Of a stretch of DNA of 64,000 nucleotides, positions 1 through 64,000 are shown in pieces. Source of the stretch: Nocardioides anomalus (GTDB lineage Bacteria; Actinomycetota; Actinomycetes; Propionibacteriales; Nocardioidaceae); contig NZ_CP049257.1 in the NCBI RefSeq assembly GCF_011046535.1, positions 3,472,001 through 3,536,000 of the forward strand, in the 5' to 3' direction. Below the pieces are notes generated by a model. The model saw only the letters and a list, made by a program, of their open reading frames with translations. It searched no databases and was not told the DNA's origin. Position 1 is the stretch's first letter. Every line of letters begins with the position of its first letter. The translations under genes and the position numbers were made by a program.

Positions 1-338
1 ACCGCGCGGCGTGGGTCGAGGCGGTCCGGGTCTTCGGCTGGAACCAGGTCTCGACCTACCTGCTCGTCGGCCTCGGCGAGGACCCCGACGAGCTGGTCGC
101 CGGCGCGGAGGAGCTGATCGCGATGGGCGTGTACCCCTTCGTCGTGCCGTTCCGTCCGCTGGCCGGCACGCTCGCCACCGACGTGGACCGGGTGCCCGCG
201 CCGCCGAGCGACGTGCTCCACCACGTGACGGCCCGGGTCGCGGCGGCACTGCGCCGGGCCGGGATGCACGGCGCCGGCCAGGCGGCCGGCTGCGCGGCCT
301 GCGGCGCCTGCTCGGCCCTGTCCTGCGAGGGGGCGTGA
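1..338 (+). CDS. Radical SAM protein, MSMEG_0568 family (3' part only)
   Basis: Only about the last 111 codons are present; the frame enters at base 3 and stops at 336-338. The visible part ends in a Cys-rich tail, CAACGACSALSC, which is typical of the MSMEG_0568/Sll0785 branch of radical SAM proteins found in conserved Nit1 nitrilase clusters. The CxxxCxxC iron-sulfur core expected of the family would lie upstream of the window. One base separates its stop from the GTG of the next gene, so it is almost certainly the upstream part of the same operon, which runs to 6065. The substrate of the family is not known. The assignment rests on the tail plus the neighbours and is fairly secure. Confidence 0.8.
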   Translation, partial: RAAWVEAVRVFGWNQVSTYLLVGLGEDPDELVAGAEELIAMGVYPFVVPFRPLAGTLATDVDRVPAPPSDVLHHVTARVAAALRRAGMHGAGQAAGCAACGACSALSCEGA

Positions 339-339
339 G

Positions 340-1740
340 GTGAGCGAGCTGGTCGAGGACGTCGTCCTCATCGGGTCCCGCCGGGTGCCGCCGAGCCTGG
401 ACTCCTTCGTCGTCGTCGAGGCCGACGGTGCCGAGCTGGCGGCGTACCACCGGCTGCGGCAGGAGGTCTTCGTGGGCGAGCAGGGGCTCTTCGTCGGCAG
501 CGACCGCGACGACACCGACGACGACCCGCGCACGGTGGTGCTCGTGGCTCGCGCCCACGACGGCGAGGTCCTGGGCGGCGTCCGGCTGCACCCCGCCCTG
601 CCGGGCCACGACCTGGGCTGGTGGCGCGGCAGCCGGCTGGTCGTCGCGAAGGACGCGCGGATGCTGCTGGGCGTCGGCGCCGCCCTGGTCCGCGCGGCGT
701 GCGCGACCGCCGAGGCGCGCGGCGCGCTGCGCTTCGACGCCACGGTCCAGGCCCAGAACGAACCGCTCTTCCGCCGCCTCGGCTGGGTCAGCCGCGAGCG
801 GCTGCACCTGCACGGTCGCCCGCACGTGCTGGTCGACTGGCCCGTCGACCGGATCCAGCGCCTGGCCGAGGCGACCAAGGCCGCGCTCGGCGGGCTGCTC
901 ACCGGCCTGGTCGACAGCGGCGACGGATTCCTCGGCGACGACGGCGCCCCGGTGCCCGGCACCGACGTGGTCGCGGCCTGCGACGCGATCCTCCCGGCCA
1001 TGGTCGAGCGCGACCCCGAGTGGGCCGGCTGGTGCGCGGTCCTGGTCAACCTCAACGACCTCTCCGCCATGGGCGCCCGTCCGGTCGGGCTGCTCGACGC
1101 GGTCGGCGCCCGCGACGCGTCCTTCGCCCGCCGCATCCTGCGCGGGCTGGGTGAGGCCGCCCGGGCGTGGGACGTCCCCGTGCTGGGCGGCCACACCCAG
1201 CTCGGCGTCCCCGCCGCCCTCAGCGTGACCGCCCTCGGTCGCACCGACCGGCCGGTGCCGGGCGCCGGCGGGCGCGCGGGTCAAGCGCTGCGGGTCACCG
1301 CCGACCTCGGCGGCGGCTGGCGACCCGGCTACACCGGTGCGCAGTGGGACTCCTCCAGCCACCGCACCGGGCCCGAGCTGCGGGCACTGGCCGACGTGGT
1401 GCCGGCGCTGGCGCCGACCGCGGCCAAGGACGTCTCCATGAGCGGCCTGGTCGGCACCACCGGCATGCTGGCCGAGGCCGGCGGCGTGCGCGCCGTGCTC
1501 GACGTCGAGTCGATCCCCGCGCCCGACGAGGCGGCGTACGGCGACTGGCTGACCTGCTTCCCCGGCTTCGCCGTCGTCACCGCCGAGCGCGAGCCCGCGG
1601 GCGCGGCCCTGCCCGGGTTCGTGACCACCGCCGTCTGCGGGGAGCTCGCCGAGGGCTCCGGCGTCGGGCTGCGCTGGCCCGACGGCGTGGTCACCGAGGC
1701 GGTCCGCGATTCCGTCACCCACCTGGGAGCCGCTTCATGA
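340..1740 (+). CDS. GNAT acetyltransferase fused to AIR synthase-like domain (MSMEG_0567 / sll0786-sll0787 type)
   Basis: A 466-residue two-domain protein. Residues ~25-165 look like a GNAT acetyltransferase (RLRQEVFVGEQ near the start, a long central sheet, and an ENEPLFRRLGW-type end). Residues ~175-466 look like an AIR synthase/SelD/ThiL-type ATP-binding domain with FLGDDGAPVPG, NLNDLSAMGARP and LGGHTQLGVPAALSVTALG. In cyanobacterial Nit1 clusters these are separate neighbouring genes (sll0786, sll0787); here they form one chain, as in the actinobacterial version. The GTG at 340 follows the radical SAM stop by one base, and the stop overlaps the nitrilase ATG (ATGA). The reaction is unknown; acetyl transfer plus ATP-dependent activation is an inference from the folds. 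Confidence 0.82.
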   Translation: MSELVEDVVLIGSRRVPPSLDSFVVVEADGAELAAYHRLRQEVFVGEQGLFVGSDRDDTDDDPRTVVLVARAHDGEVLGGVRLHPALPGHDLGWWRGSRLVVAKDARMLLGVGAALVRAACATAEARGALRFDATVQAQNEPLFRRLGWVSRERLHLHGRPHVLVDWPVDRIQRLAEATKAALGGLLTGLVDSGDGFLGDDGAPVPGTDVVAACDAILPAMVERDPEWAGWCAVLVNLNDLSAMGARPVGLLDAVGARDASFARRILRGLGEAARAWDVPVLGGHTQLGVPAALSVTALGRTDRPVPGAGGRAGQALRVTADLGGGWRPGYTGAQWDSSSHRTGPELRALADVVPALAPTAAKDVSMSGLVGTTGMLAEAGGVRAVLDVESIPAPDEAAYGDWLTCFPGFAVVTAEREPAGAALPGFVTTAVCGELAEGSGVGLRWPDGVVTEAVRDSVTHLGAAS

Positions 1741-2615
1741 GCACGACCACCATCGCCACCGTCTGCGCGGGCTTCGGCCGCGACGTGGAGGAGAACCTCG
1801 CCCAGATCGCGGCCTACGCCGACCGCGCGCGCCAGCAGGGCGCCTCGCTCCTGGTGCTGCCCGAGGCGTGCCTGGGCGGCTACCTCTCCGTGCTCGGCCG
1901 CGGTCGCGACGGCAGCCACGACGAGCAGCCCGAGTCGCTGCCGCCGGTCATGGAGCTCGACGGCCCCGAGCTGGGCCGCGTGGCCGCGATCGCGCGCGAG
2001 CTCACCGTCGTGGTCGGCTTCTGCGAGGCCGACGGGGCCGAGCGCTACAACAGCGCCGCGGCCGTCACCGGCGACGGCGTGCTCGGCGTGCACCGCAAGG
2101 TCCACCAACCCCTCGGGGAAGGGATGTTCTACGCCGCCGGCGAGGAGCTGCGCGCGTTCGAGACGCCGGTCGGCCGGCTCGGGATGCTGATCTGCTACGA
2201 CAAGGCCTTTCCGGAGGCAGCCCGCGGACTCGCCCTCGACGGCGCCGAGGTCGTCGCCTGCATCTCGGCCTGGCCCGCCTCGCGCACCGCCACCGCCGGC
2301 GACCTGGCCCAGGACCGGTGGACGCACCGCTTCAACCTCTTCGACCAGGCCCGGGCGCTGGAGAACCAGCTGGTCTGGGTCGCCTCCAACCAGACCGGGA
2401 GCTTCGGCTCGCTGCGCTTCGTGGGCCACGCCAAGGTCGTGGGCCCTGGCGGCGACGTGCTCGCCGGCACCGGCGTCGACGAGGGCATGGCGGTGGCCTC
2501 GGTCGACGTGGCCGAGTCCCTGGACCTGGCCCGACGCGCGATGTTCCACCTGCGCGACCGGCGTCCCGACCTCTACCTGCAGCAGTACCGCGAACCGGAG
2601 ACCGCCCGTGCCTGA
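1737..2615 (+). CDS. Carbon-nitrogen hydrolase (nitrilase superfamily), active-site intact
   Basis: A 292-residue member of the nitrilase/amidase superfamily. All three catalytic residues are visible: Glu43 in LLVLPEACLGG, Lys121 in HRKVHQPLGEG and Cys153 in GMLICYDKAFPE. It should hydrolyse a nitrile or amide bond via a Cys thioester. The start is the ATG overlapping the previous stop (ATGA, 1737-1740); the longer reading frame upstream is antisense noise. In Pseudomonas the related Nit1C nitrilase has been linked to growth on cyanide and the Synechocystis set to nitrogen starvation, so nitrogen scavenging is a reasonable inference. The GxxICYD context is closer to amidase-like branches than to classical long plant or Sll0784-type nitrilases, so the substrate should not be assumed. 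Confidence 0.85.
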   Translation: MSTTTIATVCAGFGRDVEENLAQIAAYADRARQQGASLLVLPEACLGGYLSVLGRGRDGSHDEQPESLPPVMELDGPELGRVAAIARELTVVVGFCEADGAERYNSAAAVTGDGVLGVHRKVHQPLGEGMFYAAGEELRAFETPVGRLGMLICYDKAFPEAARGLALDGAEVVACISAWPASRTATAGDLAQDRWTHRFNLFDQARALENQLVWVASNQTGSFGSLRFVGHAKVVGPGGDVLAGTGVDEGMAVASVDVAESLDLARRAMFHLRDRRPDLYLQQYREPETARA

Positions 2616-2928
2616 GCTGACCTTCGACGTGCGCTGGCCCGACGGCCAGGTGCAGTCCTGCTACTCCCCCTCCCTGGTGGTCCACGACCACCTCGTGGCC
2701 GGTCACACCTACACCGTGCGCGACTTCGCCCGGCGCGCGACCCTGGCCCTGGACCTGGCCAGCGAGCGGGTCCGCGAGACCTACGGCTTCGCCTGCACGT
2801 CGGCGGCCGCCACCACCGACCAGATCGCCGCCGCGGCGTCGTCCTACGACGCCGAGGACTGGGTCACGGTCGTGCGGATCTGGCCGCCGCTGCCCGACGA
2901 GCCCGCCCGTGAGGCAGCGGCGTCATGA
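2608..2928 (+). CDS. MSMEG_0570 family nitrogen-starvation response protein
   Basis: A 106-residue soluble protein with no obvious catalytic motif. It begins PELTFDVRWPDGQVQSCYSPS and contains VVHDHLVAGHTYTVRDF, the pattern of the small MSMEG_0570 (NitG-like) family found only in Nit1 clusters. The GTG at 2608 lies inside the end of the nitrilase gene (8-base overlap), and the stop overlaps the next ATG (ATGA at 2925), so it is translationally coupled on both sides. The function is unknown; co-occurrence suggests an accessory or scaffold role for the pathway. Family identity is well supported by length, motif and position. Confidence 0.8.
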   Translation: MPELTFDVRWPDGQVQSCYSPSLVVHDHLVAGHTYTVRDFARRATLALDLASERVRETYGFACTSAAATTDQIAAAASSYDAEDWVTVVRIWPPLPDEPAREAAAS

Positions 2929-4190
2929 CCGAGGTGCGCACCTCCGCCGTGGTGGTCGGCGCCGGACAGGCCGGGCTGTCGACCAGCTGGTTCCTCACCC
3001 GCGACGGCGTCGACCACGTGGTGCTCGAGGCCGAGACCGCCGTGCACGAGTGGTCGGACCGGCGCTGGGACTCCTTCACCCTGGTCACCCCGAACTGGCA
3101 CTGCCGGCTGCCGGGCTACGCCTACGACGGGCCGGACCCGGACGGGTTCATGACCAAGACGGAGGTCGAGGCCTGGGTCGGCGGGTACGCCGCGACGTTC
3201 GGGCCGCCGCTGGTCGAGGGCACCCGGGCCACGGCGCTGACCGAGCGCGAGGGCGGCGGCTTCCTGGTGACCACCACGGGACCGGCCGGCGAGACGACGT
3301 ACTGCGCCGACCACGTGGTGGTGGCCACCGGCGGCTACCACCTGCCGATCGTCCCGCCGTGGGCGCCCGCGCTCGACCCGTCGGTCACCCAGCTGGAGTC
3401 GGCGCACTACCGCAACCCCGACCAGCTCCCCGACGGCGCGGTGCTCGTCGTGGGCTCCGGGCAGTCCGGCGCGCAGATCGCCGAGGACCTGCACCTGGCC
3501 GGACGTCGGGTGCACCTCGCCCTGGGCGACGCGCCCCGGGTGGCCCGGACCTACCGCGGCCGCGACGTCATGACCTGGCTCAGCGACATGGGCCTCTACG
3601 ACACCCCGGTCGCGCAGTACCCCGGCGGCGCCAGCGCCCGGGAGAAGACCAACCACTACGTCACCGGCCGCGACGGCGGGCGCGACATCGACCTGCGCCG
3701 CTTCGCCGCGGCGGGGATGCGGCTGCACGGGCTGCTCGAGTCCGGCGGGGGCGCCACGCTGCGCTTCCGGCCGACCGCGGGCTCCGCGCTGGACGCCGCG
3801 GACGCGACGTACAACTCCATCAACCGCGACATCGACCGCTGGATCGAGCAGCAGGGGCTGGACGCGCCGCCGCCGTCGCGCTACGAGCCGGTGTGGACGC
3901 CGGACACCGAGCACACGTCGTTGGACCTGGATGCGGAGGGAGTCACGTCGGTGGTCTGGGCGATCGGCTACCGGCCCGACTACCGCTGGGTGCGGGTCGG
4001 GGTCTTCGACGGCTCCGGGCGCCCCACCCACACCCGCGGGGTCACCGCGGTGCCGGGGCTGTTCTTCCTCGGCCTGCCGTGGCTGCACACGTGGGGCTCG
4101 GGCCGCTTCCTCGGCATCGCCCGCGACGCCGAGCACGTGGCCGGCTGCCTCACCGGGGCGCTCGCCCCGCGGCGGCAGGCCGTCGGGTGA
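2925..4190 (+). CDS. Flavin-dependent oxidoreductase, MSMEG_0569 family
   Basis: A 421-residue FAD/NAD(P)H oxidoreductase with two dinucleotide-binding loops: GAGQAGLSTS at residues ~9-18 for FAD and VVGSGQSGAQIAEDL near residue 180 for NAD(P)H. The layout resembles flavin monooxygenases (YUCCA/FMO-like), and the gene corresponds to sll0788/nitH in other Nit1 clusters. A VVATGGYHLP segment precedes the second Rossmann fold, as in that family. It would oxidise a still unknown intermediate. Start and stop are coupled to the neighbours (ATGA overlap upstream, 13 bases to the next ATG). The family call is strong; the reaction is unknown. Confidence 0.85.
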   Translation: MTEVRTSAVVVGAGQAGLSTSWFLTRDGVDHVVLEAETAVHEWSDRRWDSFTLVTPNWHCRLPGYAYDGPDPDGFMTKTEVEAWVGGYAATFGPPLVEGTRATALTEREGGGFLVTTTGPAGETTYCADHVVVATGGYHLPIVPPWAPALDPSVTQLESAHYRNPDQLPDGAVLVVGSGQSGAQIAEDLHLAGRRVHLALGDAPRVARTYRGRDVMTWLSDMGLYDTPVAQYPGGASAREKTNHYVTGRDGGRDIDLRRFAAAGMRLHGLLESGGGATLRFRPTAGSALDAADATYNSINRDIDRWIEQQGLDAPPPSRYEPVWTPDTEHTSLDLDAEGVTSVVWAIGYRPDYRWVRVGVFDGSGRPTHTRGVTAVPGLFFLGLPWLHTWGSGRFLGIARDAEHVAGCLTGALAPRRQAVG

Positions 4191-4203
4191 GGGTGGTCGT
4201 CCG

Positions 4204-5022
4204 ATGAGGCTGGGGGCGGTCGCCGCCCACTTCGGCCGCGACCTCGACCGGGCCCTGGCCAAGGTCGAGGGCATCGTGGCCGACGCCCGCCGTGCCGGCG
4301 TCGACCTCCTGGTGCTCCCCGACGCGACCCTCGGCGGCTATCTCTCCGACCTGCGCCACCCCGACCCGTCCTCACTGCCCCCGGGGCTGACCGAGGACTC
4401 CTTCGAGGTGCGTCGAGTCGCTGCGCTGGCGGGCGACATGGTCGTCTGCGTGGGGTACGCCGAGGAGGCTGACGGTCGGCTGCACAACGCCGCGGTCTGC
4501 GTCTCCGGCGACGGCGTGCTGGGCCGCCACCGCAAGGTCCACCAGCCGGCCGGCGAGTCGCTGGCCTACGCCGCGGGCACCTCGTTCACCGCGTTCGAGA
4601 CTCCCGTCGGCCGGCTCGGGATGCTCATCGACTACGACAAGACCTTCCCCGAGGCCTCGCGCTCGCTGGCCCTGGACGGTGCCACCGTGCTCGCCTGCCT
4701 GTCGGCCTGGCCGGCCTCGGTGACCGACCGGGCCTCGCGCCTCCCGCAGGACCGCCAGTCCCGGCTGTTCGACCTCTACGACTGCGCCCGCGCGGCCGAG
4801 AACCAGGTCGTCTGGGTCTCCTCCAACCAGACCGGCGTCATGGGCGGGCTCCGCTTCCTCGGCCAGGCCAAGGTGGTCGGCCCCGGCGGGGAGGTCCTGG
4901 CCCGCACCGGCTCCAAGGGCGGGCTCGCGGTGGCCGAGCTCGACGTGGCGGCGGAAGTGGCCCGCTCCCGACGGCTGCTGCACCACCTCAAGGAGCTCAA
5001 CCCCGGGGCGTACGGCGGGTGA
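4204..5022 (+). CDS. Nitrilase-fold pseudoenzyme (catalytic Glu and Cys both replaced by Asp)
   Basis: A 272-residue paralogue of the nitrilase at 1737-2615, clearly similar along its length (HFGRDLDRAL, GRHRKVHQPAGES, LSLDGATVLACLSAWP-like segments, SNQTGVMGGLRFLGQAKVVGPGG). Two of three catalytic positions differ: the Glu of LPEA is Asp40 (LLVLPDATLGG) and the nucleophilic Cys is Asp143 (GMLIDYDKTFPE). Lys111 is kept. Without the Cys it cannot form the thioester of the family, so it is probably not a C-N hydrolase. The fold looks otherwise intact, with no stops or frameshifts, and the gene sits in the operon (13 bases after the flavoprotein, GTGA overlap with the glycosyltransferase), which argues for a retained structural or regulatory role rather than decay. 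Confidence 0.85.
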   Translation: MRLGAVAAHFGRDLDRALAKVEGIVADARRAGVDLLVLPDATLGGYLSDLRHPDPSSLPPGLTEDSFEVRRVAALAGDMVVCVGYAEEADGRLHNAAVCVSGDGVLGRHRKVHQPAGESLAYAAGTSFTAFETPVGRLGMLIDYDKTFPEASRSLALDGATVLACLSAWPASVTDRASRLPQDRQSRLFDLYDCARAAENQVVWVSSNQTGVMGGLRFLGQAKVVGPGGEVLARTGSKGGLAVAELDVAAEVARSRRLLHHLKELNPGAYGG

Positions 5023-6065
5023 GGGTCGCGCTGCTGACCTACTCGACGCGCCCCCGCGGCGGCGTCGTGCACACGCTCGCCCTGGCCGAGGCGCTCGCCG
5101 AGCTCGGCGTCGACGTGCACGTCTGGACCCTGGGCCGCGGCGGCGACACCACCTTCTTCCGGCCCGTCGCCGCGGCGGTCACGGTGCACGCAGTGCCGTT
5201 CGAGGCCCGCGACGGGGAAGGCGTCGGAGCCCGGATCGTCCGGTCCATCGAGGTCCTCCGCGCGGCCTTCGAGCGCGAGCGAGCGGCGTACGACGTGGTG
5301 CACGCGCAGGACTGCATCAGCGCCAACGCCGCACTCCCCTGCCTGCGCACCGTCCACCACCTCGACACGTTCACCACCCCCGAGCTGGCGGCCTGCCACG
5401 AGCGGGCTCTGGTGGCGCCGTACGCCCGGATCTGCGTCTCCCGCACCGTCGCCGAGGAGATCGCCCACCTGCGGCCCACGGTCATCCCCAACGGCGTGGA
5501 CGCCCCGCGCTTCGAGGCCGCCGGCGGCACGGGACGGTTCGCCCACCTGAGGACCTACGTCCTCGCGTTGGGCGGCATCGAGCCGCGCAAGGGGACCCTC
5601 GACCTGCTCGAGGGCTTCGCGCTGCTCGGCGACCCGTCGCTGCGGCTGGTCATCGGCGGCGGCGAGACGCTCTTCGACTACCGCGACTACCGCGCCACCT
5701 TCGACGTCCGCGCCCGAGAGCTGGGCGTCGCGCCGGTGGTCCTCGGTGCGCTGAGCGAGGAGGAGCTTCCCCACCTGGTCGCCGAGGCCGCGGCCCTGGC
5801 CATGGTCTCGACCAAGGAGGGGTTCGGCCTGGCCGCGCTCGAGGCGCTGGCCGCGGGCACCCCGGTCGTGGCTCGCGACCTGCCGGTGCTGCACGAGGTC
5901 CTCGGCGACACCGTGGCCTACGCCGCGGACCCCGCCGGGATCGCCGCCGCGCTGCGCGGCGTGCTCGACGACGCACCCCCACCGGAGGCCGGCCGGGAGC
6001 TGGCCCGGGGCTACACCTGGGCGGCGGCGGCCCGGGCCCACCTGGAGCTGTACTCCGAGCTCTAG
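5019..6065 (+). CDS. Glycosyltransferase, MSMEG_0565 family (GT4-like)
   Basis: A 348-residue GT-B fold glycosyltransferase. Visible landmarks are RPRGGVVHTLALAEALAELG at the N-terminus (acceptor side), NGVDAPRF and LGGIEPRKGTLDLLEGF at the domain junction, and STKEGFGLAALEALAAGTPVV, the nucleotide-sugar E-x7-E region. It matches the glycosyltransferase that closes actinobacterial Nit1 clusters. The GTG start overlaps the stop of the pseudo-nitrilase (GTGA). The gene ends in CTAG, shared with the stop of the convergent gene at 6062. It would transfer a sugar to the pathway product; donor and acceptor are unknown. Confidence 0.82.
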   Translation: MRVALLTYSTRPRGGVVHTLALAEALAELGVDVHVWTLGRGGDTTFFRPVAAAVTVHAVPFEARDGEGVGARIVRSIEVLRAAFERERAAYDVVHAQDCISANAALPCLRTVHHLDTFTTPELAACHERALVAPYARICVSRTVAEEIAHLRPTVIPNGVDAPRFEAAGGTGRFAHLRTYVLALGGIEPRKGTLDLLEGFALLGDPSLRLVIGGGETLFDYRDYRATFDVRARELGVAPVVLGALSEEELPHLVAEAAALAMVSTKEGFGLAALEALAAGTPVVARDLPVLHEVLGDTVAYAADPAGIAAALRGVLDDAPPPEAGRELARGYTWAAAARAHLELYSEL

Positions 6066-6274
6066 GACTTCCTGCGTAGCGCTTCGGGCTTGTGCACGGC
6101 CTCGCCGCCGGACTTCTCGCTCTTGACGAGGTACTGCGGCTCGTCCTCCGATGCGTCCACCGTGCGGCCGGCGGCCTCGGTGCGGCTGGTGATCTTCTTC
6201 TCGACGGTGCCGACCGCCGTACCGCCCGGGCTGTCCCACTCCACGCGGTCGCCCTTCTCGAACTCCTTCGTCAT
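6062..6274 (-). CDS. DUF2945 small protein (hypervirulence-associated TUDOR-like domain)
   Basis: A 70-residue protein: MTKEFEKGDRVEWDSPGG followed by a GTVEKKITS strand and a KSEKSGGEAVHKPEALRRK end. This is the DUF2945 pattern, a small SH3/Tudor-like barrel common in bacteria and fungi with no settled role. The ATG at 6274 overlaps the stop of the epoxide hydrolase gene (ATGA), so they are co-translated; the start chosen removes a long spurious N-terminal extension. The stop codon shares CTAG with the convergent glycosyltransferase gene, leaving no room for a terminator between the two operons. Confidence 0.8.
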   Translation of the reverse strand: MTKEFEKGDRVEWDSPGGTAVGTVEKKITSRTEAAGRTVDASEDEPQYLVKSEKSGGEAVHKPEALRRKS

Positions 6275-7389
6275 GGCTGTCCGGTAACCAGCGGCGCGAA
6301 GAAGCTCCGCACCTCCCCCGCCAGCAGCTCCGGCACCTCGTACGCCGCGAAGTGGCCGCCGCGCGGCAGCTCGGTCCAGCGCACCAGGTCGAAGGAGCGC
6401 TCGGCCAGCGCCCGGGGCTCGGGCGTCAGGTCGGCCGGGAAGACCGCGAAGCCCGTGGGCACGGTGACCCGGCCCTCGGCGGGCGCGGCGTGGGAGGAGT
6501 CGAAGTAGTAGCGGGCGGCGGAGGCCGCCGTGCCGGTGACCCAGTAGACGGTCAGGTTCGCGCAGAGCCAGTCGAGGTTGAAGACGTCGAAGACGTCGCC
6601 GTCGCTCCAGGCCTGGAACTTCTCCAGGAACCACCCGGCCAGCCCGGCCGGGGAGTCGGTGAGCGCGTAGGCCAGGGTCTGCGGGCGGGTCGCCTGCTGG
6701 GCGGCGTACGCACCCTCCTCGCGGTACCACCGCTCGCCCTCGCGGACGAAGTCCCGCTCCGCCTCGCTGAGCCCGGCCAGCTCGTCGGGACGCGCGCCGA
6801 GCAGGTGCCACCACGGCACGTCGGTGAGGTGTACGCCGAGCAGGCGGTCCGGGTGCCGCAGGGCCAGCCGCTTGCCGATGCCGGTGCCGATGTCGCCGCC
6901 GTGGTAGCCGAACCGGTCGTGGCCGAGCGCCGTCATCAGCCCGGCGAACAGGTCGGCGACCCGGTCCGGGCCGCTGCCGAGCGTGGTGGGCCGGTCGGAG
7001 AAGCCGTAGCCCGGGATGCTCGGCACGACCAGCTCGAAGTCGTCGGCCAGCAGCGGCAGCAGCCGCTCGAAGCGCAGGAACGAGTCCGGCCAGCCGTGCG
7101 CCAGCAGCAGGGGCGGGGCCCCGCGACGGCCCGCCCGGACCGCGTGCAGGCCGACGCCGTGGACCTCGACACGGACGTGGTCGAGCTCGTCGAGCCGGGC
7201 CTCGGTCGCGCGCCAGTCGAAGCGCTCGGCCCAGTGCTCGACGAGCGTGCGCAACGCGTCGGGCGGTGTGCCGAGGGTCCAGTCGGCGACCACCGCATCC
7301 GGCCAGCGCGTGCGCCGCAGCCGGTCGCGCAGGTCGTCGAGGACGTCACCCGCGACCTCGATGCGGAACGGCTGCACCGCCCCGCTCAC
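6271..7389 (-). CDS. Epoxide hydrolase (EPHX1-like, alpha/beta hydrolase fold)
   Basis: A 372-residue protein. The N-terminal FRIEVAGDVLDDLRDRLRRTRWP is the epoxide hydrolase N-terminal domain; the core has the oxyanion HGWPDSFLRFE and the nucleophile elbow YHGGDIGTGIGKRL with its Asp, and ends with RGGHFAAYEVPELL carrying the catalytic His. It would open epoxides to vicinal diols in the cytoplasm. The GTG at 7389 (VSGAVQPFRIEV) overlaps the stop of the upstream hydrolase (GTGA); the length then fits the family's usual ~370-390 residues. It is the middle gene of a three-gene unit with the hydrolase at 7386-8000 and DUF2945. Confidence 0.85.
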   Translation of the reverse strand: MSGAVQPFRIEVAGDVLDDLRDRLRRTRWPDAVVADWTLGTPPDALRTLVEHWAERFDWRATEARLDELDHVRVEVHGVGLHAVRAGRRGAPPLLLAHGWPDSFLRFERLLPLLADDFELVVPSIPGYGFSDRPTTLGSGPDRVADLFAGLMTALGHDRFGYHGGDIGTGIGKRLALRHPDRLLGVHLTDVPWWHLLGARPDELAGLSEAERDFVREGERWYREEGAYAAQQATRPQTLAYALTDSPAGLAGWFLEKFQAWSDGDVFDVFNLDWLCANLTVYWVTGTAASAARYYFDSSHAAPAEGRVTVPTGFAVFPADLTPEPRALAERSFDLVRWTELPRGGHFAAYEVPELLAGEVRSFFAPLVTGQP

Positions 7390-8000
7390 CCGAGCAGCAC
7401 CTCGGCGGTGAACTCCGCGGCCCGGCGGTCGAACTCGCGGCCGTGGCGGAGCATGGCGTGCTTGCCGTCGGGGATGGTCTCGAAGGCGACGTCGGCGGTC
7501 CGCGCGAGGTTGCGGGCCACGGCCTCGGCTCGGGCCGGGCTGGCGACCCGGTCGCGCAGCCCGTGCAGGACCAGCACCCGTCGGCCGGACAGGTCGGCGG
7601 TGTCGGTCGGGTAGACCCACGGGTTGAGGGCCACGACCGAGCGCACCCGCGGGCCGTCGCCGGCCAGCAGGGCGGCGCGGCCACCCAGGGAGTGGCCGAC
7701 CAGACCCACGGGCAGGTCGCCGTACCGCTCGGCCACGCGCTCCATGGCCCAGTCCGCGTCGGAGACCGGGGTGTGGTCGGTGTCCCAGCCGCGGTAGCGG
7801 TTGAGCAGCCGGTAGACCGCCAGCCGACCGCGGCCGGCCCGGACGACGGCGTGCGCGGTCGGGATCATCCGCACGACCGAGAGCTGGGTCGGGCTCACCA
7901 CCACCTGGTCGCCGCGCGAGGCGCCGCCGTGCAGCACGAGGACGACGGCGTCCGGGGCGTCGGGCTCGCGAACGGCGACGAGCTTCGGGACCGCTTCCAC
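7386..8000 (-). CDS. Alpha/beta hydrolase
   Basis: A 204-residue serine hydrolase of the dienelactone/thioesterase-like type: oxyanion strand VLVLHGGASRGD, nucleophile elbow LVGHSLGGRAAL, acid LHGLRDRVASP and base IPDGKHAMLRHG, so the Ser-Asp-His triad is complete. The start is taken at the GTG at 8000 (VEAVPKLVAVREP); a longer frame upstream would overlap the next gene and lacks family similarity. A TACTTC hexamer lies 7 bases before this GTG, a weak leaderless -10. The gene overlaps the epoxide hydrolase by GTGA. Substrate unknown. Confidence 0.78.
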   Translation of the reverse strand: MEAVPKLVAVREPDAPDAVVLVLHGGASRGDQVVVSPTQLSVVRMIPTAHAVVRAGRGRLAVYRLLNRYRGWDTDHTPVSDADWAMERVAERYGDLPVGLVGHSLGGRAALLAGDGPRVRSVVALNPWVYPTDTADLSGRRVLVLHGLRDRVASPARAEAVARNLARTADVAFETIPDGKHAMLRHGREFDRRAAEFTAEVLLG

Positions 8001-8019
8001 GGGTGGAGAAGTACCCGGA

Positions 8020-8262
8020 TCAGCCGGCGGAGTGGCTCTCGGGCTCCTCGGCCGCGGCGTCGTCCGCCCCGTCCTCGTCGCCGTACACACCAGCGTCCTT
8101 GGCCGCCTGCGCCCGGCGCAGCTGCTTGGAGAGCGAGAACCCGAGCACCACGACGGCGGCGATGAGGAGCAGGAACAGCACGAACGCCGTCCAGCCGGCC
8201 TTCACGTCCTCGTCCTGGGGGACGCCGTCGGCCAGCGTGGTCAGGAGGACGAGTGCGGACAT
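8020..8262 (-). CDS. Small single-pass membrane protein next to mca
   Basis: An 80-residue protein with one strongly hydrophobic helix (TAFVLFLLLIAAVVVLGFSL, residues ~26-45) followed by a basic KQLRRAQAAK stretch and an acidic tail (DEDGADDAAAEEPE). The positive-inside rule places the tail in the cytoplasm. It lies 12 bases after the mca stop on the same strand, in the place of the small conserved membrane protein beside mca in Mycobacterium (Rv1083). No function is known. GAGACT six bases before the ATG could be a leaderless -10, but transcription from mca is equally likely. Confidence 0.7.
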   Translation of the reverse strand: MSALVLLTTLADGVPQDEDVKAGWTAFVLFLLLIAAVVVLGFSLSKQLRRAQAAKDAGVYGDEDGADDAAAEEPESHSAG

Positions 8263-8274
8263 GGTCCCAGTCTC

Positions 8275-9195
8275 TCAGGCGCTCGCAGCGCTGTCCTCGG
8301 CGGCGTCCGCCGCACCCGGCACCACGATCCCGGCGAACAGGTCGTCCTCGGGGATCTCGGTGTCGACGTGCGACGTGACCAGCTCGAAGTCCTCGGTCGG
8401 CCACACCTCGGCCTGGATCTCGCGCGGCACGGCGAACCAGAAGCCGTCCGGGTCGATCTGGGTGGCGTGGGCCAGCAGGGCCTGGTCGCGGACGCCGAAG
8501 TAGTCCGAGCACGGCACGCGGGTGGTGACCCGCGCCTCCCACTCCGGCTCGTCCTTCCACTCCTTGAGCCGCTCCTCCCACGGCGACTCCAGCCCGTGGG
8601 CGATCATCGCGTCGTGGATCGCCTGGATCCGCGCCTTGTTGAACGTGTGGTGGTAGTAGAGCTTCTCCACCTGCCACGGCTCGCCCAGCTCCGGGTAGCG
8701 CTCCGGGTCGGCCGCCGCGGCGAACGCCTCGACCGAGATCTCGTGGCACTTGATGTGGTCGGGGTGCGGGTAGCCACCGCGCTCGTCGTAGGTCGTCATC
8801 ACGTGCGGCTTGAACTCGCGGATCAGCCGCACCAGCGGCGCGGCCGCCTCCTCGAGCGGCACCAGCGCGAAGCAGCCCTCGGGCAGCGGCGGCTTCGGGT
8901 CGCCCTCCGGCCAGCCGGAGTCGACGAAGCCCAGCCAGTCCTGCCGGACGCCGAGGATGTCGCGTGCCCGCTCCATCTCCTGGCGGCGGATCTCGGCCAT
9001 GTTCTCGAGCACGTCGGGGCGTTCCATCTTCGGGTTGAGGATGGAGCCGCGCTCGCCACCGGTGCAGGTGACGACGTGGACGTCGACGCCCTCGGCGACG
9101 TACATCGCCGTCGACGCCGCCCCCTTGCTCGACTCGTCGTCGGGGTGGGCGTGCACGTGCATGAGCCGGAGTCCGGCTCGAGGTCCTGCGGTCAC
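8275..9195 (-). CDS. mca: Mycothiol S-conjugate amidase
   Basis: A 306-residue zinc amidohydrolase of the MshB/Mca (LmbE-like) family, which cleaves the amide of mycothiol S-conjugates to give a mercapturic acid for export plus GlcN-Ins. The metal-binding motif HAHPDDESSKGA is at the N-terminus and the third ligand is in GGYPHPDHIKCHE. The length and the YYHHTFNK and SDYFGVRDQALLAHATQ segments fit Mca rather than the deacetylase MshB. The start is taken at the GTG at 9195 because a TAGGCT hexamer ends 7 bases upstream, a leaderless arrangement. DUF4307 and greA lie divergently next door, as in Mycobacterium (Rv1080c-Rv1082). Mycothiol is restricted to Actinobacteria, so this gene fixes the phylum. 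Confidence 0.93.
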   Translation of the reverse strand: MTAGPRAGLRLMHVHAHPDDESSKGAASTAMYVAEGVDVHVVTCTGGERGSILNPKMERPDVLENMAEIRRQEMERARDILGVRQDWLGFVDSGWPEGDPKPPLPEGCFALVPLEEAAAPLVRLIREFKPHVMTTYDERGGYPHPDHIKCHEISVEAFAAAADPERYPELGEPWQVEKLYYHHTFNKARIQAIHDAMIAHGLESPWEERLKEWKDEPEWEARVTTRVPCSDYFGVRDQALLAHATQIDPDGFWFAVPREIQAEVWPTEDFELVTSHVDTEIPEDDLFAGIVVPGAADAAEDSAASA

Positions 9196-9202
9196 GGCGT
9201 TC

Positions 9203-9208
9203 AGCCTA
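9203..9208 (-). promoter_or_regulatory. -10 element, leaderless mca start
   Basis: TAGGCT on the minus strand with 7 bases to the GTG at 9195; no RBS fits between. Confidence 0.5.
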
Positions 9209-9225
9209 GGTGCGACCCTTGTCCC

Positions 9226-9633
9226 GTGAGCGCGCAGGACACCCTGACCGAGCGGTACGGCGCGCCCTCGCCCGGCCGGCGCCGGCTGGTCCTGCTCGCC
9301 TCGGTCGTGGTCGCCGCGGTCTTCCTGGGCTGGCTGGCCTGGGCTGTCTACGAGCACGCCCGGCCCCAGGTGACCTCCGAGCTGGAGTCGTTCTCGGTCG
9401 ACGACGACCACCACGTCACCGCCGTCGTGGTCGTCCAGCTGCGCGACTCCGACGTCGACGCGTCCTGCACGCTCCGCGCGTACGCCGAGGACCACACCAC
9501 CGTCGGTGAGCTCACCTTCTCCCCCGACCTGGCCGAGGGCCGGCGCCAGACCGAGACCGTCCGCACCGACCGCCGCGCGACCTCGGTGGAGAACGTCGGC
9601 TGCACCGCCTCGGGCCAGGACCGGCCGCGCTGA
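9226..9633 (+). CDS. DUF4307 membrane-anchored protein
   Basis: A 135-residue protein with a cytoplasmic N-terminus (LTERYGAPSPGRRR), one transmembrane helix (VLLASVVVAAVFLGWLAWAV, ~residues 22-41) and an extracytoplasmic domain with Cys residues in ASCTLRAYAEDH and VGCTASG. This matches DUF4307, which lies between greA and mca in many Actinobacteria (Rv1081c in M. tuberculosis). Function unknown. The GTG at 9226 has GACCCT six bases upstream and no RBS, so a leaderless start is possible. The divergent mca start lies 30 bases away, so the promoters of the two genes must overlap. Confidence 0.82.
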   Translation: MSAQDTLTERYGAPSPGRRRLVLLASVVVAAVFLGWLAWAVYEHARPQVTSELESFSVDDDHHVTAVVVVQLRDSDVDASCTLRAYAEDHTTVGELTFSPDLAEGRRQTETVRTDRRATSVENVGCTASGQDRPR

Positions 9634-9649
9634 CCTGTCGTACTTGACT

Positions 9650-9677
9650 TCGACAGCGGCCCGGATCGGGCTACAGT
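9650..9677 (+). promoter_or_regulatory. Putative greA promoter
   Basis: TCGACA (9650-9655), 16-base spacer, TACAGT (9672-9677), giving a 5' untranslated region of roughly 95 bases before greA. TTGACT at 9644 is a second -35-like hexamer, but its spacing (22) is too long. Confidence 0.4.
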
Positions 9678-9780
9678 GGTCGGTCTGATCGTCCCGCGGG
9701 ACCGTTCAGGACCGGCCCGCGACGTCCGTGCGCAGGCGCACCGATCAGACCATCTCGACAGACACGTCAGGAGTACCCCC

Positions 9781-10290
9781 ATGACCCAGCAGACCGAGCA
9801 GGGCACCGTCTGGCTCACCCAGGAGGCCTTCGACAAGCTCCAGGCCGAGCTCGAGGAGCTGAAGGGTCCGGTGCGCCAGGAGATCGTCAGCAAGATCAGC
9901 GCGGCCCGCGAGGAGGGCGACCTCAGCGAGAACGGCGGCTACCACGCCGCCCGCGAGGAGCAGGGCAAGAACGAGGGCCGGATCCGCCAGCTCGAATCCA
10001 TGCTCCAGCGCGCCGAGGTCGGCGAGACCCCCGCCGACGACGGCATCGTCGAACCCGGCATGAAGGTCACCTACAAGTTCGTCGGCGACTCCGACGACGA
10101 GGCCGAGACCTTCCTCCTCGGCGCCCGCGAGATGGAGGACGCCGAGAGCGGCCTCAAGGTCTACTCCCCGCAGTCCCCGCTCGGCCAGGCCATCAACGGC
10201 GCGGCCAAGGGCGACACGGTCAGCTACGAGGCCCCCAACGGCAAGACGCTCGAGGTCACCATCCTCGACGCGGTGCCCTTCACCGGCTGA
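9781..10290 (+). CDS. greA: Transcription elongation factor GreA
   Basis: A 169-residue GreA. It rescues backtracked RNA polymerase by stimulating transcript cleavage. The N-terminal coiled coil (WLTQEAFDKLQAELEELKG...) carries the acidic loop tip EEGDLSENGGYHAAREEQG, the diagnostic GreA motif. The C-terminal FKBP-like domain contains SPLGQAINGAAKGDTVSYEAPNG. The ATG at 9781 is preceded by AGGAG at 9768-9772, a good RBS. The neighbours DUF4307 and mca are the standard actinobacterial context. Immediately downstream (from 10306) begins the palindrome-bounded cassette. Confidence 0.95.
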   Translation: MTQQTEQGTVWLTQEAFDKLQAELEELKGPVRQEIVSKISAAREEGDLSENGGYHAAREEQGKNEGRIRQLESMLQRAEVGETPADDGIVEPGMKVTYKFVGDSDDEAETFLLGAREMEDAESGLKVYSPQSPLGQAINGAAKGDTVSYEAPNGKTLEVTILDAVPFTG

Positions 10291-10305
10291 GGCGTTGCGC
10301 CCGCA

Positions 10306-10341
10306 GCGTGAGTTTCACCGGCCGGCCGGTGAAACTCACGC
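10306..10341. repeat. Perfect 36-bp palindrome, left copy (REP-like)
   Basis: Bases 10306-10323 are the exact reverse complement of 10324-10341. The core, TTTCACCGGCCGGCCGGTGA plus flanking A/C bases, is shared with the palindrome at 11486-11519: 26 central bases (AGTTTCACC...GGTGAAACT) are identical in both, only the outer arms differ. It starts 15 bases after the greA stop and could also serve as its terminator stem, although no U-run follows. Confidence 0.85.
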
Positions 10342-10343
10342 TT

Positions 10344-10381
10344 GGAGTACGAAACTCCCGCCCGATCCGCCAGTTCCGTAC
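10344..10381. repeat. Companion repeat inside left boundary
   Basis: GGAGTACGAAACT (10344-10356) recurs in direct orientation at 11442-11454 at the other end of the cassette. GTACGAAACT (10347-10356) also forms a 9/10 inverted repeat with AGTTCCGTAC (10372-10381). Confidence 0.6.
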
Positions 10382-10388
10382 GCCACGG

Positions 10389-11396
10389 TCACGCCGCAGC
10401 GCGGTGCATCGCGCGTCCGATCCGAGCGGCGGTGGCCGCAGGGGTGTCCAGATCGGCCCACACGAACCGGATCATCCGCCAGCCGGTCAACTCGCGCAGC
10501 AAGTCCTCTCTCGCCTTCTCGCGCAACACCGCGTCGACGACGGTCTCTCCAAGACGCCGCGTGCGCGTGTACTTCCCGACGCCGTCGAACTCACCCAACA
10601 GCCCGTACGCCGGCCAAGCGAAGTCAGTGCGGCCGGCCAGGCGGCCGCTGGGGTGGAACACCTCGAACTGCAGGTCTGGCAGGGGCAGCCGTCGGTCGAC
10701 GCACAGGAGGCGGGTCCGCGACTCTCCGACGGACTCGCTGCGAGCGTCGCACAGGCGAACGGCCAACTGCAGGGGCAGTGAGCCCGGCCAATCGACCTTC
10801 CTGTCGAGACCGACACCGAGCTCGTGCCGCGTCACCAGGCCGCGGTTGAGATACCAGTCCAGGACACACACGCCTGCGTCCCGCCCGGCCAGACTCGCTG
10901 TGTCGAGAGCCGTTCGGAGCGGACTGGTCACCCAAAGGCCTTCGCTGCGGGTGAGGTCGCCAACGCGGCACTCGCCGCGGTGGTGGGTGACCCGAGCGGC
11001 ACGTCGCTCGCCGACCCCCGCCAGGTTGGTCACATGCGCATGGGACAGCTCCAGCCCCCACATCGGGCCGCCCTGGAGGACGCACGCACTCTGGTGGGAC
11101 GCGGCCACGGTGTTCCGGTACAGACGCAGAACGCCGGCGACGAGCATCCGGTGGCGCGTTGCCGGGTCAGCCGACGCCCACGACGAGCCGAGCACGTACA
11201 GACCCTGACGCAGCCGGACGATCGACCCGTCGCGTCGGGCGCGAGCGAGGTGGTTGTCGTTGAAGCCGACGGCGAGCGCATCACGCCGCAGGATGATTCC
11301 GAGCGGGTCGGCCACGTGTTCGAGCACCCATCGAGCGTCTGCGACCGTCGCGCCTGACACAGGCATCGCGGGCAGAGCGTGTGGACGAACGGCCAT
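10389..11396 (-). CDS. AbiEi-like winged-helix protein with C-terminal DUF559/VSR-like nuclease domain
   Basis: A 335-residue protein. The N-terminal part (~residues 25-95) has the AbiEi-type antitoxin/regulator look: a short helical DNA-binding segment and VRLRQGLYVLGS, then RTALDTASL in the middle. The C-terminal ~100 residues look like a PD-(D/E)xK fold of the DUF559/VSR group: GRTDFAWPAYGLLGEFDGVGKY provides the Asp and the E-x-D, and GWRMIRFVWADLDTP is the closing strand-helix. Such proteins occur in many copies in Nocardioides and relatives with no proven role. Third positions look visibly less GC-biased than in neighbouring genes, suggesting transfer. The gene lies between two matching palindromes. 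ATG at 11396, no clear RBS. The domain calls are pattern-based. Confidence 0.65.
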   Translation of the reverse strand: MAVRPHALPAMPVSGATVADARWVLEHVADPLGIILRRDALAVGFNDNHLARARRDGSIVRLRQGLYVLGSSWASADPATRHRMLVAGVLRLYRNTVAASHQSACVLQGGPMWGLELSHAHVTNLAGVGERRAARVTHHRGECRVGDLTRSEGLWVTSPLRTALDTASLAGRDAGVCVLDWYLNRGLVTRHELGVGLDRKVDWPGSLPLQLAVRLCDARSESVGESRTRLLCVDRRLPLPDLQFEVFHPSGRLAGRTDFAWPAYGLLGEFDGVGKYTRTRRLGETVVDAVLREKAREDLLRELTGWRMIRFVWADLDTPAATAARIGRAMHRAAA

Positions 11397-11441
11397 TGCG
11401 GCATGCCTGTGGGCGCTCCGTGGACGCAGAGATCTCCCCGG

Positions 11442-11454
11442 GGAGTACGAAACT
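11442..11454. repeat. Companion repeat inside right boundary
   Basis: GGAGTACGAAACT, an exact copy of 10344-10356 in the same orientation, 32 bases before the right palindrome. Confidence 0.6.
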
Positions 11455-11485
11455 GGAACTAGGCGTACGAACCATGCGGCCGGAA

Positions 11486-11519
11486 GTCCAGTTTCACCGG
11501 CCGGCCGGTGAAACTGGAC
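11486..11519. repeat. Perfect 34-bp palindrome, right copy (REP-like)
   Basis: Bases 11486-11502 are the exact reverse complement of 11503-11519. The central 26 bases equal those of the palindrome at 10306-10341. The two copies bracket the AbiEi/nuclease-like gene. Confidence 0.85.
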
Positions 11520-11545
11520 CGGCTCGAGACCCGGGGCGGCGGCGC

Positions 11546-11584
11546 GCGGAGGCGCTGATCGGCCGCTTCCGCGGGCGGGGCTAG
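11546..11584 (+). pseudogene. Inverted relic of an ilvA-type 3' end (ACT domain tail)
   Basis: Read on the plus strand, 11546-11584 encodes AEALIGRFRGRG followed by TAG. The minus-strand ilvA end (11614-11651) encodes AEALIARLRERG in the same codon phase. The two stretches match at 33 of 38 bases as an inverted repeat around the ilvA stop. No start or upstream ACT sequence survives. It is either the remaining tail of a second ilvA in the opposite direction, cut off where the cassette begins, or an inverted duplication that now works as a terminator stem. Confidence 0.5.
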
Positions 11585-11597
11585 CGGGTCGTCGAGG

Positions 11598-12815
11598 TCA
11601 CTCGATGACGCGGTAGCCGCGCTCGCGCAGGCGGGCGATCAGCGCCTCCGCGTGCTGCTGGCCGCGCGTCTCGAGCTGGACCTGGACCTCGACCTCGTCG
11701 AGGCTCAGGTCCGGGGAGATGCGCTCGTGGGCGACCTCGAGCACGTTGGCGCCGGCGGCGCCGATCTCCATGAGCAGGTTGGCGAGGCCACCGGGCGAGT
11801 CGGGGATGGTCACGTGCAGCCCGAGGTAGCGCCCGGCGGCGGCCATGCCGTGCTGGATGACCTTGCCGAGCAGGAGCGGGTCGATGTTGCCGCCGGAGAG
11901 CACGGCGACGACCGGCCCAGGGAAGTCGTGCGGGGCGTCGAGCAGCGCGGCCACGGCGGCGGCGCCGGCGGGCTCGACGACCATCTTGGCCCGCTCCACG
12001 AGGGCGAGCAGGGCGCGGGAGAGCGACTCCTCGGAGACGGTGCGGATCTCGTCGACGTGATCGCGGACCTCGGCGAACGGGACGTCGCCGGGCAGGCCGA
12101 CCGCGATGCCGTCGGCCATGGTCTTCATCGAGGGCAGCTGGACGGGGCGGCCCTGCGCGAGCGAGGTGGGGTACGCCGCGGCGCCGGCGGCCTGGACGCC
12201 GACGACGCGCACGTCGGGGCGGGCCTCCTTGACCGCGAGCGCGACGCCGGCCAGCAGCCCGCCGCCGCCGGTGGGGACGAGCAGGGTGGCGACGTCGGGC
12301 ACCTGCTCGAGGACCTCGAGGCCGAGCGTGCCCTGGCCGGCCACGATGTCCACGTGGTCGAACGGGTGGATGAGCACCGCGCCGGTCTCCGCGGAGAACG
12401 CCCGCGCCGCGGCCAGCGACTCCTCCAGCACCCGACCGGAGAACACCACCTCGGCGCCGTACGCCCGGGTCGCGCGCTCCTTGGGGATGGGCGCGCCCTC
12501 GGGCATGAAGACGGTGGACCTGATGCCGAGCATCTGCGCGGCGAGCGCGACGCCCTGGGCGTGGTTGCCGGCCGAGGCGGCGACGACGCCGCGGGCGCGC
12601 TCCTCGGGCGAGAGGCGGAAGAGCCGGGTGTAGGCGCCGCGGATCTTGAACGAGCCGCAGCGCTGGAGGTTCTCGCACTTGAGCCAGACCGGCGCGTCGA
12701 CCAGCGCCGAGAGCCAGCGCGAGAACTCCACCGGCGTCTCGATGGCCACGTCGCGGATCAGCTCGCGCGCGACCTCCACGTCGTGCAGGTGCACGCCGTC
12801 CATCAGGTCAGCCAC
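11598..12815 (-). CDS. ilvA: Threonine ammonia-lyase with C-terminal ACT domain
   Basis: A 405-residue PLP enzyme that deaminates threonine (and serine) to 2-oxobutyrate and ammonia. The PLP lysine is in CGSFKIRGAYTR (~residue 57), the phosphate loop is VPTGGGGLLAG, and SAGNHAQGVALAA is the substrate loop. The last ~80 residues (GLHVTIPDSPGGLANLLMEIG) form a single ACT domain, as in the short allosteric or catabolic type (about 400 residues). The GTG at 12815 overlaps the permease gene end by 8 bases; an internal ATG at 12803 is an alternative. It is last of a four-gene unit with metB first, linking Met/Cys and Thr/Ile metabolism through 2-oxobutyrate. Confidence 0.9.
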   Translation of the reverse strand: MADLMDGVHLHDVEVARELIRDVAIETPVEFSRWLSALVDAPVWLKCENLQRCGSFKIRGAYTRLFRLSPEERARGVVAASAGNHAQGVALAAQMLGIRSTVFMPEGAPIPKERATRAYGAEVVFSGRVLEESLAAARAFSAETGAVLIHPFDHVDIVAGQGTLGLEVLEQVPDVATLLVPTGGGGLLAGVALAVKEARPDVRVVGVQAAGAAAYPTSLAQGRPVQLPSMKTMADGIAVGLPGDVPFAEVRDHVDEIRTVSEESLSRALLALVERAKMVVEPAGAAAVAALLDAPHDFPGPVVAVLSGGNIDPLLLGKVIQHGMAAAGRYLGLHVTIPDSPGGLANLLMEIGAAGANVLEVAHERISPDLSLDEVEVQVQLETRGQQHAEALIARLRERGYRVIE

Positions 12816-14133
12816 CGACCCTCCCGTCGTCCGGGTCGTCGGAGTCCCCCGGTGGCTCGGGGTGCTCCTCGACGGCCGCTGTCTCGCCGGTCTCCAGGTA
12901 GTCCTCGGCCAGCTCCTCCACCGGATCGTCCCCCGGATCGGTGTACGCCGCGAGGTGCTGGGCCACGGCGTTGACCGCGGCGGCCAGGGGCACGGCGACC
13001 AGGGCGCCGGCCACGCCGGCGGTCAGCACACCCGCACCGATGGCCAGGATGACCCCGAGCGGGTGGACCGAGACCCAGCGGCCCATGAGGAACGGCTGGA
13101 GCACGTGGCCCTCGAGCTGCTGCACGCCGATGACCACGGCCAGCATGATCAGGGCGCGGACCAGGCCCTGGTCGACCAGGGCCACGAGGACGGCGACCGC
13201 GCCGGCCACGGTGGCGCCCACGATCGGCACGAACGCGCCGAGGAAGACCAGCACGCCGATGGCCAGCGAGAACGGCACGCTCAGCGCCCACGCGCCGACG
13301 CCGATGAGGATCGCGTCGGTCGCGGCGACGATCACGGTGGCCCGCACGAACTGGGTCAGCGAGATCCAGGCGACCCGGCCCGAGCCGTCGACCCGCTCGC
13401 GGGCCGCGCGGGGCGAGAGCCGCACGAGCCAGGCCCAGATCCGGCTGCCGTCGGAGAGGAAGAAGTAGGTGGAGAAGAGCACGATGAAGAAGCCGGCGAG
13501 CACGTGCCCGACCGCGGCACCGACCTCGGTCACCGAGCTGATGACGCCGCCCTCGCCGGTGGACTTGGTGATGCCGTCCTGGGCCTTCTGGATGTAGTCG
13601 TTGATCTGGGAGTCGCTGGCGTGCAGCGGCCCGTCCTTGAGCCAGTCGCGGATCTCCTGGAGCCCGGCCACGGTCTGGTCGGCCAGGTCGCTGGCGCCGT
13701 TTGCGACCTGCTGGCCCGCGAAGGTCAACAGCGCCGCCACCGAGGTGATCGTGAACAGCACCACGAGGATCGAGGCCAGGCTGCGGCGTACGCCGACCCG
13801 CTCCAGCCAGTCGACCAGCGGGGCCACCAGGGCGGTGATGAGCAGCGCGACGACGACGGGGATGACGATGACGGCGAAGAAGCCGATGAGGTAGCCGAGC
13901 AGCGCGGCGGCTCCCGCGATGACCAGCAGCCGCCAGGACCACGCGGCGGTGAGGTCGACGCCGTACGGCACCTCGGCGCGGCTGAAGTTCGACGTACCGG
14001 CGGTGATGGTCACCGGCTCGGGGGCCCGCTCCTGCCGCCGCTCGAGGCGGCGGATCGCCGCCCACTGCTGGGCGAGGCGGGTGGCCACGCTGCCGTGGGG
14101 TTCGGCCGGCCGCGCCGGAGCCTCGTCGCTCAC
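12808..14133 (-). CDS. AI-2E family transporter (UPF0118 permease)
   Basis: A 441-residue polytopic membrane protein with about eight hydrophobic helices. It contains the large central soluble segment typical of the family (residues ~150-215) and conserved pieces such as FLGAFVPIVGATVAGAVAVLVAL and QQLEGHVLQPFLMGRWVSVHPL. The family includes the AI-2 exporter TqsA and Na+/H+ antiporters, so the substrate cannot be told from sequence. Both ends are charged; the C-terminal tail is acidic (VEELAEDYLETGETAAVEEHP). The GTG at 14133 overlaps the MutL stop (GTGA). Confidence 0.85.
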   Translation of the reverse strand: MSDEAPARPAEPHGSVATRLAQQWAAIRRLERRQERAPEPVTITAGTSNFSRAEVPYGVDLTAAWSWRLLVIAGAAALLGYLIGFFAVIVIPVVVALLITALVAPLVDWLERVGVRRSLASILVVLFTITSVAALLTFAGQQVANGASDLADQTVAGLQEIRDWLKDGPLHASDSQINDYIQKAQDGITKSTGEGGVISSVTEVGAAVGHVLAGFFIVLFSTYFFLSDGSRIWAWLVRLSPRAARERVDGSGRVAWISLTQFVRATVIVAATDAILIGVGAWALSVPFSLAIGVLVFLGAFVPIVGATVAGAVAVLVALVDQGLVRALIMLAVVIGVQQLEGHVLQPFLMGRWVSVHPLGVILAIGAGVLTAGVAGALVAVPLAAAVNAVAQHLAAYTDPGDDPVEELAEDYLETGETAAVEEHPEPPGDSDDPDDGRVGG

Positions 14134-15455
14134 GGCGTCAACCTATCGCCGAGGCGGGCGACCAGCCGGCGCGCCGCGTCGGGGTGGTCGGCGGCGAGCA
14201 GCCCGGCCGCGGCCAGGACGTAGTCGGTGTCCACGCCGACCTGTGCCCGATCTGGGAGCTGCCAGTCACCGTCGCGCTCGATCCGCAGCACGCGCTCGGC
14301 CGCCCCGGCCCGCCCGTGGCGCAGCACGCCGCCCGACCCGACCAGCAGGCGCACCTCGCGCAGGTCGACCCCGCTCCGCTCGACCACCCGCCCCTCCGGG
14401 CTGACCACGACCCGCGACCGGCCGGCGTGCCGGCGCAGCGCCAGCCCCACGGCGGCCCGCGCGATGGCCTCGTCCTCGTCCTGCTCCTGCTCGGTGGTGG
14501 GCAGGAAGCCCGGGTCGGTCCGGCGCACGGCGGCCGCGTGGGTGAGCTCGTCCAACCCGGCCTCCTCGACCGTGGAGGCCGCGGACCACCGCATGCCGAG
14601 GTCACCCTCGACGGTCCGGGTGACCGGCGTGGGCGCGACCACGTCGCGGGCCAGCTCGGCCTGCTCGGGGTCGAGCTCGACGACCGAGTGCACGTCGGTG
14701 GTGGCGCCGCCGACGTCGACGACCACGACCTCGCCGGCCACCTCGGCCAGCAGCTCGACGCCGGTGAGCACGACGTCCGGCGTGGCGCCGCGGACCATCG
14801 CGGTGAAGTCGGCCCGCGCGCTCAGGTGCTTGCCGCCGATGACGTGGGACAGGAACACCTCGCGGATGGCCCGGCGCGCACCGTCCGGCGCCAGGACGCC
14901 GATGCGGGGCACCACGTTGGGCGCCACCACGTGCGGCACCTCGCCGAGCAGCGCGCTCACCTCGTCGGCGGCGTCGGCGTTCCCGGCCACCACCGTCGGG
15001 CCGCGCCAGCCGGACGCGCGCAGGCCGCGGGCGGCCTCCCGCAGCGGCTCCGCGTTGCCGCCGTCGGTGCCACCGACCAGCAGGACCACGTCGGGGGCGT
15101 CCGCGGTCAGGTCGAGGTCGTGGCCCTGCGCGACCGCCCGGACGGTCACGACCTTGCCGCCGCTGGACAGCGCCACCCGACGGCCCGCCTCGGCGGTGAC
15201 CAGCTCCTCGTTGCCGACCACCGCGATCCGCAGTCCGCCGCCGGCGCTGGAGCAGGCCAGGACCTCGGCGCCCTGCGCTCCGGGTCCGAGCGCGGCCAGG
15301 CACGCGTCGTACCCGTCCAGGACGTCGGTGTCGATCGTGGTCCGGTGCTCCGCGCCGGCCAGCACCCGGCCCTCGGCCAGGTCGACGAGCAGCGCCTTGG
15401 TGAAGGTCGAGCCGAAGTCGACGCAGACGGCCCTGCCCTCGCCGGGCTGTGTCAC
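14130..15455 (-). CDS. MutL-family protein (glutamate mutase L), ASKHA ATPase-like
   Basis: A 441-residue protein of the MutL family (PF13941), related to the actin/hexokinase ATPase fold. Phosphate loops are CVDFGSTFTKALLVDL at the N-terminus and VVVDVGGATTDVHSVV in the second half; LLVGGTDGGNAEPLREAARG is a further family signature. In clostridia MutL lies between the two subunits of B12-dependent glutamate mutase and may reactivate it. No mutase subunits are visible here, so this is the orphan form common in Actinobacteria. The GTG at 15455 overlaps the metB stop, and its own stop overlaps the permease start. Family call strong, role unknown. Confidence 0.82.
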   Translation of the reverse strand: MTQPGEGRAVCVDFGSTFTKALLVDLAEGRVLAGAEHRTTIDTDVLDGYDACLAALGPGAQGAEVLACSSAGGGLRIAVVGNEELVTAEAGRRVALSSGGKVVTVRAVAQGHDLDLTADAPDVVLLVGGTDGGNAEPLREAARGLRASGWRGPTVVAGNADAADEVSALLGEVPHVVAPNVVPRIGVLAPDGARRAIREVFLSHVIGGKHLSARADFTAMVRGATPDVVLTGVELLAEVAGEVVVVDVGGATTDVHSVVELDPEQAELARDVVAPTPVTRTVEGDLGMRWSAASTVEEAGLDELTHAAAVRRTDPGFLPTTEQEQDEDEAIARAAVGLALRRHAGRSRVVVSPEGRVVERSGVDLREVRLLVGSGGVLRHGRAGAAERVLRIERDGDWQLPDRAQVGVDTDYVLAAAGLLAADHPDAARRLVARLGDRLTP

Positions 15456-16609
15456 CCGAGCGCGCGGTCTAGGTCCGCCAGCAGGTCGTCGACGGTCTCG
15501 ATCCCGACGCTCAGGCGGACCAGGTCGGCCGGCACCTCGAGGTCGGTCCCGGCCACGCTCGCGTGTGTCATCCGGCCCGGGTGCTCGATGAGCGACTCGA
15601 TGCCGCCGAGCGACTCGGCCAGCGTGAAGACCTCGGCGGCGCCGCAGACCGCCAGCGCCCTCTCCTCGCCGCCCTTGACCCGGAAGCTGACCATCCCGCC
15701 GAAGCGGTCCATCTGCCGGGCCGCGACCTCGTGGCCCGGGTGGCTCGCCAGCCCGGGGTAGTAGACGTGCTCGACCCGCTCGTCGGCCTCGAGGAAGGCC
15801 ACCACCCGCTCGGCGTTGTCGCAGTGCTTCTCCATCCGCACGCCGAGCGTCTTGAGCCCGCGCAGGGTCAGCCACGACTCGAACGCGCCGGCCACCGCGC
15901 CCATGGCGTTCTGGTGGTAGGCCACCTTCTCGGCCAGCTCCAGGTCGCGCACGACGACCGCGCCGCCGACGACGTCGCTGTGGCCGCCGACGTACTTGGT
16001 CGTGGAGTGCACCACCACGTCGGCGCCGAGGGTCAGCGGGCGCTGGAGGTACGGCGACGCGAAGGTGTTGTCGACGACCAGCAGTGCGCCCACGCCGTGG
16101 GCCAGGTCGGCCAGCGCCGCGATGTCGGCGATCCCGAGCAGCGGGTTGGTCGGCGTCTCGACCCAGATCATCCGGGTCCGGTCGGTGAGGGCGGCCCGGA
16201 CCGCGTCCAGGTCACCGAGCGCGGCCGGGGTCTGGCCCACGCCCCAGCGCGTCTCGACCTTGTCGAAGAGCCGGTGCGTGCCGCCGTAGGCGTCGTTGGG
16301 CAGGACCACGTGGTCCCCCGGCTCGAGCAGCCCGCGCACGATGGTGTCCTCGGCGGCCAGCCCGGAGGCGAAGGCGAACCCGCGCTCGCCCTCCTCCAGC
16401 GCCGCCACGGTGGCCTCGAGGGCGGTGCGCGTGGGGTTGGCGGAGCGGCTGTACTCGTAGCCGCCGCGCAGACCGCCCACCCCGTCCTGCTTGTAGGTCG
16501 ACGTCGCGAAGATCGGGGGGATCACCGCTCCGGTCGACGGGTCCGGCTCCCACCCCGCGTGGATCGCACGCGTCTCGAAGCCGGACTTGGTCCGGTGCTC
16601 CTGGCTCAT
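15452..16609 (-). CDS. metB: Cystathionine gamma-synthase (trans-sulfuration PLP enzyme)
   Basis: A 385-residue Cys/Met metabolism PLP enzyme. It contains GFETRAIHAGWEPDPSTGAV, the family opening; YEYSRSANPTRTALE; and VVVHSTTKYVGGHSDVVGG with the PLP lysine. Enzymes of this length in Actinobacteria (Rv1079) are annotated metB and may work both as gamma-synthase and gamma-lyase. It makes cystathionine from O-acyl-homoserine and cysteine. The ATG at 16609 (MSQEHRTKSGFETR) is chosen because TACGCT ends 6 bases upstream, giving a leaderless start; longer frames add unrelated sequence. First gene of the metB-mutL-permease-ilvA unit. Confidence 0.9.
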   Translation of the reverse strand: MSQEHRTKSGFETRAIHAGWEPDPSTGAVIPPIFATSTYKQDGVGGLRGGYEYSRSANPTRTALEATVAALEEGERGFAFASGLAAEDTIVRGLLEPGDHVVLPNDAYGGTHRLFDKVETRWGVGQTPAALGDLDAVRAALTDRTRMIWVETPTNPLLGIADIAALADLAHGVGALLVVDNTFASPYLQRPLTLGADVVVHSTTKYVGGHSDVVGGAVVVRDLELAEKVAYHQNAMGAVAGAFESWLTLRGLKTLGVRMEKHCDNAERVVAFLEADERVEHVYYPGLASHPGHEVAARQMDRFGGMVSFRVKGGEERALAVCGAAEVFTLAESLGGIESLIEHPGRMTHASVAGTDLEVPADLVRLSVGIETVDDLLADLDRALG

Positions 16610-16615
16610 CACGCG

Positions 16616-16621
16616 AGCGTA
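16616..16621 (-). promoter_or_regulatory. -10 element, leaderless metB start
   Basis: TACGCT on the minus strand, 6 bases before the ATG at 16609. Confidence 0.45.
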
Positions 16622-16652
16622 TCCACCGGCCAGCCCGTGCCACGCTGGGGCC

Positions 16653-16844
16653 GTCATCACCTCGGGGCTCGTCAACCTCCACACCGCCGACATCGGGGCC
16701 GGCACGCGCTCCTGGGGCGAGCTGCTCGGCCTGGGCACCGCCGACGCCGCGCTCCGCGGGCACGACGTCGGCAACGACAACCACTCGGCCCTCCTGCGCG
16801 ACCCGGACGGCAACCTCGTCGAGATCCTCAGCAAGCAGCGCTGA
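16653..16844 (+). pseudogene. Remnant of a VOC/glyoxalase-type gene
   Basis: The frame reads SGLVNLHTADIGAGTRSWGELLGLG, which resembles the N-terminal beta-alpha of VOC domains (normally ...FYxxLLGL), then jumps after only ~20 residues to HSALLRDPDGNLVEILSKQR, the C-terminal VOC strand with its Glu ligand. The middle ~50 residues of a VOC domain are missing and no start codon lies at the right place. An internal deletion remnant is the simplest reading; it is too short (about 63 codons) to fold as a full domain. Confidence 0.55.
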
Positions 16845-16918
16845 GCCCCGACGCGGCGCGTCGCTCCCAGCCGGGTGTGGCTGGTGGACGTCGTGCCGCC
16901 GTCGTACCTCCGGATCCG

Positions 16919-17986
16919 CTAGGGCCGCGCCCGCCGGTGGACGGGGGCGTCGCCGAGGGCGCGGGCCAGGTTGTCGAGGATCCGGCGGGGCCGGAGCACC
17001 GGGGACGGCGAGCTGGCCGAGGTGGCCATGCCGGTGATGACCTCGTCGAGGACCTCGGTCTCGGTGTGGCGGGGCCGCCAGTCGAGCTCGAGCTCCGCGC
17101 GGGCGCTGTCGAGGAGGGGTACGGCGTAGGCCAGGTCGATCCAGCCGGGGTCGAGCTGCTCGAGGCGGGCGTGCCAGAGCGCGGCGACGCCGGCGCGCAG
17201 GACGCGGGCGGGGACGTGCACGGTCCGGGCGTGCAGGGCGGCGCCGACGAGCTCGGCGGTGACCGGGCGGCCGGAGGCGAGGTTGAAGGCGCCTTCCGCG
17301 CCTCGGGCGAGCACGGCGACCACCGCGGCGGCGACGTCGTCGGCGTGCACGAACGGCACCTCCAGGCGGCGGTCGAGTGGCAGCACGGGCACGAAGCGGA
17401 GCGCGGCGGCCGGGACCAGCCCCGGCACGGCGTAGCGCAGCAGCGCGCTGCCGGCCGCCGACTGCCCGATGATCCCCGGCCGCATCCGGGCGAGGGTCAG
17501 CGACGGGTGGGCCGCGGCGAAGCCGTCCAGGAAGCGCTCGGCCTCCGCCTTGTGCTGGGAGTACGGCGAGGTGGGGACGCCGTCGACCGGGTAGTCCTCG
17601 GTCACGGGTCGAGGACCGGAGCGCGGGGAGTAGGCGCCGACCGAGGACATGTGCACCAGGTGCGGGACGCCCTCCGCGACCACGGCCTCGGCGACCCGGC
17701 GGGTGCCGCCGACGCCGAGCTCGTGCAGGTGGTCTAGGCGGTGCGAGGGCTGGAACCCCCACGCCAGGTGCACGAGGGCGTCGGCGCCGCGCACCGCCTC
17801 GCGCAGCCGGTCGACGTGGTCGTCGCGGGTGAGGTCGACGGCGTGCCAGCCGGCGGCGGCGTACGGCGGGTGGGAGGCGGCCGGCGGGCGGCGGGCGATC
17901 CCGACGAGCGAGTGGCCGGCGCCGCTCAGGGCCCGCAGCAGGGCGGTGCCGACGTTGCCGGTGGCTCCGGTGATGGCGATGCGCAC
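16919..17986 (-). CDS. NAD-dependent epimerase/dehydratase family protein (extended SDR)
   Basis: A 355-residue extended short-chain dehydrogenase. The Rossmann loop is RIAITGATGNVGTALLRAL at the very start; the catalytic residues appear as HMSSVGAYSP and the YxxxK in SPYSQHKAEAE (Tyr and Lys). The C-terminal half (FVHADDVAAAVVAVLARG, FNLASGRPVTAE) is sugar-epimerase-like. Substrate unknown. The GTG at 17986 is preceded by a 16-bp palindrome (17989-18004). The gene is single, divergent from msrA. Stop is TAG at 16919-16921. Confidence 0.8.
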   Translation of the reverse strand: MRIAITGATGNVGTALLRALSGAGHSLVGIARRPPAASHPPYAAAGWHAVDLTRDDHVDRLREAVRGADALVHLAWGFQPSHRLDHLHELGVGGTRRVAEAVVAEGVPHLVHMSSVGAYSPRSGPRPVTEDYPVDGVPTSPYSQHKAEAERFLDGFAAAHPSLTLARMRPGIIGQSAAGSALLRYAVPGLVPAAALRFVPVLPLDRRLEVPFVHADDVAAAVVAVLARGAEGAFNLASGRPVTAELVGAALHARTVHVPARVLRAGVAALWHARLEQLDPGWIDLAYAVPLLDSARAELELDWRPRHTETEVLDEVITGMATSASSPSPVLRPRRILDNLARALGDAPVHRRARP

Positions 17987-17988
17987 GA

Positions 17989-18004
17989 CGTGGGGTACCC
18001 CACG
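17989..18004. promoter_or_regulatory. 16-bp palindrome between epimerase gene and msrA
   Basis: CGTGGGGTACCCCACG, perfectly self-complementary, ends 3 bases upstream of the epimerase GTG in the divergent spacer with msrA. The position suits an operator covering the transcription start; no regulator gene is adjacent. Confidence 0.4.
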
Positions 18005-18112
18005 CGTCCGGGCCCACCTCGGCGGGAACGTCCGGGCCACCACCCGTGTTGGACACTGTGCGGGACCGGCGCGCACGCCAGCGGCACGGCCCGCACGAGC
18101 AAAGGAGAGTCC

Positions 18113-18763
18113 GTGTCCATCTTCTCCCGCACCAAGTCCGCCCTCGTCGAGCCCGAGCAGGCGCTGCCCGGCCGCACCGAGCGCCCCTGGGCCGTCGCGG
18201 CCCGCCACCGGGTCCTGGACGCGCCCGTCGTCACCGACGAGGTGCCCGAGGGCTACGAGGTCGCGATCTTCGGCCTGGGCTGCTTCTGGGGCGCCGAGGA
18301 GATCTACTGGCAGACGCCGGGCGTCTGGTCCACCTCGGTCGGGTACGCCGGCGGCACCACGCCGAACCCGACGTACGAGGAGGTCTGCAGCGGCCGCACC
18401 AACCACACCGAGGCCGTCCGGATCGTCTTCGACCCCTCGGTCGTGTCGTACGCCGACCTGGTCAAGAAGTTCTTCGAGGTCCACGACCCCACGCAGGGCT
18501 TCCGGCAGGGCAACGACGTCGGCACGCAGTACCGCTCGGCGATCTACTTCACCAGCCCCGAGCAGGAGCAGGTCGCGCGCGAGCTGACCGCGGTCTACGG
18601 TCAGGAGCTGGCCACCCGCCGGCTCGGTGAGATCACCACCGAGATCCGCCCCGCCAGCGAGACGCCGTACTTCTACGCCGAGGACCCGCACCAGCAGTAC
18701 CTCGCCAAGAACCCGTTCGGCTACCGCTGCCACGCCAACACCGGCGTGAAGTTCCCCGGCTGA
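18113..18763 (+). CDS. msrA: Peptide-methionine (S)-S-oxide reductase
   Basis: A 216-residue MsrA, which reduces methionine-S-sulfoxide in proteins. The catalytic motif GLGCFWGAEEIYW holds the nucleophilic Cys; further family signatures are SVGYAGGTTPNPTYEEVCSGRTNHTEAVRIVFDP-type spacing (seen as VGYAGG, TNHTEAV), GTQYRSAIYF and AEDPHQQYLAKNPFGY. The N-terminal ~40 residues before the core (SIFSRTKSALVEPEQALPGR) are the usual actinobacterial extension. The GTG at 18113 has the RBS AAAGGAGA at 18101-18108. A strong hairpin at 18788-18820 follows the stop. Confidence 0.93.
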   Translation: MSIFSRTKSALVEPEQALPGRTERPWAVAARHRVLDAPVVTDEVPEGYEVAIFGLGCFWGAEEIYWQTPGVWSTSVGYAGGTTPNPTYEEVCSGRTNHTEAVRIVFDPSVVSYADLVKKFFEVHDPTQGFRQGNDVGTQYRSAIYFTSPEQEQVARELTAVYGQELATRRLGEITTEIRPASETPYFYAEDPHQQYLAKNPFGYRCHANTGVKFPG

Positions 18764-18787
18764 TTCTCGCCCGACCTGTCGTAGCGG

Positions 18788-18820
18788 CCCGCCGCTGTTC
18801 GTAGCGTTGACAGCGGCGGG
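18788..18820 (+). terminator. Strong hairpin after msrA
   Basis: CCCGCCGCTGT (18788-18798) pairs perfectly with ACAGCGGCGGG (18810-18820) across an 11-base loop, 24 bases after the msrA stop. No U-run follows, so it is either a GC-rich intrinsic terminator or a regulatory stem in front of the YCII gene. Confidence 0.5.
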
Positions 18821-18850
18821 CGTTCGGCCTGCCCGGAGACAGGAGCAGCG

Positions 18851-19222
18851 ATGGCGGAGTACCTCATCTTCTTCAACCAGCAGTGGGTCGGCGACCACGA
18901 CGAGGCGTGGTACCAGGGTCGCGTCGAGCCGTCGACGGCCGTGGTCCGGGAGATGCAGGAGCAGGGCGTGCTGGTGTACGCCGGCGGGCTGGTCGAGGAG
19001 CTCGAGGAGGCGGCCAGCGCCGACGCGACCAGCGGCACGACGCTCGTCACCGACGGGCCGTTCGCCGAGACCAAGGAGTGGCTCGGCGGGCTGACCATCG
19101 TCGACGTGCCCGACGACGAGACCGCGCGCTACTGGGCGGGCCGGGTGGCCGAGGGCTGCGGGTGGCCGCAGGAGGTCCGCAGGTTCAAGTCCGGGTCGCT
19201 GCGCGAGGCCGCCCGGGGCTAG
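18851..19222 (+). CDS. YCII-related (DGPF) protein
   Basis: A 123-residue protein of the YCII/DGPF family. It contains LIFFNQQW at the start and VTDGPFAETKEWLGGLTIVD, the DGPF-x-ETKE-x-LGG signature. The fold is a ferredoxin-like dimer; members are often cotranscribed with ECF sigma factors, but none is present here, and the biochemical role is unknown. The ATG at 18851 follows an ACAGGAGCAG RBS. Its TAG stop shares CTAG with the stop of the convergent reductase gene. Confidence 0.82.
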   Translation: MAEYLIFFNQQWVGDHDEAWYQGRVEPSTAVVREMQEQGVLVYAGGLVEELEEAASADATSGTTLVTDGPFAETKEWLGGLTIVDVPDDETARYWAGRVAEGCGWPQEVRRFKSGSLREAARG

Positions 19223-19830
19223 CGCACCCGGTCGTACTTGAGCAGCAGCTCGCCGTCGCCTCCCGCGACCTGACGGGCGAGCTGCCAGCGGCTGTCCGGG
19301 CCGCCCTCGAAGAGCCGGGGGCCGGAGCCCAGGACCACGGGGAACTGGGTGATGCACAGCTGGTCGACCAGGTCGGCCTCGAGCGCGGCCCGGATGACGC
19401 TGGCCGAGGAGACGACGAAGACGTCGCCGTCTGTGTCGCCGGTGTCGCCGGGGTCGTCGGACTCGCCAGCCGCGAGGTCGCGCAGCACGTCGGCGGTCGC
19501 GCGGTCCTCGAGGGTCGTGTGCCGCCACGGTGCGTGGGTGAGCGTCGTGGACAGCACCACCTTGTCCACGTCGACCAGCCAGCGCGCGAAGCCGACGTCG
19601 CGGGGGTCGGCGCCGTCCATGTCGATGACCTGCGGCCACCAGCCGAGGAACCCCTCGGCGTTCTTGCGGCCCAGCACGGCGGTGGTCGCGCTCTCCCACA
19701 GCGAGGTGAGGTGGTCGCGCGCGGCGTCGGAGACGGCGTACGGCATCACCCAGCTCATGTCCATCGGGTCGTCCTTGGCGTAGCGGCCGTCGAGGGAGAG
19801 GGCGATGTTGGTGACGATGCGTCGGGTCAC
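19219..19830 (-). CDS. Dihydrofolate reductase family protein (RibD C-terminal-like)
   Basis: A 203-residue protein of the RibD C-terminal/DHFR-like family: RIVTNIALSLDGRYAKDD at the N-terminus, TTAVLGRKNAEGF (NADPH loop), KVVLSTTLTH, and ITQFPVVLGSGPRLFEGG at the C-terminal end. Stand-alone members of this type are NADPH-dependent reductases of uncertain substrate. The GTG at 19830 overlaps the stop of the ArsR-type gene (GTGA), forming a two-gene unit with it. The stop shares CTAG with the YCII gene. Confidence 0.82.
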   Translation of the reverse strand: MTRRIVTNIALSLDGRYAKDDPMDMSWVMPYAVSDAARDHLTSLWESATTAVLGRKNAEGFLGWWPQVIDMDGADPRDVGFARWLVDVDKVVLSTTLTHAPWRHTTLEDRATADVLRDLAAGESDDPGDTGDTDGDVFVVSSASVIRAALEADLVDQLCITQFPVVLGSGPRLFEGGPDSRWQLARQVAGGDGELLLKYDRVR

Positions 19831-20648
19831 GGGGTGCTCCTGTCGAGAAGGTGGGCGAGGGTGTCGAGGGACTGGGCGAAGCCGGGCTCGATGCCGGCGA
19901 CGGGGTCGGCGGCGTCGACCGTGCTGTCGGTGATCCGGTAGGTCACGTCGAGGTCGGCGCCGGAGGCGGTCCGGGTCAGGTCGTAGGTCACGTCGGCGGT
20001 GAAGACGGCCGCTCCGTCGGGACCCGCGGGCGAGGAGGTGTAGGCGAGCCGTTCCGAGGACCGGACCTCGGTCACCACGCCCTCCGCGCGCCCGACCACG
20101 ACGTCGGAGTCGTCGACGTCCTCACGGTCGCGGTACTCCAGCACGATCCGGCCGCCGGGCTCGGCCTCGAAGACCAGGTCGGAGATCCGCAGGCTGGCCG
20201 GCGCCCACCACCGGGCCAGCAGGTCCGGCTCGGTGAGGTGGGCCCACACCACGTCCGGCGCGGCGGCCAGCGAGCGGTGGAACGTGAAGGTCCGGCCGTC
20301 GGCCCACCCCGGCTCCGAGGCGGCGCGTCGCTCGTCGGCCACGCCGTCGGCGTACGCCGTGAAGGAGGGGTCGGCGCCGGCGGCGTCGGCCAGCGCGGTC
20401 AGGGCTGCGGCGAGCTCGTGGAGCGGATCGGGACGCAGGGAGTAGACCCGCCGGGTGCCGAGCCGCTCCCCCACCACGAGACCGGCGCGCTCGAGGGTCT
20501 GCAGGTGCTTGGTCGTCTGCGGCTGCCGGGCCCCGGCCAGCTGGGCCAGGACGCCCACAGGTCGCGGCCGCTCGGCCAGCAGCCCGACCAGGCGCCAGCG
20601 GGCCGGGTCAGCCAGCGCGGCGAGGAGTGCCTCCATGCCGGAGAGCAT
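19827..20648 (-). CDS. ArsR-type HTH regulator fused to SRPBCC (AHSA1-like) domain
   Basis: A 273-residue two-domain protein. Residues ~1-95 form an ArsR winged helix (LADPARWRLVGLLAERPRPV, ARQPQTTKHLQTLERAGLVVGERLGTRRVYSL). Residues ~115-273 form an SRPBCC/AHSA1 ligand-binding barrel (FHRSLAAAPDVVWAHLTEPDLLARWWAP). The two usually occur as adjacent genes; here the sensor and the DNA-binding domain are one chain. The ATG at 20648 and a second ATG at 20636 (MEALLAALADP) are both possible. An inverted repeat at 20663-20678 just upstream is a likely autoregulatory operator. Partner gene: the reductase at 19219-19830. Confidence 0.82.
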   Translation of the reverse strand: MLSGMEALLAALADPARWRLVGLLAERPRPVGVLAQLAGARQPQTTKHLQTLERAGLVVGERLGTRRVYSLRPDPLHELAAALTALADAAGADPSFTAYADGVADERRAASEPGWADGRTFTFHRSLAAAPDVVWAHLTEPDLLARWWAPASLRISDLVFEAEPGGRIVLEYRDREDVDDSDVVVGRAEGVVTEVRSSERLAYTSSPAGPDGAAVFTADVTYDLTRTASGADLDVTYRITDSTVDAADPVAGIEPGFAQSLDTLAHLLDRSTP

Positions 20649-20662
20649 TCCTCATGGCGAAT

Positions 20663-20678
20663 ATTCCTGTCAAGGAAT
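20663..20678 (-). promoter_or_regulatory. Inverted repeat and -35-like box upstream of the ArsR-SRPBCC gene
   Basis: ATTCCT GTCA AGGAAT is a perfect 6-4-6 inverted repeat, with a further ATTCCT at 20647-20652. On the minus strand it contains a consensus TTGACA (20668-20673). An ArsR dimer bound here would block that -35. No good -10 is visible at the right distance. Confidence 0.45.
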
Positions 20679-22855
20679 CAGTCCAGGTCGGCCGACTCCA
20701 CCTGGGCCAGCAGCCGGTCCATCTGCTCGCGGACCCGGGAGTGCCGCTCCTCGCGGGCCTGCTTGAGTCGGGCCACGTCCTCGTCGATGCGGGCCCGCGA
20801 CTCGCGCAGGGCGAGCCGCGCCCGCTTGGCCTCGCGGCGCGCCCGCAGCTGGAGGCGCTGGGCCTCGGCCTCGGCGGTGGTGCGCAGCTCCTCGGCGTCG
20901 GCGGTGGCCTCGGCCAGGGTGGAGCGGGCGGCCTCGAGCAGGGCGTCGGCCTCGGCCCGGGCCTCGGCGCGGAGTCGCTCGCCCTCGGTCCGGGCGGCCG
21001 CGAGCTCGGCCTCGGCCTCCGCGCGCGCCTCGGCCCGGGCGCGGGTGCCGGACAGCAGCTGCTCGGCCTCGGTGCGGGCGGTCACCAGCACCTGGTCGCC
21101 TTGGGTGTGGGCGGTGGCCACCACCCGCTGGGCCTCCGAGCGCGCGGACGCGGTCAGCTCCTCGGCCTGGCTCTGCGCACCGAGCAGCAGCGCGTCGGCG
21201 TCGGCCCGCGCCGAGGCGGTGAGCCGGGCCGCCTCGGTGTGGGCGGCCTCGAGGGCCTGCTGGGCCTCGGTCTCCGCGGTCGCGCTGAGCGTCTCGCTCT
21301 CCAGGCGTGCGTCGGCCAGGGCCTGCTCGGCCTCGCCCCGCAGCTCCTGGGAGCTGGAGCGGGCCTGGCTGAGCAGCTGCTCGGCCTCGGACACCGCGGC
21401 GGCCCGCGTCTGGTCGGCGTGGGCGGCAGCGTCGGCACGACGGGCCTCGGCCTCGAGCCGGGCGCGCTCGGCACGGGCCACGGCCTCGGCGCGGAGCCGC
21501 TCGGCCTCGTCCTGCGCCTGGCCCCGCAGCTGCCCGGCCTCCTCCTGCGCCTCGCCACGCAGCCGGTCGGCCTCGCTGCGGGCCGCGGCGCGCAGCTCCT
21601 CGCCCTCGGCCGTCGCCGCCTCGACCACCGCGGTGGCGTCGGCGGTGGCCGTCGCGGTCAGGGCGGCGCCCTCGGTGCGGGCCGTCTCGAGCTCGGTCTG
21701 CGCCGTCGTCCGCAACGCCGCGGCGCGGGCCTCGGCGTCGGCCACCAGCCGGTCCGCGCGCGCCTGCGCGTCGTCGGCCAGGCGGTCGGCCTCGGCCTCG
21801 GCGGTCTCCACCAGCCCGGCCGCCTCGGCGCGGGCGTCGGTGACCAGGCGCTCGCACTCGGCCCGGGAGCGTTCGAGCACGACGTACGCCTCGGCCCGGA
21901 GCTCCTGGGAGCCCGCACTCGCCTCGGCCAGCAGCTGCTCGGCCTCGGCGGAGGTCGCGGCGAGCAGGGTGTCGGCCTCGAGGCGGGTGACCCACTGGAC
22001 CTGGTCGGCCTGCTCGCGGGCGTCGGCGAGCAGGGCCTCGGCCCGGCTGCGCAGCTCGGCAGCGGACGTGCCGGCCTCGGTGAGCAGCTCCTCGGCCTCC
22101 GCACTGGCCGCGTCGAGCACCGCCTCGGACTCGAGGTGGGCCAGCGAGCGCGCCCGCTCGACCTCGGCCAGCGCCTCGGCCAGCACCTCCTCGGCCTCCG
22201 CCTCGAGGTCGGTGGAGCGGGCGCGCGCGGAGGCCAGCAGCTGCTCGGCGCGGGTGGCGGCCGACGAGCGGGCGCCCTCGGCCTCCCGGGTCGCCGTGCT
22301 GAGCAGCTGGTCGCTCTCGGTGCGGGCGTCGGTCAGCAGCCGCCGCGCATCCTCGGCGCGCGAGCGCGCGTCGGCGAGGAGCTGCTCGGTCTCGGCGCGC
22401 ATGGTGCCGGTGTCGTCGTGGGTCCGGCCCCACAGCTGGCCGGCCGCGGTCCGGGCGGCGCGGGTGAGCTGGTCGGCCTGCTCCTGCGCGGCGGCCCGGA
22501 GCTCCTCGGCCTCGTCCACGGCGCGGTCCCGGGCCTCCTGGCGCAGCTGCTCGAGCAGCCGGTCGGCCTCGTCGCGCGCGCCGTCCTTGGCGTGGGCCAG
22601 GAGCTGGTCGGCCTCGGAGCGGGCCTGCGCCTCGAACTGCTCGGCCGCGCTGCGGGCCTCGGCCAGGAGCTGGTCGGCCTCGGCCCGGGCCACGGCCTTG
22701 AGCTGCTCACCCTCGCTGCGGGCGTCGGCCACCAGGGCCTCAGCGCTGCGGGTGGCGAGCTCCAGCAGCCGCGAGGCGCTGTCGGGTGCGTTCTGCGCCG
22801 CGTCGGTGGACCCGGCCGAGCCCTCCGGCGGGCGCGCGTCGTGCGTCGTACTCAT
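20678..22855 (-). CDS. Long hendecad-repeat coiled-coil protein (Scy/FilP-like cytoskeletal candidate)
   Basis: A 725-residue protein, almost entirely built from ~11-residue units such as RAEADQLLAEA, RSAAEQFEAQA and RSEADQLLAHA: Ala-rich, with charged edges and Leu at fixed positions. An 11-residue period predicts a long, nearly straight coiled coil. The first ~35 residues (MSTTHDARPPEGSAGSTDAA) are disordered and the last ~60 become basic (RRAKRARLALRESRARIDEDVARL). There is no membrane helix or SMC/ATPase head. In Streptomyces, hendecad proteins Scy and FilP organise polar growth, so a cytoskeletal role is a plausible inference. The ATG at 22855 has the RBS AAGGGGGAAG. The gene ends 30 bases before the ArsR gene on the same strand. 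Confidence 0.7.
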   Translation of the reverse strand: MSTTHDARPPEGSAGSTDAAQNAPDSASRLLELATRSAEALVADARSEGEQLKAVARAEADQLLAEARSAAEQFEAQARSEADQLLAHAKDGARDEADRLLEQLRQEARDRAVDEAEELRAAAQEQADQLTRAARTAAGQLWGRTHDDTGTMRAETEQLLADARSRAEDARRLLTDARTESDQLLSTATREAEGARSSAATRAEQLLASARARSTDLEAEAEEVLAEALAEVERARSLAHLESEAVLDAASAEAEELLTEAGTSAAELRSRAEALLADAREQADQVQWVTRLEADTLLAATSAEAEQLLAEASAGSQELRAEAYVVLERSRAECERLVTDARAEAAGLVETAEAEADRLADDAQARADRLVADAEARAAALRTTAQTELETARTEGAALTATATADATAVVEAATAEGEELRAAARSEADRLRGEAQEEAGQLRGQAQDEAERLRAEAVARAERARLEAEARRADAAAHADQTRAAAVSEAEQLLSQARSSSQELRGEAEQALADARLESETLSATAETEAQQALEAAHTEAARLTASARADADALLLGAQSQAEELTASARSEAQRVVATAHTQGDQVLVTARTEAEQLLSGTRARAEARAEAEAELAAARTEGERLRAEARAEADALLEAARSTLAEATADAEELRTTAEAEAQRLQLRARREAKRARLALRESRARIDEDVARLKQAREERHSRVREQMDRLLAQVESADLD

Positions 22856-23102
22856 GGCACTTCCCCCTTGGTCGCGGTCCACGCCCGAGAGTCCCGGACC
22901 CCCCGGTCCGGCGTGCCCCGACGATTCCCCGTACGGCGCCCCACTGCGCCGTGTCCGTCGTCCCGGGCCGGCTCAGCACTGGCCCAGACCAGCGATCCTG
23001 CCCGGCTCCTGAGGGCCTGACAAGTCCGGTCCGGAGCGCGCGCGCCGGCCCGATGCCCCCGGGGCACGGCTCCCGAGAGCCCGTTTCACCCGCCGGGGGA
23101 CA

Positions 23103-24452
23103 ATGGGGGACGTGGCTGACCGCGACCTCCCGCGCCGGGCTGCTCGGCGCACCGCGCGGCTGGCCGCCCTCCCGCTGGGGTACGCCGGGCGCACGGCCCT
23201 CGGGCTCGGCAAACGCCTCGGCGGCGCACCGGCCGAGACGGTGATGACCGAGATCCAGCAGCGCACCGCCGAGCAGCTGTTCCGCACCCTGGGCGAGCTC
23301 AAGGGCGGCGCGATGAAGTTCGGCCAGGCCCTCAGCGTGCTCGAGGCCGCGCTGCCCGAGGAGGTGGCCGGGCCCTACCGCGAGCAGCTGACCAAGCTGC
23401 AGGACGCCGCGCCCCCGATGCCGACCCAGACCGTGCGCGAGCAGATCGAGAAGGCCCTGGGGCCGGACTGGCGCGAGCAGCTGGTCTGGCTCGACGGCGG
23501 CCCCACCGCGGCGGCCAGCATCGGCCAGGTCCACCGGGGCCGATGGCACGACGGCCGCGACGTCGCGGTCAAGGTGCAGTACCCCGGCGCCGGCGAGGCC
23601 CTGCACTCCGACCTGCGCCAGCTGGCCCGGCTCGGGCGGACCATCGCGCCGGTGATGCCCGGCATCGACGTCAAGCCGCTGGTCGAGGAGATGCAGGCGC
23701 GGGCGGTCGAGGAGCTCGACTACGAGCTCGAGGCCGAGGCGCAGCGCACGTTCGCCGAGGCGTTCCGCGGCGACCCGCACATCGCCGTGCCCGACGTCGT
23801 CGCCGTCGGCGGCGAGGTCCTGGTCTCGTCGTGGATGGAGAGCAGCGGCAGCCTGGCCACGGTCATCCGCGAGGGCAGCCAGGAGGAGCGCGACCACTAC
23901 GGCGAGCTCTTCGCCGAGTTCGTCTTCGCCGGCCCCAGCCGCACCGGCATGCTGCACGCCGATCCGCACCCCGGCAACTACCGCACCATCCCCGACGAGG
24001 ACGGCAACCCCGGCCGGCTGGGCGTGCTCGACTTCGGTGCCGTCGCCCGCCTCGAGGGCCACGGCCTGCCCGCGGCCATGGGCCGCCTGATCCGCATCGC
24101 CGCCGACAACGACCCGGGCGGGCTCGAGGCCGGTCTGCGGGCCGAGGGCTTCCTCAAGGACCGCACCCGCGTCGAGCCCGAGCTGCTGCTGGACTACCTC
24201 AGCCCGTTCGTGGAGCCGGCCCAGGTCGAGCGGTTCAAGTTCAGCCGCGAGTGGATGCGCACGACGTTCCAGCGCATCAACGACCCGCGTCAGCCGACCT
24301 ACACCGTGGCGCTCAAGCTCAACCTGCCGCCGTCGTACCTCCTCATCCACCGGACCTGGCTCGGTGGCATCGGCGTGCTCAGCCAGCTCGAGGCCGAGGC
24401 GCCGTTCCGGCAGATCCTGACCGACTACCTGCCGGGGTTCGCGAGCGCCTAG
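23103..24452 (+). CDS. ABC1/AarF (UbiB-like) atypical kinase
   Basis: A 449-residue ABC1-family protein kinase-like protein. Diagnostic motifs are all present: KGGAMKFGQALSVLE (KxGQ), GGPTAAASIGQVHRG (Ala-rich nucleotide loop), RDVAVKVQYPG (Lys), LHADPHPGNY (catalytic loop) and VLDFGAVARL (DFG). Relatives support quinone or lipid biosynthesis; the actinobacterial members are little studied and have no ubiquinone pathway to serve, so menaquinone or lipid handling is a guess. No C-terminal membrane helices are obvious. A GTG at 23112, 7 bases after a GACAAT hexamer, is an alternative leaderless start. The stop shares CTAG with the convergent GNAT gene. Confidence 0.88.
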   Translation: MGDVADRDLPRRAARRTARLAALPLGYAGRTALGLGKRLGGAPAETVMTEIQQRTAEQLFRTLGELKGGAMKFGQALSVLEAALPEEVAGPYREQLTKLQDAAPPMPTQTVREQIEKALGPDWREQLVWLDGGPTAAASIGQVHRGRWHDGRDVAVKVQYPGAGEALHSDLRQLARLGRTIAPVMPGIDVKPLVEEMQARAVEELDYELEAEAQRTFAEAFRGDPHIAVPDVVAVGGEVLVSSWMESSGSLATVIREGSQEERDHYGELFAEFVFAGPSRTGMLHADPHPGNYRTIPDEDGNPGRLGVLDFGAVARLEGHGLPAAMGRLIRIAADNDPGGLEAGLRAEGFLKDRTRVEPELLLDYLSPFVEPAQVERFKFSREWMRTTFQRINDPRQPTYTVALKLNLPPSYLLIHRTWLGGIGVLSQLEAEAPFRQILTDYLPGFASA

Positions 24453-24940
24453 CCCTCGACCAGCGGCAGGAGCATCACGTGCAGGCCGACCAGGCCGTGC
24501 GCGCGGGAGTCGAAGGCCTCCGGCACGGTGCCGATGATCCGGAAGCCGAGCGCCTGCCACAGGTGCACGGCGGCTTCGTTGGTCTCCACCACGGCGTTGA
24601 ACTGGATCGCGCGGAATCCGGCGTCACGGTGCCACTGCACGACGTGCTCCCCCAGCCGCCGGCCGACGCCCTTCCCGCGCGCCGCCCCCGAGACCATGAA
24701 CGACGCGGTGCCGACGTGGCTCCCGCGACCCGGGCGGTTGGGGCCCATGGTGGCGCTGCCCAGGATCGTGCCGTCCTCCTCGAGCACCACGGTCTGTCCG
24801 GGCGGCGGCACCGTCCAGAGCGCACGGGCCTGCTCAGAGGTGAGGTCGAGCGGGTAGGCGTAGGTCTCGCCCGCCTGCACGATCTCGTCCCAGAACGGCC
24901 AGACCTGCGCCCAGTCCTCCTCGGTCATCGGGCGGATCAC
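24449..24940 (-). CDS. GNAT family N-acetyltransferase
   Basis: A 163-residue GNAT protein: IRPMTEEDWAQVWPFW at the start, acetyl-CoA loop VSGAARGKGVGRRLGEHV, and VVETNEAAVHLWQALGFRIIGTVPEAF at the C-terminus. This pattern is close to phosphinothricin/amino-acid acetyltransferase-like proteins, but the substrate is not predictable. Last of a five-gene minus-strand run (26347 to 24449) with 4-base overlaps throughout; the GTG at 24940 overlaps the SnoaL-type stop. Its stop shares CTAG with the ABC1 gene. Confidence 0.85.
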   Translation of the reverse strand: MIRPMTEEDWAQVWPFWDEIVQAGETYAYPLDLTSEQARALWTVPPPGQTVVLEEDGTILGSATMGPNRPGRGSHVGTASFMVSGAARGKGVGRRLGEHVVQWHRDAGFRAIQFNAVVETNEAAVHLWQALGFRIIGTVPEAFDSRAHGLVGLHVMLLPLVEG

Positions 24941-25293
24941 GCCGGGTCCACCTCGACGGCGTACGACGTGATGGTGGCGATCAGGTCGCCGCGGAACTCG
25001 TAGACGTCGCAGCTGGCCACCGTCGTCGTCTCGCCGGCGCCGTTGGTGTAGCGGCTGAGGGTGTCGACCGCGACGACGTCGCCGCCGTCGGCGACCACGA
25101 AGCGCAGCCGCTCCATCGTTGCTTGGGCCATCATCGCGGCGCCCTGCTCGCACGCCGCCCGGACCGCGGCCGGCCCCACCTCCGGGGCGCCGCCGCTGGC
25201 GCTCACCCACCGGATGTCGTCGGCGAAGTGGGCGTAGGTCTGCTCGAAGTGGTGGTTGGAGAAGGCCTCGGCCACCTCCCGGTGCGTGGTCAT
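24937..25293 (-). CDS. SnoaL-like / NTF2-like nuclear transport factor 2 family protein
   Basis: A 118-residue protein of the NTF2-like fold: VAEAFSNHHFEQTYAHFADDIRWVSASGG at the N-terminus, then a central sheet (VVAVDTLSRYTNGAGE, VYEFRGDLIATITSYA). These small alpha+beta cones bind or convert hydrophobic ligands. The ATG at 25293 overlaps the stop of the VOC gene (ATGA); the GTGA at its end overlaps the GNAT start. No catalytic assignment is possible. Confidence 0.78.
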   Translation of the reverse strand: MTTHREVAEAFSNHHFEQTYAHFADDIRWVSASGGAPEVGPAAVRAACEQGAAMMAQATMERLRFVVADGGDVVAVDTLSRYTNGAGETTTVASCDVYEFRGDLIATITSYAVEVDPA

Positions 25294-26030
25294 GCGGATC
25301 GTTCCTCCGGCTTCCTCTGGGTGACGCAGTACGTCGTGCCCGCGGGGTCGCGGAGCACGGTCCAGGCGTCGAACCGGCCCAGCACGGTGGCCCCGGCCGC
25401 CTCGTGCGCGGTCACCTCGGCCTCCGGGTCGCTCGTCGCCCAGTCCAGGTGTGCGGTGACGTGGTCCTGCTCGTCGTCGAGCCGCTGGACCAGCAGCTGG
25501 AGCGGCTGGTCGTCGCCGGGGGTCACCCGTCCGAACTCCTCCTCGCGCTCCTTGCGCCGCCAGCCCGTGAGGGCGGACCAGAAGTCCAGCTCGGCGTCGT
25601 AGCGGCTCGGCGGGACGTCCAGGCACAGCTGGTCGACGTACGACGTGTGGCCGTCGGGCCAGGTGCGTGGCGCCGGCCGCGTCCCCGTGCTCCCCCGGGC
25701 CAGGCAGAAGGTGAAGCCGCCCGGCGAGCGCAGCACGGTGACGCCGTCGAAGGGCCGGCTGCCGACGCGCGCCCCGAGGGCCAGCGCCTCCCGCTCGGCC
25801 TGCTCCGGCTCGTCGACGAGCACGTCGAGGTGGACGCGCGGCGTCGTCGCGCCGAGCCGCTGCAGCTTCAGGTGGACGTCGCCGTCCGGAGGCAACAGGG
25901 AGGCGAACTGGCCCTCGGGACCGCGAGCCGCCGAACGCTCGTAGCCGGTCACCTCGGCCCAGAACGCCGCGGCCGCGTCGTACCGGTCGGGCGGCAGGTC
26001 CAGAAACGCGGTCAGCCAGCGCGGCGTCAT
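25290..26030 (-). CDS. Tandem VOC (glyoxalase/dioxygenase-like) protein
   Basis: A 246-residue protein made of two VOC domains: residues ~1-125 (TAFLDLPPDRYDAAAAFWAEVTGY ... GVTVLRSPGGFTFCL) and ~130-246 (DQLCLDVPPSRYDAELDFWSALTGW ... AWTVLRDPAGTTYCVT). Each half ends with the DP-x-G-x-x-x-C strand. The two halves are clearly similar, so it is an internal duplication, as in glyoxalase-like and bleomycin-resistance-type proteins. The function is open. It is translationally coupled on both sides (ATGA overlaps). Confidence 0.8.
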   Translation of the reverse strand: MTPRWLTAFLDLPPDRYDAAAAFWAEVTGYERSAARGPEGQFASLLPPDGDVHLKLQRLGATTPRVHLDVLVDEPEQAEREALALGARVGSRPFDGVTVLRSPGGFTFCLARGSTGTRPAPRTWPDGHTSYVDQLCLDVPPSRYDAELDFWSALTGWRRKEREEEFGRVTPGDDQPLQLLVQRLDDEQDHVTAHLDWATSDPEAEVTAHEAAGATVLGRFDAWTVLRDPAGTTYCVTQRKPEERSA

Positions 26031-26347
26031 GCGTGGTCGGCCGGCCGGTGCAGCACCGCGCTGGTCGGGGTGACCTGCACGTCCTCGCCCTCGACGGCCC
26101 CCGTGCCGTCGACGAGCAGCGTCATCCCGCTGTCCTCGCGCGGCGGGAAGACCAGTGTCACCTGCGCATTGGCCGCGAGGTTGGCCAGCGTGCCGCGGCC
26201 GGGCCCGCGCGCGGTCAGGGTGCCGTCGCTCAGGGTGGGCGCGACCGAGACCACCTTGACCGCGCCGTCGCGAGTGGTCAGCAGGTAGCCGGCGCCGAAG
26301 TCCTCCAGCGCCCGCGCCAGGTCGGCGACGTCGACGGGGATGCTCAC
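26027..26347 (-). CDS. Pyridoxamine 5'-phosphate oxidase-like (split-barrel flavin-binding) protein
   Basis: A 106-residue short split-barrel protein: LARALEDFGAGYLLTTRDGAVKVVSVAP, then GRGTLANLAANAQVTLVFPP, the strand pattern of PNPOx/FMN- or F420-binding stress proteins. It is at the small end of the family. The start is the GTG at 26347: TAGGCT ends 6 bases upstream, with no RBS, so this is the leaderless head of the 26347-24449 operon. Confidence 0.72.
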   Translation of the reverse strand: MSIPVDVADLARALEDFGAGYLLTTRDGAVKVVSVAPTLSDGTLTARGPGRGTLANLAANAQVTLVFPPREDSGMTLLVDGTGAVEGEDVQVTPTSAVLHRPADHA

Positions 26348-26353
26348 GGGTCG

Positions 26354-26359
26354 AGCCTA
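26354..26359 (-). promoter_or_regulatory. -10 element, leaderless start of the 26347-24449 operon
   Basis: TAGGCT on the minus strand, 6 bases before the GTG at 26347. Confidence 0.5.
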
Positions 26360-26369
26360 GGGCGACCGG

Positions 26370-27149
26370 TCACCAGACGCCGAGCACGCCGCCCCCGATC
26401 CGCACGACGAAGCCGCTGACCACGACGATGAAGAAGAGCCGGACGAAGCCGGCGCCGCGAGCGACCGCGACCCGCGCGCCGACGTAGGAGCCGGCGAGGT
26501 TGCAGGCGCCCATCACCAGGCCGACCTGCCAGAGCACGCCGCCCTGAGGGACGAAGAGCGCGAGGGCGCCGAGGTTGGTGGCCCAGTTGGCCAGCCGGGC
26601 CTTGGCGGAGGCCTCGAGGAAGGAGTAGCCGAGCAGGCCGACGAGCGCGAAGACCAGGAAGCTGCCGGTGCCGGGGCCGAGGGCGCCGTCGTAGAAGCCG
26701 ATCACGAACCCGACGGCCAGGGCCGCCGCGAGGTGGCGGTGCCCGGCGTACCGCAGCGCCGTGGCCTCGCCCAGCTGCGGCCGGAGCAGGACGTAGGCGC
26801 CGACCACGACCAGCACCACCAGCACGATGGGCTCGAAGGCTGCGCGCGGGATCTGGCTGGCCACGAGCGCGCCGCAGAACGAGCCGGCGAAGGCCAGGAC
26901 CATCATCGGCAGGAACGTGCGCGGGTCGGGGCGGATGCGGCGGTAGTACGTCGCCGAGCTCACCGTCGTGCCGCAGATCGAGGCCAGCTTGTTGGTCGCC
27001 AGGATGTGCAGCGGCGAGGCGTGCGGGAGGCCGAGGAGCAGCGCGGGCAGCTGGATCAGCCCGCCGCCGCCGACCACCGCGTCGACGAACCCGGCCGCCA
27101 GCGCGGCCAGTCCCAACAGGACCAGTACGGTCGCTGTCGGGTCGTCCAC
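26370..27149 (-). CDS. TSUP family sulfite/organosulfonate exporter (TauE/SafE-like)
   Basis: A 259-residue membrane protein with about eight helices. It shows the duplicated TSUP motif: AAGFVDAVVGGGGLIQLPALL near the N-terminus and VGFVIGFYDGALGPGTGSFLVFALV in the second half, plus LATNKLASICGTTVSSATYYRR. Such proteins export small anions such as sulfite or sulfoacetate. It is a single gene. The GTG at 27149 has TAGGCT ending 7 bases upstream (leaderless). The divergent BtuF-like gene starts at 27337. Confidence 0.87.
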   Translation of the reverse strand: MDDPTATVLVLLGLAALAAGFVDAVVGGGGLIQLPALLLGLPHASPLHILATNKLASICGTTVSSATYYRRIRPDPRTFLPMMVLAFAGSFCGALVASQIPRAAFEPIVLVVLVVVGAYVLLRPQLGEATALRYAGHRHLAAALAVGFVIGFYDGALGPGTGSFLVFALVGLLGYSFLEASAKARLANWATNLGALALFVPQGGVLWQVGLVMGACNLAGSYVGARVAVARGAGFVRLFFIVVVSGFVVRIGGGVLGVW

Positions 27150-27156
27150 TGGCGAC

Positions 27157-27162
27157 AGCCTA
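27157..27162 (-). promoter_or_regulatory. -10 element, leaderless TSUP start
   Basis: TAGGCT on the minus strand, 7 bases before the GTG at 27149. Confidence 0.5.
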
Positions 27163-27324
27163 GGCCGCGTGCATCGCGTCAGCGTGGATGCCAGCGTCGT
27201 CCAGGTGGTGTGGTGACGGCCCCGCGGGACCGGAGGCGGGCCGCTGGGCCCGTCGAGGGCGCGCGGGGCCGTCAACGCGCCGCGTGGGCGGCGGTGGCGC
27301 CGCGCTGTCGCGATGCACACGGCC

Positions 27325-27330
27325 TAGGTT
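27325..27330 (+). promoter_or_regulatory. -10 element, leaderless start of the BtuF-like gene
   Basis: TAGGTT, 6 bases before the GTG at 27337. Confidence 0.5.
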
Positions 27331-27336
27331 GGGGCC

Positions 27337-28179
27337 GTGCGCATCGTGTCGCTGCTCCCCTCGACGACCGAGATCCTGTTCGCGCTGGGCGCGGGCGACG
27401 ACGTCGTCGGGGTGACCTTCGAGTGCGACACCCCGGCCGAGGCGCGCACGCGCACCGTCGTGTCGACCTCGGCGCTGCCGGAGGGACTGACCCCGGCCGA
27501 GATCGACGCGCACGTGGCCGCGGCGCTGGCGAGCGGTGCGGACCTCTACCACCTGCAGGCGGACGCGCTGCGCGACCTGGACCCGACGCACGTGGTGACC
27601 CAAGACCTCTGCGCGGTGTGCGCGGTCGACGTCACGACGGTGGACGAGGCGCTGCGCCACCTGGGCTGCCGGGCCGAGGTCGTCACCGTCGACCCGCACA
27701 CGCTGGAGGAGGTCCTCGACTCGGTGCTGCTGCTCGGCCGGGTGACCGGGCGGTCCGAGACCGCGGCGGCGCTGGTGCACGACCTGCGGCAGCGGATGGC
27801 CGCGGTCTGGCGCTCGACCATGGGCCGGGGTCGGCCGCGGGTCGCGGTGCTGGAGTGGACCGACCCGCCGTACGCCCCCGGGCACTGGATCCCCGAGATG
27901 GTCGAGCTGGCCGGCGGCGAGAACGTGCTGGGCACCGCGGGCCAGAAGTCCACCCGCATCCTGTGGGACGACCTGCACGCGGCCCGGCCGGACGTCGTGG
28001 TGGTGGCGCCGTGCGGGTACGACGAGGCGGGCGCGCGCGCTCAGGCCGAGGCCATCGCCGACCGGCTCCCCGCCGGCGTGCGGGTGCTGCCGGTGAACGC
28101 CGACGCCCGGTGGGCCCGGCCCGGGCCGCGGCTCGTCGACGGCGTCGAGGAGCTGGCCGCCTTCCTGCGGGAGCGCTGA
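27337..28179 (+). CDS. Cobalamin-binding protein, BtuF-like, without signal peptide
   Basis: A 280-residue periplasmic-binding-protein-like fold of the BtuF/FhuD group: RIVSLLPSTTEILFALGAGDDVVGVTFECD at the N-terminus, VVTQDLCAVCAV, VLEWTDPPYAPGHWIPEMVELAGG, and KSTRILWDDLHAARPDVVVVAPCGYD. It has no signal peptide or lipobox and no ABC transporter partner nearby, so it is probably cytoplasmic, as for the actinobacterial 'cobalamin-binding protein' annotations. Binding of a corrinoid is a family inference. The TetR gene follows after one base, so the two are cotranscribed. Confidence 0.8.
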   Translation: MRIVSLLPSTTEILFALGAGDDVVGVTFECDTPAEARTRTVVSTSALPEGLTPAEIDAHVAAALASGADLYHLQADALRDLDPTHVVTQDLCAVCAVDVTTVDEALRHLGCRAEVVTVDPHTLEEVLDSVLLLGRVTGRSETAAALVHDLRQRMAAVWRSTMGRGRPRVAVLEWTDPPYAPGHWIPEMVELAGGENVLGTAGQKSTRILWDDLHAARPDVVVVAPCGYDEAGARAQAEAIADRLPAGVRVLPVNADARWARPGPRLVDGVEELAAFLRER

Positions 28180-28180
28180 C

Positions 28181-28747
28181 GTGCCCCGCGTGGGGCTCAC
28201 CCCCTCGCGCCTCACGCAGGCCGGCGCGGCGATGGCCGACGAGGTGGGCTTCGAGGCGGTGACGCTGTCCGCGCTGGCCCGGCGCTTCGAGGTCCAGGTC
28301 GCAAGCCTGTACGCCCACGTGCCGGGCTCCGCCGAGCTGCGCAACCGCATCGCCGTGCTGGCCCTCGACGAGATCGCCGACCGCGCCGAGGAGGGGCTGG
28401 CCGGGCGCTCGGGCCGCGAGGCCCTGCAGGCCCTCGGCGACGCCTACCGCTCCTACGCGCGCGAGCATCCGGGGCGGTACGCCGCCGCGACGCACCCCCT
28501 CGACGACTCCGAAGAGTCCCTGCGCGCCGGGGGCCGGCACGCCGCGCTGTCGCGGGCGGCGCTGCGCGGCTACCGGCTCGGGCGGACCGACGAGGTGCAC
28601 GCCGTACGCCTCGTCGGAAGCACCGTCCGCGGCTTCGTCGACCTCGAGGCCCGCGGCTCGTTCGCGCACAGCCGGCCGTCGGCCCACGCGTCCTGGACGC
28701 GGGCCATCGACGCCCTCGACCTGGTCCTGCAGAACCAGTTTGCCTAA
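28181..28747 (+). CDS. TetR-family regulator with WHG-type ligand domain
   Basis: A 188-residue regulator. The N-terminal HTH reads LTQAGAAMADEVGFEAVTLSALARRFEVQVASLYAHVPG, the TetR signature with SLYxHV. The C-terminal part (ALGDAYRSYAREHPGRYAAATHP, RLVGSTVRGFVDLEARGSF) matches the TetR_C WHG domain. The GTG at 28181 is one base after the BtuF-like stop. An inverted repeat (28742-28758) overlaps its own stop codon and lies right before the next gene, a natural operator for it. Ligand unknown. Confidence 0.85.
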   Translation: MPRVGLTPSRLTQAGAAMADEVGFEAVTLSALARRFEVQVASLYAHVPGSAELRNRIAVLALDEIADRAEEGLAGRSGREALQALGDAYRSYAREHPGRYAAATHPLDDSEESLRAGGRHAALSRAALRGYRLGRTDEVHAVRLVGSTVRGFVDLEARGSFAHSRPSAHASWTRAIDALDLVLQNQFA

Positions 28748-28758
28748 GACCTTTAGGC
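28742..28758. promoter_or_regulatory. Inverted repeat before the FBP gene (possible TetR operator)
   Basis: GCCTAA-GACCT-TTAGGC, a 6-5-6 inverted repeat ending 16 bases before the GTG at 28775. GACTAT six bases before that GTG could be the -10 it controls. Confidence 0.4.
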
Positions 28759-28774
28759 GAGCGACTATGGACCT

Positions 28775-29269
28775 GTGGAACCGCTCACCGACCGCGACCT
28801 GCGCGGCTGCTTCGTCAACGCCTCGAAGGGCGAGGTGAAGCGCGCGCCCCTGCCCGACCTGACCGAGCAGCCCTGGGACGACCTGGACTACCTCGGCTGG
28901 GTCGACCCCAAGGCGCCGCAGGCCGGCTACCTCGTCACCGAGACCGACCGCCACGGCCTGGTCGGGCTCGCGCTGCGCCGCAACCACGGCAGCGCCCACC
29001 GCGCCCGCATGTGCTCGCTCTGCACCACCGTGCACGGCGGCACCGGCGTCTCGCTCATGGTCGCCCGCCGCGCCGGCCGGCCCGGTCGCGACGGCAACAC
29101 CGTCGGCCTCGACGTCTGCAGCGGCCTGGACTGCTCGGCGTACGCGCGGGGCCTCGTGCCGGTCCCCGCCGCCAGCGCCGTCCACGAGACGCTGCCCGTC
29201 GAAGCCCGCGTGGCGCGGCTGCGCCGCAACCTGGACGCGTTCGTGGAGCGCGTGCTGCGCGCGGCCTAG
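28775..29269 (+). CDS. FBP domain-containing protein (EF-G-binding, FusB-like zinc protein)
   Basis: A 164-residue protein whose C-terminal half is a four-Cys zinc module: ARMCSLCTTVHGG and GLDVCSGLDCSAYARG. This matches the FBP_C domain of FusB/FusC proteins, which bind elongation factor G and rescue it from fusidic-acid-stalled ribosomes in staphylococci. Actinobacterial members are common and mostly untested. The GTG start at 28775 has only a weak leaderless context. The upstream TetR gene with its inverted repeat suggests inducible expression. Stop shares CTAG with the convergent membrane gene. Confidence 0.82.
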   Translation: MEPLTDRDLRGCFVNASKGEVKRAPLPDLTEQPWDDLDYLGWVDPKAPQAGYLVTETDRHGLVGLALRRNHGSAHRARMCSLCTTVHGGTGVSLMVARRAGRPGRDGNTVGLDVCSGLDCSAYARGLVPVPAASAVHETLPVEARVARLRRNLDAFVERVLRAA

Positions 29270-29532
29270 GCCACGGACCCGGGCGCGCGCAGCCGCGCGC
29301 GGGCCAGGCCCACGACGCCGATCACGACCCACACGGCGTTGAGCGCCGCCGACGGCCACGCGCTGTAGTAGGCCGAGTTGACCATGAGGAACGCACCACC
29401 GAACAGGTTCATCAGCTGGAAGGCCAGGCTCGGCCCGGTCAGCCGGCCCGTGGTCACCAGCGCGTAGGCGCTGATGAGCAGCCCCATCCCCAGCCAGCCG
29501 ACGACGTTGATGGCGATGACCGATGCGTCCAC
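29266..29532 (-). CDS. Small three-helix membrane protein (CBU_0592-like)
   Basis: An 88-residue protein with three hydrophobic segments: VIAINVVGWLGMGLLISAYA, LAFQLMNLFGGAFLMVNSAYY and ALNAVWVVIGVVGLARA. The GW-x-G-x-x-L-x-x-SYAL opening and LMNLFGGA motif match the CBU_0592-type family of uncharacterised inner-membrane proteins. The GTG at 29532 (VDASVIAINVVG) is the most compact start; upstream the frame runs into repeat DNA. Function unknown. Confidence 0.72.
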   Translation of the reverse strand: MDASVIAINVVGWLGMGLLISAYALVTTGRLTGPSLAFQLMNLFGGAFLMVNSAYYSAWPSAALNAVWVVIGVVGLARARLRAPGSVA

Positions 29533-29554
29533 GGACGCATCATCGCCGCACCGT

Positions 29555-29640
29555 CGACGAACCGTGTCGGGTGCTCCCGCCGCACGTGGGTGCGTGCTGC
29601 GCACGCAGCGCGCGGCGAGGGTGCCCGACACGGTTCGTCG
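29555..29640. repeat. Inverted repeat, unit A (17-bp perfect arms)
   Basis: CGACGAACCGTGTCGGG (29555-29571) is the exact reverse complement of 29624-29640. The 52-base loop holds a second hairpin, TGCGTGC-TGC-GCACGCA (29591-29607). Confidence 0.85.
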
Positions 29641-29655
29641 AGAGCGCGACGTGCA

Positions 29656-29927
29656 CGCGCGGACGGAGTCCACGCCCTGCAACACACCACGGCCGGCACG
29701 CGCTCTGCGGTAGGGGCAGGGTCGCCCAGCCCCACCGGCTCGGCGGCCACGCGCCCTGCGCCAGGTGCAGGGTCGCCGCGCCGGAACGGCTCGGGTGCCG
29801 TCGCCGCGCGTGGAGTGCGTGCTGCGCGCGGAGCGCGCGGCGGCGGTGCCCGAGTCGGTCCGTCGAGAGCGTGGCGACCACGCGCGGACGGAGTCCGCGC
29901 CGTTCAGCACAGCGGACGGAGTCCGCG
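29656..29927. repeat. Three copies of a small palindromic motif
   Basis: GCGGACGGAGTCC followed by A or GCGC occurs at about 29658, 29883 and 29912. In the latter two, GCGGAC-GGA-GTCCGC forms a 6-3-6 hairpin; the first copy has one changed base (GTCCAC). Confidence 0.7.
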
Positions 29928-29935
29928 CAGAGGGT

Positions 29936-31972
29936 CTAGTCCCCGACCCAGAAACCCCGGCCGCCGAACCAGTCGCCGTAGCCGCCCCCGCGGTACGGCA
30001 TGGCGTCGCCGGCCCGCGAGCCGAGGTAGGAGCCGACGACGGCGGCGCCCAGGTCGTCCAGCTCGGGCGCGACGACGCGGCCCTCGACGCGCTGGGCCAT
30101 CGAGTCGATGAAGCGGGCGAGGCCGGGGTCGTCGCCGAGGCGGAAGAAGGTGGTCTGGGCGCCGAGGCGGCGGGAGTTGTCGAGCTCACGGACGGCGTAC
30201 GCGACGGTCATCGGGTGGGGCGGGTAGCTGAAGTAGACCTCGCCGTCGGGCTCGAGGTGCGAGGTCGGCTCGCCGTCGGTGACGATGAGCAGGACCGGTT
30301 GGGCGTTGGGGTGCTTGCGGAAGTGCCGGTTGGCCAGCAGCAGGGCGTGGTGCAGGTTGGTGCCCTTGTCCCACATGGCGTCGAGGGCGGTGAGCTGCTC
30401 GATGTCCATGACCTCGGCGTGCCGGCCGAAGCCGATCAGCTGCAGCGCGTCGCCGCGGAAGCGGCTGCGGATGAGCGTGTGCAGGGCGAGGGCGGTGCGC
30501 TTCATCGGCACCCAGCGGCCGTCCATGGCCATCGAGAACGACGTGTCGACCAGCAGGGCGACGCAGGCCTGGGTGCGGGCCTCGGTCTCCTGGACCTCGA
30601 TGTCGTCGATGGCCACCAGCGGGCCGGTGGGGTCGGTCGAGCGGCGCACGACGGAGTTGAGCACGGTGCGCGGGACCGACCAGGGCTCGGTGTCGCCGAA
30701 CTCCCACTGGCGGGTGGCGCCGGAGAGGTCGCCGGCGGCGCCGGCGCGGCGCAGCTCGCGCTGGCCCTGGCGGCCCGACATCTTGTCGGCCACGTCGCGC
30801 AGCAGCGCCTTGCCGAGCTGGCGCATGGCCTTGGGAGTGAGCTGCAGGTTGCCGTCGGAGCCGCGGCGCAGGGTGCCGCTCTCGCTCAGGGCGCGCTCGA
30901 GCTCCTGGAGGGTCTTGGCGTCGACGCGGGCCTCGTCGCCGAGCTGGCGGGCCAGCTTGTCGAGGTCGAGGTCGTCCATGCGGGCGCCGCCGTAGGACTG
31001 CGACAGCTGGTCGGAGAGCTCGTCGAGGTCGGCGAGGTCCTGGAAGACGCCGGTGCCGTCGCCGAGGCCGAGCCCCTCCTCGCCGTCCATCCGCTCCGAG
31101 CCGCCCCAGTCCTCGCCGGGGCGCAGCTGCTGGAGGTTGGAGTCGAGCCGGGACAGCGCGTCCATGAGCGCGGGCGAGCCGAAGGCCTGGGCCGAGAGCT
31201 GCATGAGCTCGTCGCGCTGCTCCGGACTCATCGAGTTGAGCATCCGCTGGGCGGCGGCGGCGCGGGCGGCCATGGCGTCGAGGAGCTCGTCGAGGTTCTG
31301 CGGGTTCTCGGGGAAGAACTCGCCGTGCTGGGCCATGAACTCGTCGAAGTCCTCCTGCGAGTCCTCGCCGAGCGCGCGCTTCTCCAGCAGCCCGTTGAGG
31401 TCGCCGAGCATCTCGTTGATGGCCTGGCGGTCCTCATCGGTGGCGTTCTCGAGCGCCTGCTTCATGCCGGCGAAGCGCTGGTCGAGCAGCTCGCGCCCGA
31501 GCAGGTCCTTGATCTTCTCGTAGGACTCGCGGGCCTCGCGGCTCTCCCAGTCGTACGACGAGAGCTCGCTCACCGCGGCGGCGGTGTTCGGGGACAGGTT
31601 GTTCAGCTGCATCTCGCGCAGCGCGCGGTCGCCGTCGTCCATCATCGCGTCGCGGGCCAGCTGCTTGCGCTCCTCGAGCACGGCCTGGTCGAGCAGCTCG
31701 CGGATCTCGTTGAGCGTGCCGTCCAGGTCGTGGCGCTGGAGCAGCTCGCGGCGCCGCTCGGCCACCCGGCGGGCCAGGTCGTCGAGGCCCTGCTGGTCGC
31801 GACCGCCGCGGCGCAGGAACTCGCGCATCGCGCGCTCGGGCGAGTAGCCGGCCATCACGTCCTGGCCGATGGCGTCGAGCGCCTCGCTCAGGTCGACGGG
31901 CGGCGCCAGCGGATCGCCGCCGTCGTAGCGGCCGTAGCTGCTGTTGCGCTGGGAGGTGTGGAGGTTGGCCAT
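29936..31972 (-). CDS. VWA domain protein (MoxR-associated, Mg-chelatase D-like)
   Basis: A 678-residue protein. Residues ~30-440 are charged, helical and largely disordered-looking (GGRDQQGLDDLARRVAERRRE, SPEQRDELMQLSAQAFGSPAL). The C-terminal ~240 residues form a von Willebrand factor A domain with the metal-binding MIDAS motif DTSFSMAMDG (Asp476), KGTNLHHALLLA (Thr ligand) and IVTDGEPTSH (Asp ligand). It ends with a Gly/Tyr-rich tail (YRGGGYGDWFGGRGFWVGD). Together with the MoxR ATPase encoded upstream it should form a chaperone or metal-insertion complex; no chelatase H subunit is present. The ATG at 31972 overlaps the GNAT stop (TGATG). Confidence 0.85.
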   Translation of the reverse strand: MANLHTSQRNSSYGRYDGGDPLAPPVDLSEALDAIGQDVMAGYSPERAMREFLRRGGRDQQGLDDLARRVAERRRELLQRHDLDGTLNEIRELLDQAVLEERKQLARDAMMDDGDRALREMQLNNLSPNTAAAVSELSSYDWESREARESYEKIKDLLGRELLDQRFAGMKQALENATDEDRQAINEMLGDLNGLLEKRALGEDSQEDFDEFMAQHGEFFPENPQNLDELLDAMAARAAAAQRMLNSMSPEQRDELMQLSAQAFGSPALMDALSRLDSNLQQLRPGEDWGGSERMDGEEGLGLGDGTGVFQDLADLDELSDQLSQSYGGARMDDLDLDKLARQLGDEARVDAKTLQELERALSESGTLRRGSDGNLQLTPKAMRQLGKALLRDVADKMSGRQGQRELRRAGAAGDLSGATRQWEFGDTEPWSVPRTVLNSVVRRSTDPTGPLVAIDDIEVQETEARTQACVALLVDTSFSMAMDGRWVPMKRTALALHTLIRSRFRGDALQLIGFGRHAEVMDIEQLTALDAMWDKGTNLHHALLLANRHFRKHPNAQPVLLIVTDGEPTSHLEPDGEVYFSYPPHPMTVAYAVRELDNSRRLGAQTTFFRLGDDPGLARFIDSMAQRVEGRVVAPELDDLGAAVVGSYLGSRAGDAMPYRGGGYGDWFGGRGFWVGD

Positions 31973-32442
31973 CAGCGGTCCTTCCTCATCCAGACCAGGT
32001 CCGGGAAGCGTTCGGAGGCCTCGCGGTGGGACTCCACGAAGCCGTGGGCGGCGTAGAAGCCGGCCGCCCGGGTGTTGCCGTCGACGTACTCCAGCCACAG
32101 CGGCTCGCCGTCCGGCACCTGCTCGAGCGTCGCCTCGAGCAGCCGCCGCCCGAGGCCGGAGCCCTGCGCGTCAGGGTGGACGTAGAGCTTCCACATCACC
32201 CAGCGCTCGTCGCTGCGCCCGAGGTTGGCCACGCCGAGGAGGCGCTCGCCGTCGTCGGCCACGCCGTGCCAGAGCCGCTCGGCCGACTCGCGCATCCGGT
32301 CCACGTCCCACCACTCGGCCAGCGTGAACTCGGCGTACGCCGGGTCGATCGGGGCGTACGTCGCAGGGACGACGGCCTCGCCCAGCACCCGCAGGGCGGG
32401 CGCGTCGTCCGGGGTGGCGTGGCGCAGGGTGGCCTCAGCCAT
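31972..32442 (-). CDS. GNAT family N-acetyltransferase between moxR and VWA genes
   Basis: A 156-residue GNAT: ATLRHATPDDAPALRVLGEAVVP at the start, VMWKLYVHPDAQGSGLGRRLLEA (acetyl-CoA loop), and EYVDGNTRAAGFYAAHGFVESHRE at the end. It is coupled on both sides: the ATG at 32442 lies 8 bases inside the ATPase gene, and its stop overlaps the VWA start (TGATG). This close insertion suggests a functional tie to the MoxR-VWA pair, for example acetylation of a partner, but that is inference. Substrate unknown. Confidence 0.83.
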   Translation of the reverse strand: MAEATLRHATPDDAPALRVLGEAVVPATYAPIDPAYAEFTLAEWWDVDRMRESAERLWHGVADDGERLLGVANLGRSDERWVMWKLYVHPDAQGSGLGRRLLEATLEQVPDGEPLWLEYVDGNTRAAGFYAAHGFVESHREASERFPDLVWMRKDR

Positions 32443-33823
32443 ACACCGTCTCGCCCCCGCCGGACTCCTTGCTGATCTTGCGCGCGAGGTAGAGCCCCTC
32501 CAGGGCCAGCTCGATCGCGCCGGCCCGCTCGCCGTCGTTGGTGGCGCCGAGGCGCTCGCAGATCTCGTCGTACAGCTCGGACTCGCCCAGCACCGGCAGC
32601 CCGGCCAGGAAGTCGCGGGCGGTGACCTGCTCGCCGGTGGTGACCATCCGGCCGTTCTCGAGCGCCTCGACCAGGAGCGCGAAGTCCAGGCCGCGGAAGG
32701 TGTGGCGCACGGTCTCGGCGGTGGCGGTGCGGAGCAGGTGGGTGAGCACCTCGAGCTCGCGCCCCTCCTCGCCGCTCTCGAACTCGATCTTGCCGCCGAG
32801 CACGTCGACCGCGGTCTCGAGGTCGACGACGCGGGCCACCGCCTCCTCCTCGCCCTGGGAGACGGCGCGGTGGATCGCGGCGGCGGCGATGGTCTCGGCG
32901 CCGGCGATCGCGAAGCGGGCCGAGACGCCGGAGCGCTGGTCGACCGAGGACGACTCGCGCAGGTTGCGGGTGAAGCGGGCCAGGATCTCCACGAGGTGGT
33001 CCGGGACCTCGGCGACGAGGTCGGCCTCCTGGCGGATGACCGCGACCTCGTCCTCGAGCGCGGTCGGGTAGTGCGTGCGGATCTCGGCGCCGAAGCGGTC
33101 CTTGAGCGGGGTGATGATCCGGCCGCGGTTGGTGTAGTCCTCCGGGTTGGCGCTGGCCACGACGAGCACGTCGAGCGGCAGCCGCAGCACGTAGCCGCGG
33201 ATCTGGATGTCGCGCTCCTCCATCACGTTGAGCATCGCGACCTGGATCCGCTCGGCCAGGTCGGGCAGCTCGTTGATGGCCACGATGCCGCGGTGCGAGC
33301 GCGGGATGAGCCCGAAGTGGATGGTCTCGGGGTCGCCCAGCGAGCGGCCCTCGACGACCTTCATCGGGTCCACGTCGCCGATCAGGTCGGCGACGCTCGT
33401 GTCGGGGGTGGCGAGCTTCTCGGAGTACCGCTCGTCGCGGTGGCGCCAGTCGACCGGCAGGTCGTCGCCGAGCTCGGCCACGCGGCGCCGGGACTCGTGG
33501 GTGATCGGGTCGTAGGGGTGCTCGCCGAGCTCGGAGCCGGCGATGACCGGCGTCCACTCGTCGAGCAGACCGACCAGCGTGCGCAGGAGCCGGGTCTTGC
33601 CCTGGCCGCGCTCGCCCAGCAGGACCACGTCGTGGCCGGCGATGACCGCGCGCTCGAGCTGCGGGATCACGGTGTCCTCGAAGCCGTGCAGCCCGGGCCA
33701 CGGGTCGCGGCCCTCGCGCAGGGCGCCGAGCAGGTTGTCGCGCAGCTCGGTGCGCAGCGGCTTGTGGACGTTGCCGGACTCGCGGAGCGCGCCGAGGGTG
33801 GAGATCGAGGGAGCAGAGGTCAC
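32435..33823 (-). CDS. MoxR-type AAA+ ATPase (Mg-chelatase I-like)
   Basis: A 462-residue AAA+ ATPase. Walker A is GERGQGKT at residues 70-77; Walker B is GIVAINELPDL (Glu in place of the second acidic Asp, as in chelatase-like proteins); sensor 1 is VVASANPEDYTNRGRIITPLKDRFG. This fits the MoxR/ChlI group that works with a VWA protein. It starts at the GTG at 33823: TAGCGT ends 6 bases upstream with no RBS, a leaderless start. First gene of the MoxR-GNAT-VWA unit. Confidence 0.88.
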   Translation of the reverse strand: MTSAPSISTLGALRESGNVHKPLRTELRDNLLGALREGRDPWPGLHGFEDTVIPQLERAVIAGHDVVLLGERGQGKTRLLRTLVGLLDEWTPVIAGSELGEHPYDPITHESRRRVAELGDDLPVDWRHRDERYSEKLATPDTSVADLIGDVDPMKVVEGRSLGDPETIHFGLIPRSHRGIVAINELPDLAERIQVAMLNVMEERDIQIRGYVLRLPLDVLVVASANPEDYTNRGRIITPLKDRFGAEIRTHYPTALEDEVAVIRQEADLVAEVPDHLVEILARFTRNLRESSSVDQRSGVSARFAIAGAETIAAAAIHRAVSQGEEEAVARVVDLETAVDVLGGKIEFESGEEGRELEVLTHLLRTATAETVRHTFRGLDFALLVEALENGRMVTTGEQVTARDFLAGLPVLGESELYDEICERLGATNDGERAGAIELALEGLYLARKISKESGGGETVYG

Positions 33824-33829
33824 GACTCC

Positions 33830-33835
33830 ACGCTA
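33830..33835 (-). promoter_or_regulatory. -10 element, leaderless moxR-type start
   Basis: TAGCGT on the minus strand, 6 bases before the GTG at 33823. Confidence 0.5.
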
Positions 33836-33848
33836 CTCACGGCCCCAA

Positions 33849-33871
33849 CAAGCGGACGGGGGCTCCGCTTG
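33849..33871 (-). terminator. Hairpin after the SseB-like gene
   Basis: CAAGCGGA pairs with TCCGCTTG (8-bp arms, 7-base loop), 3 bases beyond the stop of the 33874-34245 gene. Confidence 0.5.
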
Positions 33872-33873
33872 GG

Positions 33874-34245
33874 CTAGAGCGTGCCGTTCGGACCGGCGCC
33901 CACGAAGCCGGGCAGAGCGCGCACCACGTCGGGCGGCAGGGTCAGCGCGTTCTCGCTCGCCGGGTCCACCGCGAGCCACAGCTCGTCGGACGGCCAGCCC
34001 GCCGCCAGCTGGACGAGCGCCACCTCGACGGCGTGGTCCGGGTCGGCGCCGGCCGCGGCCAGCGACTCGCGGCTGGTGAAGACCGGGACGTACGACGTGC
34101 CGTCCTGCTCCACCACCGGGAGCGCGATCGTGCCCTCGGGCGCCGGCTCCTCGCCCTCGGGCAGCTCCTGCGGCAGCAGGGCGATGGTGGCCGCGAGCTG
34201 GGTCAGCATCGCCTCGGCCTCGGCCTGGGCGTCGTTCTCGCTCAT
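33874..34245 (-). CDS. SseB-like family protein
   Basis: A 123-residue protein with the SseB N-terminal fold: PEGTIALPVVEQDGTSYVPVFTSRESLAAAG, then VQLAAGWPSDELWLAVDPASENALTLPPDVV. This VPVFTS-x-E and LAVNP-x-x (here LAVDP) pattern defines the SseB family, which includes type III secretion enhancers but mostly uncharacterised cytoplasmic proteins. Single gene with its own hairpin terminator. ATG at 34245; no obvious RBS. Confidence 0.78.
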   Translation of the reverse strand: MSENDAQAEAEAMLTQLAATIALLPQELPEGEEPAPEGTIALPVVEQDGTSYVPVFTSRESLAAAGADPDHAVEVALVQLAAGWPSDELWLAVDPASENALTLPPDVVRALPGFVGAGPNGTL

Positions 34246-34275
34246 CGGTCACCGGTGTCCACTCGCGGCCCCGGC

Positions 34276-34281
34276 TAACGT
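34276..34281 (+). promoter_or_regulatory. -10 element, leaderless YchJ start
   Basis: TAACGT, 6 bases before the GTG at 34288. Confidence 0.5.
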
Positions 34282-34287
34282 CGGGGC

Positions 34288-34653
34288 GTGCTGACCAGCG
34301 AGTGCCCGTGCGGCTCCGGCGAGCGGTACGACGCGTGCTGCGGCCGGCTGCACCGCGGCGCCGCCGAGGCCGAGACGGCCGAGGAGCTGATGCGCTCGCG
34401 CTACGCGGCGTACGCCGTCGGCGCGCTCGACCACGTCTTCCGCACCTGGCACCCGCGCACCCGGCCCGACGTCATCGAGCCTGACCCGCAGCTGACCTGG
34501 ACCGGCCTGACCGTGCTCGGCTCGGGTGCGGACTGGGTGGAGTTCGAGGCCGCCTTCGACCGGGGCGGGACGCCCGGCGCGCGGCACGAGCGGAGCCGCT
34601 TCGAGCGCCGGCGCGGGCGCTGGGTCTACGTCGACGGCGAGACCACTGGCTGA
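34288..34653 (+). CDS. YchJ-family protein (UPF0225) with SEC-C-like zinc motif
   Basis: A 121-residue protein. ECPCGSGERYDACCGRLHRG at the N-terminus is a SEC-C zinc motif; AEELMRSRYAAYAVGALDHVFRTWHP and FDRGG-x-x-x-RHERSRFERRRGRWVYVDG follow, the NTF2-like YchJ fold. Function unknown. The GTG at 34288 is leaderless-type. The beta-propeller gene begins 29 bases downstream with its own promoter-like hexamer. Confidence 0.85.
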   Translation: MLTSECPCGSGERYDACCGRLHRGAAEAETAEELMRSRYAAYAVGALDHVFRTWHPRTRPDVIEPDPQLTWTGLTVLGSGADWVEFEAAFDRGGTPGARHERSRFERRRGRWVYVDGETTG

Positions 34654-34682
34654 GCCGCCCTCCGGGCAGCGAGGATGGCGCG

Positions 34683-36407
34683 GTGCGCGCGCTGCCGGGG
34701 GTGACCGTCACCGCAGCGGGCGCCCTGGTCGTGGGGCTGCTGTGGTGGGGCACGGCCGACCAGGTCAGCGGTGACCCGGAGAACGCCGCCACCGCCCTCG
34801 TGCCGCCCGACGGCACCCGCGGCCTGGTCACCTCCGACGGCACCGCGGACGGGTCCGCCCAGGTCGTGGAGCACGCGCGCCTGACCGGACCGGAGATGGT
34901 CGTCACCTCCCCCGTGGTCGTCGGCGGCGCGATCGCCACCGTGCTCGACGACGACCCCTACTCCTGGCGGATCTGGCGCAGCACGACGACGACGTACCCG
35001 CAGGACGAGGAGGAGGAGCAGACGCAGCAGGAGACGACCCTGCGCCGCCTCACCGACGACGGGGTGGAGCAGCTCGCGGCGTACGGCCCGATCGCGCTGG
35101 TCTTCGACCCGCCGCTGCTCGAGGTCCCCGCCGACGTCGCCGACGGCAGCGAGTGGTCCGGCGACGGCGACCTCATCGTGGACGGGGAGACCGGGCAGCT
35201 CGGCTACCGCGGGTCCTTCGCGGCGCAGGCCGACGGCGACGACTGCCTGCGGATCACCGGCTCCCTCAGCTTCGTGCGCGGAGAGGACACGGTCCTGGAC
35301 AACCCGACCGACGAGCGCTGGTGCCGCGGCCGCGGCATCGTGGCGGAGCAGGACGTCGACGCGCCGGCGCTGGCCGGGTCGACCGAGCCGCTGGAGCCGG
35401 ACCTCGGCGGAGTCGAGGACTGGGCCGCCCACGACCGGCCGCTGCGGGTGGCCGGCGGCGGCGAGGGCGTCGAGGACACACCCGCCTCGATCACGCTGGA
35501 CGAGGCCCCGGTGGCCGGCGTGGACGGGCGCCTGCTCCTGCCGGACGCCCAGGCCGACGACGTGGTCGCCTTCGACCCTGTCGGCGACGGCACCCGGCTG
35601 CGCACCTGGGTGGCGCACCCGGGCGGCGAGGTGCTGAGCCTCGAGGCCGCCGGCGACGTGGTCGTGGCCGGTACGTCGCGGCGCCAGGTCGTCGCGTACG
35701 GCCCGAGGGGCGACTGGCGCTGGAGCCACGGCCTGGACGACGTGCCGTCCGGACAGCCGCTGGCCGTCGACGCCGACCACCTGGTCGTCACCAGCGCCGC
35801 CGGCGAGGTCGACGCGCTGGACCCGGTCTCCGGCCAGCTCCTCTGGACCGGCGCGCTCTCGGACCGGATCCGCCTGCAGCCGGTGCACGGCTCGCGGACG
35901 GTCGTCGTGTCCGACGTGGCCGGGCGGTTGACGGCGTACGACACCGACGACGGCACCGAGGCCTGGAGCACCGAGGTCACCGGTGGCGTGGAGTCGATGG
36001 CCGTGGTCGACAGCGTCTTGGTGGTGCGGGCGCCGGACGCGGTGCAGGCCTTCGACGTGGCTGACGGCGAGCGGCTCTGGAGCAGCCGGATCTCGCCCAC
36101 GTCGACGGGCTCCACCGTGGCCGCGCTCGGCGCCGTCGTCGCCCTCACCTCGTCGGAGGGCACCGTCGCCCTCGGCGTGCGCGACGGCCGCGAGCGGTGG
36201 CGGTCCGACGGCGGCGACGAGGCGCTCGCGGTCGGCGGGCACCTGTTCGTGCTCGACGGGCGCAGGCTCGTCGCCTTCGGTGCCGACGGCGAGGTCCGCG
36301 GGTGGACGTTGAGCGGCCTGCGCGGCACGACGCTCTACCTGAGCGCGACGTCCGACGGCGTGCTCGTGGCCGACGGCACCGGCGCGTCGGTCGAGGTGGG
36401 ACCGTGA
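34683..36407 (+). CDS. Membrane-anchored PQQ-like beta-propeller protein
   Basis: A 574-residue extracytoplasmic protein. One N-terminal hydrophobic segment (VTVTAAGALVVGLLWWG, ~residues 7-23) acts as an anchor or uncleaved signal. An acidic EEEEQ stretch lies near residue 110. From ~residue 280 to the end run propeller blades with the repeated pattern LDPVSGQLLWTGAL, YDTDDGTEAWSTEV, FDVADGERLWSSRI and VRDGRERWRSDGG, as in PQQ_2 or BamB-like domains. The ligand is unknown. The GTG at 34683 has GAGGAT six bases upstream (possible leaderless start). The stop overlaps the next GTG (GTGA): a two-gene unit. Confidence 0.82.
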   Translation: MRALPGVTVTAAGALVVGLLWWGTADQVSGDPENAATALVPPDGTRGLVTSDGTADGSAQVVEHARLTGPEMVVTSPVVVGGAIATVLDDDPYSWRIWRSTTTTYPQDEEEEQTQQETTLRRLTDDGVEQLAAYGPIALVFDPPLLEVPADVADGSEWSGDGDLIVDGETGQLGYRGSFAAQADGDDCLRITGSLSFVRGEDTVLDNPTDERWCRGRGIVAEQDVDAPALAGSTEPLEPDLGGVEDWAAHDRPLRVAGGGEGVEDTPASITLDEAPVAGVDGRLLLPDAQADDVVAFDPVGDGTRLRTWVAHPGGEVLSLEAAGDVVVAGTSRRQVVAYGPRGDWRWSHGLDDVPSGQPLAVDADHLVVTSAAGEVDALDPVSGQLLWTGALSDRIRLQPVHGSRTVVVSDVAGRLTAYDTDDGTEAWSTEVTGGVESMAVVDSVLVVRAPDAVQAFDVADGERLWSSRISPTSTGSTVAALGAVVALTSSEGTVALGVRDGRERWRSDGGDEALAVGGHLFVLDGRRLVAFGADGEVRGWTLSGLRGTTLYLSATSDGVLVADGTGASVEVGP

Positions 36408-38161
36408 CCGCCGCCGTCGCCCTGGTGCGTGCCGTGGCCGCCGCGCTCGCCGAGGTGGTGCGCCTGGTCCTGGTGGACCCGGTGCGCGGCGGGCGGCTGC
36501 GCCCGGACCGGTGGCCCCCCGGGCTGGCCGCGATCGTCTCGCTGGCCGGCGCGTCGTTCGTGGCCGCCGCGGCGCTGGTCCTCACCGGGCCGACGCTCCG
36601 CCGCCAGAGCGACCTGGTCTCCGGGCTGAGCGGCGACCTGGTCTACCCGCGCTGGACCACGCCGGTGTTCCTGGCCCTGGTGGTGGTCACCCTGGCCCTG
36701 CTGCACGCGGCGAGCCTGCACCTGAGCCCCTGGCTCCGCCTCGGGGTGCTGCTGTTCGTGGTGCTGGCCGTGCTGGCCTCCGCGCTGGACACCTACGACG
36801 ACAACCGGCCCGCCGCCCTCGTCAGCGCGTCCGGAGCGCTGCTGCTGGTCCTGCTCACCGCGGCCCGCTGGCGCGCGGCGTTCCGCTGGTGGGAGTTCGT
36901 GGTCTCGCTCGTGGTCATCGGCGCCACGCTGGGCGTGGCCACCCGGCTCGTCGGCGACCGCGCCCAGCCGTTCGGCTTCGACCCCACCCCCACCTCGCTC
37001 GTCCAGATGGCGCAGCTCGTCTCCTCGCTGTCGGTGCCGTTCACGTTCGTGGCCGGGCTGGCCTTCGCCCAGCTGGCCGTGCTCCTGACCCGGCAGGTCG
37101 GCGCCGTCGTGGACGAGCGGGTCGGGCCCACCCCGCTGCTGGGCGTGGTGGTGGGCGTCGTCGCGGTCGTCCAGGTCGTCCTGGTCGTGCTCCACCTGCG
37201 CGTGCCGACCGGGTCGGGCAGCAGCCACGTCGCCGAGCTGGGCGCGGCCGGGCTGCTCCTGGTCCTGGCGCTCGCCCTGGGCGTCGGCGTCGTCCTGCGC
37301 TCGGCGCGCGCCGAGACGGGCGTCCTCGACCGGCTGGACGACGCCGTCGCGACGCTCGCCTTCCCGGTGGCGGCGGCCTTGAGCGCCAGCGTGCTCGCCG
37401 CGCTGGTGCTGACCCGCGTGGACACCCAGATCGCGCGGTTCACCGGTGGCGAGCGGCTCTACCTCGACGACGCCGCCGACGCCCTCTTCAAGAGCGCCAC
37501 CGTGGCCTGGACCCGGGTGCTCATCGCGCTCGGTCTCCTGGCGTGGGCGCTCTGGCAGCGCCACCGGCGACCGCTCCCGGCGACCTTCGCCGCCGCCATC
37601 GGCACGGTGATCCTGGTGACCGCGGTCGGCCGCGCGAGCGACCGGGCCGTGGACCTGCCGTGGACCAGCGAGGCGCTCACCGACGTCGCCGGGGTGCTCT
37701 GGCTGGTGGTGCTCCTCGCTCTGGCCGCGACCCGGCGCCTCGACCGGCGCCGGCTGGTCGCGGTCGGGACCGCGCTCGGGCTGTCGCTGGCCTACTCGGT
37801 GCGCTCGACCTTCGACGCGCCGTTCGTCACCGTGCTGGGCCTCGGGGCCAGCGCCGCGGTCTTCCTCGGCGTGGTCTGGGCGACGCTGACCGACGCCGAC
37901 GAGGCCAACGGCGACTCCGAGCGCTACCCGCGCCCGGCCCGGGTGCTGTTCTTCCTGGCCAACGCGCTGCTGGCCATGAGCACCCTGGCCTTCCTCGCCG
38001 TCGCGGACACCGAGGGGCTCGGCATCGACGTGTCGGCCTTCGGGACGCTCGGCGACGACTTCCTCGGCACAGGGCTGCTGCTGACGGCGTACGCCGCGCT
38101 GGCGTGGGAGGTGCTCAGCCCTCGGGCTGAGCCGATCCCGCCACGTTCACCAGCCAGTTGA
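36404..38161 (+). CDS. Polytopic membrane protein (about 14 helices), unknown family
   Basis: A 585-residue integral membrane protein with roughly 12-14 hydrophobic segments (for example VFLALVVVTLALLHAASL, LGVVVGVVAVVQVVLVVLHL, VLFFLANALLAMSTLAFLAV). No transporter signature or catalytic motif is recognised; one larger soluble loop (~residue 345-370, FTGGERLYLDDAADALF) could face outside. The GTG overlaps the propeller gene stop, so the two are co-translated and may form one complex. The last 47 bases overlap the convergent VOC gene end, unusually long for this window. Confidence 0.7.
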   Translation: MTAAVALVRAVAAALAEVVRLVLVDPVRGGRLRPDRWPPGLAAIVSLAGASFVAAAALVLTGPTLRRQSDLVSGLSGDLVYPRWTTPVFLALVVVTLALLHAASLHLSPWLRLGVLLFVVLAVLASALDTYDDNRPAALVSASGALLLVLLTAARWRAAFRWWEFVVSLVVIGATLGVATRLVGDRAQPFGFDPTPTSLVQMAQLVSSLSVPFTFVAGLAFAQLAVLLTRQVGAVVDERVGPTPLLGVVVGVVAVVQVVLVVLHLRVPTGSGSSHVAELGAAGLLLVLALALGVGVVLRSARAETGVLDRLDDAVATLAFPVAAALSASVLAALVLTRVDTQIARFTGGERLYLDDAADALFKSATVAWTRVLIALGLLAWALWQRHRRPLPATFAAAIGTVILVTAVGRASDRAVDLPWTSEALTDVAGVLWLVVLLALAATRRLDRRRLVAVGTALGLSLAYSVRSTFDAPFVTVLGLGASAAVFLGVVWATLTDADEANGDSERYPRPARVLFFLANALLAMSTLAFLAVADTEGLGIDVSAFGTLGDDFLGTGLLLTAYAALAWEVLSPRAEPIPPRSPAS

Positions 38162-38540
38162 CGCCGAACCGGTCCTTGACCTGACCGAACTCGTCGCCCC
38201 ACGGCGCCTTCTCCATCGGCACGTCGACGGTGCCACCCTCGGCCAGCCGGTCGAACCAGCCGCGCAGCCGCTCGGCCTCGTCACCGCTGAGGCTGATGTG
38301 GTCGTTGGGCGTCGGGGTGTCCTGCATCGGGGTGTCGGCGCACATCAGCGTGAAGCCGTCGGGCGTCTCGAGCTGGCCGTGCATGACGCCGTTCGGGTCG
38401 ATCGGGTGGCCGTCGTGCTCGGTCATGCCCATGTCGCCGAAGGCCATCACGTTGAGCTCGCCGCCGAAGACGTCGCGGTAGAACTCGATGGCCTCGCGGG
38501 CGCGGCCCTGGAAGATCAGGTAGGGGTTCAGCGTGGGCAC
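38115..38540 (-). CDS. VOC family protein (PhnB-like)
   Basis: A 141-residue VOC protein of the PhnB/3-demethylubiquinone-like type: LNPYLIFQGRAREAIEFYRDVFGGELNVMAFGDMG, then CADTPMQDTPTPNDHISLSGDEAE and WGDEFGQVKDRFGVNWLVNV. This DYWG/WG-x-x-x-G-x-x-x-D-FG-x-x-W pattern is diagnostic for the PhnB group; enzymatic activity is unknown. The GTG at 38540 has AGGAG at 38544-38548. Its 3' end overlaps the polytopic membrane gene by 47 bases. Confidence 0.85.
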   Translation of the reverse strand: MPTLNPYLIFQGRAREAIEFYRDVFGGELNVMAFGDMGMTEHDGHPIDPNGVMHGQLETPDGFTLMCADTPMQDTPTPNDHISLSGDEAERLRGWFDRLAEGGTVDVPMEKAPWGDEFGQVKDRFGVNWLVNVAGSAQPEG

Positions 38541-38646
38541 GGTGGCTCCTCGGTCGGTGGCGGACTGGTGCTGCTCTGACCGCCACCACCGCGCGGACTC
38601 ATCGCTCGGGAGCATGGCTGTCGGTGGGCAGGGGCAGAGTGACGTC

Positions 38647-39228
38647 ATGGACCTCGAGGACCTGACCCGCGCCCAGGACGCCACGGCCACGCTGCTGGCC
38701 GACTTCGACACCCCCGACTGGGAGCGGCCCTCGCCGTGCACCGACTGGGACGTCGAGGCCGTCGTGCGCCACCTGGTCGTGGGCGAGCGACACTTCGCCG
38801 AGTCCCTGCGCGGCACGGCCGGGGACGCCGCGGAGCTCACCGCCCAGGTCGGCGAGGTGCCCAACGCCGACCTCCCGGCGGCGTACGCCGAGAGCTCGGC
38901 CCGCCTGCGCGAGGCGCTGGCCGCCGCCGACCCGGCCGCGACCTACCCCACGGGCCTCGGTCCGGTGCCGCCCGCGGTGGTCCTGCAGCTGCGCACCGTC
39001 GAGGCGATCGTGCACGGCTGGGACGCCGGTCGGGGTGTGGGCCGGCTGCTGCCCGTCGACGACGACGTGGCCGAGCGCGCCCTCGACTCCTCGCGTGCGC
39101 TGCTCGAGCAGGTCCCGCCCGAGCGCTCGCCGTTCGCGCCGTCGGTGGCCGTGCCCGACGACGCGACGCCGCTGCAGCGGCTGGTCGGGCTGCTGGGGCG
39201 CGACCCGTTCGGCTCGATCAGCGGCTGA
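38647..39228 (+). CDS. TIGR03086 family metal-binding protein (MDMPI/DinB-like)
   Basis: A 193-residue protein: LADFDTPDWERPSPCTDWDVEAVVRHLVVGERHFAESL at the N-terminus gives the P-C-x-x-WDV and H-x3-GE-x-x-F pattern of mycothiol-dependent maleylpyruvate isomerase-like proteins, and VEAIVHGWDAGRGVGR carries the third metal His. A metal-bound, possibly mycothiol-dependent enzyme is inferred. The ATG at 38647 is chosen because similarity begins there. Its last 11 bases overlap the end of the convergent thiolase gene. Confidence 0.8.
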   Translation: MDLEDLTRAQDATATLLADFDTPDWERPSPCTDWDVEAVVRHLVVGERHFAESLRGTAGDAAELTAQVGEVPNADLPAAYAESSARLREALAAADPAATYPTGLGPVPPAVVLQLRTVEAIVHGWDAGRGVGRLLPVDDDVAERALDSSRALLEQVPPERSPFAPSVAVPDDATPLQRLVGLLGRDPFGSISG

Positions 39229-40402
39229 GGACGACCGACGAGCCGTGCCCGAAGAGGCCCTGGTTGGCGGTGATGCCGACGCGGGCGCCCTCGACCTGGC
39301 GGCCGGTGGCCTGGCCGCGCAGCTGCCAGGTCACCTCGCAGACCTGGGCCAGCGCCTGGGCCGGCACGGCCTCGCCGAAGCAGGCCAGCCCGCCCGACGG
39401 GTTGACCGGGATCCGGCCACCGATGGTGGTGTCCCCGGCGCGCAGCAGCGCCTCGGCCTCGCCCCGGGCGCACAGCCCGAGGTCCTCCACCCAGTCCAGC
39501 TCCAGCGCGGTCGACAGGTCGTAGACCTCGGCCAGGTCCACGTCCTGCGGGCCGAGCCCTGCCTCCTCGTACGCCGCGTCGCCGATCGACTCCTTGAAGG
39601 TCCGCCCCGCGGAGCCGCCCGGCGCCGGGTCGGTGGCGATGTTCGGCATGTCGAGCACGGTGTTCGGGAAGGTCGGCGTCACCGTGCTGATCGCCTCGAT
39701 CCGCACCGGCGCGTCCTGACCGAGCTTCCGCGCGTACTCCGTGCTGGCCACCACGACGGCCGCCGCGCCGTCGCTGGTCGCGCAGATGTCGAGCAGGTGC
39801 AGCGGGTCGCTCACCACCGCGCTGGCCAGCACCTCCTCGGCGCTGACCTCCTTGCGGTAGCGGGCGTTCGGGTTGGCCAGTCCGTGCCGGGCGTTCTTGA
39901 CCTTGACCGCCGCGAAGTCCTCCGGCGTCGCGCCGTAGAGGTCCATCCGGCGGCGCGCGTACATCGCGAAGTACGCCGGGTTGGTCATCCCCAGCAGCCG
40001 GAACCGCAGCCAGTCCGGGTCGTCCCACCTCTCCCCCGCATTGGGCGCGAGGAACCCCTTCGGCGTGGTGTCCGCGCCGACCACCAGCGCCACCTCCGAC
40101 AGCCCGGCCAGGATCCGGGCCCGGGCGGTGTCCAGGGCCTGGGCGCCGGTCGCGCACGCGGCGTACGACGTGGCGACGCGGGCGCCGTTCCAGCCCAGGG
40201 CCTGGGCGAAGGTGGCGCCGGCGACGTAGCCGCCGTAGCCGTTGCGCACGGTCTCGCCGCCCACGACCAGGTCGACAGCCTCCCAGTCGAGGCCGGCGTC
40301 GGCCAGCGCCGCCCGGGCCGCGGCCACGCCGTACTCCGTGAACGGGCGGCCCCACTTGCCCCACGAGTGCATCCCGACGCCCAACACCGCGACCGCGCTC
40401 AC
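39218..40402 (-). CDS. Thiolase-like acetyl-CoA acetyltransferase / lipid-transfer protein
   Basis: A 394-residue protein of the SCP-x/Ltp thiolase branch: VAVLGVGMHSWGKWGRPFTEYG at the start, YAACATGAQALDTARARIL (nucleophile region), and GGLACFGEAVPAQALAQVCEV and ANQGLFGHGSSVVLS at the end (GHG-type C-terminal loop). Together with the OB-fold protein encoded just upstream it resembles the two-component thiolase/aldolase pairs of acyl-CoA and steroid side-chain degradation. The GTG overlaps the OB-fold stop (GTGA). Confidence 0.85.
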   Translation of the reverse strand: MSAVAVLGVGMHSWGKWGRPFTEYGVAAARAALADAGLDWEAVDLVVGGETVRNGYGGYVAGATFAQALGWNGARVATSYAACATGAQALDTARARILAGLSEVALVVGADTTPKGFLAPNAGERWDDPDWLRFRLLGMTNPAYFAMYARRRMDLYGATPEDFAAVKVKNARHGLANPNARYRKEVSAEEVLASAVVSDPLHLLDICATSDGAAAVVVASTEYARKLGQDAPVRIEAISTVTPTFPNTVLDMPNIATDPAPGGSAGRTFKESIGDAAYEEAGLGPQDVDLAEVYDLSTALELDWVEDLGLCARGEAEALLRAGDTTIGGRIPVNPSGGLACFGEAVPAQALAQVCEVTWQLRGQATGRQVEGARVGITANQGLFGHGSSVVLSR

Positions 40403-40845
40403 TGGTCGGCCTCCTCGCCCAGCTCGGTCACGGGCTTCCAGCGCCAGACCAGCAGCGAGTCGTCGAGCGGCTCCACGACCAGCTCGACCTCGGCCCCGAC
40501 CCGCAGGTCGGCCACGCCGTAGCCGTCCGCGACCTGCCCCAGCACGGTGACGCCCTCGGGCAGCGTGACCGCGGCCAGGGCGAACGGCTCGTGGGGCTCG
40601 GTGCGCGCGAGGTACGGCGGCGGTGGCTGGTAGCGCGCGTCGGTGTAGGACCACACCGTCCCGCGCCGGCTCAGCTCGACGGCCTCGAGCTCCTCGCCGT
40701 CACAGGCCGGGTTGCGGCAGAACGCGCCCTGGGCCGGCACGGGCGGGAAGTACGTCGAGGCGCACGTCGTGCACCGCGAGCCGAGCAGCGCCGGGTCGGG
40801 TCCGGTCGTGAACCACCCCGCGACCGCGGGCTGCGTCGCCGTCAT
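40399..40845 (-). CDS. Zn-ribbon/OB-fold (DUF35) acyl-CoA-associated protein
   Basis: A 148-residue DUF35 protein. The rubredoxin-like zinc ribbon is LLGSRCTTCASTYFPP ... FCRNPACDG (four Cys); the OB fold follows (GTVWSYTDARYQPPPPYLA, EPFALAAVTLPEGVTVLGQV). DUF35 proteins pair with Ltp-type thiolases or hydratases, as the GTGA overlap with the thiolase gene suggests. The ATG at 40845 is leaderless-type with TAGGCT 6 bases upstream, overlapped by the TetR-like operator at 40856-40875. Confidence 0.87.
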   Translation of the reverse strand: MTATQPAVAGWFTTGPDPALLGSRCTTCASTYFPPVPAQGAFCRNPACDGEELEAVELSRRGTVWSYTDARYQPPPPYLARTEPHEPFALAAVTLPEGVTVLGQVADGYGVADLRVGAEVELVVEPLDDSLLVWRWKPVTELGEEADQ

Positions 40846-40851
40846 GCGCCG

Positions 40852-40857
40852 AGCCTA
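40852..40857 (-). promoter_or_regulatory. -10 element, leaderless OB-fold/thiolase operon
   Basis: TAGGCT on the minus strand, 6 bases before the ATG at 40845, overlapping the left end of the palindrome at 40856. Confidence 0.5.
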
Positions 40858-40875
40858 CCAAGCAAGTGCTTGGTA
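40856..40875. promoter_or_regulatory. TetR-type operator palindrome
   Basis: TACCAAGCA-AG-TGCTTGGTA, perfect 9-bp arms with a 2-base spacer. It covers the -10/-35 region of the OB-fold/thiolase operon. The stem can extend outward to GCGCCGAGC/GCTCGGCGC with one bulge, so it might also end cbs transcription, though cbs stops after it on the other side (40891). The CAAGnnnnCTTG core resembles operators of acyl-CoA-responsive TetR regulators. Confidence 0.6.
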
Positions 40876-40890
40876 GGGCTCGGCGCAGGA

Positions 40891-42279
40891 TCAGCGGGAC
40901 AGGAAGGCCAGCAGGTCCTGCCGGGTCAGCACGCCGACCGGCTTGCCGTCCTCGTGGACCAGCACGGCGTCGGCGCCCTCGAGCAGCGCGACCGCGTCGC
41001 GGGCGTCCTCGGTCGAGCCGATGGTCGGCATCGGCGGCGACATGTGGTCCTCGACCTGGTCGGTGAGCCGGGCGTTGCCGCCGAACAGCGCGTCCATCAG
41101 CACCTTGTCCGAGACCGAGCCCGCGACCTCGGCGGCCACGATCGGCGGCTCCGCGCGCACGACCGGCATCTGCGAGACGTCGTACTCCTGCAGGATCGCG
41201 ATCGCCTCGGCGATGGTCTCGCCGGGGTGGGTGTGGACCAGGTCGGGCAGCCGGCCGGTCTTGCCGCGCAGCACCTCGCCGATGGTCTGGGCGGTGTCGG
41301 TCTCCGAGCCGGTCGGGAAGCCGTACTGCGCCAGCCAGTCGTCGTTGAAGATCTTGGTCAGGTAGCCGCGGCCGCTGTCGGGCAGCAGCACCACGATGAT
41401 CGCGTCCGTCTGCCCCGCCGCGCGCAGCTCCTGGGCCAGCTGGCGCGCGGCGTACGCCGCCATGCCGGACGAGCCGCCGACCAGCATGGCCTCCTCGCGG
41501 GCGAGGCGGCGGGTGAAGGCGAAGGAGTCGGCGTCGGAGACCTCGATGACCCGGTCGGCGACCGAGCGGTCGTAGGTCTCGGGCCAGAAGTCCTCGCCCA
41601 CGCCCTCGACCAGGTAGGGCCGGCCGGTGCCGCCGGAGTAGACCGAGCCCGCGGGGTCGGCGCCGACGACCTGGATCTGGGGGTTCTGCTCCTTGAGGTA
41701 GCGCCCGACACCGGAGATCGTGCCGCCGGTGCCCATGCCGGTGACGAAGTGGGTGATCCGGCCCTCGGTCTGCTTCCAGATCTCCGGGCCGGTGGTCTCG
41801 TAGTGCGAGCGCGGGTTGTTCGGGTTGGAGTACTGGTCCGGCTTCCACGCGCCCGGCTGCTTGGAGAGCCGGTCGGAGACGTTGTAGTAGCTGTCCGGGT
41901 GCTCCGGGGCGACCGCGGTCGGGCACACCACGACCTCGGCGCCGTAGGCCTTGAGCACGTTGCGCTTGTCCACGCTGACCTTGTCCGGGCAGACGAAGAC
42001 GCAGTGGTAGCCGCGCTGCTGGGCGACCATGGCGAGCCCGACACCGGTGTTGCCGGAGGTCGGCTCGACGATCGTCCCGCCGGGCTGGAGGGCGCCGGAG
42101 GCCTCGGCGGCGTCGATCATCCGCGAGGCGATGCGGTCCTTCACCGAGCCGCCGGGGTTGAGGTACTCGACCTTGGCCAGCACGAGGGGTCCGTCCTCGT
42201 CGGGCAGGTCGAGCGTCTGGTGGAGCCGGACCAGCGGGGTGTCGCCGATCAGGTCCAGGAGGGTGTTGGCGTAGTCCAC
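40891..42279 (-). CDS. cbs: Cystathionine beta-synthase
   Basis: A PLP enzyme of about 462 residues that condenses homocysteine and serine. Core motifs are LIGDTPLVRL, LNPGGSVKDRIASRM (PLP Lys), PTSGNTGVGLAMVAQQRGY, and GTGGTISGVGRYL. The C-terminal ~120 residues form a CBS-domain pair (HMSPPMPTIGSTEDARDAVALL, VLVHEDGKPVGVLTRQDLLAFL). No heme domain, as usual for bacteria. The start is taken at the GTG at 42279 (VDYANTLLDLIG); a TTG at 42306 would add nine residues. The divergent GDSL gene begins 40 bases away. Works with metB in trans-sulfuration. Confidence 0.9.
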   Translation of the reverse strand: MDYANTLLDLIGDTPLVRLHQTLDLPDEDGPLVLAKVEYLNPGGSVKDRIASRMIDAAEASGALQPGGTIVEPTSGNTGVGLAMVAQQRGYHCVFVCPDKVSVDKRNVLKAYGAEVVVCPTAVAPEHPDSYYNVSDRLSKQPGAWKPDQYSNPNNPRSHYETTGPEIWKQTEGRITHFVTGMGTGGTISGVGRYLKEQNPQIQVVGADPAGSVYSGGTGRPYLVEGVGEDFWPETYDRSVADRVIEVSDADSFAFTRRLAREEAMLVGGSSGMAAYAARQLAQELRAAGQTDAIIVVLLPDSGRGYLTKIFNDDWLAQYGFPTGSETDTAQTIGEVLRGKTGRLPDLVHTHPGETIAEAIAILQEYDVSQMPVVRAEPPIVAAEVAGSVSDKVLMDALFGGNARLTDQVEDHMSPPMPTIGSTEDARDAVALLEGADAVLVHEDGKPVGVLTRQDLLAFLSR

Positions 42280-42307
42280 CTGCCCGATGATTCCAGTTAC
42301 CCGCAAG

Positions 42308-42313
42308 TAGGCT
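42308..42313 (+). promoter_or_regulatory. -10 element, leaderless GDSL lipase start
   Basis: TAGGCT, 6 bases before the GTG at 42320. Confidence 0.5.
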
Positions 42314-42319
42314 GGACTC

Positions 42320-43363
42320 GTGGGGAAGGCCGGAGCAGCGCGCAGGCTCGCCTCCGCCGCGGCGTACGGCGGGGGTGGCGTGTCGCTGCTCGGGGGCGCG
42401 CTCTACGGCGTGCTCCGCCTCGAGGCGCAGCTCGCCCGCCGGGCCATCGGCGAGGCCGGGGACACCCCGCCGCCCGACGCCACGGGCTGGTACGGCCGCG
42501 GCCGGCCCGGTCCCGCCCTCAAGGTCGTGCTGCTCGGCGACTCCAGCGCGGCGGGGTACGGCGTGGCGCGGGTCGAGGAGACCCCCGGCGCCCAGCTGGC
42601 CAGCGGCCTCGCCGAGCGCGCCGACCGCCGGGTCTACCTGCGCGCCTTCGCCAGGGTCGGCGCCCGGTCCTCCGACCTGCAGGGCCAGCTCGACCGCGCC
42701 CTGCCCATCGAGCCCGACGTGGCCGTGGTCCTCATCGGCGCCAACGACGTCACCCACCGCGTCCTGCCCGCCGCGTCGGTCAGCGCCTTGGGCGAGGCCG
42801 TGCGCCGGCTGCGCGACGCCGGCGTCGCGGTGGTCGTCGGCACCTGCCCCGACCTCGGCACCGTGAAGCCGATCCCGCCGCCGCTCAAGCAGGTCGCCCG
42901 CGCCTGGTCGCGCCGGTTGGCCGCCGCGCAGACCATCGCGGTCCTCGAGGGCGGCGGCCGCACCGTCTCGCTCGGCTCCATCCTCGGCCCGGAGTTCGCC
43001 GCCGCGCCGGCCCTGCTGTTCGGCCCCGACCAGTTCCACCCGAGCGCCGCCGGCTACCGCTCGCTCTCTGCGGTGCTCCTGCCCTCGACGCTGGCCGCGC
43101 TCGGGCTGGTGCCCGACGACGAGGCCGAGCCGGCGGCGTACCGCGGCGAGGGCGTGCTGCCCATCACCACCGCGGCGCTCCAGGCCGTCAACGAGCCCGG
43201 CACCGAGCTCGACGGCACCGAGGTCGGCGGCCGGACCCGCGGGGTGCGCGGGCTGTGGGTCGAGCTGCGCCGCCGGCGCCGGCACCCGCAGGCCGACGGT
43301 GAGGCCCCGCACGACGCCGAGCACGCGACCGCGCGGGAGGAATCGGGTACGGCCTCGGCGTGA
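42320..43363 (+). CDS. SGNH/GDSL hydrolase family protein (Rv1075c-like)
   Basis: A 347-residue lipase/esterase-like protein. The SGNH blocks are visible: VVLLGDSSAAGYG (Ser), AFARVGARSSDLQG (Gly), VVLIGANDVTHR (Asn) and GPDQFHPSAAGYRSLSAVL (Asp-x-x-His). A hydrophobic N-terminal stretch (GGGGVSLLGGALYGVL) could be an anchor. The C-terminal ~60 residues are Arg-rich and of low complexity (VELRRRRRHPQADG). It probably hydrolyses short esters of lipids or cell-wall substituents. The stop overlaps the DinB start (GTGA). Confidence 0.83.
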   Translation: MGKAGAARRLASAAAYGGGGVSLLGGALYGVLRLEAQLARRAIGEAGDTPPPDATGWYGRGRPGPALKVVLLGDSSAAGYGVARVEETPGAQLASGLAERADRRVYLRAFARVGARSSDLQGQLDRALPIEPDVAVVLIGANDVTHRVLPAASVSALGEAVRRLRDAGVAVVVGTCPDLGTVKPIPPPLKQVARAWSRRLAAAQTIAVLEGGGRTVSLGSILGPEFAAAPALLFGPDQFHPSAAGYRSLSAVLLPSTLAALGLVPDDEAEPAAYRGEGVLPITTAALQAVNEPGTELDGTEVGGRTRGVRGLWVELRRRRRHPQADGEAPHDAEHATAREESGTASA

Positions 43364-43851
43364 CCGAGAGCCAGCGTGAGGTCGTGCCCCGCGTCGCCGG
43401 CACGGAGAAGGAGATCGCGCTCTCCTTCCTCCGCTTCGCCCGGCACTGTCTCGTCAAGAAGACGGAGGGGCTCGACGAGGAGCAGCTGCGCCGGCGCCTG
43501 GTCGGCTCGGAGACCACGCTGCTCGGCCTCGTCCAGCACGTCACCGCCGGCGAGCGCTGGTGGTTCGGCCACCACGTGGCCGGCGAGCCGCGGTGGGCCG
43601 ACGTCGACTTCGCCATGGTCGTCTCCGAGGACCGCTCCCCCGCCGAGGTCTTCGCGGCCTTCGACGCGGCCGTGGCGGCGAGCGAGGAGATCATGGCCCG
43701 CGCGGACCTCGACGACCCGCTGAGGGTGCTGGTGGACGGCCACCAGCTGAGCGTGCGGTGGGCCGTCGCCCACACGACCAGCGAGATCGCCCGGCACGCC
43801 GGCCACGCCGACGTCCTGCGCGAGCTCGTCGACGGCGTCACCGGGCGCTGA
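43360..43851 (+). CDS. DinB family protein (DUF664-type)
   Basis: A 163-residue four-helix DinB/DUF664 protein: ALSFLRFARHCLVKKTEGLDEEQLRRRLV, LLGLVQHVTAGERWWFGHHV (first metal His) and VAHTTSEIARHAGHADVLRELVDG (HxxxE/H-x-x-x-H end). Members bind a divalent metal and may use a thiol such as mycothiol or bacillithiol. The GTG overlaps the GDSL stop; it is the end of that two-gene unit. Confidence 0.83.
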   Translation: MTESQREVVPRVAGTEKEIALSFLRFARHCLVKKTEGLDEEQLRRRLVGSETTLLGLVQHVTAGERWWFGHHVAGEPRWADVDFAMVVSEDRSPAEVFAAFDAAVAASEEIMARADLDDPLRVLVDGHQLSVRWAVAHTTSEIARHAGHADVLRELVDGVTGR

Positions 43852-43941
43852 GGCGGCCCGCGGCTCACGGCCGGGGGTAGGGAAAAGCCCACCTCGAGTG
43901 GCGGGCCAACCCCATCGAGCGGGGGCCGGCGCGCTGGGAGC

Positions 43942-43970
43942 GTCGGGGTGTCAAAGAAAGCCCCGACACC
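43942..43970 (+). promoter_or_regulatory. Mutually exclusive hairpins in the ABC-transporter leader
   Basis: GTCGGGG (43942-43948) can pair with CCCCGAC (43961-43967), or GGTGTC (43947-43952) with GACACC (43965-43970). The two stems exclude each other, and the RBS CAGGAG follows directly at 43971-43976, so the leader could switch translation of the ATPase gene. Confidence 0.4.
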
Positions 43971-43981
43971 CAGGAGTCACC

Positions 43982-44725
43982 ATGACGACACCCGCACTCG
44001 AGGTCCGCGGCCTGACGCGGACCTACGGCGACGGCAGCGCGGCGGTCCGCGCGCTGGCCGGCGTCGACCTCGCCTTCCCCGCGCGGAGCTGGACGGCCGT
44101 GATGGGGCCCTCCGGCTCCGGCAAGTCCACGCTGCTCACCTGCGCGGCCGGGCTCGACCGGCCCACGTCGGGCCGCGTGCTCGTCGCCGGCGAGGACCTC
44201 ACCGACTGGAGCGAGGAGGACCGGACCCGGTTCCGCCGCGAGCGGATCGGCTTCGTCTTCCAGGGCTTCCACCTGATGCCGTACCTGACCGCCGAGCAGA
44301 ACGTCGGGCTCCCGGTCCGCCTGGCCGGCCACCGGCCGGACCGGGCCCGGGTCCGCGGGCTGCTGGCTCGCGTCGGCCTGGCCGAGCGCGGCGGGCACCT
44401 GCCCGGCGAGCTCTCCGGCGGCCAGCAGCAGCGGGTCGCCATCGCCCGGGCCATGGTCACCGACCCGGCGGTCGTCCTGGCCGACGAGCCCACCGGCGCG
44501 CTCGACTCGGTCAGCGCCCACGAGGTCCTCGGCCTGCTGCGCGAGGCCGTCGACGACCTCGGCCAGACCGTCGTCATGGTCACCCACGACCCCGTCGCCG
44601 CGGCGGCCGCCGACTCGGTCGTCTTCCTCGTCGACGGCCGGGTGGCCGGGACCATGGCCCGACCCACCGCCGAGGCCGTCGCCGGCCAGCTGGCGCACCT
44701 GGACCAGCTGGTGGTGGCGTCATGA
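43982..44725 (+). CDS. ABC transporter ATP-binding protein (MacB/LolD-like)
   Basis: A 247-residue ATPase: Walker A GPSGSGKST (residues 42-50), Q-loop FVFQGFHLMP, signature LSGGQQQRVAIARAMV, Walker B VVLADEPTGALDS, and H-loop VMVTHDPVAAA. The type with an FtsX-like permease is the MacB/LolD/BceA branch, used for antibiotic or lipid extraction rather than import. The RBS CAGGAGT precedes the ATG at 43982. It opens a four-gene unit (ATPase, permease, histidine kinase, response regulator), each linked by 4-base overlaps. Confidence 0.93.
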   Translation: MTTPALEVRGLTRTYGDGSAAVRALAGVDLAFPARSWTAVMGPSGSGKSTLLTCAAGLDRPTSGRVLVAGEDLTDWSEEDRTRFRRERIGFVFQGFHLMPYLTAEQNVGLPVRLAGHRPDRARVRGLLARVGLAERGGHLPGELSGGQQQRVAIARAMVTDPAVVLADEPTGALDSVSAHEVLGLLREAVDDLGQTVVMVTHDPVAAAAADSVVFLVDGRVAGTMARPTAEAVAGQLAHLDQLVVAS

Positions 44726-46038
44726 CGCGGCTCGCGCTCGCCTCGCTGCGCCACCGCAGCACGGCCTCCCTCGCGACGTTCCTGACCGTCCTGCTCGGGA
44801 CGGCGCTCATGGGCTCGTTCACCACCATGGTCGCCACCGCCACCGGCGACGTCAGCAGCACCGACCGGGAGTCGCTGCTCACCATCGGCGCCGTGGTCGG
44901 CGGCTGGGGCACCCTGATCGTGCTCTTCGCGGTCGTCTCCACCGTCGGCATCACCGTCACCCAGCGCGAGGACGAGGTCCGGCTGCTGCGCACCGTCGGG
45001 GCCACCCCCCGGCAGACCAAGCGGCTGGTGCGGGCGGAGACCGGCGCGGTCGCGCTGGTGGCCGCCGCCCTCGGCGCGGCCCTGGCCTACGCCGGCGGGG
45101 CGGGACTGCTCGCCCTGCTCCGCGGCAGCGGGCTCGTCGGCGCCGACGTGACCTACGCGCCGGCGTACGCCCCGGTGGCGACGGGCGTGCTCCTCGTCCT
45201 GGTCGCGCTGCTCGGCTCGGGCATCGCCGCGCGTCGGCAGGGGCGGACCCGCCGCGAGCGGCTGCCGTGGTGGCGGGTCGCGGCCGGCGTCGCGCTCATC
45301 GGGTACGGCGTCGCGATGGCGGTCGTCACCGTGACGGTCACCGCGCACGACGCCGACCCGTACGCCGCGATGCAGACTTCGGGGTCGTGCTCGATCCTGG
45401 TCGGCCTGGGCCTGGCCGCCCTCGCGCCGTGGCTGCTGCGGCACCTCGCGGTCGTGGCCCGCCCGGCCCTCGGACGGAGCGGCGCCGGCCACCTCGCGGC
45501 GCACAACACCCGGCGCCGGGCGCACCTGCTCAGCGGCGTGCTGGCGCCGGTGATCGTGCTGACGTCGGCGGCCGTGGGCACGCTCATGCTGGTCAGCGTG
45601 GACGGGCGGACGCTCCCCGCGGGCGGCTTCGACCAGGACACCGCCGACGCGGTGAACCTGCTCAACGACGTGGTGGTCGGCATGATCGTGCTGTTCGCCG
45701 CGGTCGTCGTCGTCAACTCCTTCGCGGAGGTGGTGGCGCACCGCAGGGCCGAGCTGCACCGGCTGTGGCTGCTCGGCGCGACGCCGGGCCAGGTCGAGCG
45801 CTCGGTGCTGGCCGAGGCCGGCGTGGTCGCCGCCGTCGGCGTGCTCCTCGGGCTGGTGGCCTCGCTGGCCACGGTGGTGCCGTTCGCGGTGGCCCGGCAC
45901 GAGGGCGTCGTCCCCGACGGCGGCCTGTGGCTGCCGCCGGTGGTCGTGGCCGGCGTGGTCGCGCTGACCCTGCTCGCCGCCCGCTCGGCGGTCCGCCGCA
46001 CGGCGGTCGCGAGCCTCACGACCGGGGCCCCGCGATGA
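44722..46038 (+). CDS. FtsX-like ABC transporter permease
   Basis: A 438-residue permease with about eight helices and two FtsX-type cores: GTLIVLFAVVSTVGITVTQREDEVRLLRTVGATPRQTKRLV in the first half (the EVRLLRTVGAT loop is the family signature) and LFAAVVVVNSFAEVVAHRRAELHRLWLLGATPGQV in the second. The large extracytoplasmic loop (SVDGRTLPAGGFDQDTADA) is small for the family, so a direct substrate sensor is unlikely. ATGA overlaps with both neighbours. Confidence 0.88.
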   Translation: MTRLALASLRHRSTASLATFLTVLLGTALMGSFTTMVATATGDVSSTDRESLLTIGAVVGGWGTLIVLFAVVSTVGITVTQREDEVRLLRTVGATPRQTKRLVRAETGAVALVAAALGAALAYAGGAGLLALLRGSGLVGADVTYAPAYAPVATGVLLVLVALLGSGIAARRQGRTRRERLPWWRVAAGVALIGYGVAMAVVTVTVTAHDADPYAAMQTSGSCSILVGLGLAALAPWLLRHLAVVARPALGRSGAGHLAAHNTRRRAHLLSGVLAPVIVLTSAAVGTLMLVSVDGRTLPAGGFDQDTADAVNLLNDVVVGMIVLFAAVVVVNSFAEVVAHRRAELHRLWLLGATPGQVERSVLAEAGVVAAVGVLLGLVASLATVVPFAVARHEGVVPDGGLWLPPVVVAGVVALTLLAARSAVRRTAVASLTTGAPR

Positions 46039-47273
46039 CAGACTGGGCGGCGATGCCGAGCCCGATCCGCACGGTCGCCCCCGGCCCGGTCGACGAGCGC
46101 GGGCTCGTCGACCGGGTGCGGTGGAGCGCGGTGGGGCTGGCCGACTTCCTGCTGTTCGTGCCGTCGGTGGTGCTCTTCGTGCTGAGCCTGCTGTGCGTGG
46201 GCCTCGGGCCCCTCGGCGTCGGCTTCGCGCTCGCCCACCTCGTCGTGCCGGCCACCGAGAGGCTGAGCGCCCTGCACCGCCGGATCGCCGGCGACCTGCT
46301 GAGCGACGACCTGCCGGCGGCGTACGCCGACACCGACGGCCGGGGCTTCCTCGGCACCCCGCTGGTCTGGCTGCGCGACCCGGCCCGCTGGCGCGACGTG
46401 GGCCACTTGGCCTTCTCGATGTCGGGCGGCGCGGTGCTGTCCGGGCTGCCGGCGCTGCTCCTCGTCGCGCCGCTGGTCCACCTCGGCGGCTTCGTCCTGC
46501 AGCGCACCGCGGTGTGGGGGCTGCTGCTGGCCGTCGGGCTGGTCTGCCCGCTCGTGTGGTGGCTGGTCACGCCTGCGCTGATCCGGGCGCGCGCGCTCGC
46601 CGACCGGGGCATCCTCGCCGGGGGCCGCGTCGAGCGGCTCGAGCAGCGGGTCGCCGACGTCGAGGCCACCCGCACCGAGAGCCTCGACCACAGCGCCGCC
46701 GAGGTGCGCCGGATCGAGCGCGACCTGCACGACGGCGCCCAGGCCCGGATCGCGGCCGTCGGCATGAACGTCGGCCTGGCCGAGAAGCTCCTGGCCACCG
46801 ACCCGGCGGCCGCCGCCGCGCTGCTGCGCGAGGCCCGCGAGACCACGGTCAGCGCGCTGGAGGACCTGCGCTCGGTGGTCCGCGGCATCCACCCACCGGC
46901 GCTGGCCGACCGCGGACTGGCCGGCGGCATCGAGGCCCTCGCCCTGCCGATCCCGCTGCCGGTCACGGTCACCGTCGACGCGCCTGCCCTGCCGCCGCCG
47001 GTCGAGTCCGCGGCGTACTTCGCGGTCGCGGAGTGCCTGGCCAACACCGTCAAGCACGCCGGCGCCACGCGCGCCTGGGTGCGGGTGCGGCACGACGGCC
47101 GGTCCCTGCACCTGGTCGTCGGCGACGACGGCGTCGGCGGGGCGGACCCGAGCGGCACCGGCCTGGCCGGCGTGGCGCGGCGGCTGGCGGCCTTCGACGG
47201 CACCCTGGCCGTCGACTCGCCCGCCGGGGGCGGCACCGTGGTGACCATGGAGCTGCCGTGCCCGCTGCCGTGA
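46035..47273 (+). CDS. Sensor histidine kinase (HisKA_3 type)
   Basis: A 412-residue kinase with four or so N-terminal membrane helices (LADFLLFVPSVVLFVLSLLCVGL, LLLVAPLVHLGGFVLQ), a linker, then the HisKA_3 dimerisation helix RRIERDLHDGAQARIAAVGMNVGLAEKLL with phospho-acceptor His232. The ATP domain has AVAECLANTVKHAG (N box) and VVGDDGVGG...GTGLAGVARRLAAFDGTL (G boxes). It is the NarL-family, liaS/desK-like type, which fits detection of cell-envelope stress through the linked ABC transporter. An ATG at 46053 is an alternative start. Confidence 0.88.
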   Translation: MTDWAAMPSPIRTVAPGPVDERGLVDRVRWSAVGLADFLLFVPSVVLFVLSLLCVGLGPLGVGFALAHLVVPATERLSALHRRIAGDLLSDDLPAAYADTDGRGFLGTPLVWLRDPARWRDVGHLAFSMSGGAVLSGLPALLLVAPLVHLGGFVLQRTAVWGLLLAVGLVCPLVWWLVTPALIRARALADRGILAGGRVERLEQRVADVEATRTESLDHSAAEVRRIERDLHDGAQARIAAVGMNVGLAEKLLATDPAAAAALLREARETTVSALEDLRSVVRGIHPPALADRGLAGGIEALALPIPLPVTVTVDAPALPPPVESAAYFAVAECLANTVKHAGATRAWVRVRHDGRSLHLVVGDDGVGGADPSGTGLAGVARRLAAFDGTLAVDSPAGGGTVVTMELPCPLP

Positions 47274-47929
47274 TCCCTGCCGTGCTCCGGGCGCTCGTGG
47301 CCGAGGACCAGGCCCTGCTGCGCGCCGGGCTGGTCCGGATCCTGGAGGCCTCCGACATGGAGGTGGTGGCCGAGGTCGACAACGCCCCGATGCTGGAGAA
47401 GGCGCTGGAGCGCGCCGACTTCGACGTGGCCATCGTGGACGTGCGCCTGCCGCCGACCTTCGCCACCGAGGGGCTGGCCGCGGCGGTGGCCGCCCGGGCC
47501 GCCCGACCGGCCCTGCCGGTGCTCGTGCTGTCGGCGCACGTCGAGCCGCTCTACGCCCGCGACTTGCTGGCCAGCGGGCAGGGTGCGGTCGGCTACCTGC
47601 TCAAGGACCGGGTCGCCGACGTGGACGAGTTCGTGGCCGCCGTACGCCGGGTGGCCGCGGGTGGCACCGTCCTGGACCCCGAGGTGGTCGCGGGCCTGGT
47701 CGCCGGCTCCGCGGCCGACCGCCCGCTGGACCGCCTCACCGACCGCGAGCGCGAGGTGCTGACGCTCATGGCCGAGGGCCGCTCCAATGCGGCGATCGCG
47801 GGCCGGCTGTTCGTCTCGGAGAAGGCCGTCGGCAAGCACATCAGCGCGATCTTCACCAAGCTCGACCTGCCCCAGGCCTCCGACGACAACCGCCGGGTGC
47901 TCGCGGTCCTCGCCTACCTGCAGACCTGA
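47270..47929 (+). CDS. LuxR/NarL-family response regulator
   Basis: A 219-residue regulator. The receiver domain has acidic AEDQ at the start, phospho-acceptor Asp57 in FDVAIVDVRLPP, and the conserved Lys in GYLLKDRVADVD. The DNA-binding domain is LTDREREVLTLMAEGRSNAAIAGRLFVSEKAVGKHISAIFTKLDL, a complete LuxR HTH. The GTG at 47270 overlaps the kinase stop (GTGA). It probably controls its own ABC transporter operon. A strong bidirectional hairpin follows at 47944-47974. Confidence 0.92.
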   Translation: MIPAVLRALVAEDQALLRAGLVRILEASDMEVVAEVDNAPMLEKALERADFDVAIVDVRLPPTFATEGLAAAVAARAARPALPVLVLSAHVEPLYARDLLASGQGAVGYLLKDRVADVDEFVAAVRRVAAGGTVLDPEVVAGLVAGSAADRPLDRLTDREREVLTLMAEGRSNAAIAGRLFVSEKAVGKHISAIFTKLDLPQASDDNRRVLAVLAYLQT

Positions 47930-47943
47930 GCCGGACATGACGA

Positions 47944-47974
47944 CGGCCCCGGGACCACGAGGGTCCCGAGGCCG
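47944..47974. terminator. Bidirectional terminator hairpin
   Basis: CGGCCCCGGGACC pairs with GGTCCCGAGGCCG with one mismatch across a 5-base loop, between the response regulator end and the convergent Bax-inhibitor-like gene end (48003). Confidence 0.75.
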
Positions 47975-48002
47975 CCGGAGCAGTCCCCTGTGGGGGCTGG
48001 GC

Positions 48003-48842
48003 TCAGTTGTCGCTGAAGATCGCCAGCAGGCGCAGCAGGTTGGTGTAGATCCAAACCAGGCTCACCGTCATCGCGAAGGCCGCGCGCCACGACTCCACCT
48101 CGGGGATCCGGTTGGCGATGCCCTGCTCGACGAAGTCGAAGTCGAGGATCAGCATGAAGATGCCCAGCACCAGACCGGCGACCGCGAACAGCACGCCCAG
48201 CGGGCCGCTGCCGAAGATGCCGATGTTGACGCCGAACAGGCTCAGCACGAGCGACAGCAGGCTGATGCCCACCATGCCGAACACGGCGGCGATGACGCCA
48301 CGGCGGAACTTGTCGCCGACCTGGATGTTCAGCACCTTGTACGCCGCGAGCGTGCCCGCGAACGCACCGAACGTGCCGAGCACGGCGTTGACGACGATGC
48401 CGCCGTAGGTGACCTCGAACAGCTTGCTGATCGCACCGAGCGCGACGCCCTCGAGGGCCGCGAACGCCAGGATGAGTGCGGGGCTGACGGCCCGCTTGAA
48501 CGAGTTGACCATCGACAGCACGAAGGCGCCGAGCGAGCCGATGGTGACGGCCGCGAAGAGCGGGCCGAGGTTGTCGGTCGAGCCGCCCTCGACCACGTCG
48601 GGGGTCAGGATCCAGGTCGCCATCGCGGTCAGGATCACGACACCGAGGGTGATCGCGGTCTTCTGGACCACCGAGTCGATGGTCATCGGGCCGGTCGCGG
48701 CGGGCGCGGGCGCGTAGCCGCCCCCACCCGGGGTGCCGACCTGCCACTGCGACGGGTCGGTCATCGTCCCGCCGGCGTTGGGGTTGCTCCCGCCGCGCTG
48801 GAACTCCTCCGAGCGGCGGAAGATCGGGTTGTTGCTCTGCAT
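48003..48842 (-). CDS. Bax inhibitor-1/YccA-like membrane protein
   Basis: A 279-residue membrane protein: a Gly/Pro/Asn-rich cytoplasmic tail (MQSNNPIFRRSEEFQRGG ... PAPAATGP), then seven hydrophobic segments. Family marks are LEGVALGAISKLFE, YGGIVVNAVLGTFGAF, and LDFDFVEQGIANRIPEVESWRAAFAM with the acidic residues that form the pH-sensing latch of BsYetJ-like proteins. It is a calcium-leak/proton-sensitive channel family; the actinobacterial role is unknown. The ATG at 48842 has RBS AAGGAGA. Confidence 0.9.
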   Translation of the reverse strand: MQSNNPIFRRSEEFQRGGSNPNAGGTMTDPSQWQVGTPGGGGYAPAPAATGPMTIDSVVQKTAITLGVVILTAMATWILTPDVVEGGSTDNLGPLFAAVTIGSLGAFVLSMVNSFKRAVSPALILAFAALEGVALGAISKLFEVTYGGIVVNAVLGTFGAFAGTLAAYKVLNIQVGDKFRRGVIAAVFGMVGISLLSLVLSLFGVNIGIFGSGPLGVLFAVAGLVLGIFMLILDFDFVEQGIANRIPEVESWRAAFAMTVSLVWIYTNLLRLLAIFSDN

Positions 48843-48991
48843 GGTCTCTCCTTGGAGGCCGGACTGAGGGGTCCATCGTACGGACCCGCTACTGGTTGAA
48901 CGCCGAGGTGAGCGCAGACGTTCCCGCGTTGCCTGTGGATCCGCTGAGTGGCGATCTGCACCGATCTGCACCATCCGGCGCCCGTCAGGGC

Positions 48992-48997
48992 TAGGTT
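48992..48997 (+). promoter_or_regulatory. -10 element, leaderless start of the secreted TSP3-like gene
   Basis: TAGGTT, 7 bases before the ATG at 49005. Confidence 0.5.
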
Positions 48998-49004
48998 GCG
49001 GGCC

Positions 49005-49889
49005 ATGAACCGCCCGCTCCGCGCGGTCCTCGGTGCCGCGGTCGTCGTCCTGCTCACCGCCTCGACGGCCGCGGCCGGCACCGCGGAGATCGGCGCCACG
49101 ACGGAGATCGACGCGAACGCCGCGCCGAGCCCGATCACCCTCGACGGGATCGTGCTGCAGCAGGCCGCGGGCGCCGGCAGCTACGCGGTCCCGGCCGGCG
49201 GTGGGGTCGTCACCCGGTTCCGGCACCGCGCCGGCGCGGCCGGCGGCCCCCTCACCTTCAAGGTCTACCGGCCCACCGGCGTCACCGGGCAGTACGTCGT
49301 GGTCGCCTCCGAGACGCGCACGGTCGCGGCCGGCGTGGTCAACGCCTTCGCGGTGCGGGTGCCGGTGCGGGCCGGGGACGTGCTGGGGCTGAGCTCGGCG
49401 AGCGGCCTGGCCCTCGCGTACGGCGGCGGGGCCGGCGACGTCGTGGCCGGTAGCGCCGGACCCGGCGGGGGCGACCCCGCGGTGGGGACGACGGTCACCA
49501 CGTCGGGCGGCGGTCCCGGCAACCGCCTGGACGTGGCCGCCACGGTCGAGAGCGACGCCGACGGCGACGGCTTCGGCGACGACACCCAGGACCAGTGCGC
49601 CACCGATCCCCGCCTCGCCGGGCCCTGCCCGACGACCCAGGTCACCAAGCGGCCCGCCAAGGTCGTGCGCACCGCGGGGACGAAGGCCCGCGTCAAGATC
49701 ACCTTCCGCGGCCCGGCCCCCTCGGTGCGCTTCACCTGCGCGGTCGACGGCGGCAAGGCCAAGCCCTGCACCTCGCCGTTCAAGCGCTCCTACGGGCTGG
49801 GCCGGCACCGCGTGGCGATCGTGGCCACCAGCCAGGGCGTGCGGCAGGAGCGGCCGACCCTGGTCACCTTCCGGGTCAAGCGGCGCTGA
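49005..49889 (+). CDS. Secreted protein with calcium-binding TSP3-like loop
   Basis: A 294-residue exported protein. The signal peptide is MNRPLRAVLGAAVVVLLTAS with a likely AAA-type cleavage near residue 24 (TAAAGTAEIG). The body is beta-rich with Gly/Ala loops (AGDVVAGSAGPGGGDPAVGT). DADGDGFGDDTQDQC near residue 187 is a thrombospondin type 3-like Ca2+ loop with paired Cys (QCATDPRLAGPCP). The C-terminal domain is Ig-like (VRFTCAVDGGKAKPCTSPFKRSYGLGRHRVAIVA). Adhesion or surface-scaffold function is a guess. Leaderless-type ATG. Confidence 0.8.
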   Translation: MNRPLRAVLGAAVVVLLTASTAAAGTAEIGATTEIDANAAPSPITLDGIVLQQAAGAGSYAVPAGGGVVTRFRHRAGAAGGPLTFKVYRPTGVTGQYVVVASETRTVAAGVVNAFAVRVPVRAGDVLGLSSASGLALAYGGGAGDVVAGSAGPGGGDPAVGTTVTTSGGGPGNRLDVAATVESDADGDGFGDDTQDQCATDPRLAGPCPTTQVTKRPAKVVRTAGTKARVKITFRGPAPSVRFTCAVDGGKAKPCTSPFKRSYGLGRHRVAIVATSQGVRQERPTLVTFRVKRR

Positions 49890-49894
49890 CGGGG

Positions 49895-49968
49895 TGCCCC
49901 CGCTGGGACTCGAACCCAGAACTCGTCGCTTTTAAGGCGACTTCCTCTGCCGGTTGGGACACGGGGGC
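49895..49968 (-). tRNA. tRNA with anticodon UAA (Leu-type), short variable loop
   Basis: A 74-nt tRNA on the minus strand: acceptor GCCCCCG/CGGGGGC, Leu-like 3-bp D-stem TCC/GGA with a GGCAGA loop, anticodon stem GTCGC/GCGAC with loop CTTAAAA (anticodon TAA at 34-36), 5-nt variable loop GAGTT, and T-arm CTGGG-TTCGAGT-CCCAG. Discriminator base A73 suits leucine. Unusual: true tRNA-Leu has a long variable arm (class II), while this has a class I loop. CCA is not encoded. It lies 5 bases after the secreted-protein gene, on the opposite strand. Confidence 0.8.
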
Positions 49969-49979
49969 GCTGGCGGGGC

Positions 49980-50687
49980 TCAGCGTAAGGCCGCCGCTCT
50001 ACCAAGCACGGCGTCGAGCATCGGCTCGGTCAGCTTGCCGGTGAAGGTGTTCTGCTGGCTGGGGTGGTAGCAGCCGAGCAGCGTGATGTCGTGCTCCGGC
50101 CCGGTGAGGGTGGCCTCGGCGCCGTGGCCGAAGCGCGGCTTCGGCACCGGGACGCCCCAGCCGAGGGCGCGGAAGGACCGCAGGGTGGCGTCCCAGCCGA
50201 TGGAGCCGAGGGCCACGACGACCCGCACGTGCTCGACGAGCAGCGCGAGCTCCGCCTCGATCCACGGCGCACAGGTGTCGCGCTCGGCGGTCGTCGGCTT
50301 GTTCTGGGGTGGCGCGCAGCGCACGGTGGCGACCATCCGGGTGTCGACGAGCGCCTGGCCGTCGGCGGCGTGCACGCTGGTGGGCTGAGTGGCCAGCCCG
50401 ACGCGGTGCAGCGAGGCGAACAGCCAGTCGCCGGAGCGGTCGCCGGTGAAGACCCGGCCGGTGCGGTTCGCGCCGTTCGCGGCCGGGGCGAGGCCGACGA
50501 CGAGCACGGCGGGCGTGGGCGAGCCCCAGCCGGGGATGGGCCGCCCCCAGTAGGGCTCCCCGGCGTACGACGCGCGCTTGGTCTCCGCGACGTCCTCGCG
50601 CCAGCGGACCAGCCGCGGGCAGGCCCGGCAGACCGAGACGCGGGCGTCGAGCTCGTCGAGGGGTACGCCGCGCGCGAGCCGTCGCAC
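49980..50687 (-). CDS. Uracil-DNA glycosylase, family 5 (UdgB-like)
   Basis: A 235-residue glycosylase that removes uracil (and often hypoxanthine) from DNA. Motif A reads [27 protein letters not shown], the family 5 (UdgB) form with Ala in place of the family 4 Glu. Fe-S ligands appear as [14 protein letters not shown], with further Cys residues in [14 protein letters not shown] and DTCAPW. The C-terminal block is [19 protein letters not shown] (HPSxQN). The GTG at 50687 begins [15 protein letters not shown]. The tRNA gene just downstream is read in the same direction. Confidence 0.9.
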
Positions 50688-50803
50688 GGAGGTGGCGGTC
50701 GTGGCGACCGGGGTCGCGGGCGTGGCGGGATCGCCGGGCCAGCCGGTGCCGGGCCGGACCGGAGAACCGAAGGGCTGCCCGGTGGCCGGGTGCGGGAGCG
50801 TGC

Positions 50804-51037
50804 TTACGGCGCGGGCTGGATCGAGGCCTGGCGACGCGCCTTGTCGGCGGCGCTCGAGGCGGCCGTGGTGACCGCGTCCTTGACCGTCTCCTGGGCCCGC
50901 GCGGTTGCGTCCTGCACCCGCGGATTGCCGGCCACCCGACGGGCGCCGGCGGCGATCTGCTCGTAGCGCTCGCGACCGGCCTTGGTGCCCAGCACGTAGC
51001 CGGCCGCGGCAGCGGCCAGCAGCGGGATCTTCCTCAT
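50804..51037 (-). CDS. YtxH-like small membrane-associated protein
   Basis: A 77-residue protein: [27 protein letters not shown] at the N-terminus is the Ytx[11 protein letters not shown] signature (one short hydrophobic segment followed by KAGR), then a helical amphipathic tail ([20 protein letters not shown]). Similar small proteins attach to the cell envelope in Actinobacteria. The ATG at 51037 has GGAGAG upstream; its stop-start overlap with the DUF3618 gene is ATGA. Function unknown. Confidence 0.72.
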
Positions 51038-51225
51038 GCTCTCCACCTCTTCACGACGATGACGACGACAGCCACGGCGGCGAGGGCACCGGCGGCGATC
51101 GCGGCCTGCCGCGCGGTGCTCTTGGCCTTGGCCTGGACCTGCTCCTGGAGCAGGTTGACGGTGTCGGCGAGCTGCTCGCGCTGGCGCGCGATGTCGGCCT
51201 CGATCTCGGCGGGGGTCTGGGACAT
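51034..51225 (-). CDS. DUF3618 protein
   Basis: A 63-residue protein: [27 protein letters not shown] at the N-terminus (the DUF3618 opening, IExDIxxxRxxLAxTV) and one C-terminal helix in the membrane ([20 protein letters not shown]). It is cotranscribed with the holin-X and YtxH-like genes (TGATG and ATGA overlaps). Function unknown. Confidence 0.78.
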
Positions 51226-51620
51226 CAGCGGTTCCCCTTCACGGCCTGGACGTCCTCCTTGACCCCGGCGATCGCGCGCTCGGGCGCGGCCGGCGTGGCC
51301 TGGGTGACCTGCTTCTTGCCGACGAGCGCCGCGACGCCGGCGGCGACGAACAGCACGACGGTCACGATGAGCGCGGCGAGCCAGAGCGGCAGGACCAGGT
51401 CGAGCGCGATCACCGCGGTGGTCAGCAGCCCGGTCAGGCCGTAGAGCGCCAGCACTCCCGCGCCGCTGAACAGGCCGATCCCGACGCCGGCGTGCTTGCC
51501 CTTCTCGGCCAGCTCGGCCTGGGCCAGGCGGAGCTCGGAGCGCACCAGGTCGGGCAGCTGCTCCGAGAGCCGGTGCACGGTGGCGCCGATCGGCTCGTCG
51601 GCGTGGGGCTGGGTGGTCAT
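51225..51620 (-). CDS. Actinobacterial holin-X (phage holin superfamily III-like) protein
   Basis: A 131-residue protein with two helices (GIGLFSGAGVLALYGLTGLLTT and LWLAALIVTVVLFVAAGVAAL) separated by a short turn, after a cytoplasmic opening (GATVHRLSEQLPDLVRSELRLAQAEL) and before a charged tail. This fits Pfam Phage_holin_3_6/'putative actinobacterial holin-X', which despite the name is chromosomal and not linked to a phage here. It leads a three-gene unit of small envelope proteins. Confidence 0.8.
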   Translation of the reverse strand: MTTQPHADEPIGATVHRLSEQLPDLVRSELRLAQAELAEKGKHAGVGIGLFSGAGVLALYGLTGLLTTAVIALDLVLPLWLAALIVTVVLFVAAGVAALVGKKQVTQATPAAPERAIAGVKEDVQAVKGNR

Positions 51621-51647
51621 GAGGCGTCGGTACCCCGCGTCACCGGT

Positions 51648-52550
51648 TCAAACGAGAGACCACGCGATCCCGTCCAGGATGTCGGACTCGCTGGCCACCA
51701 GCTCGGTGACGCTCGCCCGGGCCAGCACGCGGCTGACGATGAGCGCGCCGGCGCCGATCACGTCCGCCCGGCCCGGGCTGAGGTACGGCAGGGCCAGGCG
51801 CTCCTCGACGCTCATCGCCACCAGCCGGTCGACGTACGCCGCCACCTCGGTCACCGGGAGTCGTCGCTGGTCCACGGCCTCGCGGTCGTACGACGCGAGC
51901 CCGAGCACGCCGGCCGCGATGCTCAGGTGCGTCCCGGCCACGCCGACCACGGTTCGGGCGGCGCCCACCGGCACCGGCTGGGCGTCGAGGGCGGCGTCGA
52001 TGTCGGCCACGCAGGCCGCGACCTCGGCCGCGGTGGGCGGGTCGGAGCGCAGGTGCCGCTCGTGCAGCCGCACCGAGCCGATGTCCATCGAGTGCGCCGT
52101 CTGGACGCCCACCCTGGAGCCGAGCACCAGCTCGGTCGACCCGCCCCCGACGTCCACGACCAGCACCGGCGCGGGCGCAGGGTCGGTGAGGTCGCGCACC
52201 GCCCCGTCGAAGGTCAGCGCCGCCTCCTCCGCGCCGGTCAGCACGTCCGGCGTGACCCCGAGCCGCTGCTCGACGCCACGCACGAAGACCTCGCCGTTCG
52301 CGGCGTCGCGCACCGCCGAGGTCGCGCAGAGCCGCACCCGCGTCGCGCCGTGCTCGCGGATGGTGGCGGCGTAGTCGTCCAGCGCGGCGAAGGTCCGCTC
52401 GAGCGCCTCGTCGGCCAGCCGGCCGGTCGCGTCCACGCCCTGACCGAGCCGGACGATGCGCGACTCCCGGTGCGCGATCTCGGGCAGGGCGCCCACGAGC
52501 AGCCGGATGGTGTTGGTGCCGCAGTCGACCGCGGCGACGGGCTCAGGCAC
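51648..52550 (-). CDS. ppx: Ppx/GppA family exopolyphosphatase
   Basis: A 300-residue ASKHA-fold phosphatase for polyphosphate or pppGpp. N-terminal phosphate loop VAAVDCGTNTIRLLVGAL, catalytic loop EEAALTFDGAV (Glu in EEA), and VVDVGGGSTELVLGSR (second phosphate loop); LSPGRADVIGAGALI is the adenosine-side motif. About 300 residues is the short actinobacterial Ppx2 length. The GTG at 52550 lies inside the end of DUF501 (8-base overlap). Last gene of the eno-ftsB-DUF501-ppx string. Confidence 0.9.
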   Translation of the reverse strand: MPEPVAAVDCGTNTIRLLVGALPEIAHRESRIVRLGQGVDATGRLADEALERTFAALDDYAATIREHGATRVRLCATSAVRDAANGEVFVRGVEQRLGVTPDVLTGAEEAALTFDGAVRDLTDPAPAPVLVVDVGGGSTELVLGSRVGVQTAHSMDIGSVRLHERHLRSDPPTAAEVAACVADIDAALDAQPVPVGAARTVVGVAGTHLSIAAGVLGLASYDREAVDQRRLPVTEVAAYVDRLVAMSVEERLALPYLSPGRADVIGAGALIVSRVLARASVTELVASESDILDGIAWSLV

Positions 52551-53043
52551 CGGGCTCGACGCACGGCCCGGGCGCCCACCACTCCCCGAGCAGGTCCAGG
52601 ACCTCGTCGCCGAGCGGGTTGACCCCTCGGCCCTGGGCCAGCGACTGGGCGGCCAGCACGTGCAGGCACTTGACCCGGTCGGGCATGCCGCCGGCCGAGA
52701 TGCCGTCGATCTCCGCGACGTGACCGAGTGCCTCGCGGGCCTCGAGGTAGCGCGCGTGCGCCCCGGCGTACGCCGCCGCCAGCTCGGGGTCGTCGCGCAG
52801 CCGCTGCTCCATCTCCTTCATCAGCCCCGAGCCCTCCAGCGAGCCGATGCGCGAGGCGGCCCGCGGGCAGGTCAGGTAGAAGGTGGTCGGGAACGGCGTG
52901 CCGTCGGGCAGCCGCGGCTCGGTCGCCACCACGTCGGGCAGCGCGCACGGGCAGCGGTGCGCGACCGCGTGCACGCCGCGGGCCGCGCGCCCGAGCTGCG
53001 CGCCGACGGCCTCCAGGTCGTCGGGCGTGGGCGAGGCGGTCAC
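52543..53043 (-). CDS. DUF501 protein
   Basis: A 166-residue DUF501 protein: VGAQLGRAARGVHAVAHRCPCALPDVVATEPRLPDGTPFPTTFYLTCP, the family core with paired Cys, then GSGLMKEMEQRLRDDPELAAAYAGAHARYL and CLHVLAAQSLAQGRGVNPLGDEVL. It always lies between ftsB-like and ppx genes in Actinobacteria (Rv1025). Function unknown. The GTG at 53043 overlaps the FtsB stop (GTGA). Confidence 0.88.
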   Translation of the reverse strand: MTASPTPDDLEAVGAQLGRAARGVHAVAHRCPCALPDVVATEPRLPDGTPFPTTFYLTCPRAASRIGSLEGSGLMKEMEQRLRDDPELAAAYAGAHARYLEAREALGHVAEIDGISAGGMPDRVKCLHVLAAQSLAQGRGVNPLGDEVLDLLGEWWAPGPCVEPGA

Positions 53044-53666
53044 GGCGCCTCGGGGGTCTCCCCCGCCGAGCCCTCGCCGCCCGTGCCCTTCTTGGTGCCG
53101 TCGATCTCCGAGGCGAGCGGCTTGGCCACCTTGGGCGGGTCGCCCGCGAGCTCGACGGAGTCCCAGCCGGAGCTCCACCACGCCACGGGCTCGGAGGGCA
53201 GCACCTGGGTCGGGTCCTGCAGCTCGGCGGCGGGCTCCAGCGGCTGGCCGTCCTCGCCCAGGACCAGGTAGGTCTTCTCGCCCGGCATGACGTAGCCGAG
53301 GCGCTCGCGCGCCTGCTGGCGGACGTACGCCGGGTCCTGCCAGCGCTCCTTCTCGGCCTCGAGGGCGTCGATGGTCGCGTCGTGCTCGGCGATGGAGGCC
53401 TTGACGTCGTTGATGTGCGAGCGCTGCTGGAGGTAGGCGCGCAGCGAGGAGGCGTAGGACACCGTGAGCACCGCCAGCACGAGCACCAGCACGGCGGCGC
53501 GGCCGGTCAGCCGCGAGCGCGGCTTCTGGGCCTGCGCGGCCGCCACGGTGGCGGCCGCCTGCTGGCGCGCCGCGGCGCGGCTCTGCTGGGCCGGGCGCGC
53601 GGCACCGGGGCGCCGGCCCGGCCCGGTGCGCCCTCGAGGTCCTCGGGTGCGGTCAGTGGGAGACAT
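53040..53666 (-). CDS. FtsB/DivIC-type septum formation initiator protein
   Basis: A 208-residue single-pass divisome protein. The N-terminal ~55 residues are cytoplasmic, Arg/Ala/Gln-rich; the TM helix is AAVLVLVLAVLTVSYASSL (~residues 57-75). It is followed by the periplasmic coiled coil (YLQQRSHINDVKASIAEHDATIDALEAEKERWQDPAYVRQQARERLGYVMPGE), the FtsB/DivIC signature with the final RLGYVMPGE. The tail from residue 135 is low-complexity Pro/Glu. It should partner with FtsL and FtsQ. ATG at 53666, 3 bases after the eno stop. Confidence 0.88.
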   Translation of the reverse strand: MSPTDRTRGPRGRTGPGRRPGAARPAQQSRAAARQQAAATVAAAQAQKPRSRLTGRAAVLVLVLAVLTVSYASSLRAYLQQRSHINDVKASIAEHDATIDALEAEKERWQDPAYVRQQARERLGYVMPGEKTYLVLGEDGQPLEPAAELQDPTQVLPSEPVAWWSSGWDSVELAGDPPKVAKPLASEIDGTKKGTGGEGSAGETPEAP

Positions 53667-53669
53667 GTC

Positions 53670-54971
<1,302 letters not shown>

Positions 54972-55568
54972 TCAGCCGTGTCGGCGCACGGCGTCGCGCA
55001 GGGCCTGCTCGGGGTCCACGCCCTCGGCCACGCCCTCGGCCACCAGCGCCAACAGCCGCTCGCCGAGGTCCCGCGGTTCCTCGGGTGCCGCGACTCCGCG
55101 CTCGACCGCCTTGGCGGCGTACAGCAGGGCGGGCAGGGCCGGCGGCAGTCCGTCGGTCGGTGAGCGGCGCGGCTTGTCCTGGACCTTGATCGACTGCCAC
55201 AGCGCATCGACCGACGCGGCGTCCGGCGGCATCGGGGCGTCGCCGAAGACGTGCGGGTTGCGGCGCACCATCTTGGCCGTCACCTCGCGGGCGACGTCGT
55301 CGATGGTGAACGCGCCCTCCTGCTCGGCCAGCACCGCGTGGAAGTAGACCTGCAGCAGCAGGTCACCCAGCTCCTCACGCAGGTGCTCGAGGTCGCCCTC
55401 GTCGATGGCCTCGAGGGTCTCGTAGGTCTCCTCGAGCAGGTAGCGCGCCAGGGACCGGTGCGTCTGCTCCCGCTTCCACGGGCACTGCGCCTGGAGCCGG
55501 CGCATCACCTCGAGGAACTCGAGCAGCGGCGCGACCTCGGCCTGGGGCACCTCCCCGGCGCCGGTCAC
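54972..55568 (-). CDS. mazG: Nucleoside triphosphate pyrophosphohydrolase MazG
   Basis: A 198-residue MazG that hydrolyses (d)NTPs to monophosphate and PPi. The metal-binding EExxE-x-DD pattern is present: LLEETYETLEAIDEGD, then EELGDLLLQVYFHAVLA; the VRRNPHVFGD loop is typical. One MazG domain is complete (residues ~15-120), with a shorter helical C-terminus (WQSIKVQDKPRRSPTDG) instead of a second full domain. The GTG at 55568 begins one base after the lipoprotein stop. Upstream of eno on the same strand. Confidence 0.92.
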   Translation of the reverse strand: MTGAGEVPQAEVAPLLEFLEVMRRLQAQCPWKREQTHRSLARYLLEETYETLEAIDEGDLEHLREELGDLLLQVYFHAVLAEQEGAFTIDDVAREVTAKMVRRNPHVFGDAPMPPDAASVDALWQSIKVQDKPRRSPTDGLPPALPALLYAAKAVERGVAAPEEPRDLGERLLALVAEGVAEGVDPEQALRDAVRRHG

Positions 55569-55569
55569 T

Positions 55570-56262
55570 TCAGTCGAGGCAGACCTGGTCGCCGGGCAGC
55601 GCGTCGGCGTACGCCGGGTCGACCTGCGCCGCCTGGCCCTTCGTGGCCAGGTCGCTCACCGCGAAGGACAGGTCGGTGTCGACCGGCTCGGTGGCCCCCA
55701 GCTCGGTGGCGTACTTCGGGTTGATCGTCACGTCGTGGTCCTGCGCCCACTCGTCGAGCTTCTTCTGCCCCGCCGCCAGCTGGTCGTCCGGCGACGCGCT
55801 GGACTGGCCCTGGTCCTCGAGCTCCTTGGCGCCGATCTGCGTCAGCACGTCGTCGGTGTAGGCGTTGGCCCCCACCACGTCGCGCACCGCGTCCTTCTGC
55901 GCCTCGCTCTTCAGCGGCTCCAGCTGCGGCTCCAGCTGCGCCAGCCGGTCCTGGTAGTCCTTGGTCGGCTCGATCCCCAGCTCGTCGGCCAGCTGCCGCG
56001 CCGCCGCCTCCGAGGCGAGCGACTTCACGAAGTCGCTGGAGAAGTACCGCAACGGCGTCGTCTGGTCCCCCTGCGGCGGCTGGGTCCGCGAGACCTCCTC
56101 CAGCGCCTTGCAGTAGTTGTCGGTGACCTGGTCCACGTGCCGGACCGTGATCGTGTCGTCACCGACCTGAGCGGCCACACCCGGGTGGAACTGCGTCCCC
56201 GCCACCCCACAACCGGTCAGGAGCACGACGGGCACCACAGCCAGAAGACGCACGTTCCGCAC
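55570..56262 (-). CDS. SurA N-terminal-like lipoprotein (peptidyl-prolyl isomerase chaperone family)
   Basis: A 230-residue lipoprotein. The signal ends in lipobox VVLLTGCGVAG (lipid-modified Cys18 when counting from the GTG at 56262). AAQVGDDTITVRHVDQVTDNYCKAL begins the SurA N-terminal helical domain (SurA_N_3); FSSDFVKSLASEAAARQLADELGIEPTKD and two Cys residues (Tyr-Cys at the start, CLD at the end) follow. No PPIase domain is visible. It takes the place of lpqU in the mfd-mazG neighbourhood. The GTG at 56262 is preferred to the one at 56277 because TCTAAT ends 6 bases upstream, overlapping the longer start. Confidence 0.8.
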   Translation of the reverse strand: MRNVRLLAVVPVVLLTGCGVAGTQFHPGVAAQVGDDTITVRHVDQVTDNYCKALEEVSRTQPPQGDQTTPLRYFSSDFVKSLASEAAARQLADELGIEPTKDYQDRLAQLEPQLEPLKSEAQKDAVRDVVGANAYTDDVLTQIGAKELEDQGQSSASPDDQLAAGQKKLDEWAQDHDVTINPKYATELGATEPVDTDLSFAVSDLATKGQAAQVDPAYADALPGDQVCLD

Positions 56263-56268
56263 GCCGCT

Positions 56269-56274
56269 ATTAGA
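56269..56274 (-). promoter_or_regulatory. -10 element, leaderless start of the SurA-like lipoprotein gene
   Basis: TCTAAT (5 of 6 to TATAAT) on the minus strand, 6 bases before the GTG at 56262. It lies inside the coding part of the longer possible start at 56277, arguing against that start. Confidence 0.5.
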
Positions 56275-56381
56275 CACCGAAGGGTGTCACTGCGCTGGTC
56301 GTGGGTCTCTCCTTGCCCGTCGCCGGTTCTTGCTTGTTGGAGTGATCAATTGCGTAGCGGCCGCGCGCTCACCAGCCCGAC

Positions 56382-56459
56382 TCCCGCTGTCAAGGACGCT
56401 ACGCGCCACTTCGTGGCGGACGGCGGCCTTCGGCGAGTGGTCCGTCCTTGACAGCGGGA
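56382..56459. repeat. Inverted repeat with 16-bp perfect arms
   Basis: TCCCGCTGTCAAGGAC (56382-56397) is the exact reverse complement of 56444-56459. The 46-base loop contains CGCCAC-TTC-GTGGCG (56404-56418), a second stem. Confidence 0.85.
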
Positions 56460-56487
56460 CCCGGTCGGGGCGGTAAGACGCGCTCAA

Positions 56488-56533
56488 GGGCGGGGCAAGC
56501 CCCGCCCGCAATGCGCGGCCGCCTCTGGCGGCC
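56488..56533. repeat. Two adjacent GC-rich hairpins
   Basis: GGGCGGGGC-AA-GCCCCGCCC at 56488-56507 and GGCCGCC-TCT-GGCGGCC at 56517-56533, both perfect. The first is a possible mfd terminator or part of a structured RNA. Confidence 0.75.
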
Positions 56534-56617
56534 ACGCTTGCGTCACGATCTACGACAACCCCAACCGCATCCACCCACCCACGTGAAGGCGAAGGCGAGG
56601 GTGCCGCCGCCAAACCA

Positions 56618-56801
56618 GGCCGCCTGTGGGCTGACCCGGCCCCCGCCGGACCGCAGCCCCCTCGCCGAACGCTAGACCCGCGGCGTGGGGCACGCATGCC
56701 CAACGCAAGAGGGCTGGGAGCAGTCGCGTGCAACACGGCGTCGGTTGCGTTCGGTGAGGGGGCTGCGGTCCGGCGGGGGCCGGGTCAGTCCACAGGCGGC
56801 C
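56618..56801. repeat. Long inverted repeat, 55-base arms with two mismatches
   Basis: 56618-56672 and 56747-56801 are reverse complements at 53 of 55 positions, with a 74-base loop that itself holds a GGGCA-CGCA-TGCCC stem. A palindrome this long with few mismatches is far from chance and recent or under selection. The size suggests a MITE-like element or a long structured RNA; no transposase is nearby. Confidence 0.85.
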
Positions 56802-56846
56802 GGAACCCCGAGAGCCGCACCACGAGCCGAAGCACCCAGAAGCCAA

Positions 56847-60401
<3,555 letters not shown>

Positions 60402-60533
60402 GGGCAGCCAATCGGTGAGCAGGTGGAGCGCGGTCGCGGCAGGGAGGGCACAGCAGCACAGCCCCCATCCGCGCGCGGGTGGGGGTGTTGGATTCAGTCT
60501 ACGAGCCGCCGCCGACAGCCCCGAGGCCTCGGC

Positions 60534-60968
60534 TCAGCCCTCCTGGGCCGATTCCTGGGCCGATTCCTGGGCCGGCTCCTGGGCGGCCGGCTCGGCCGGC
60601 GACCGCAGCACGCAGAACTGGTTGCCCTCCGGGTCGGCGAAGGTCACCCACCCGCTGCCCGGTCCGTACTTCCCGCGGTGGTCGGCGACCACCTCCGCGC
60701 CGTACTCCCGCAGCCACTCGACCTCCTCGTCGCGGCCGCGCTCGCGCGGGCGCACGTCGAAGTGCCAGTTCTTGCCGCGCACCCGGTCCGGCACCTCGAT
60801 GAACAGCACCTGGTGCCCGGTCTCCGGGTCGCGGATCATGCACTCCTCGTGCCCGGGCAGGTTCGGGTCGCCGTCGATGTCGACGTAGCCGAGCACCGGC
60901 TTCCACCACTCGGAGAGCTCGTAGGCGTTGCCGCAGTCGATGGTCGTGTGCGAGATCGAGGAAGCCAT
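60534..60968 (-). CDS. VOC family protein with repetitive C-terminal tail
   Basis: A 144-residue VOC protein: ISHTTIDCGNAYELSEWWKPVLGYVDIDGDPNLPGHEECMIRD, then KNWHFDVRPRERGRDEEVEWL and WVTFADPEGNQFCVLRSP, the Glyoxalase_6-like pattern. The last ~20 residues are AQEP/AQES repeats encoded by tandem 12-base units (60541-60588), so the tail length may vary between strains. The ATG at 60968; no clear RBS. Function unknown. Confidence 0.8.
   Translation of the reverse strand: MASSISHTTIDCGNAYELSEWWKPVLGYVDIDGDPNLPGHEECMIRDPETGHQVLFIEVPDRVRGKNWHFDVRPRERGRDEEVEWLREYGAEVVADHRGKYGPGSGWVTFADPEGNQFCVLRSPAEPAAQEPAQESAQESAQEG
60541..60588. repeat. Tandem 12-base repeat in the VOC gene tail
   Basis: TCCTGGGCCGAT repeated about four times, the first two exactly, the last two with changes. 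It encodes the AQES/AQEP tail. Confidence 0.75.
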
Positions 60969-61082
60969 GGAGCCACCCTGCCCAGGGCGTGCGGTCCGCT
61001 CAACCCGGTTTCGGCGTACCCGATGTTGGGGACCCGTGCGCCCCGCGGCACCTTCGGGACCCTCGATGTGGCTCAGTGGTAG

Positions 61083-61131
61083 CGAGGGGCCGGCATCTGA
61101 GGGGTTGGGGGATCACTCTGCCGGCCCCTCG
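61083..61131 (-). terminator. Long perfect hairpin downstream of the sulfotransferase gene
   Basis: CGAGGGGCCGGCA (61083-61095) pairs perfectly with TGCCGGCCCCTCG (61119-61131) around a 23-base loop, 25 bases after the sulfotransferase stop. It is preceded on the plus strand by GTGGCTCAGTGGTAG, a tRNA-D-arm-like sequence. Confidence 0.55.
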
Positions 61132-61155
61132 ACCGCGTCCAGGCGACCGCTGACG

Positions 61156-61992
61156 TTACCAGCCCCACGCCTCGCGGAGACTCAGCCCGAGCCGGTCCTC
61201 GAGGCGTTCCACCTCGGGCGCGAGTGCGGTGCGCACCGCCACCACGTCCCGCTCCTCCGGGCGCACCGAACTGCGGTCGAGGGGTCGGTACAGGACGCGG
61301 TGCACCAGAGGGGACCGCTTGACGTGCCCGACGATCCGGGCGCCGTCGTGCTCGCGCAGCCAGTCGGCTCCCCGGCGCGCGAGGTTCGCGGCGCGGACGG
61401 ATCGCGCCTTGGCGGCCGTGAGCTTGGCCCGGCGTTCCTCTTCACTGAGCGGCAGCGGGTCGATGTCGAGGAAGTCCGTCACCGCGTCGAGGAAGCCCTG
61501 CGGGTCGCGGCCGAGGTCGTCGAAGACGGCCACGTGCACCAGCTCGCGCGGGTAGTGCTCGAGGAAGCGCTCGAGCCCGGTGGCGTAGCGCCCGTGGCCG
61601 AGCAGCTCCGGGCGGCGCTCAAGGGCGTCGGAGAAGGGCTCCAGCCACATGCCGTGCTTCTGGGCGTACAGGTAGGAGGACCAGGCGCGCTCGACGGGGT
61701 CGCGCAGCGAGACCATGAAGCGGACCGACGGGCCGAGGGTCGCCCGGATCCGGTCGGCGGCCTGAGGGTGGAAGAGGTAGTCCTGGCACACCTCGCCGAC
61801 CACGGACTCACCACGGGCGTCGCGGAACTGCTCGGCGTACCAGTCCGTCCCGCGGTCGTAGTAGCGGTCGAAGAAGTAGAGGTCCTTGGCCGGGGTGAGG
61901 TAGACGTCCGGGTGGCGCAGGAGCGTCTCGTGGAGCCACGAGGAGCCCGCCTTGTCCGGCCCGATGTACAAGAAGTTGGGCAGCCTGCTCAC
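61156..61992 (-). CDS. Sulfotransferase family protein
   Basis: A 278-residue PAPS-dependent sulfotransferase: NFLYIGPDKAGSSWLHETLLRHPDVYLTPAKDLYFF holds the 5'-phosphosulfate loop and the KDL-YFF motif; SVRFMVSLRDPVERAWSSYLYAQKHG is the 3'-phosphate-binding R-D-P-x-x-R-x-x-S-x-Y segment. The type matches heparan/tyrosine-like bacterial sulfotransferases. The GTG at 61992 overlaps the stop of the fusion gene upstream (GTGA), so they form one operon, and the window edge may hold more of it. Confidence 0.87.
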   Translation of the reverse strand: MSRLPNFLYIGPDKAGSSWLHETLLRHPDVYLTPAKDLYFFDRYYDRGTDWYAEQFRDARGESVVGEVCQDYLFHPQAADRIRATLGPSVRFMVSLRDPVERAWSSYLYAQKHGMWLEPFSDALERRPELLGHGRYATGLERFLEHYPRELVHVAVFDDLGRDPQGFLDAVTDFLDIDPLPLSEEERRAKLTAAKARSVRAANLARRGADWLREHDGARIVGHVKRSPLVHRVLYRPLDRSSVRPEERDVVAVRTALAPEVERLEDRLGLSLREAWGW

Positions 61993-63941
61993 GACAGCCC
62001 CCGTCCGAGCCGGCGGGCCAGGCCGAGCATGCGCTGCGGCTGCACGCCGGGTCCCGCCACGGCCAGCGCGAGCCACGCGTGGGGCGCGGCCGGGTAGCGG
62101 CGCAGGGCGCGCCCGGCGATGCGGAGCCCGCGGGCGCGCTGTCCACCCGCCGCGCGTGCGTAGGCGATCTGGCCGAGGATCCGTGCGTGCCCGCGCCGTC
62201 GGCGGCGGAAACCAGGGTGTTTGTCGAGCATGTACTCCAGCGCGGTCGCCGTGTTGAGGGACTTGTCCCTGAACCAGGAGGGCACGTCCTTGCGGATGTC
62301 GGCGAGGACCTCCTCCACCGCCCCCACCTTGCCCGCGGAAGTGGCGCGGAGCAGCCAGTCGTAGTCCTCGCCGTAGCTGAAGGGGAGCTCCTCGTCGTAG
62401 AGCCCGGCCACGTCGAAGGCCGCCCGCGGCATCATCAGCGTCGAGCTGTGCAGCTCCTTGACCCGGTTGTGCAGCAGTCGCTCGTGGCTCACCACGGGCT
62501 CCCGCGCGGGCCAGTCGACGTCACCCTGCTCTCCCATGAGGAGCCGGATCCCCGCGCCGACCGCCAGCAGGTCGGGGTCGGACTCGAGGCGCTCGACCTG
62601 ACGGCGGACCTTGGACGGGTGCCAGAGGTCGTCGTCGTCGCAGCTCGCGTAGTACGCCCCGCGCGACTCGAGGAGGCCGCTGTTGCGAGCCCCGCAGAGG
62701 CCGCCCGTGCGCGTGTTGTTGATGGAGCGCACCTGGCGCTCAGGACGCGAGAGGGCTGTGAGCGTGGGGTCGATCTCCTCGCGGTCGTGGACGACGACGA
62801 TCTCGATCGGACCGTCGTAGTCCTGATCGATGATCGAGGCCAGAGTCTGCTTCAGCAGCGCGTTGCGGCCACGGGTCGGGATGACGACGCTGACCAGCGC
62901 AGGGGTCGTCCTCGGCGTGGGTGCTGGTGTGGTCACGGTGTGCTCCTCGGTGCTGGACGCGGGTGCGGTGCTGATCACCGGCGGCGTCCGGTGGGACGTG
63001 TGGGTCGGGTAGCCGTAGGCGCGCAGCAGCGGCAGGGTCATCGCGGTGACGACGGCGCGGTCGCGCCGCCCCATCTGGTGGGACCAGCGGTCGTCGCGAC
63101 GCAGCTCGAGCACGCCCGAGCTGAACCTGGACGGGTTCCCGGACAGGCCGTGACTCGGCTCCAGGACGACGCGTCCCCGGTCGTCGATCGGGGCGAGGTC
63201 CGTCGCGGACAGCTCCACACCCAGCGCCCTCGCGGCGGCCAGGGTGCTGCGGGCGGGGTGCTGCACGAAGTCCTCGTAGCGCAGCCGCGCCGAGGGCCTG
63301 CGGCCCCACGCCGCGATCGCGGCCATCTCGACCTGCAGGGCGCTCCACTGGGCCGCGGAGCGGTGGGCCGGGATCCGCCACATCTCGAGCGCGCCGCCGG
63401 ACCCGCCGGCGTCGGCGTGCGGGCGCTCCACGGTGCGCGTCCAGGACCACGCCACGGCGCGGGGGTCACGCACCACGTTGAGCATGCGGAGGTCCAGCTC
63501 GGGCGCGCCGGCGAGAGCCTGACCGAAGGCCGGGCCCTTGGAGGCGTCGACCACGACGCCGCTCCCCGTCACCTCGGCCACCGCCTGGTAGATCGCAGTG
63601 TAGGCGGACTGCAGCTCGGACAGCGCCGACGATCGACGGCGGACGGTCAGCAGGGCCGGCAGGTTGCGCTGCCGGGCCGCAGCACGCTGGAGGGACACCA
63701 AGCGGCTGAACACCGCCGTGTCCCACCCGCCGAAGGCCAGCTCGCCGACCCGGCTCCACAACGGGCACGCCGAGAACCGCTCACCGCAACCGCAGAGCTC
63801 GTCCGACGGGCCGACGTACCGGGCGAGGTCGATGAGCTCACCGACGTTGGTCCACCCCCGGGAGGCGCCGAGCACTCGCTCGACCACCGTGGACCCCGAG
63901 CGGCCGAAGCCCCCCAGGTACACCACCGTGACGGCTGCCAT
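61989..63941 (-). CDS. Sulfotransferase-glycosyltransferase family 2 fusion protein
   Basis: A 650-residue protein with two enzyme domains. Residues ~1-310 are a sulfotransferase-like domain: VYLGGFGRSGSTVVERVLG (PAPS loop) and MLNVVRDPRAVAWSWTRT (3'-phosphate site). Residues ~345-560 are a GT2 domain: VSVVIPTRGRNALLKQTLASIIDQ, then YYASCDDDDLWHP with the DxD motif and DYDWLLRATSAG; the last ~90 residues are basic (KHPGFRRRRRGHAR). A GTG at 62936 with GAGGAG six bases upstream could start the GT2 half separately. Likely makes a sulfated surface glycan together with the next gene. ATG at 63941. Confidence 0.82.
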   Translation of the reverse strand: MAAVTVVYLGGFGRSGSTVVERVLGASRGWTNVGELIDLARYVGPSDELCGCGERFSACPLWSRVGELAFGGWDTAVFSRLVSLQRAAARQRNLPALLTVRRRSSALSELQSAYTAIYQAVAEVTGSGVVVDASKGPAFGQALAGAPELDLRMLNVVRDPRAVAWSWTRTVERPHADAGGSGGALEMWRIPAHRSAAQWSALQVEMAAIAAWGRRPSARLRYEDFVQHPARSTLAAARALGVELSATDLAPIDDRGRVVLEPSHGLSGNPSRFSSGVLELRRDDRWSHQMGRRDRAVVTAMTLPLLRAYGYPTHTSHRTPPVISTAPASSTEEHTVTTPAPTPRTTPALVSVVIPTRGRNALLKQTLASIIDQDYDGPIEIVVVHDREEIDPTLTALSRPERQVRSINNTRTGGLCGARNSGLLESRGAYYASCDDDDLWHPSKVRRQVERLESDPDLLAVGAGIRLLMGEQGDVDWPAREPVVSHERLLHNRVKELHSSTLMMPRAAFDVAGLYDEELPFSYGEDYDWLLRATSAGKVGAVEEVLADIRKDVPSWFRDKSLNTATALEYMLDKHPGFRRRRRGHARILGQIAYARAAGGQRARGLRIAGRALRRYPAAPHAWLALAVAGPGVQPQRMLGLARRLGRGLS

Positions 63942-64000
63942 CTGTCTCGTCCCCCCGGACCTTGGGTGTCCACCACCCCTGAGACGGGGTGGAGACGCAC

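Follow-up and report, generated by a model that had tools for sequence, protein, structure and literature searches.

A probable palindrome-spreading cassette in Nocardioides anomalus, built around a gene for a predicted homing-endonuclease-like nuclease

The genome of Nocardioides anomalus is a single contig of 5.12 Mb, 99.93% complete. In the window (the whole stretch of 64,000 nucleotides that we analysed), a cassette of about 1.2 kb sits between greA and a threonine dehydratase gene, at 10305-11519. Its single minus-strand gene is enclosed by two inner repeats, and these in turn by two palindromes. The features are these.

9781..10290, plus strand: greA (Pfam GreA domains), the left neighbour, context of the insertion site
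10305..10342, no strand: outer palindrome P, gene-downstream end, arms of 19 bp, no loop
10343..10384, plus strand: inner repeat at the gene-downstream end, TTGGAGTACGAAACT...AGTTCCGTACGCC, by folding the counterpart of the second hairpin of the dispersed units
10389..11327, minus strand: gene for the nuclease; the GTG start gives 312 aa, the ATG at 11396 would give 335 aa
10392..10733, minus strand: predicted endonuclease domain at the C terminus, spanning residues 222-335 in the 335-aa reading
10746..11327, minus strand: AbiEi-like N-terminal part, winged helix and middle domain, up to residue 217
11380..11389, minus strand: TTCGTCCACA, the window's version of the TNTCCACAG motif, 57 nt before GTG 11327
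11404..11417, minus strand: AGCGCCCACAGGCA, a degenerate second copy of the motif, 28 nt further upstream
11442..11485, plus strand: inner repeat at the gene-upstream end, GGAGTACGAAACTGGAACTAGGCGTACGAACC...
11486..11519, no strand: outer palindrome P, gene-upstream end, arms of 17 bp
11598..12815, minus strand: threonine dehydratase gene of the ilvA type (Pfam PALP; the name ilvA is our assumption), the right neighbour, context of the insertion site

Each end of the cassette is a unit of the outer perfect palindrome P and an inner inverted repeat. A first-pass annotation of this DNA had seen two perfect palindromes bounding the gene, the left one at 10306-10341; both are there, the left one spanning 10305-10342. 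The 26 identical central bases it had read in them reappear as the longest block common to the two, AGTTTCACCGGCCGGCCGGTGAAACT. It had also placed a 13-base motif just inside both ends. The motif, GGAGTACGAAACT, does occur on the plus strand at both (10344-10356 and 11442-11454), and is therefore a direct repeat rather than a mirrored one, but the right copy stops about 30 nt inside the right palindrome. The enclosed gene is indeed less GC-biased than its surroundings, with a GC3 of 0.84 against 0.98 and 0.99 in greA and ilvA. The window cassette, the one site inspected for it, shows no visible target-site duplication. As candidates for what the palindromes are, terminators are ruled out by the lack of any terminator-like site in 10200-11700, known RNA families match only far below gathering scores, and chance is ruled out by the reversed-pattern and outer-window controls given below. 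Far to the right in the window lies an inverted repeat whose arms are 27 nt long and stand 44 nt apart (56372-56398 and 56443-56469), unconnected with the cassette.

The gene likely starts at GTG 11327 rather than ATG 11396, because the resulting 312 aa is the length the database gives for the protein, under the name type IV AbiEi family antitoxin domain protein. Pfam bears out the AbiEi-like domain that had been proposed (AbiEi_4, E 5.4e-07), and the AbiEi models of PADLOC match as well. The nuclease domain went undetected in Pfam at E values up to 1; a search of NCBIfam gave no match, and a profile search of PDB sequences nothing significant. In the predicted structure it is clear, with the homing endonuclease I-Bth0305I and Vsr as its nearest folds and the catalytic fold of I-Bth0305I, an EDxHD enzyme, present. 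The PD-(D/E)xK-like nuclease suspected at first pass is thus upheld at the level of predicted structure, as a domain of Vsr/I-Bth0305I type to which Pfam is blind. The domain carries E225, D258, E269, D271 and K275 (335-aa numbering), and the catalytic residues are conserved in 77 of 78 homologues. By Pfam, the HUH Y1 transposase domain (PF01797) is absent from the protein. We predict, then, an AbiEi-like part joined to an endonuclease domain of Vsr/I-Bth0305I type. No AbiEii partner lies beside the gene, whose neighbours are greA and ilvA, and it stands outside any AbiE toxin-antitoxin operon.

The gene family is found widely among Actinomycetes. Of the 147 genomes sampled from the genus, 135 have a homologue with an E value no higher than 1e-10. 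With the limit at E 1e-20, the family is present in 242 of the 394 Actinomycete genomes sampled, a survey in which at most five candidates were scored per genome, so that matches per genome are lower bounds. The cassette anatomy recurs across genomes. The palindrome sequence varies between homologues, yet mostly agrees on both sides of each gene. At 63 of 72 Nocardioides loci, picked by hand (not at random) from the homologue list of the 147 genomes, the upstream and downstream flanks have a common block of at least 14 nt, leaving 9 of 72 without one; the controls gave 0 of 69 for outer windows and 13 of 300 for mispaired flanks. A palindrome score of at least 10 was reached upstream at 60 of 72 of these loci, downstream at 54 of 72 and in none of 141 control windows. 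A second, named set, which overlaps the first and comprises the 80 best of 226 loci less two dropped for short flanks, gave the block at 64 of 78 loci against 3 of 72 controls, one of the three (L272) coming from overlapping windows on a short record.

Matching ends were also checked in some of the 242 Actinomycete genomes. In other families the flanks have a common block at 13 of 20 loci (outer control, 1 of 20), and a further, uncontrolled set of 12 loci gave 7 of 8 in one other family and 3 of 4 in other genera of the same family. Records from Kribbella, Jiangella, Aeromicrobium and Propionibacteriaceae have common flank blocks of 13 to 49 nt. Some ends outside Nocardioides are simple inverted repeats, not perfect palindromes, and in a few homologues one of the two ends cannot be recognised (at L087 the downstream end, at L108 the upstream end, for example). 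In the upstream flank of L108 the cassette end seems to have been replaced by the end of another gene, presumably a transposase by its look.

In a set of 78 loci, which also served for the upstream motif and the site clusters below, the outer palindrome cores are matched at 60 and fail to match at 18. Among the 87 distinct cores, every one of the 12 pairs is seen in at least two Watson-Crick types, and it is this variety that is informative. The 92% of cells that pair (61% in column shuffles) and the high identity are partly built in, since the cores were selected as palindromic and matched; the flank-block comparison at the 72 loci is the fairer test. Distance between cores goes with distance between proteins (Mantel r 0.44, 0 of 2000 permutations), a correlation to which common descent, left in by the Mantel test, may contribute. 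With flank blocks at 63 of 72 loci and matched cores at 60 of 78, the palindromes are linked to this gene family; an even spread with no such link would have spoken against the first-pass proposal.

The ends are accompanied by a conserved upstream motif. At 61 of 78 loci the gene is preceded, in sense orientation, by TCCACAG, frequently in the form TTATCCACAG or TTGTCCACAG. Its usual position is about 58 nt ahead of the start codon, and some loci have it also 28 nt further up (about -86); the downstream, gene and outer windows of the 78 loci contain none. Counted over named loci it is present in 59 of 80, with 6 of 77 outer windows, and over loci of other families in 14 of 20, with 1 of 20 outer windows. 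We take the motif, TNTCCACAG, to be DnaA-box-like.

The palindromes are also found away from the cassette. A search of the N. anomalus genome for the 24-nt core with at most two mismatches gives 14 copies. Two are those of the cassette, and the other 12 are spread over 11 places; the reversed control pattern gives none. A second hairpin (GGAGTACGAAACT...AGTTTCGTACTCC or a near variant) lies beside the palindrome with both arms at six of these places, with one arm at two, and is lacking at three; a dispersed unit is thus typically like a single end of the cassette. Six units or ends folded as DNA had z values of -3.7 to -11.3 relative to shuffles, no shuffle doing as well. The same genome holds a second cassette (L006, at G000:C1:514867-516058), whose gene is 42% identical and whose palindrome is different. 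That palindrome has seven further matches at up to two mismatches, three of them with the inner hairpin of L006. A search of the genome for Y1_Tnp, the RAYT/IS200 domain, found none, against five positives among 14 control genomes, which rules out a RAYT acting in trans.

Across ten genomes we searched for cognate copies with one loose pattern of free centre, whose reversed control matched nothing in any of the ten; matches were listed for five of them. Where they can be read, the dispersed copies match the resident cassette, with exceptions. In genome G090, 42 of the 46 copies among the matches listed are exactly the cassette's variant (two of them at the cassette), and nine dimers stand at exactly 62 nt spacing; a G090 dimer folds into one long hairpin. 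In G014, 10 of 16 copies among the matches listed are exact cognates, two of these at the cassette; in G096 all three of those listed are cognate, copies at the cassette included; and of the 73 copies in G085, seven are cognate among the nine listed. The single copy found in G054 is non-cognate, with a search pattern that could not match the variant of its cassette. In G057 a dispersed palindrome, GTTTCACCGGCTAGCCGGTGAAAC (L049, L284), matches neither of the two cassettes inspected of the three there.

Relatives of N. anomalus have the site without the cassette. Among the 30 best ilvA loci (127 genomes had a match), a cassette is present in N. anomalus alone; all 29 relatives have greA and ilvA convergent, 4 to 272 bp apart, with no cassette between them. 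These are the empty sites that the first-pass annotation had proposed to look for, and the situation it had named as refuting, the gene at this locus without palindromes in relatives, does not arise, there being no gene there in any of the 29. One gap, L163, contains a palindrome dimer. In the ilvA-greA gaps of L143-L146, L149, L150, L153, L155 and L159-L161 there is another palindromic repeat family (GAGCGGTG...CACCGCTC and close variants). When both flanks must be homologous, the 78 loci fall into 37 site clusters, a figure that rearranged neighbours could raise.

Two of the dispersed copies in N. anomalus lie within reading frames. Both are in the same frame, encoding LGVRN...VSYSKREFHRPAGETH, in genes that we name from their protein sequences and assume to be of the pabB type (L013) and hutF (L014). 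At 30 hutF loci, the linker has a palindrome in five: our own genome, G090, G010, G032 and G056. The five units have five different sequences, all in frame, and seem to replace part of a variable linker. For the remaining loci, inspection by eye gave no palindrome in 23, a contig end interrupts one and another is unclear. The pabB gene of G090 carries a unit where ours does. In both our genome and G090 the hutF and pabB units are the variant of the resident cassette; in G010, G032 and G056 the cassettes inspected (three, one and one, respectively) gave no match to the hutF unit, that of G010 having only its central 16 nt in common with L095. In L292 (G034) the region has no palindrome core. 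Either these positions are a repeated target or an old unit has been rewritten. Taken by themselves, the linkers of two metabolic genes have in-frame palindromic units in several species (L013, L014, L164, L166, L167, L174, L175, L330).

What is this piece of DNA? Probably, 10305-11519 is the cassette of a mobile palindrome-spreading element whose nuclease gene encodes the cognate enzyme. We consider it likely, in other words, to be a REPtron-like system built on a homing-endonuclease-like nuclease; that the protein does the cutting and spreading is what we infer. The first-pass annotation had been reminded of REP sequences around their RAYT, with an unrelated nuclease in its place, and had suggested a mobile or palindrome-spreading unit. 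Both ideas gain support from the matched ends in many genomes, the cognate dispersed copies and the empty sites. Counting against our reading are the lack of a visible target-site duplication at the cassette, the loci that fail in the matching of ends (9 of 72 and 18 of 78), and the dispersed units of G054, G057, G010, G032 and G056 for which the inspected cassettes gave no match; the hutF units of the last three make us slightly less confident in it and in the bolder version given below.

How might it work? AbiEi is described as binding inverted repeats in its own promoter (PMC3985639), and the AbiEi-like part may bind the palindromic unit in the same way. The nuclease domain would then break DNA at the unit or at its target. 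Through repair of the break, new sites would receive copies of units or of the entire cassette, and existing units would be homogenised, a homing-like spread. I-Bth0305I is reported to dimerise on a target of nearly 60 bp (PMC3943268); the 62-nt dimers would suit a protein dimer that reads one or two units and cuts there or close by. In Nocardioides, short palindromic units would thereby form a REPIN-like population linked to a single nuclease gene. A bolder version, which we put forward tentatively, is that this is a second, independently evolved class of REPtron, in which an AbiEi-type reader joined to a homing-endonuclease-like nuclease maintains and rewrites units across the genome, as a population that homogenises itself by break repair and not by transposase chemistry. 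That version draws on the hutF and pabB units, which occupy the same places with the resident variant in our genome and in G090.

The main rival is direct transposition, in which the nuclease, alone or with a host partner, would excise or copy the cassette and its units and insert them in the manner of a DNA transposon. Nature has used this nuclease fold in a transposase, in TnsA of Tn7. The cassette encodes no second catalytic subunit, however, the fold of its nuclease is nearest to a homing endonuclease and Vsr, there is no target-site duplication to be seen at the cassette, and the hutF units appear to take the place of linker sequence; on balance we think transposition unlikely. One could also suppose that nothing moves and that the palindromes are simply operators, binding sites through which the AbiEi-like part regulates its own gene and a regulon. 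The protein has such a part, and the promoter repeats bound by AbiEi (PMC3985639) are a precedent, but operators would hardly call for a matching copy downstream of the gene, copies in frame within coding sequence, cassette-free sites in relatives or catalytic residues kept in 77 of 78 homologues, and we regard this as very improbable.

The database name and the PADLOC matches would suit a role in defence or in a toxin-antitoxin pair, the protein being an AbiEi-type antitoxin or a defence nuclease of restriction-like kind, and the palindromes self marks or structural repeats. With greA and ilvA as direct neighbours and no AbiEii toxin gene, and with the matched ends, dispersed copies and in-frame units left unexplained, we give that idea very little credence. 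Least credible of all is a nuclease gene caught as a passenger between two palindromes spread by some other transposase, as REPs elsewhere are tied to RAYTs in the account of PMC2817692, given that 60 cassettes with matched, sequence-diverse palindromes all enclose one gene family and that the search for Y1_Tnp, the one domain sought, found none in a 99.93% complete genome against 5 of 14 control genomes.

Our preferred reading, a palindrome-spreading element with its own nuclease, has relatives in logic if not in parts. Searching the open full-text literature of PubMed Central gave no title or abstract, among those listed, on palindromes with this nuclease family. The closest parallel is REP/RAYT (REPtrons, REPINs, TnpAREP), where, as PMC2817692 describes, one gene lies between two mutually agreeing palindromic units and cognate units are dispersed in the same genome; there, too, paired units fold into one long hairpin. 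The enzyme differs: an AbiEi-like part with a predicted Vsr/homing-type nuclease instead of an HUH Y1 tyrosine transposase, in a system of Actinomycetes whose 78 loci form 37 site clusters. We noticed no constant GTAG tag beside the hairpin in the flanks looked at by eye, uncounted. The window system thus has the genetic features of a RAYT, flanking units and dispersed cognate units, and lacks its enzyme.

The likeness to the phage EDxHD homing endonuclease I-Bth0305I is one of predicted catalytic fold. Here the DNA-binding part is AbiEi-like, and the gene sits in a bacterial chromosome between palindromes, not in a phage intron; cassette-free alleles, which homing needs, exist in 29 of 29 relatives. 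With the AbiEi antitoxins of AbiE (type IV) toxin-antitoxin systems it has the AbiEi-like protein in common, but with a nuclease domain attached and palindromes at the flanks. CGTC-tagged REPs and Rickettsia palindromic elements are likewise short palindromic units, also found in frame within genes (PMC10969869); they belong to other phyla, have no demonstrated sequence in common with ours, and it is here that a cognate gene has been found. PMC3733652 describes the CGTC REPs as having no known transposase. The fixed-spacing dimers resemble cassettes minus their gene, as MITEs resemble their parents, but there is no known DDE transposase parent, and the ends are perfect palindromes.

The spread of short palindromic repeats in bacteria has been tied to HUH transposases, the RAYTs (PMC2817692), and at least one large class of repeats has no known enzyme as presented in PMC3733652. 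CGTC-type REPs, with no known transposase, may be served by comparable nucleases. If our reading is true, bacteria would have a second enzyme class that spreads short palindromic repeats by the same genetic logic as the RAYTs. It would also account for the conservation and the scatter of a gene that is very common and currently carries an antitoxin annotation.
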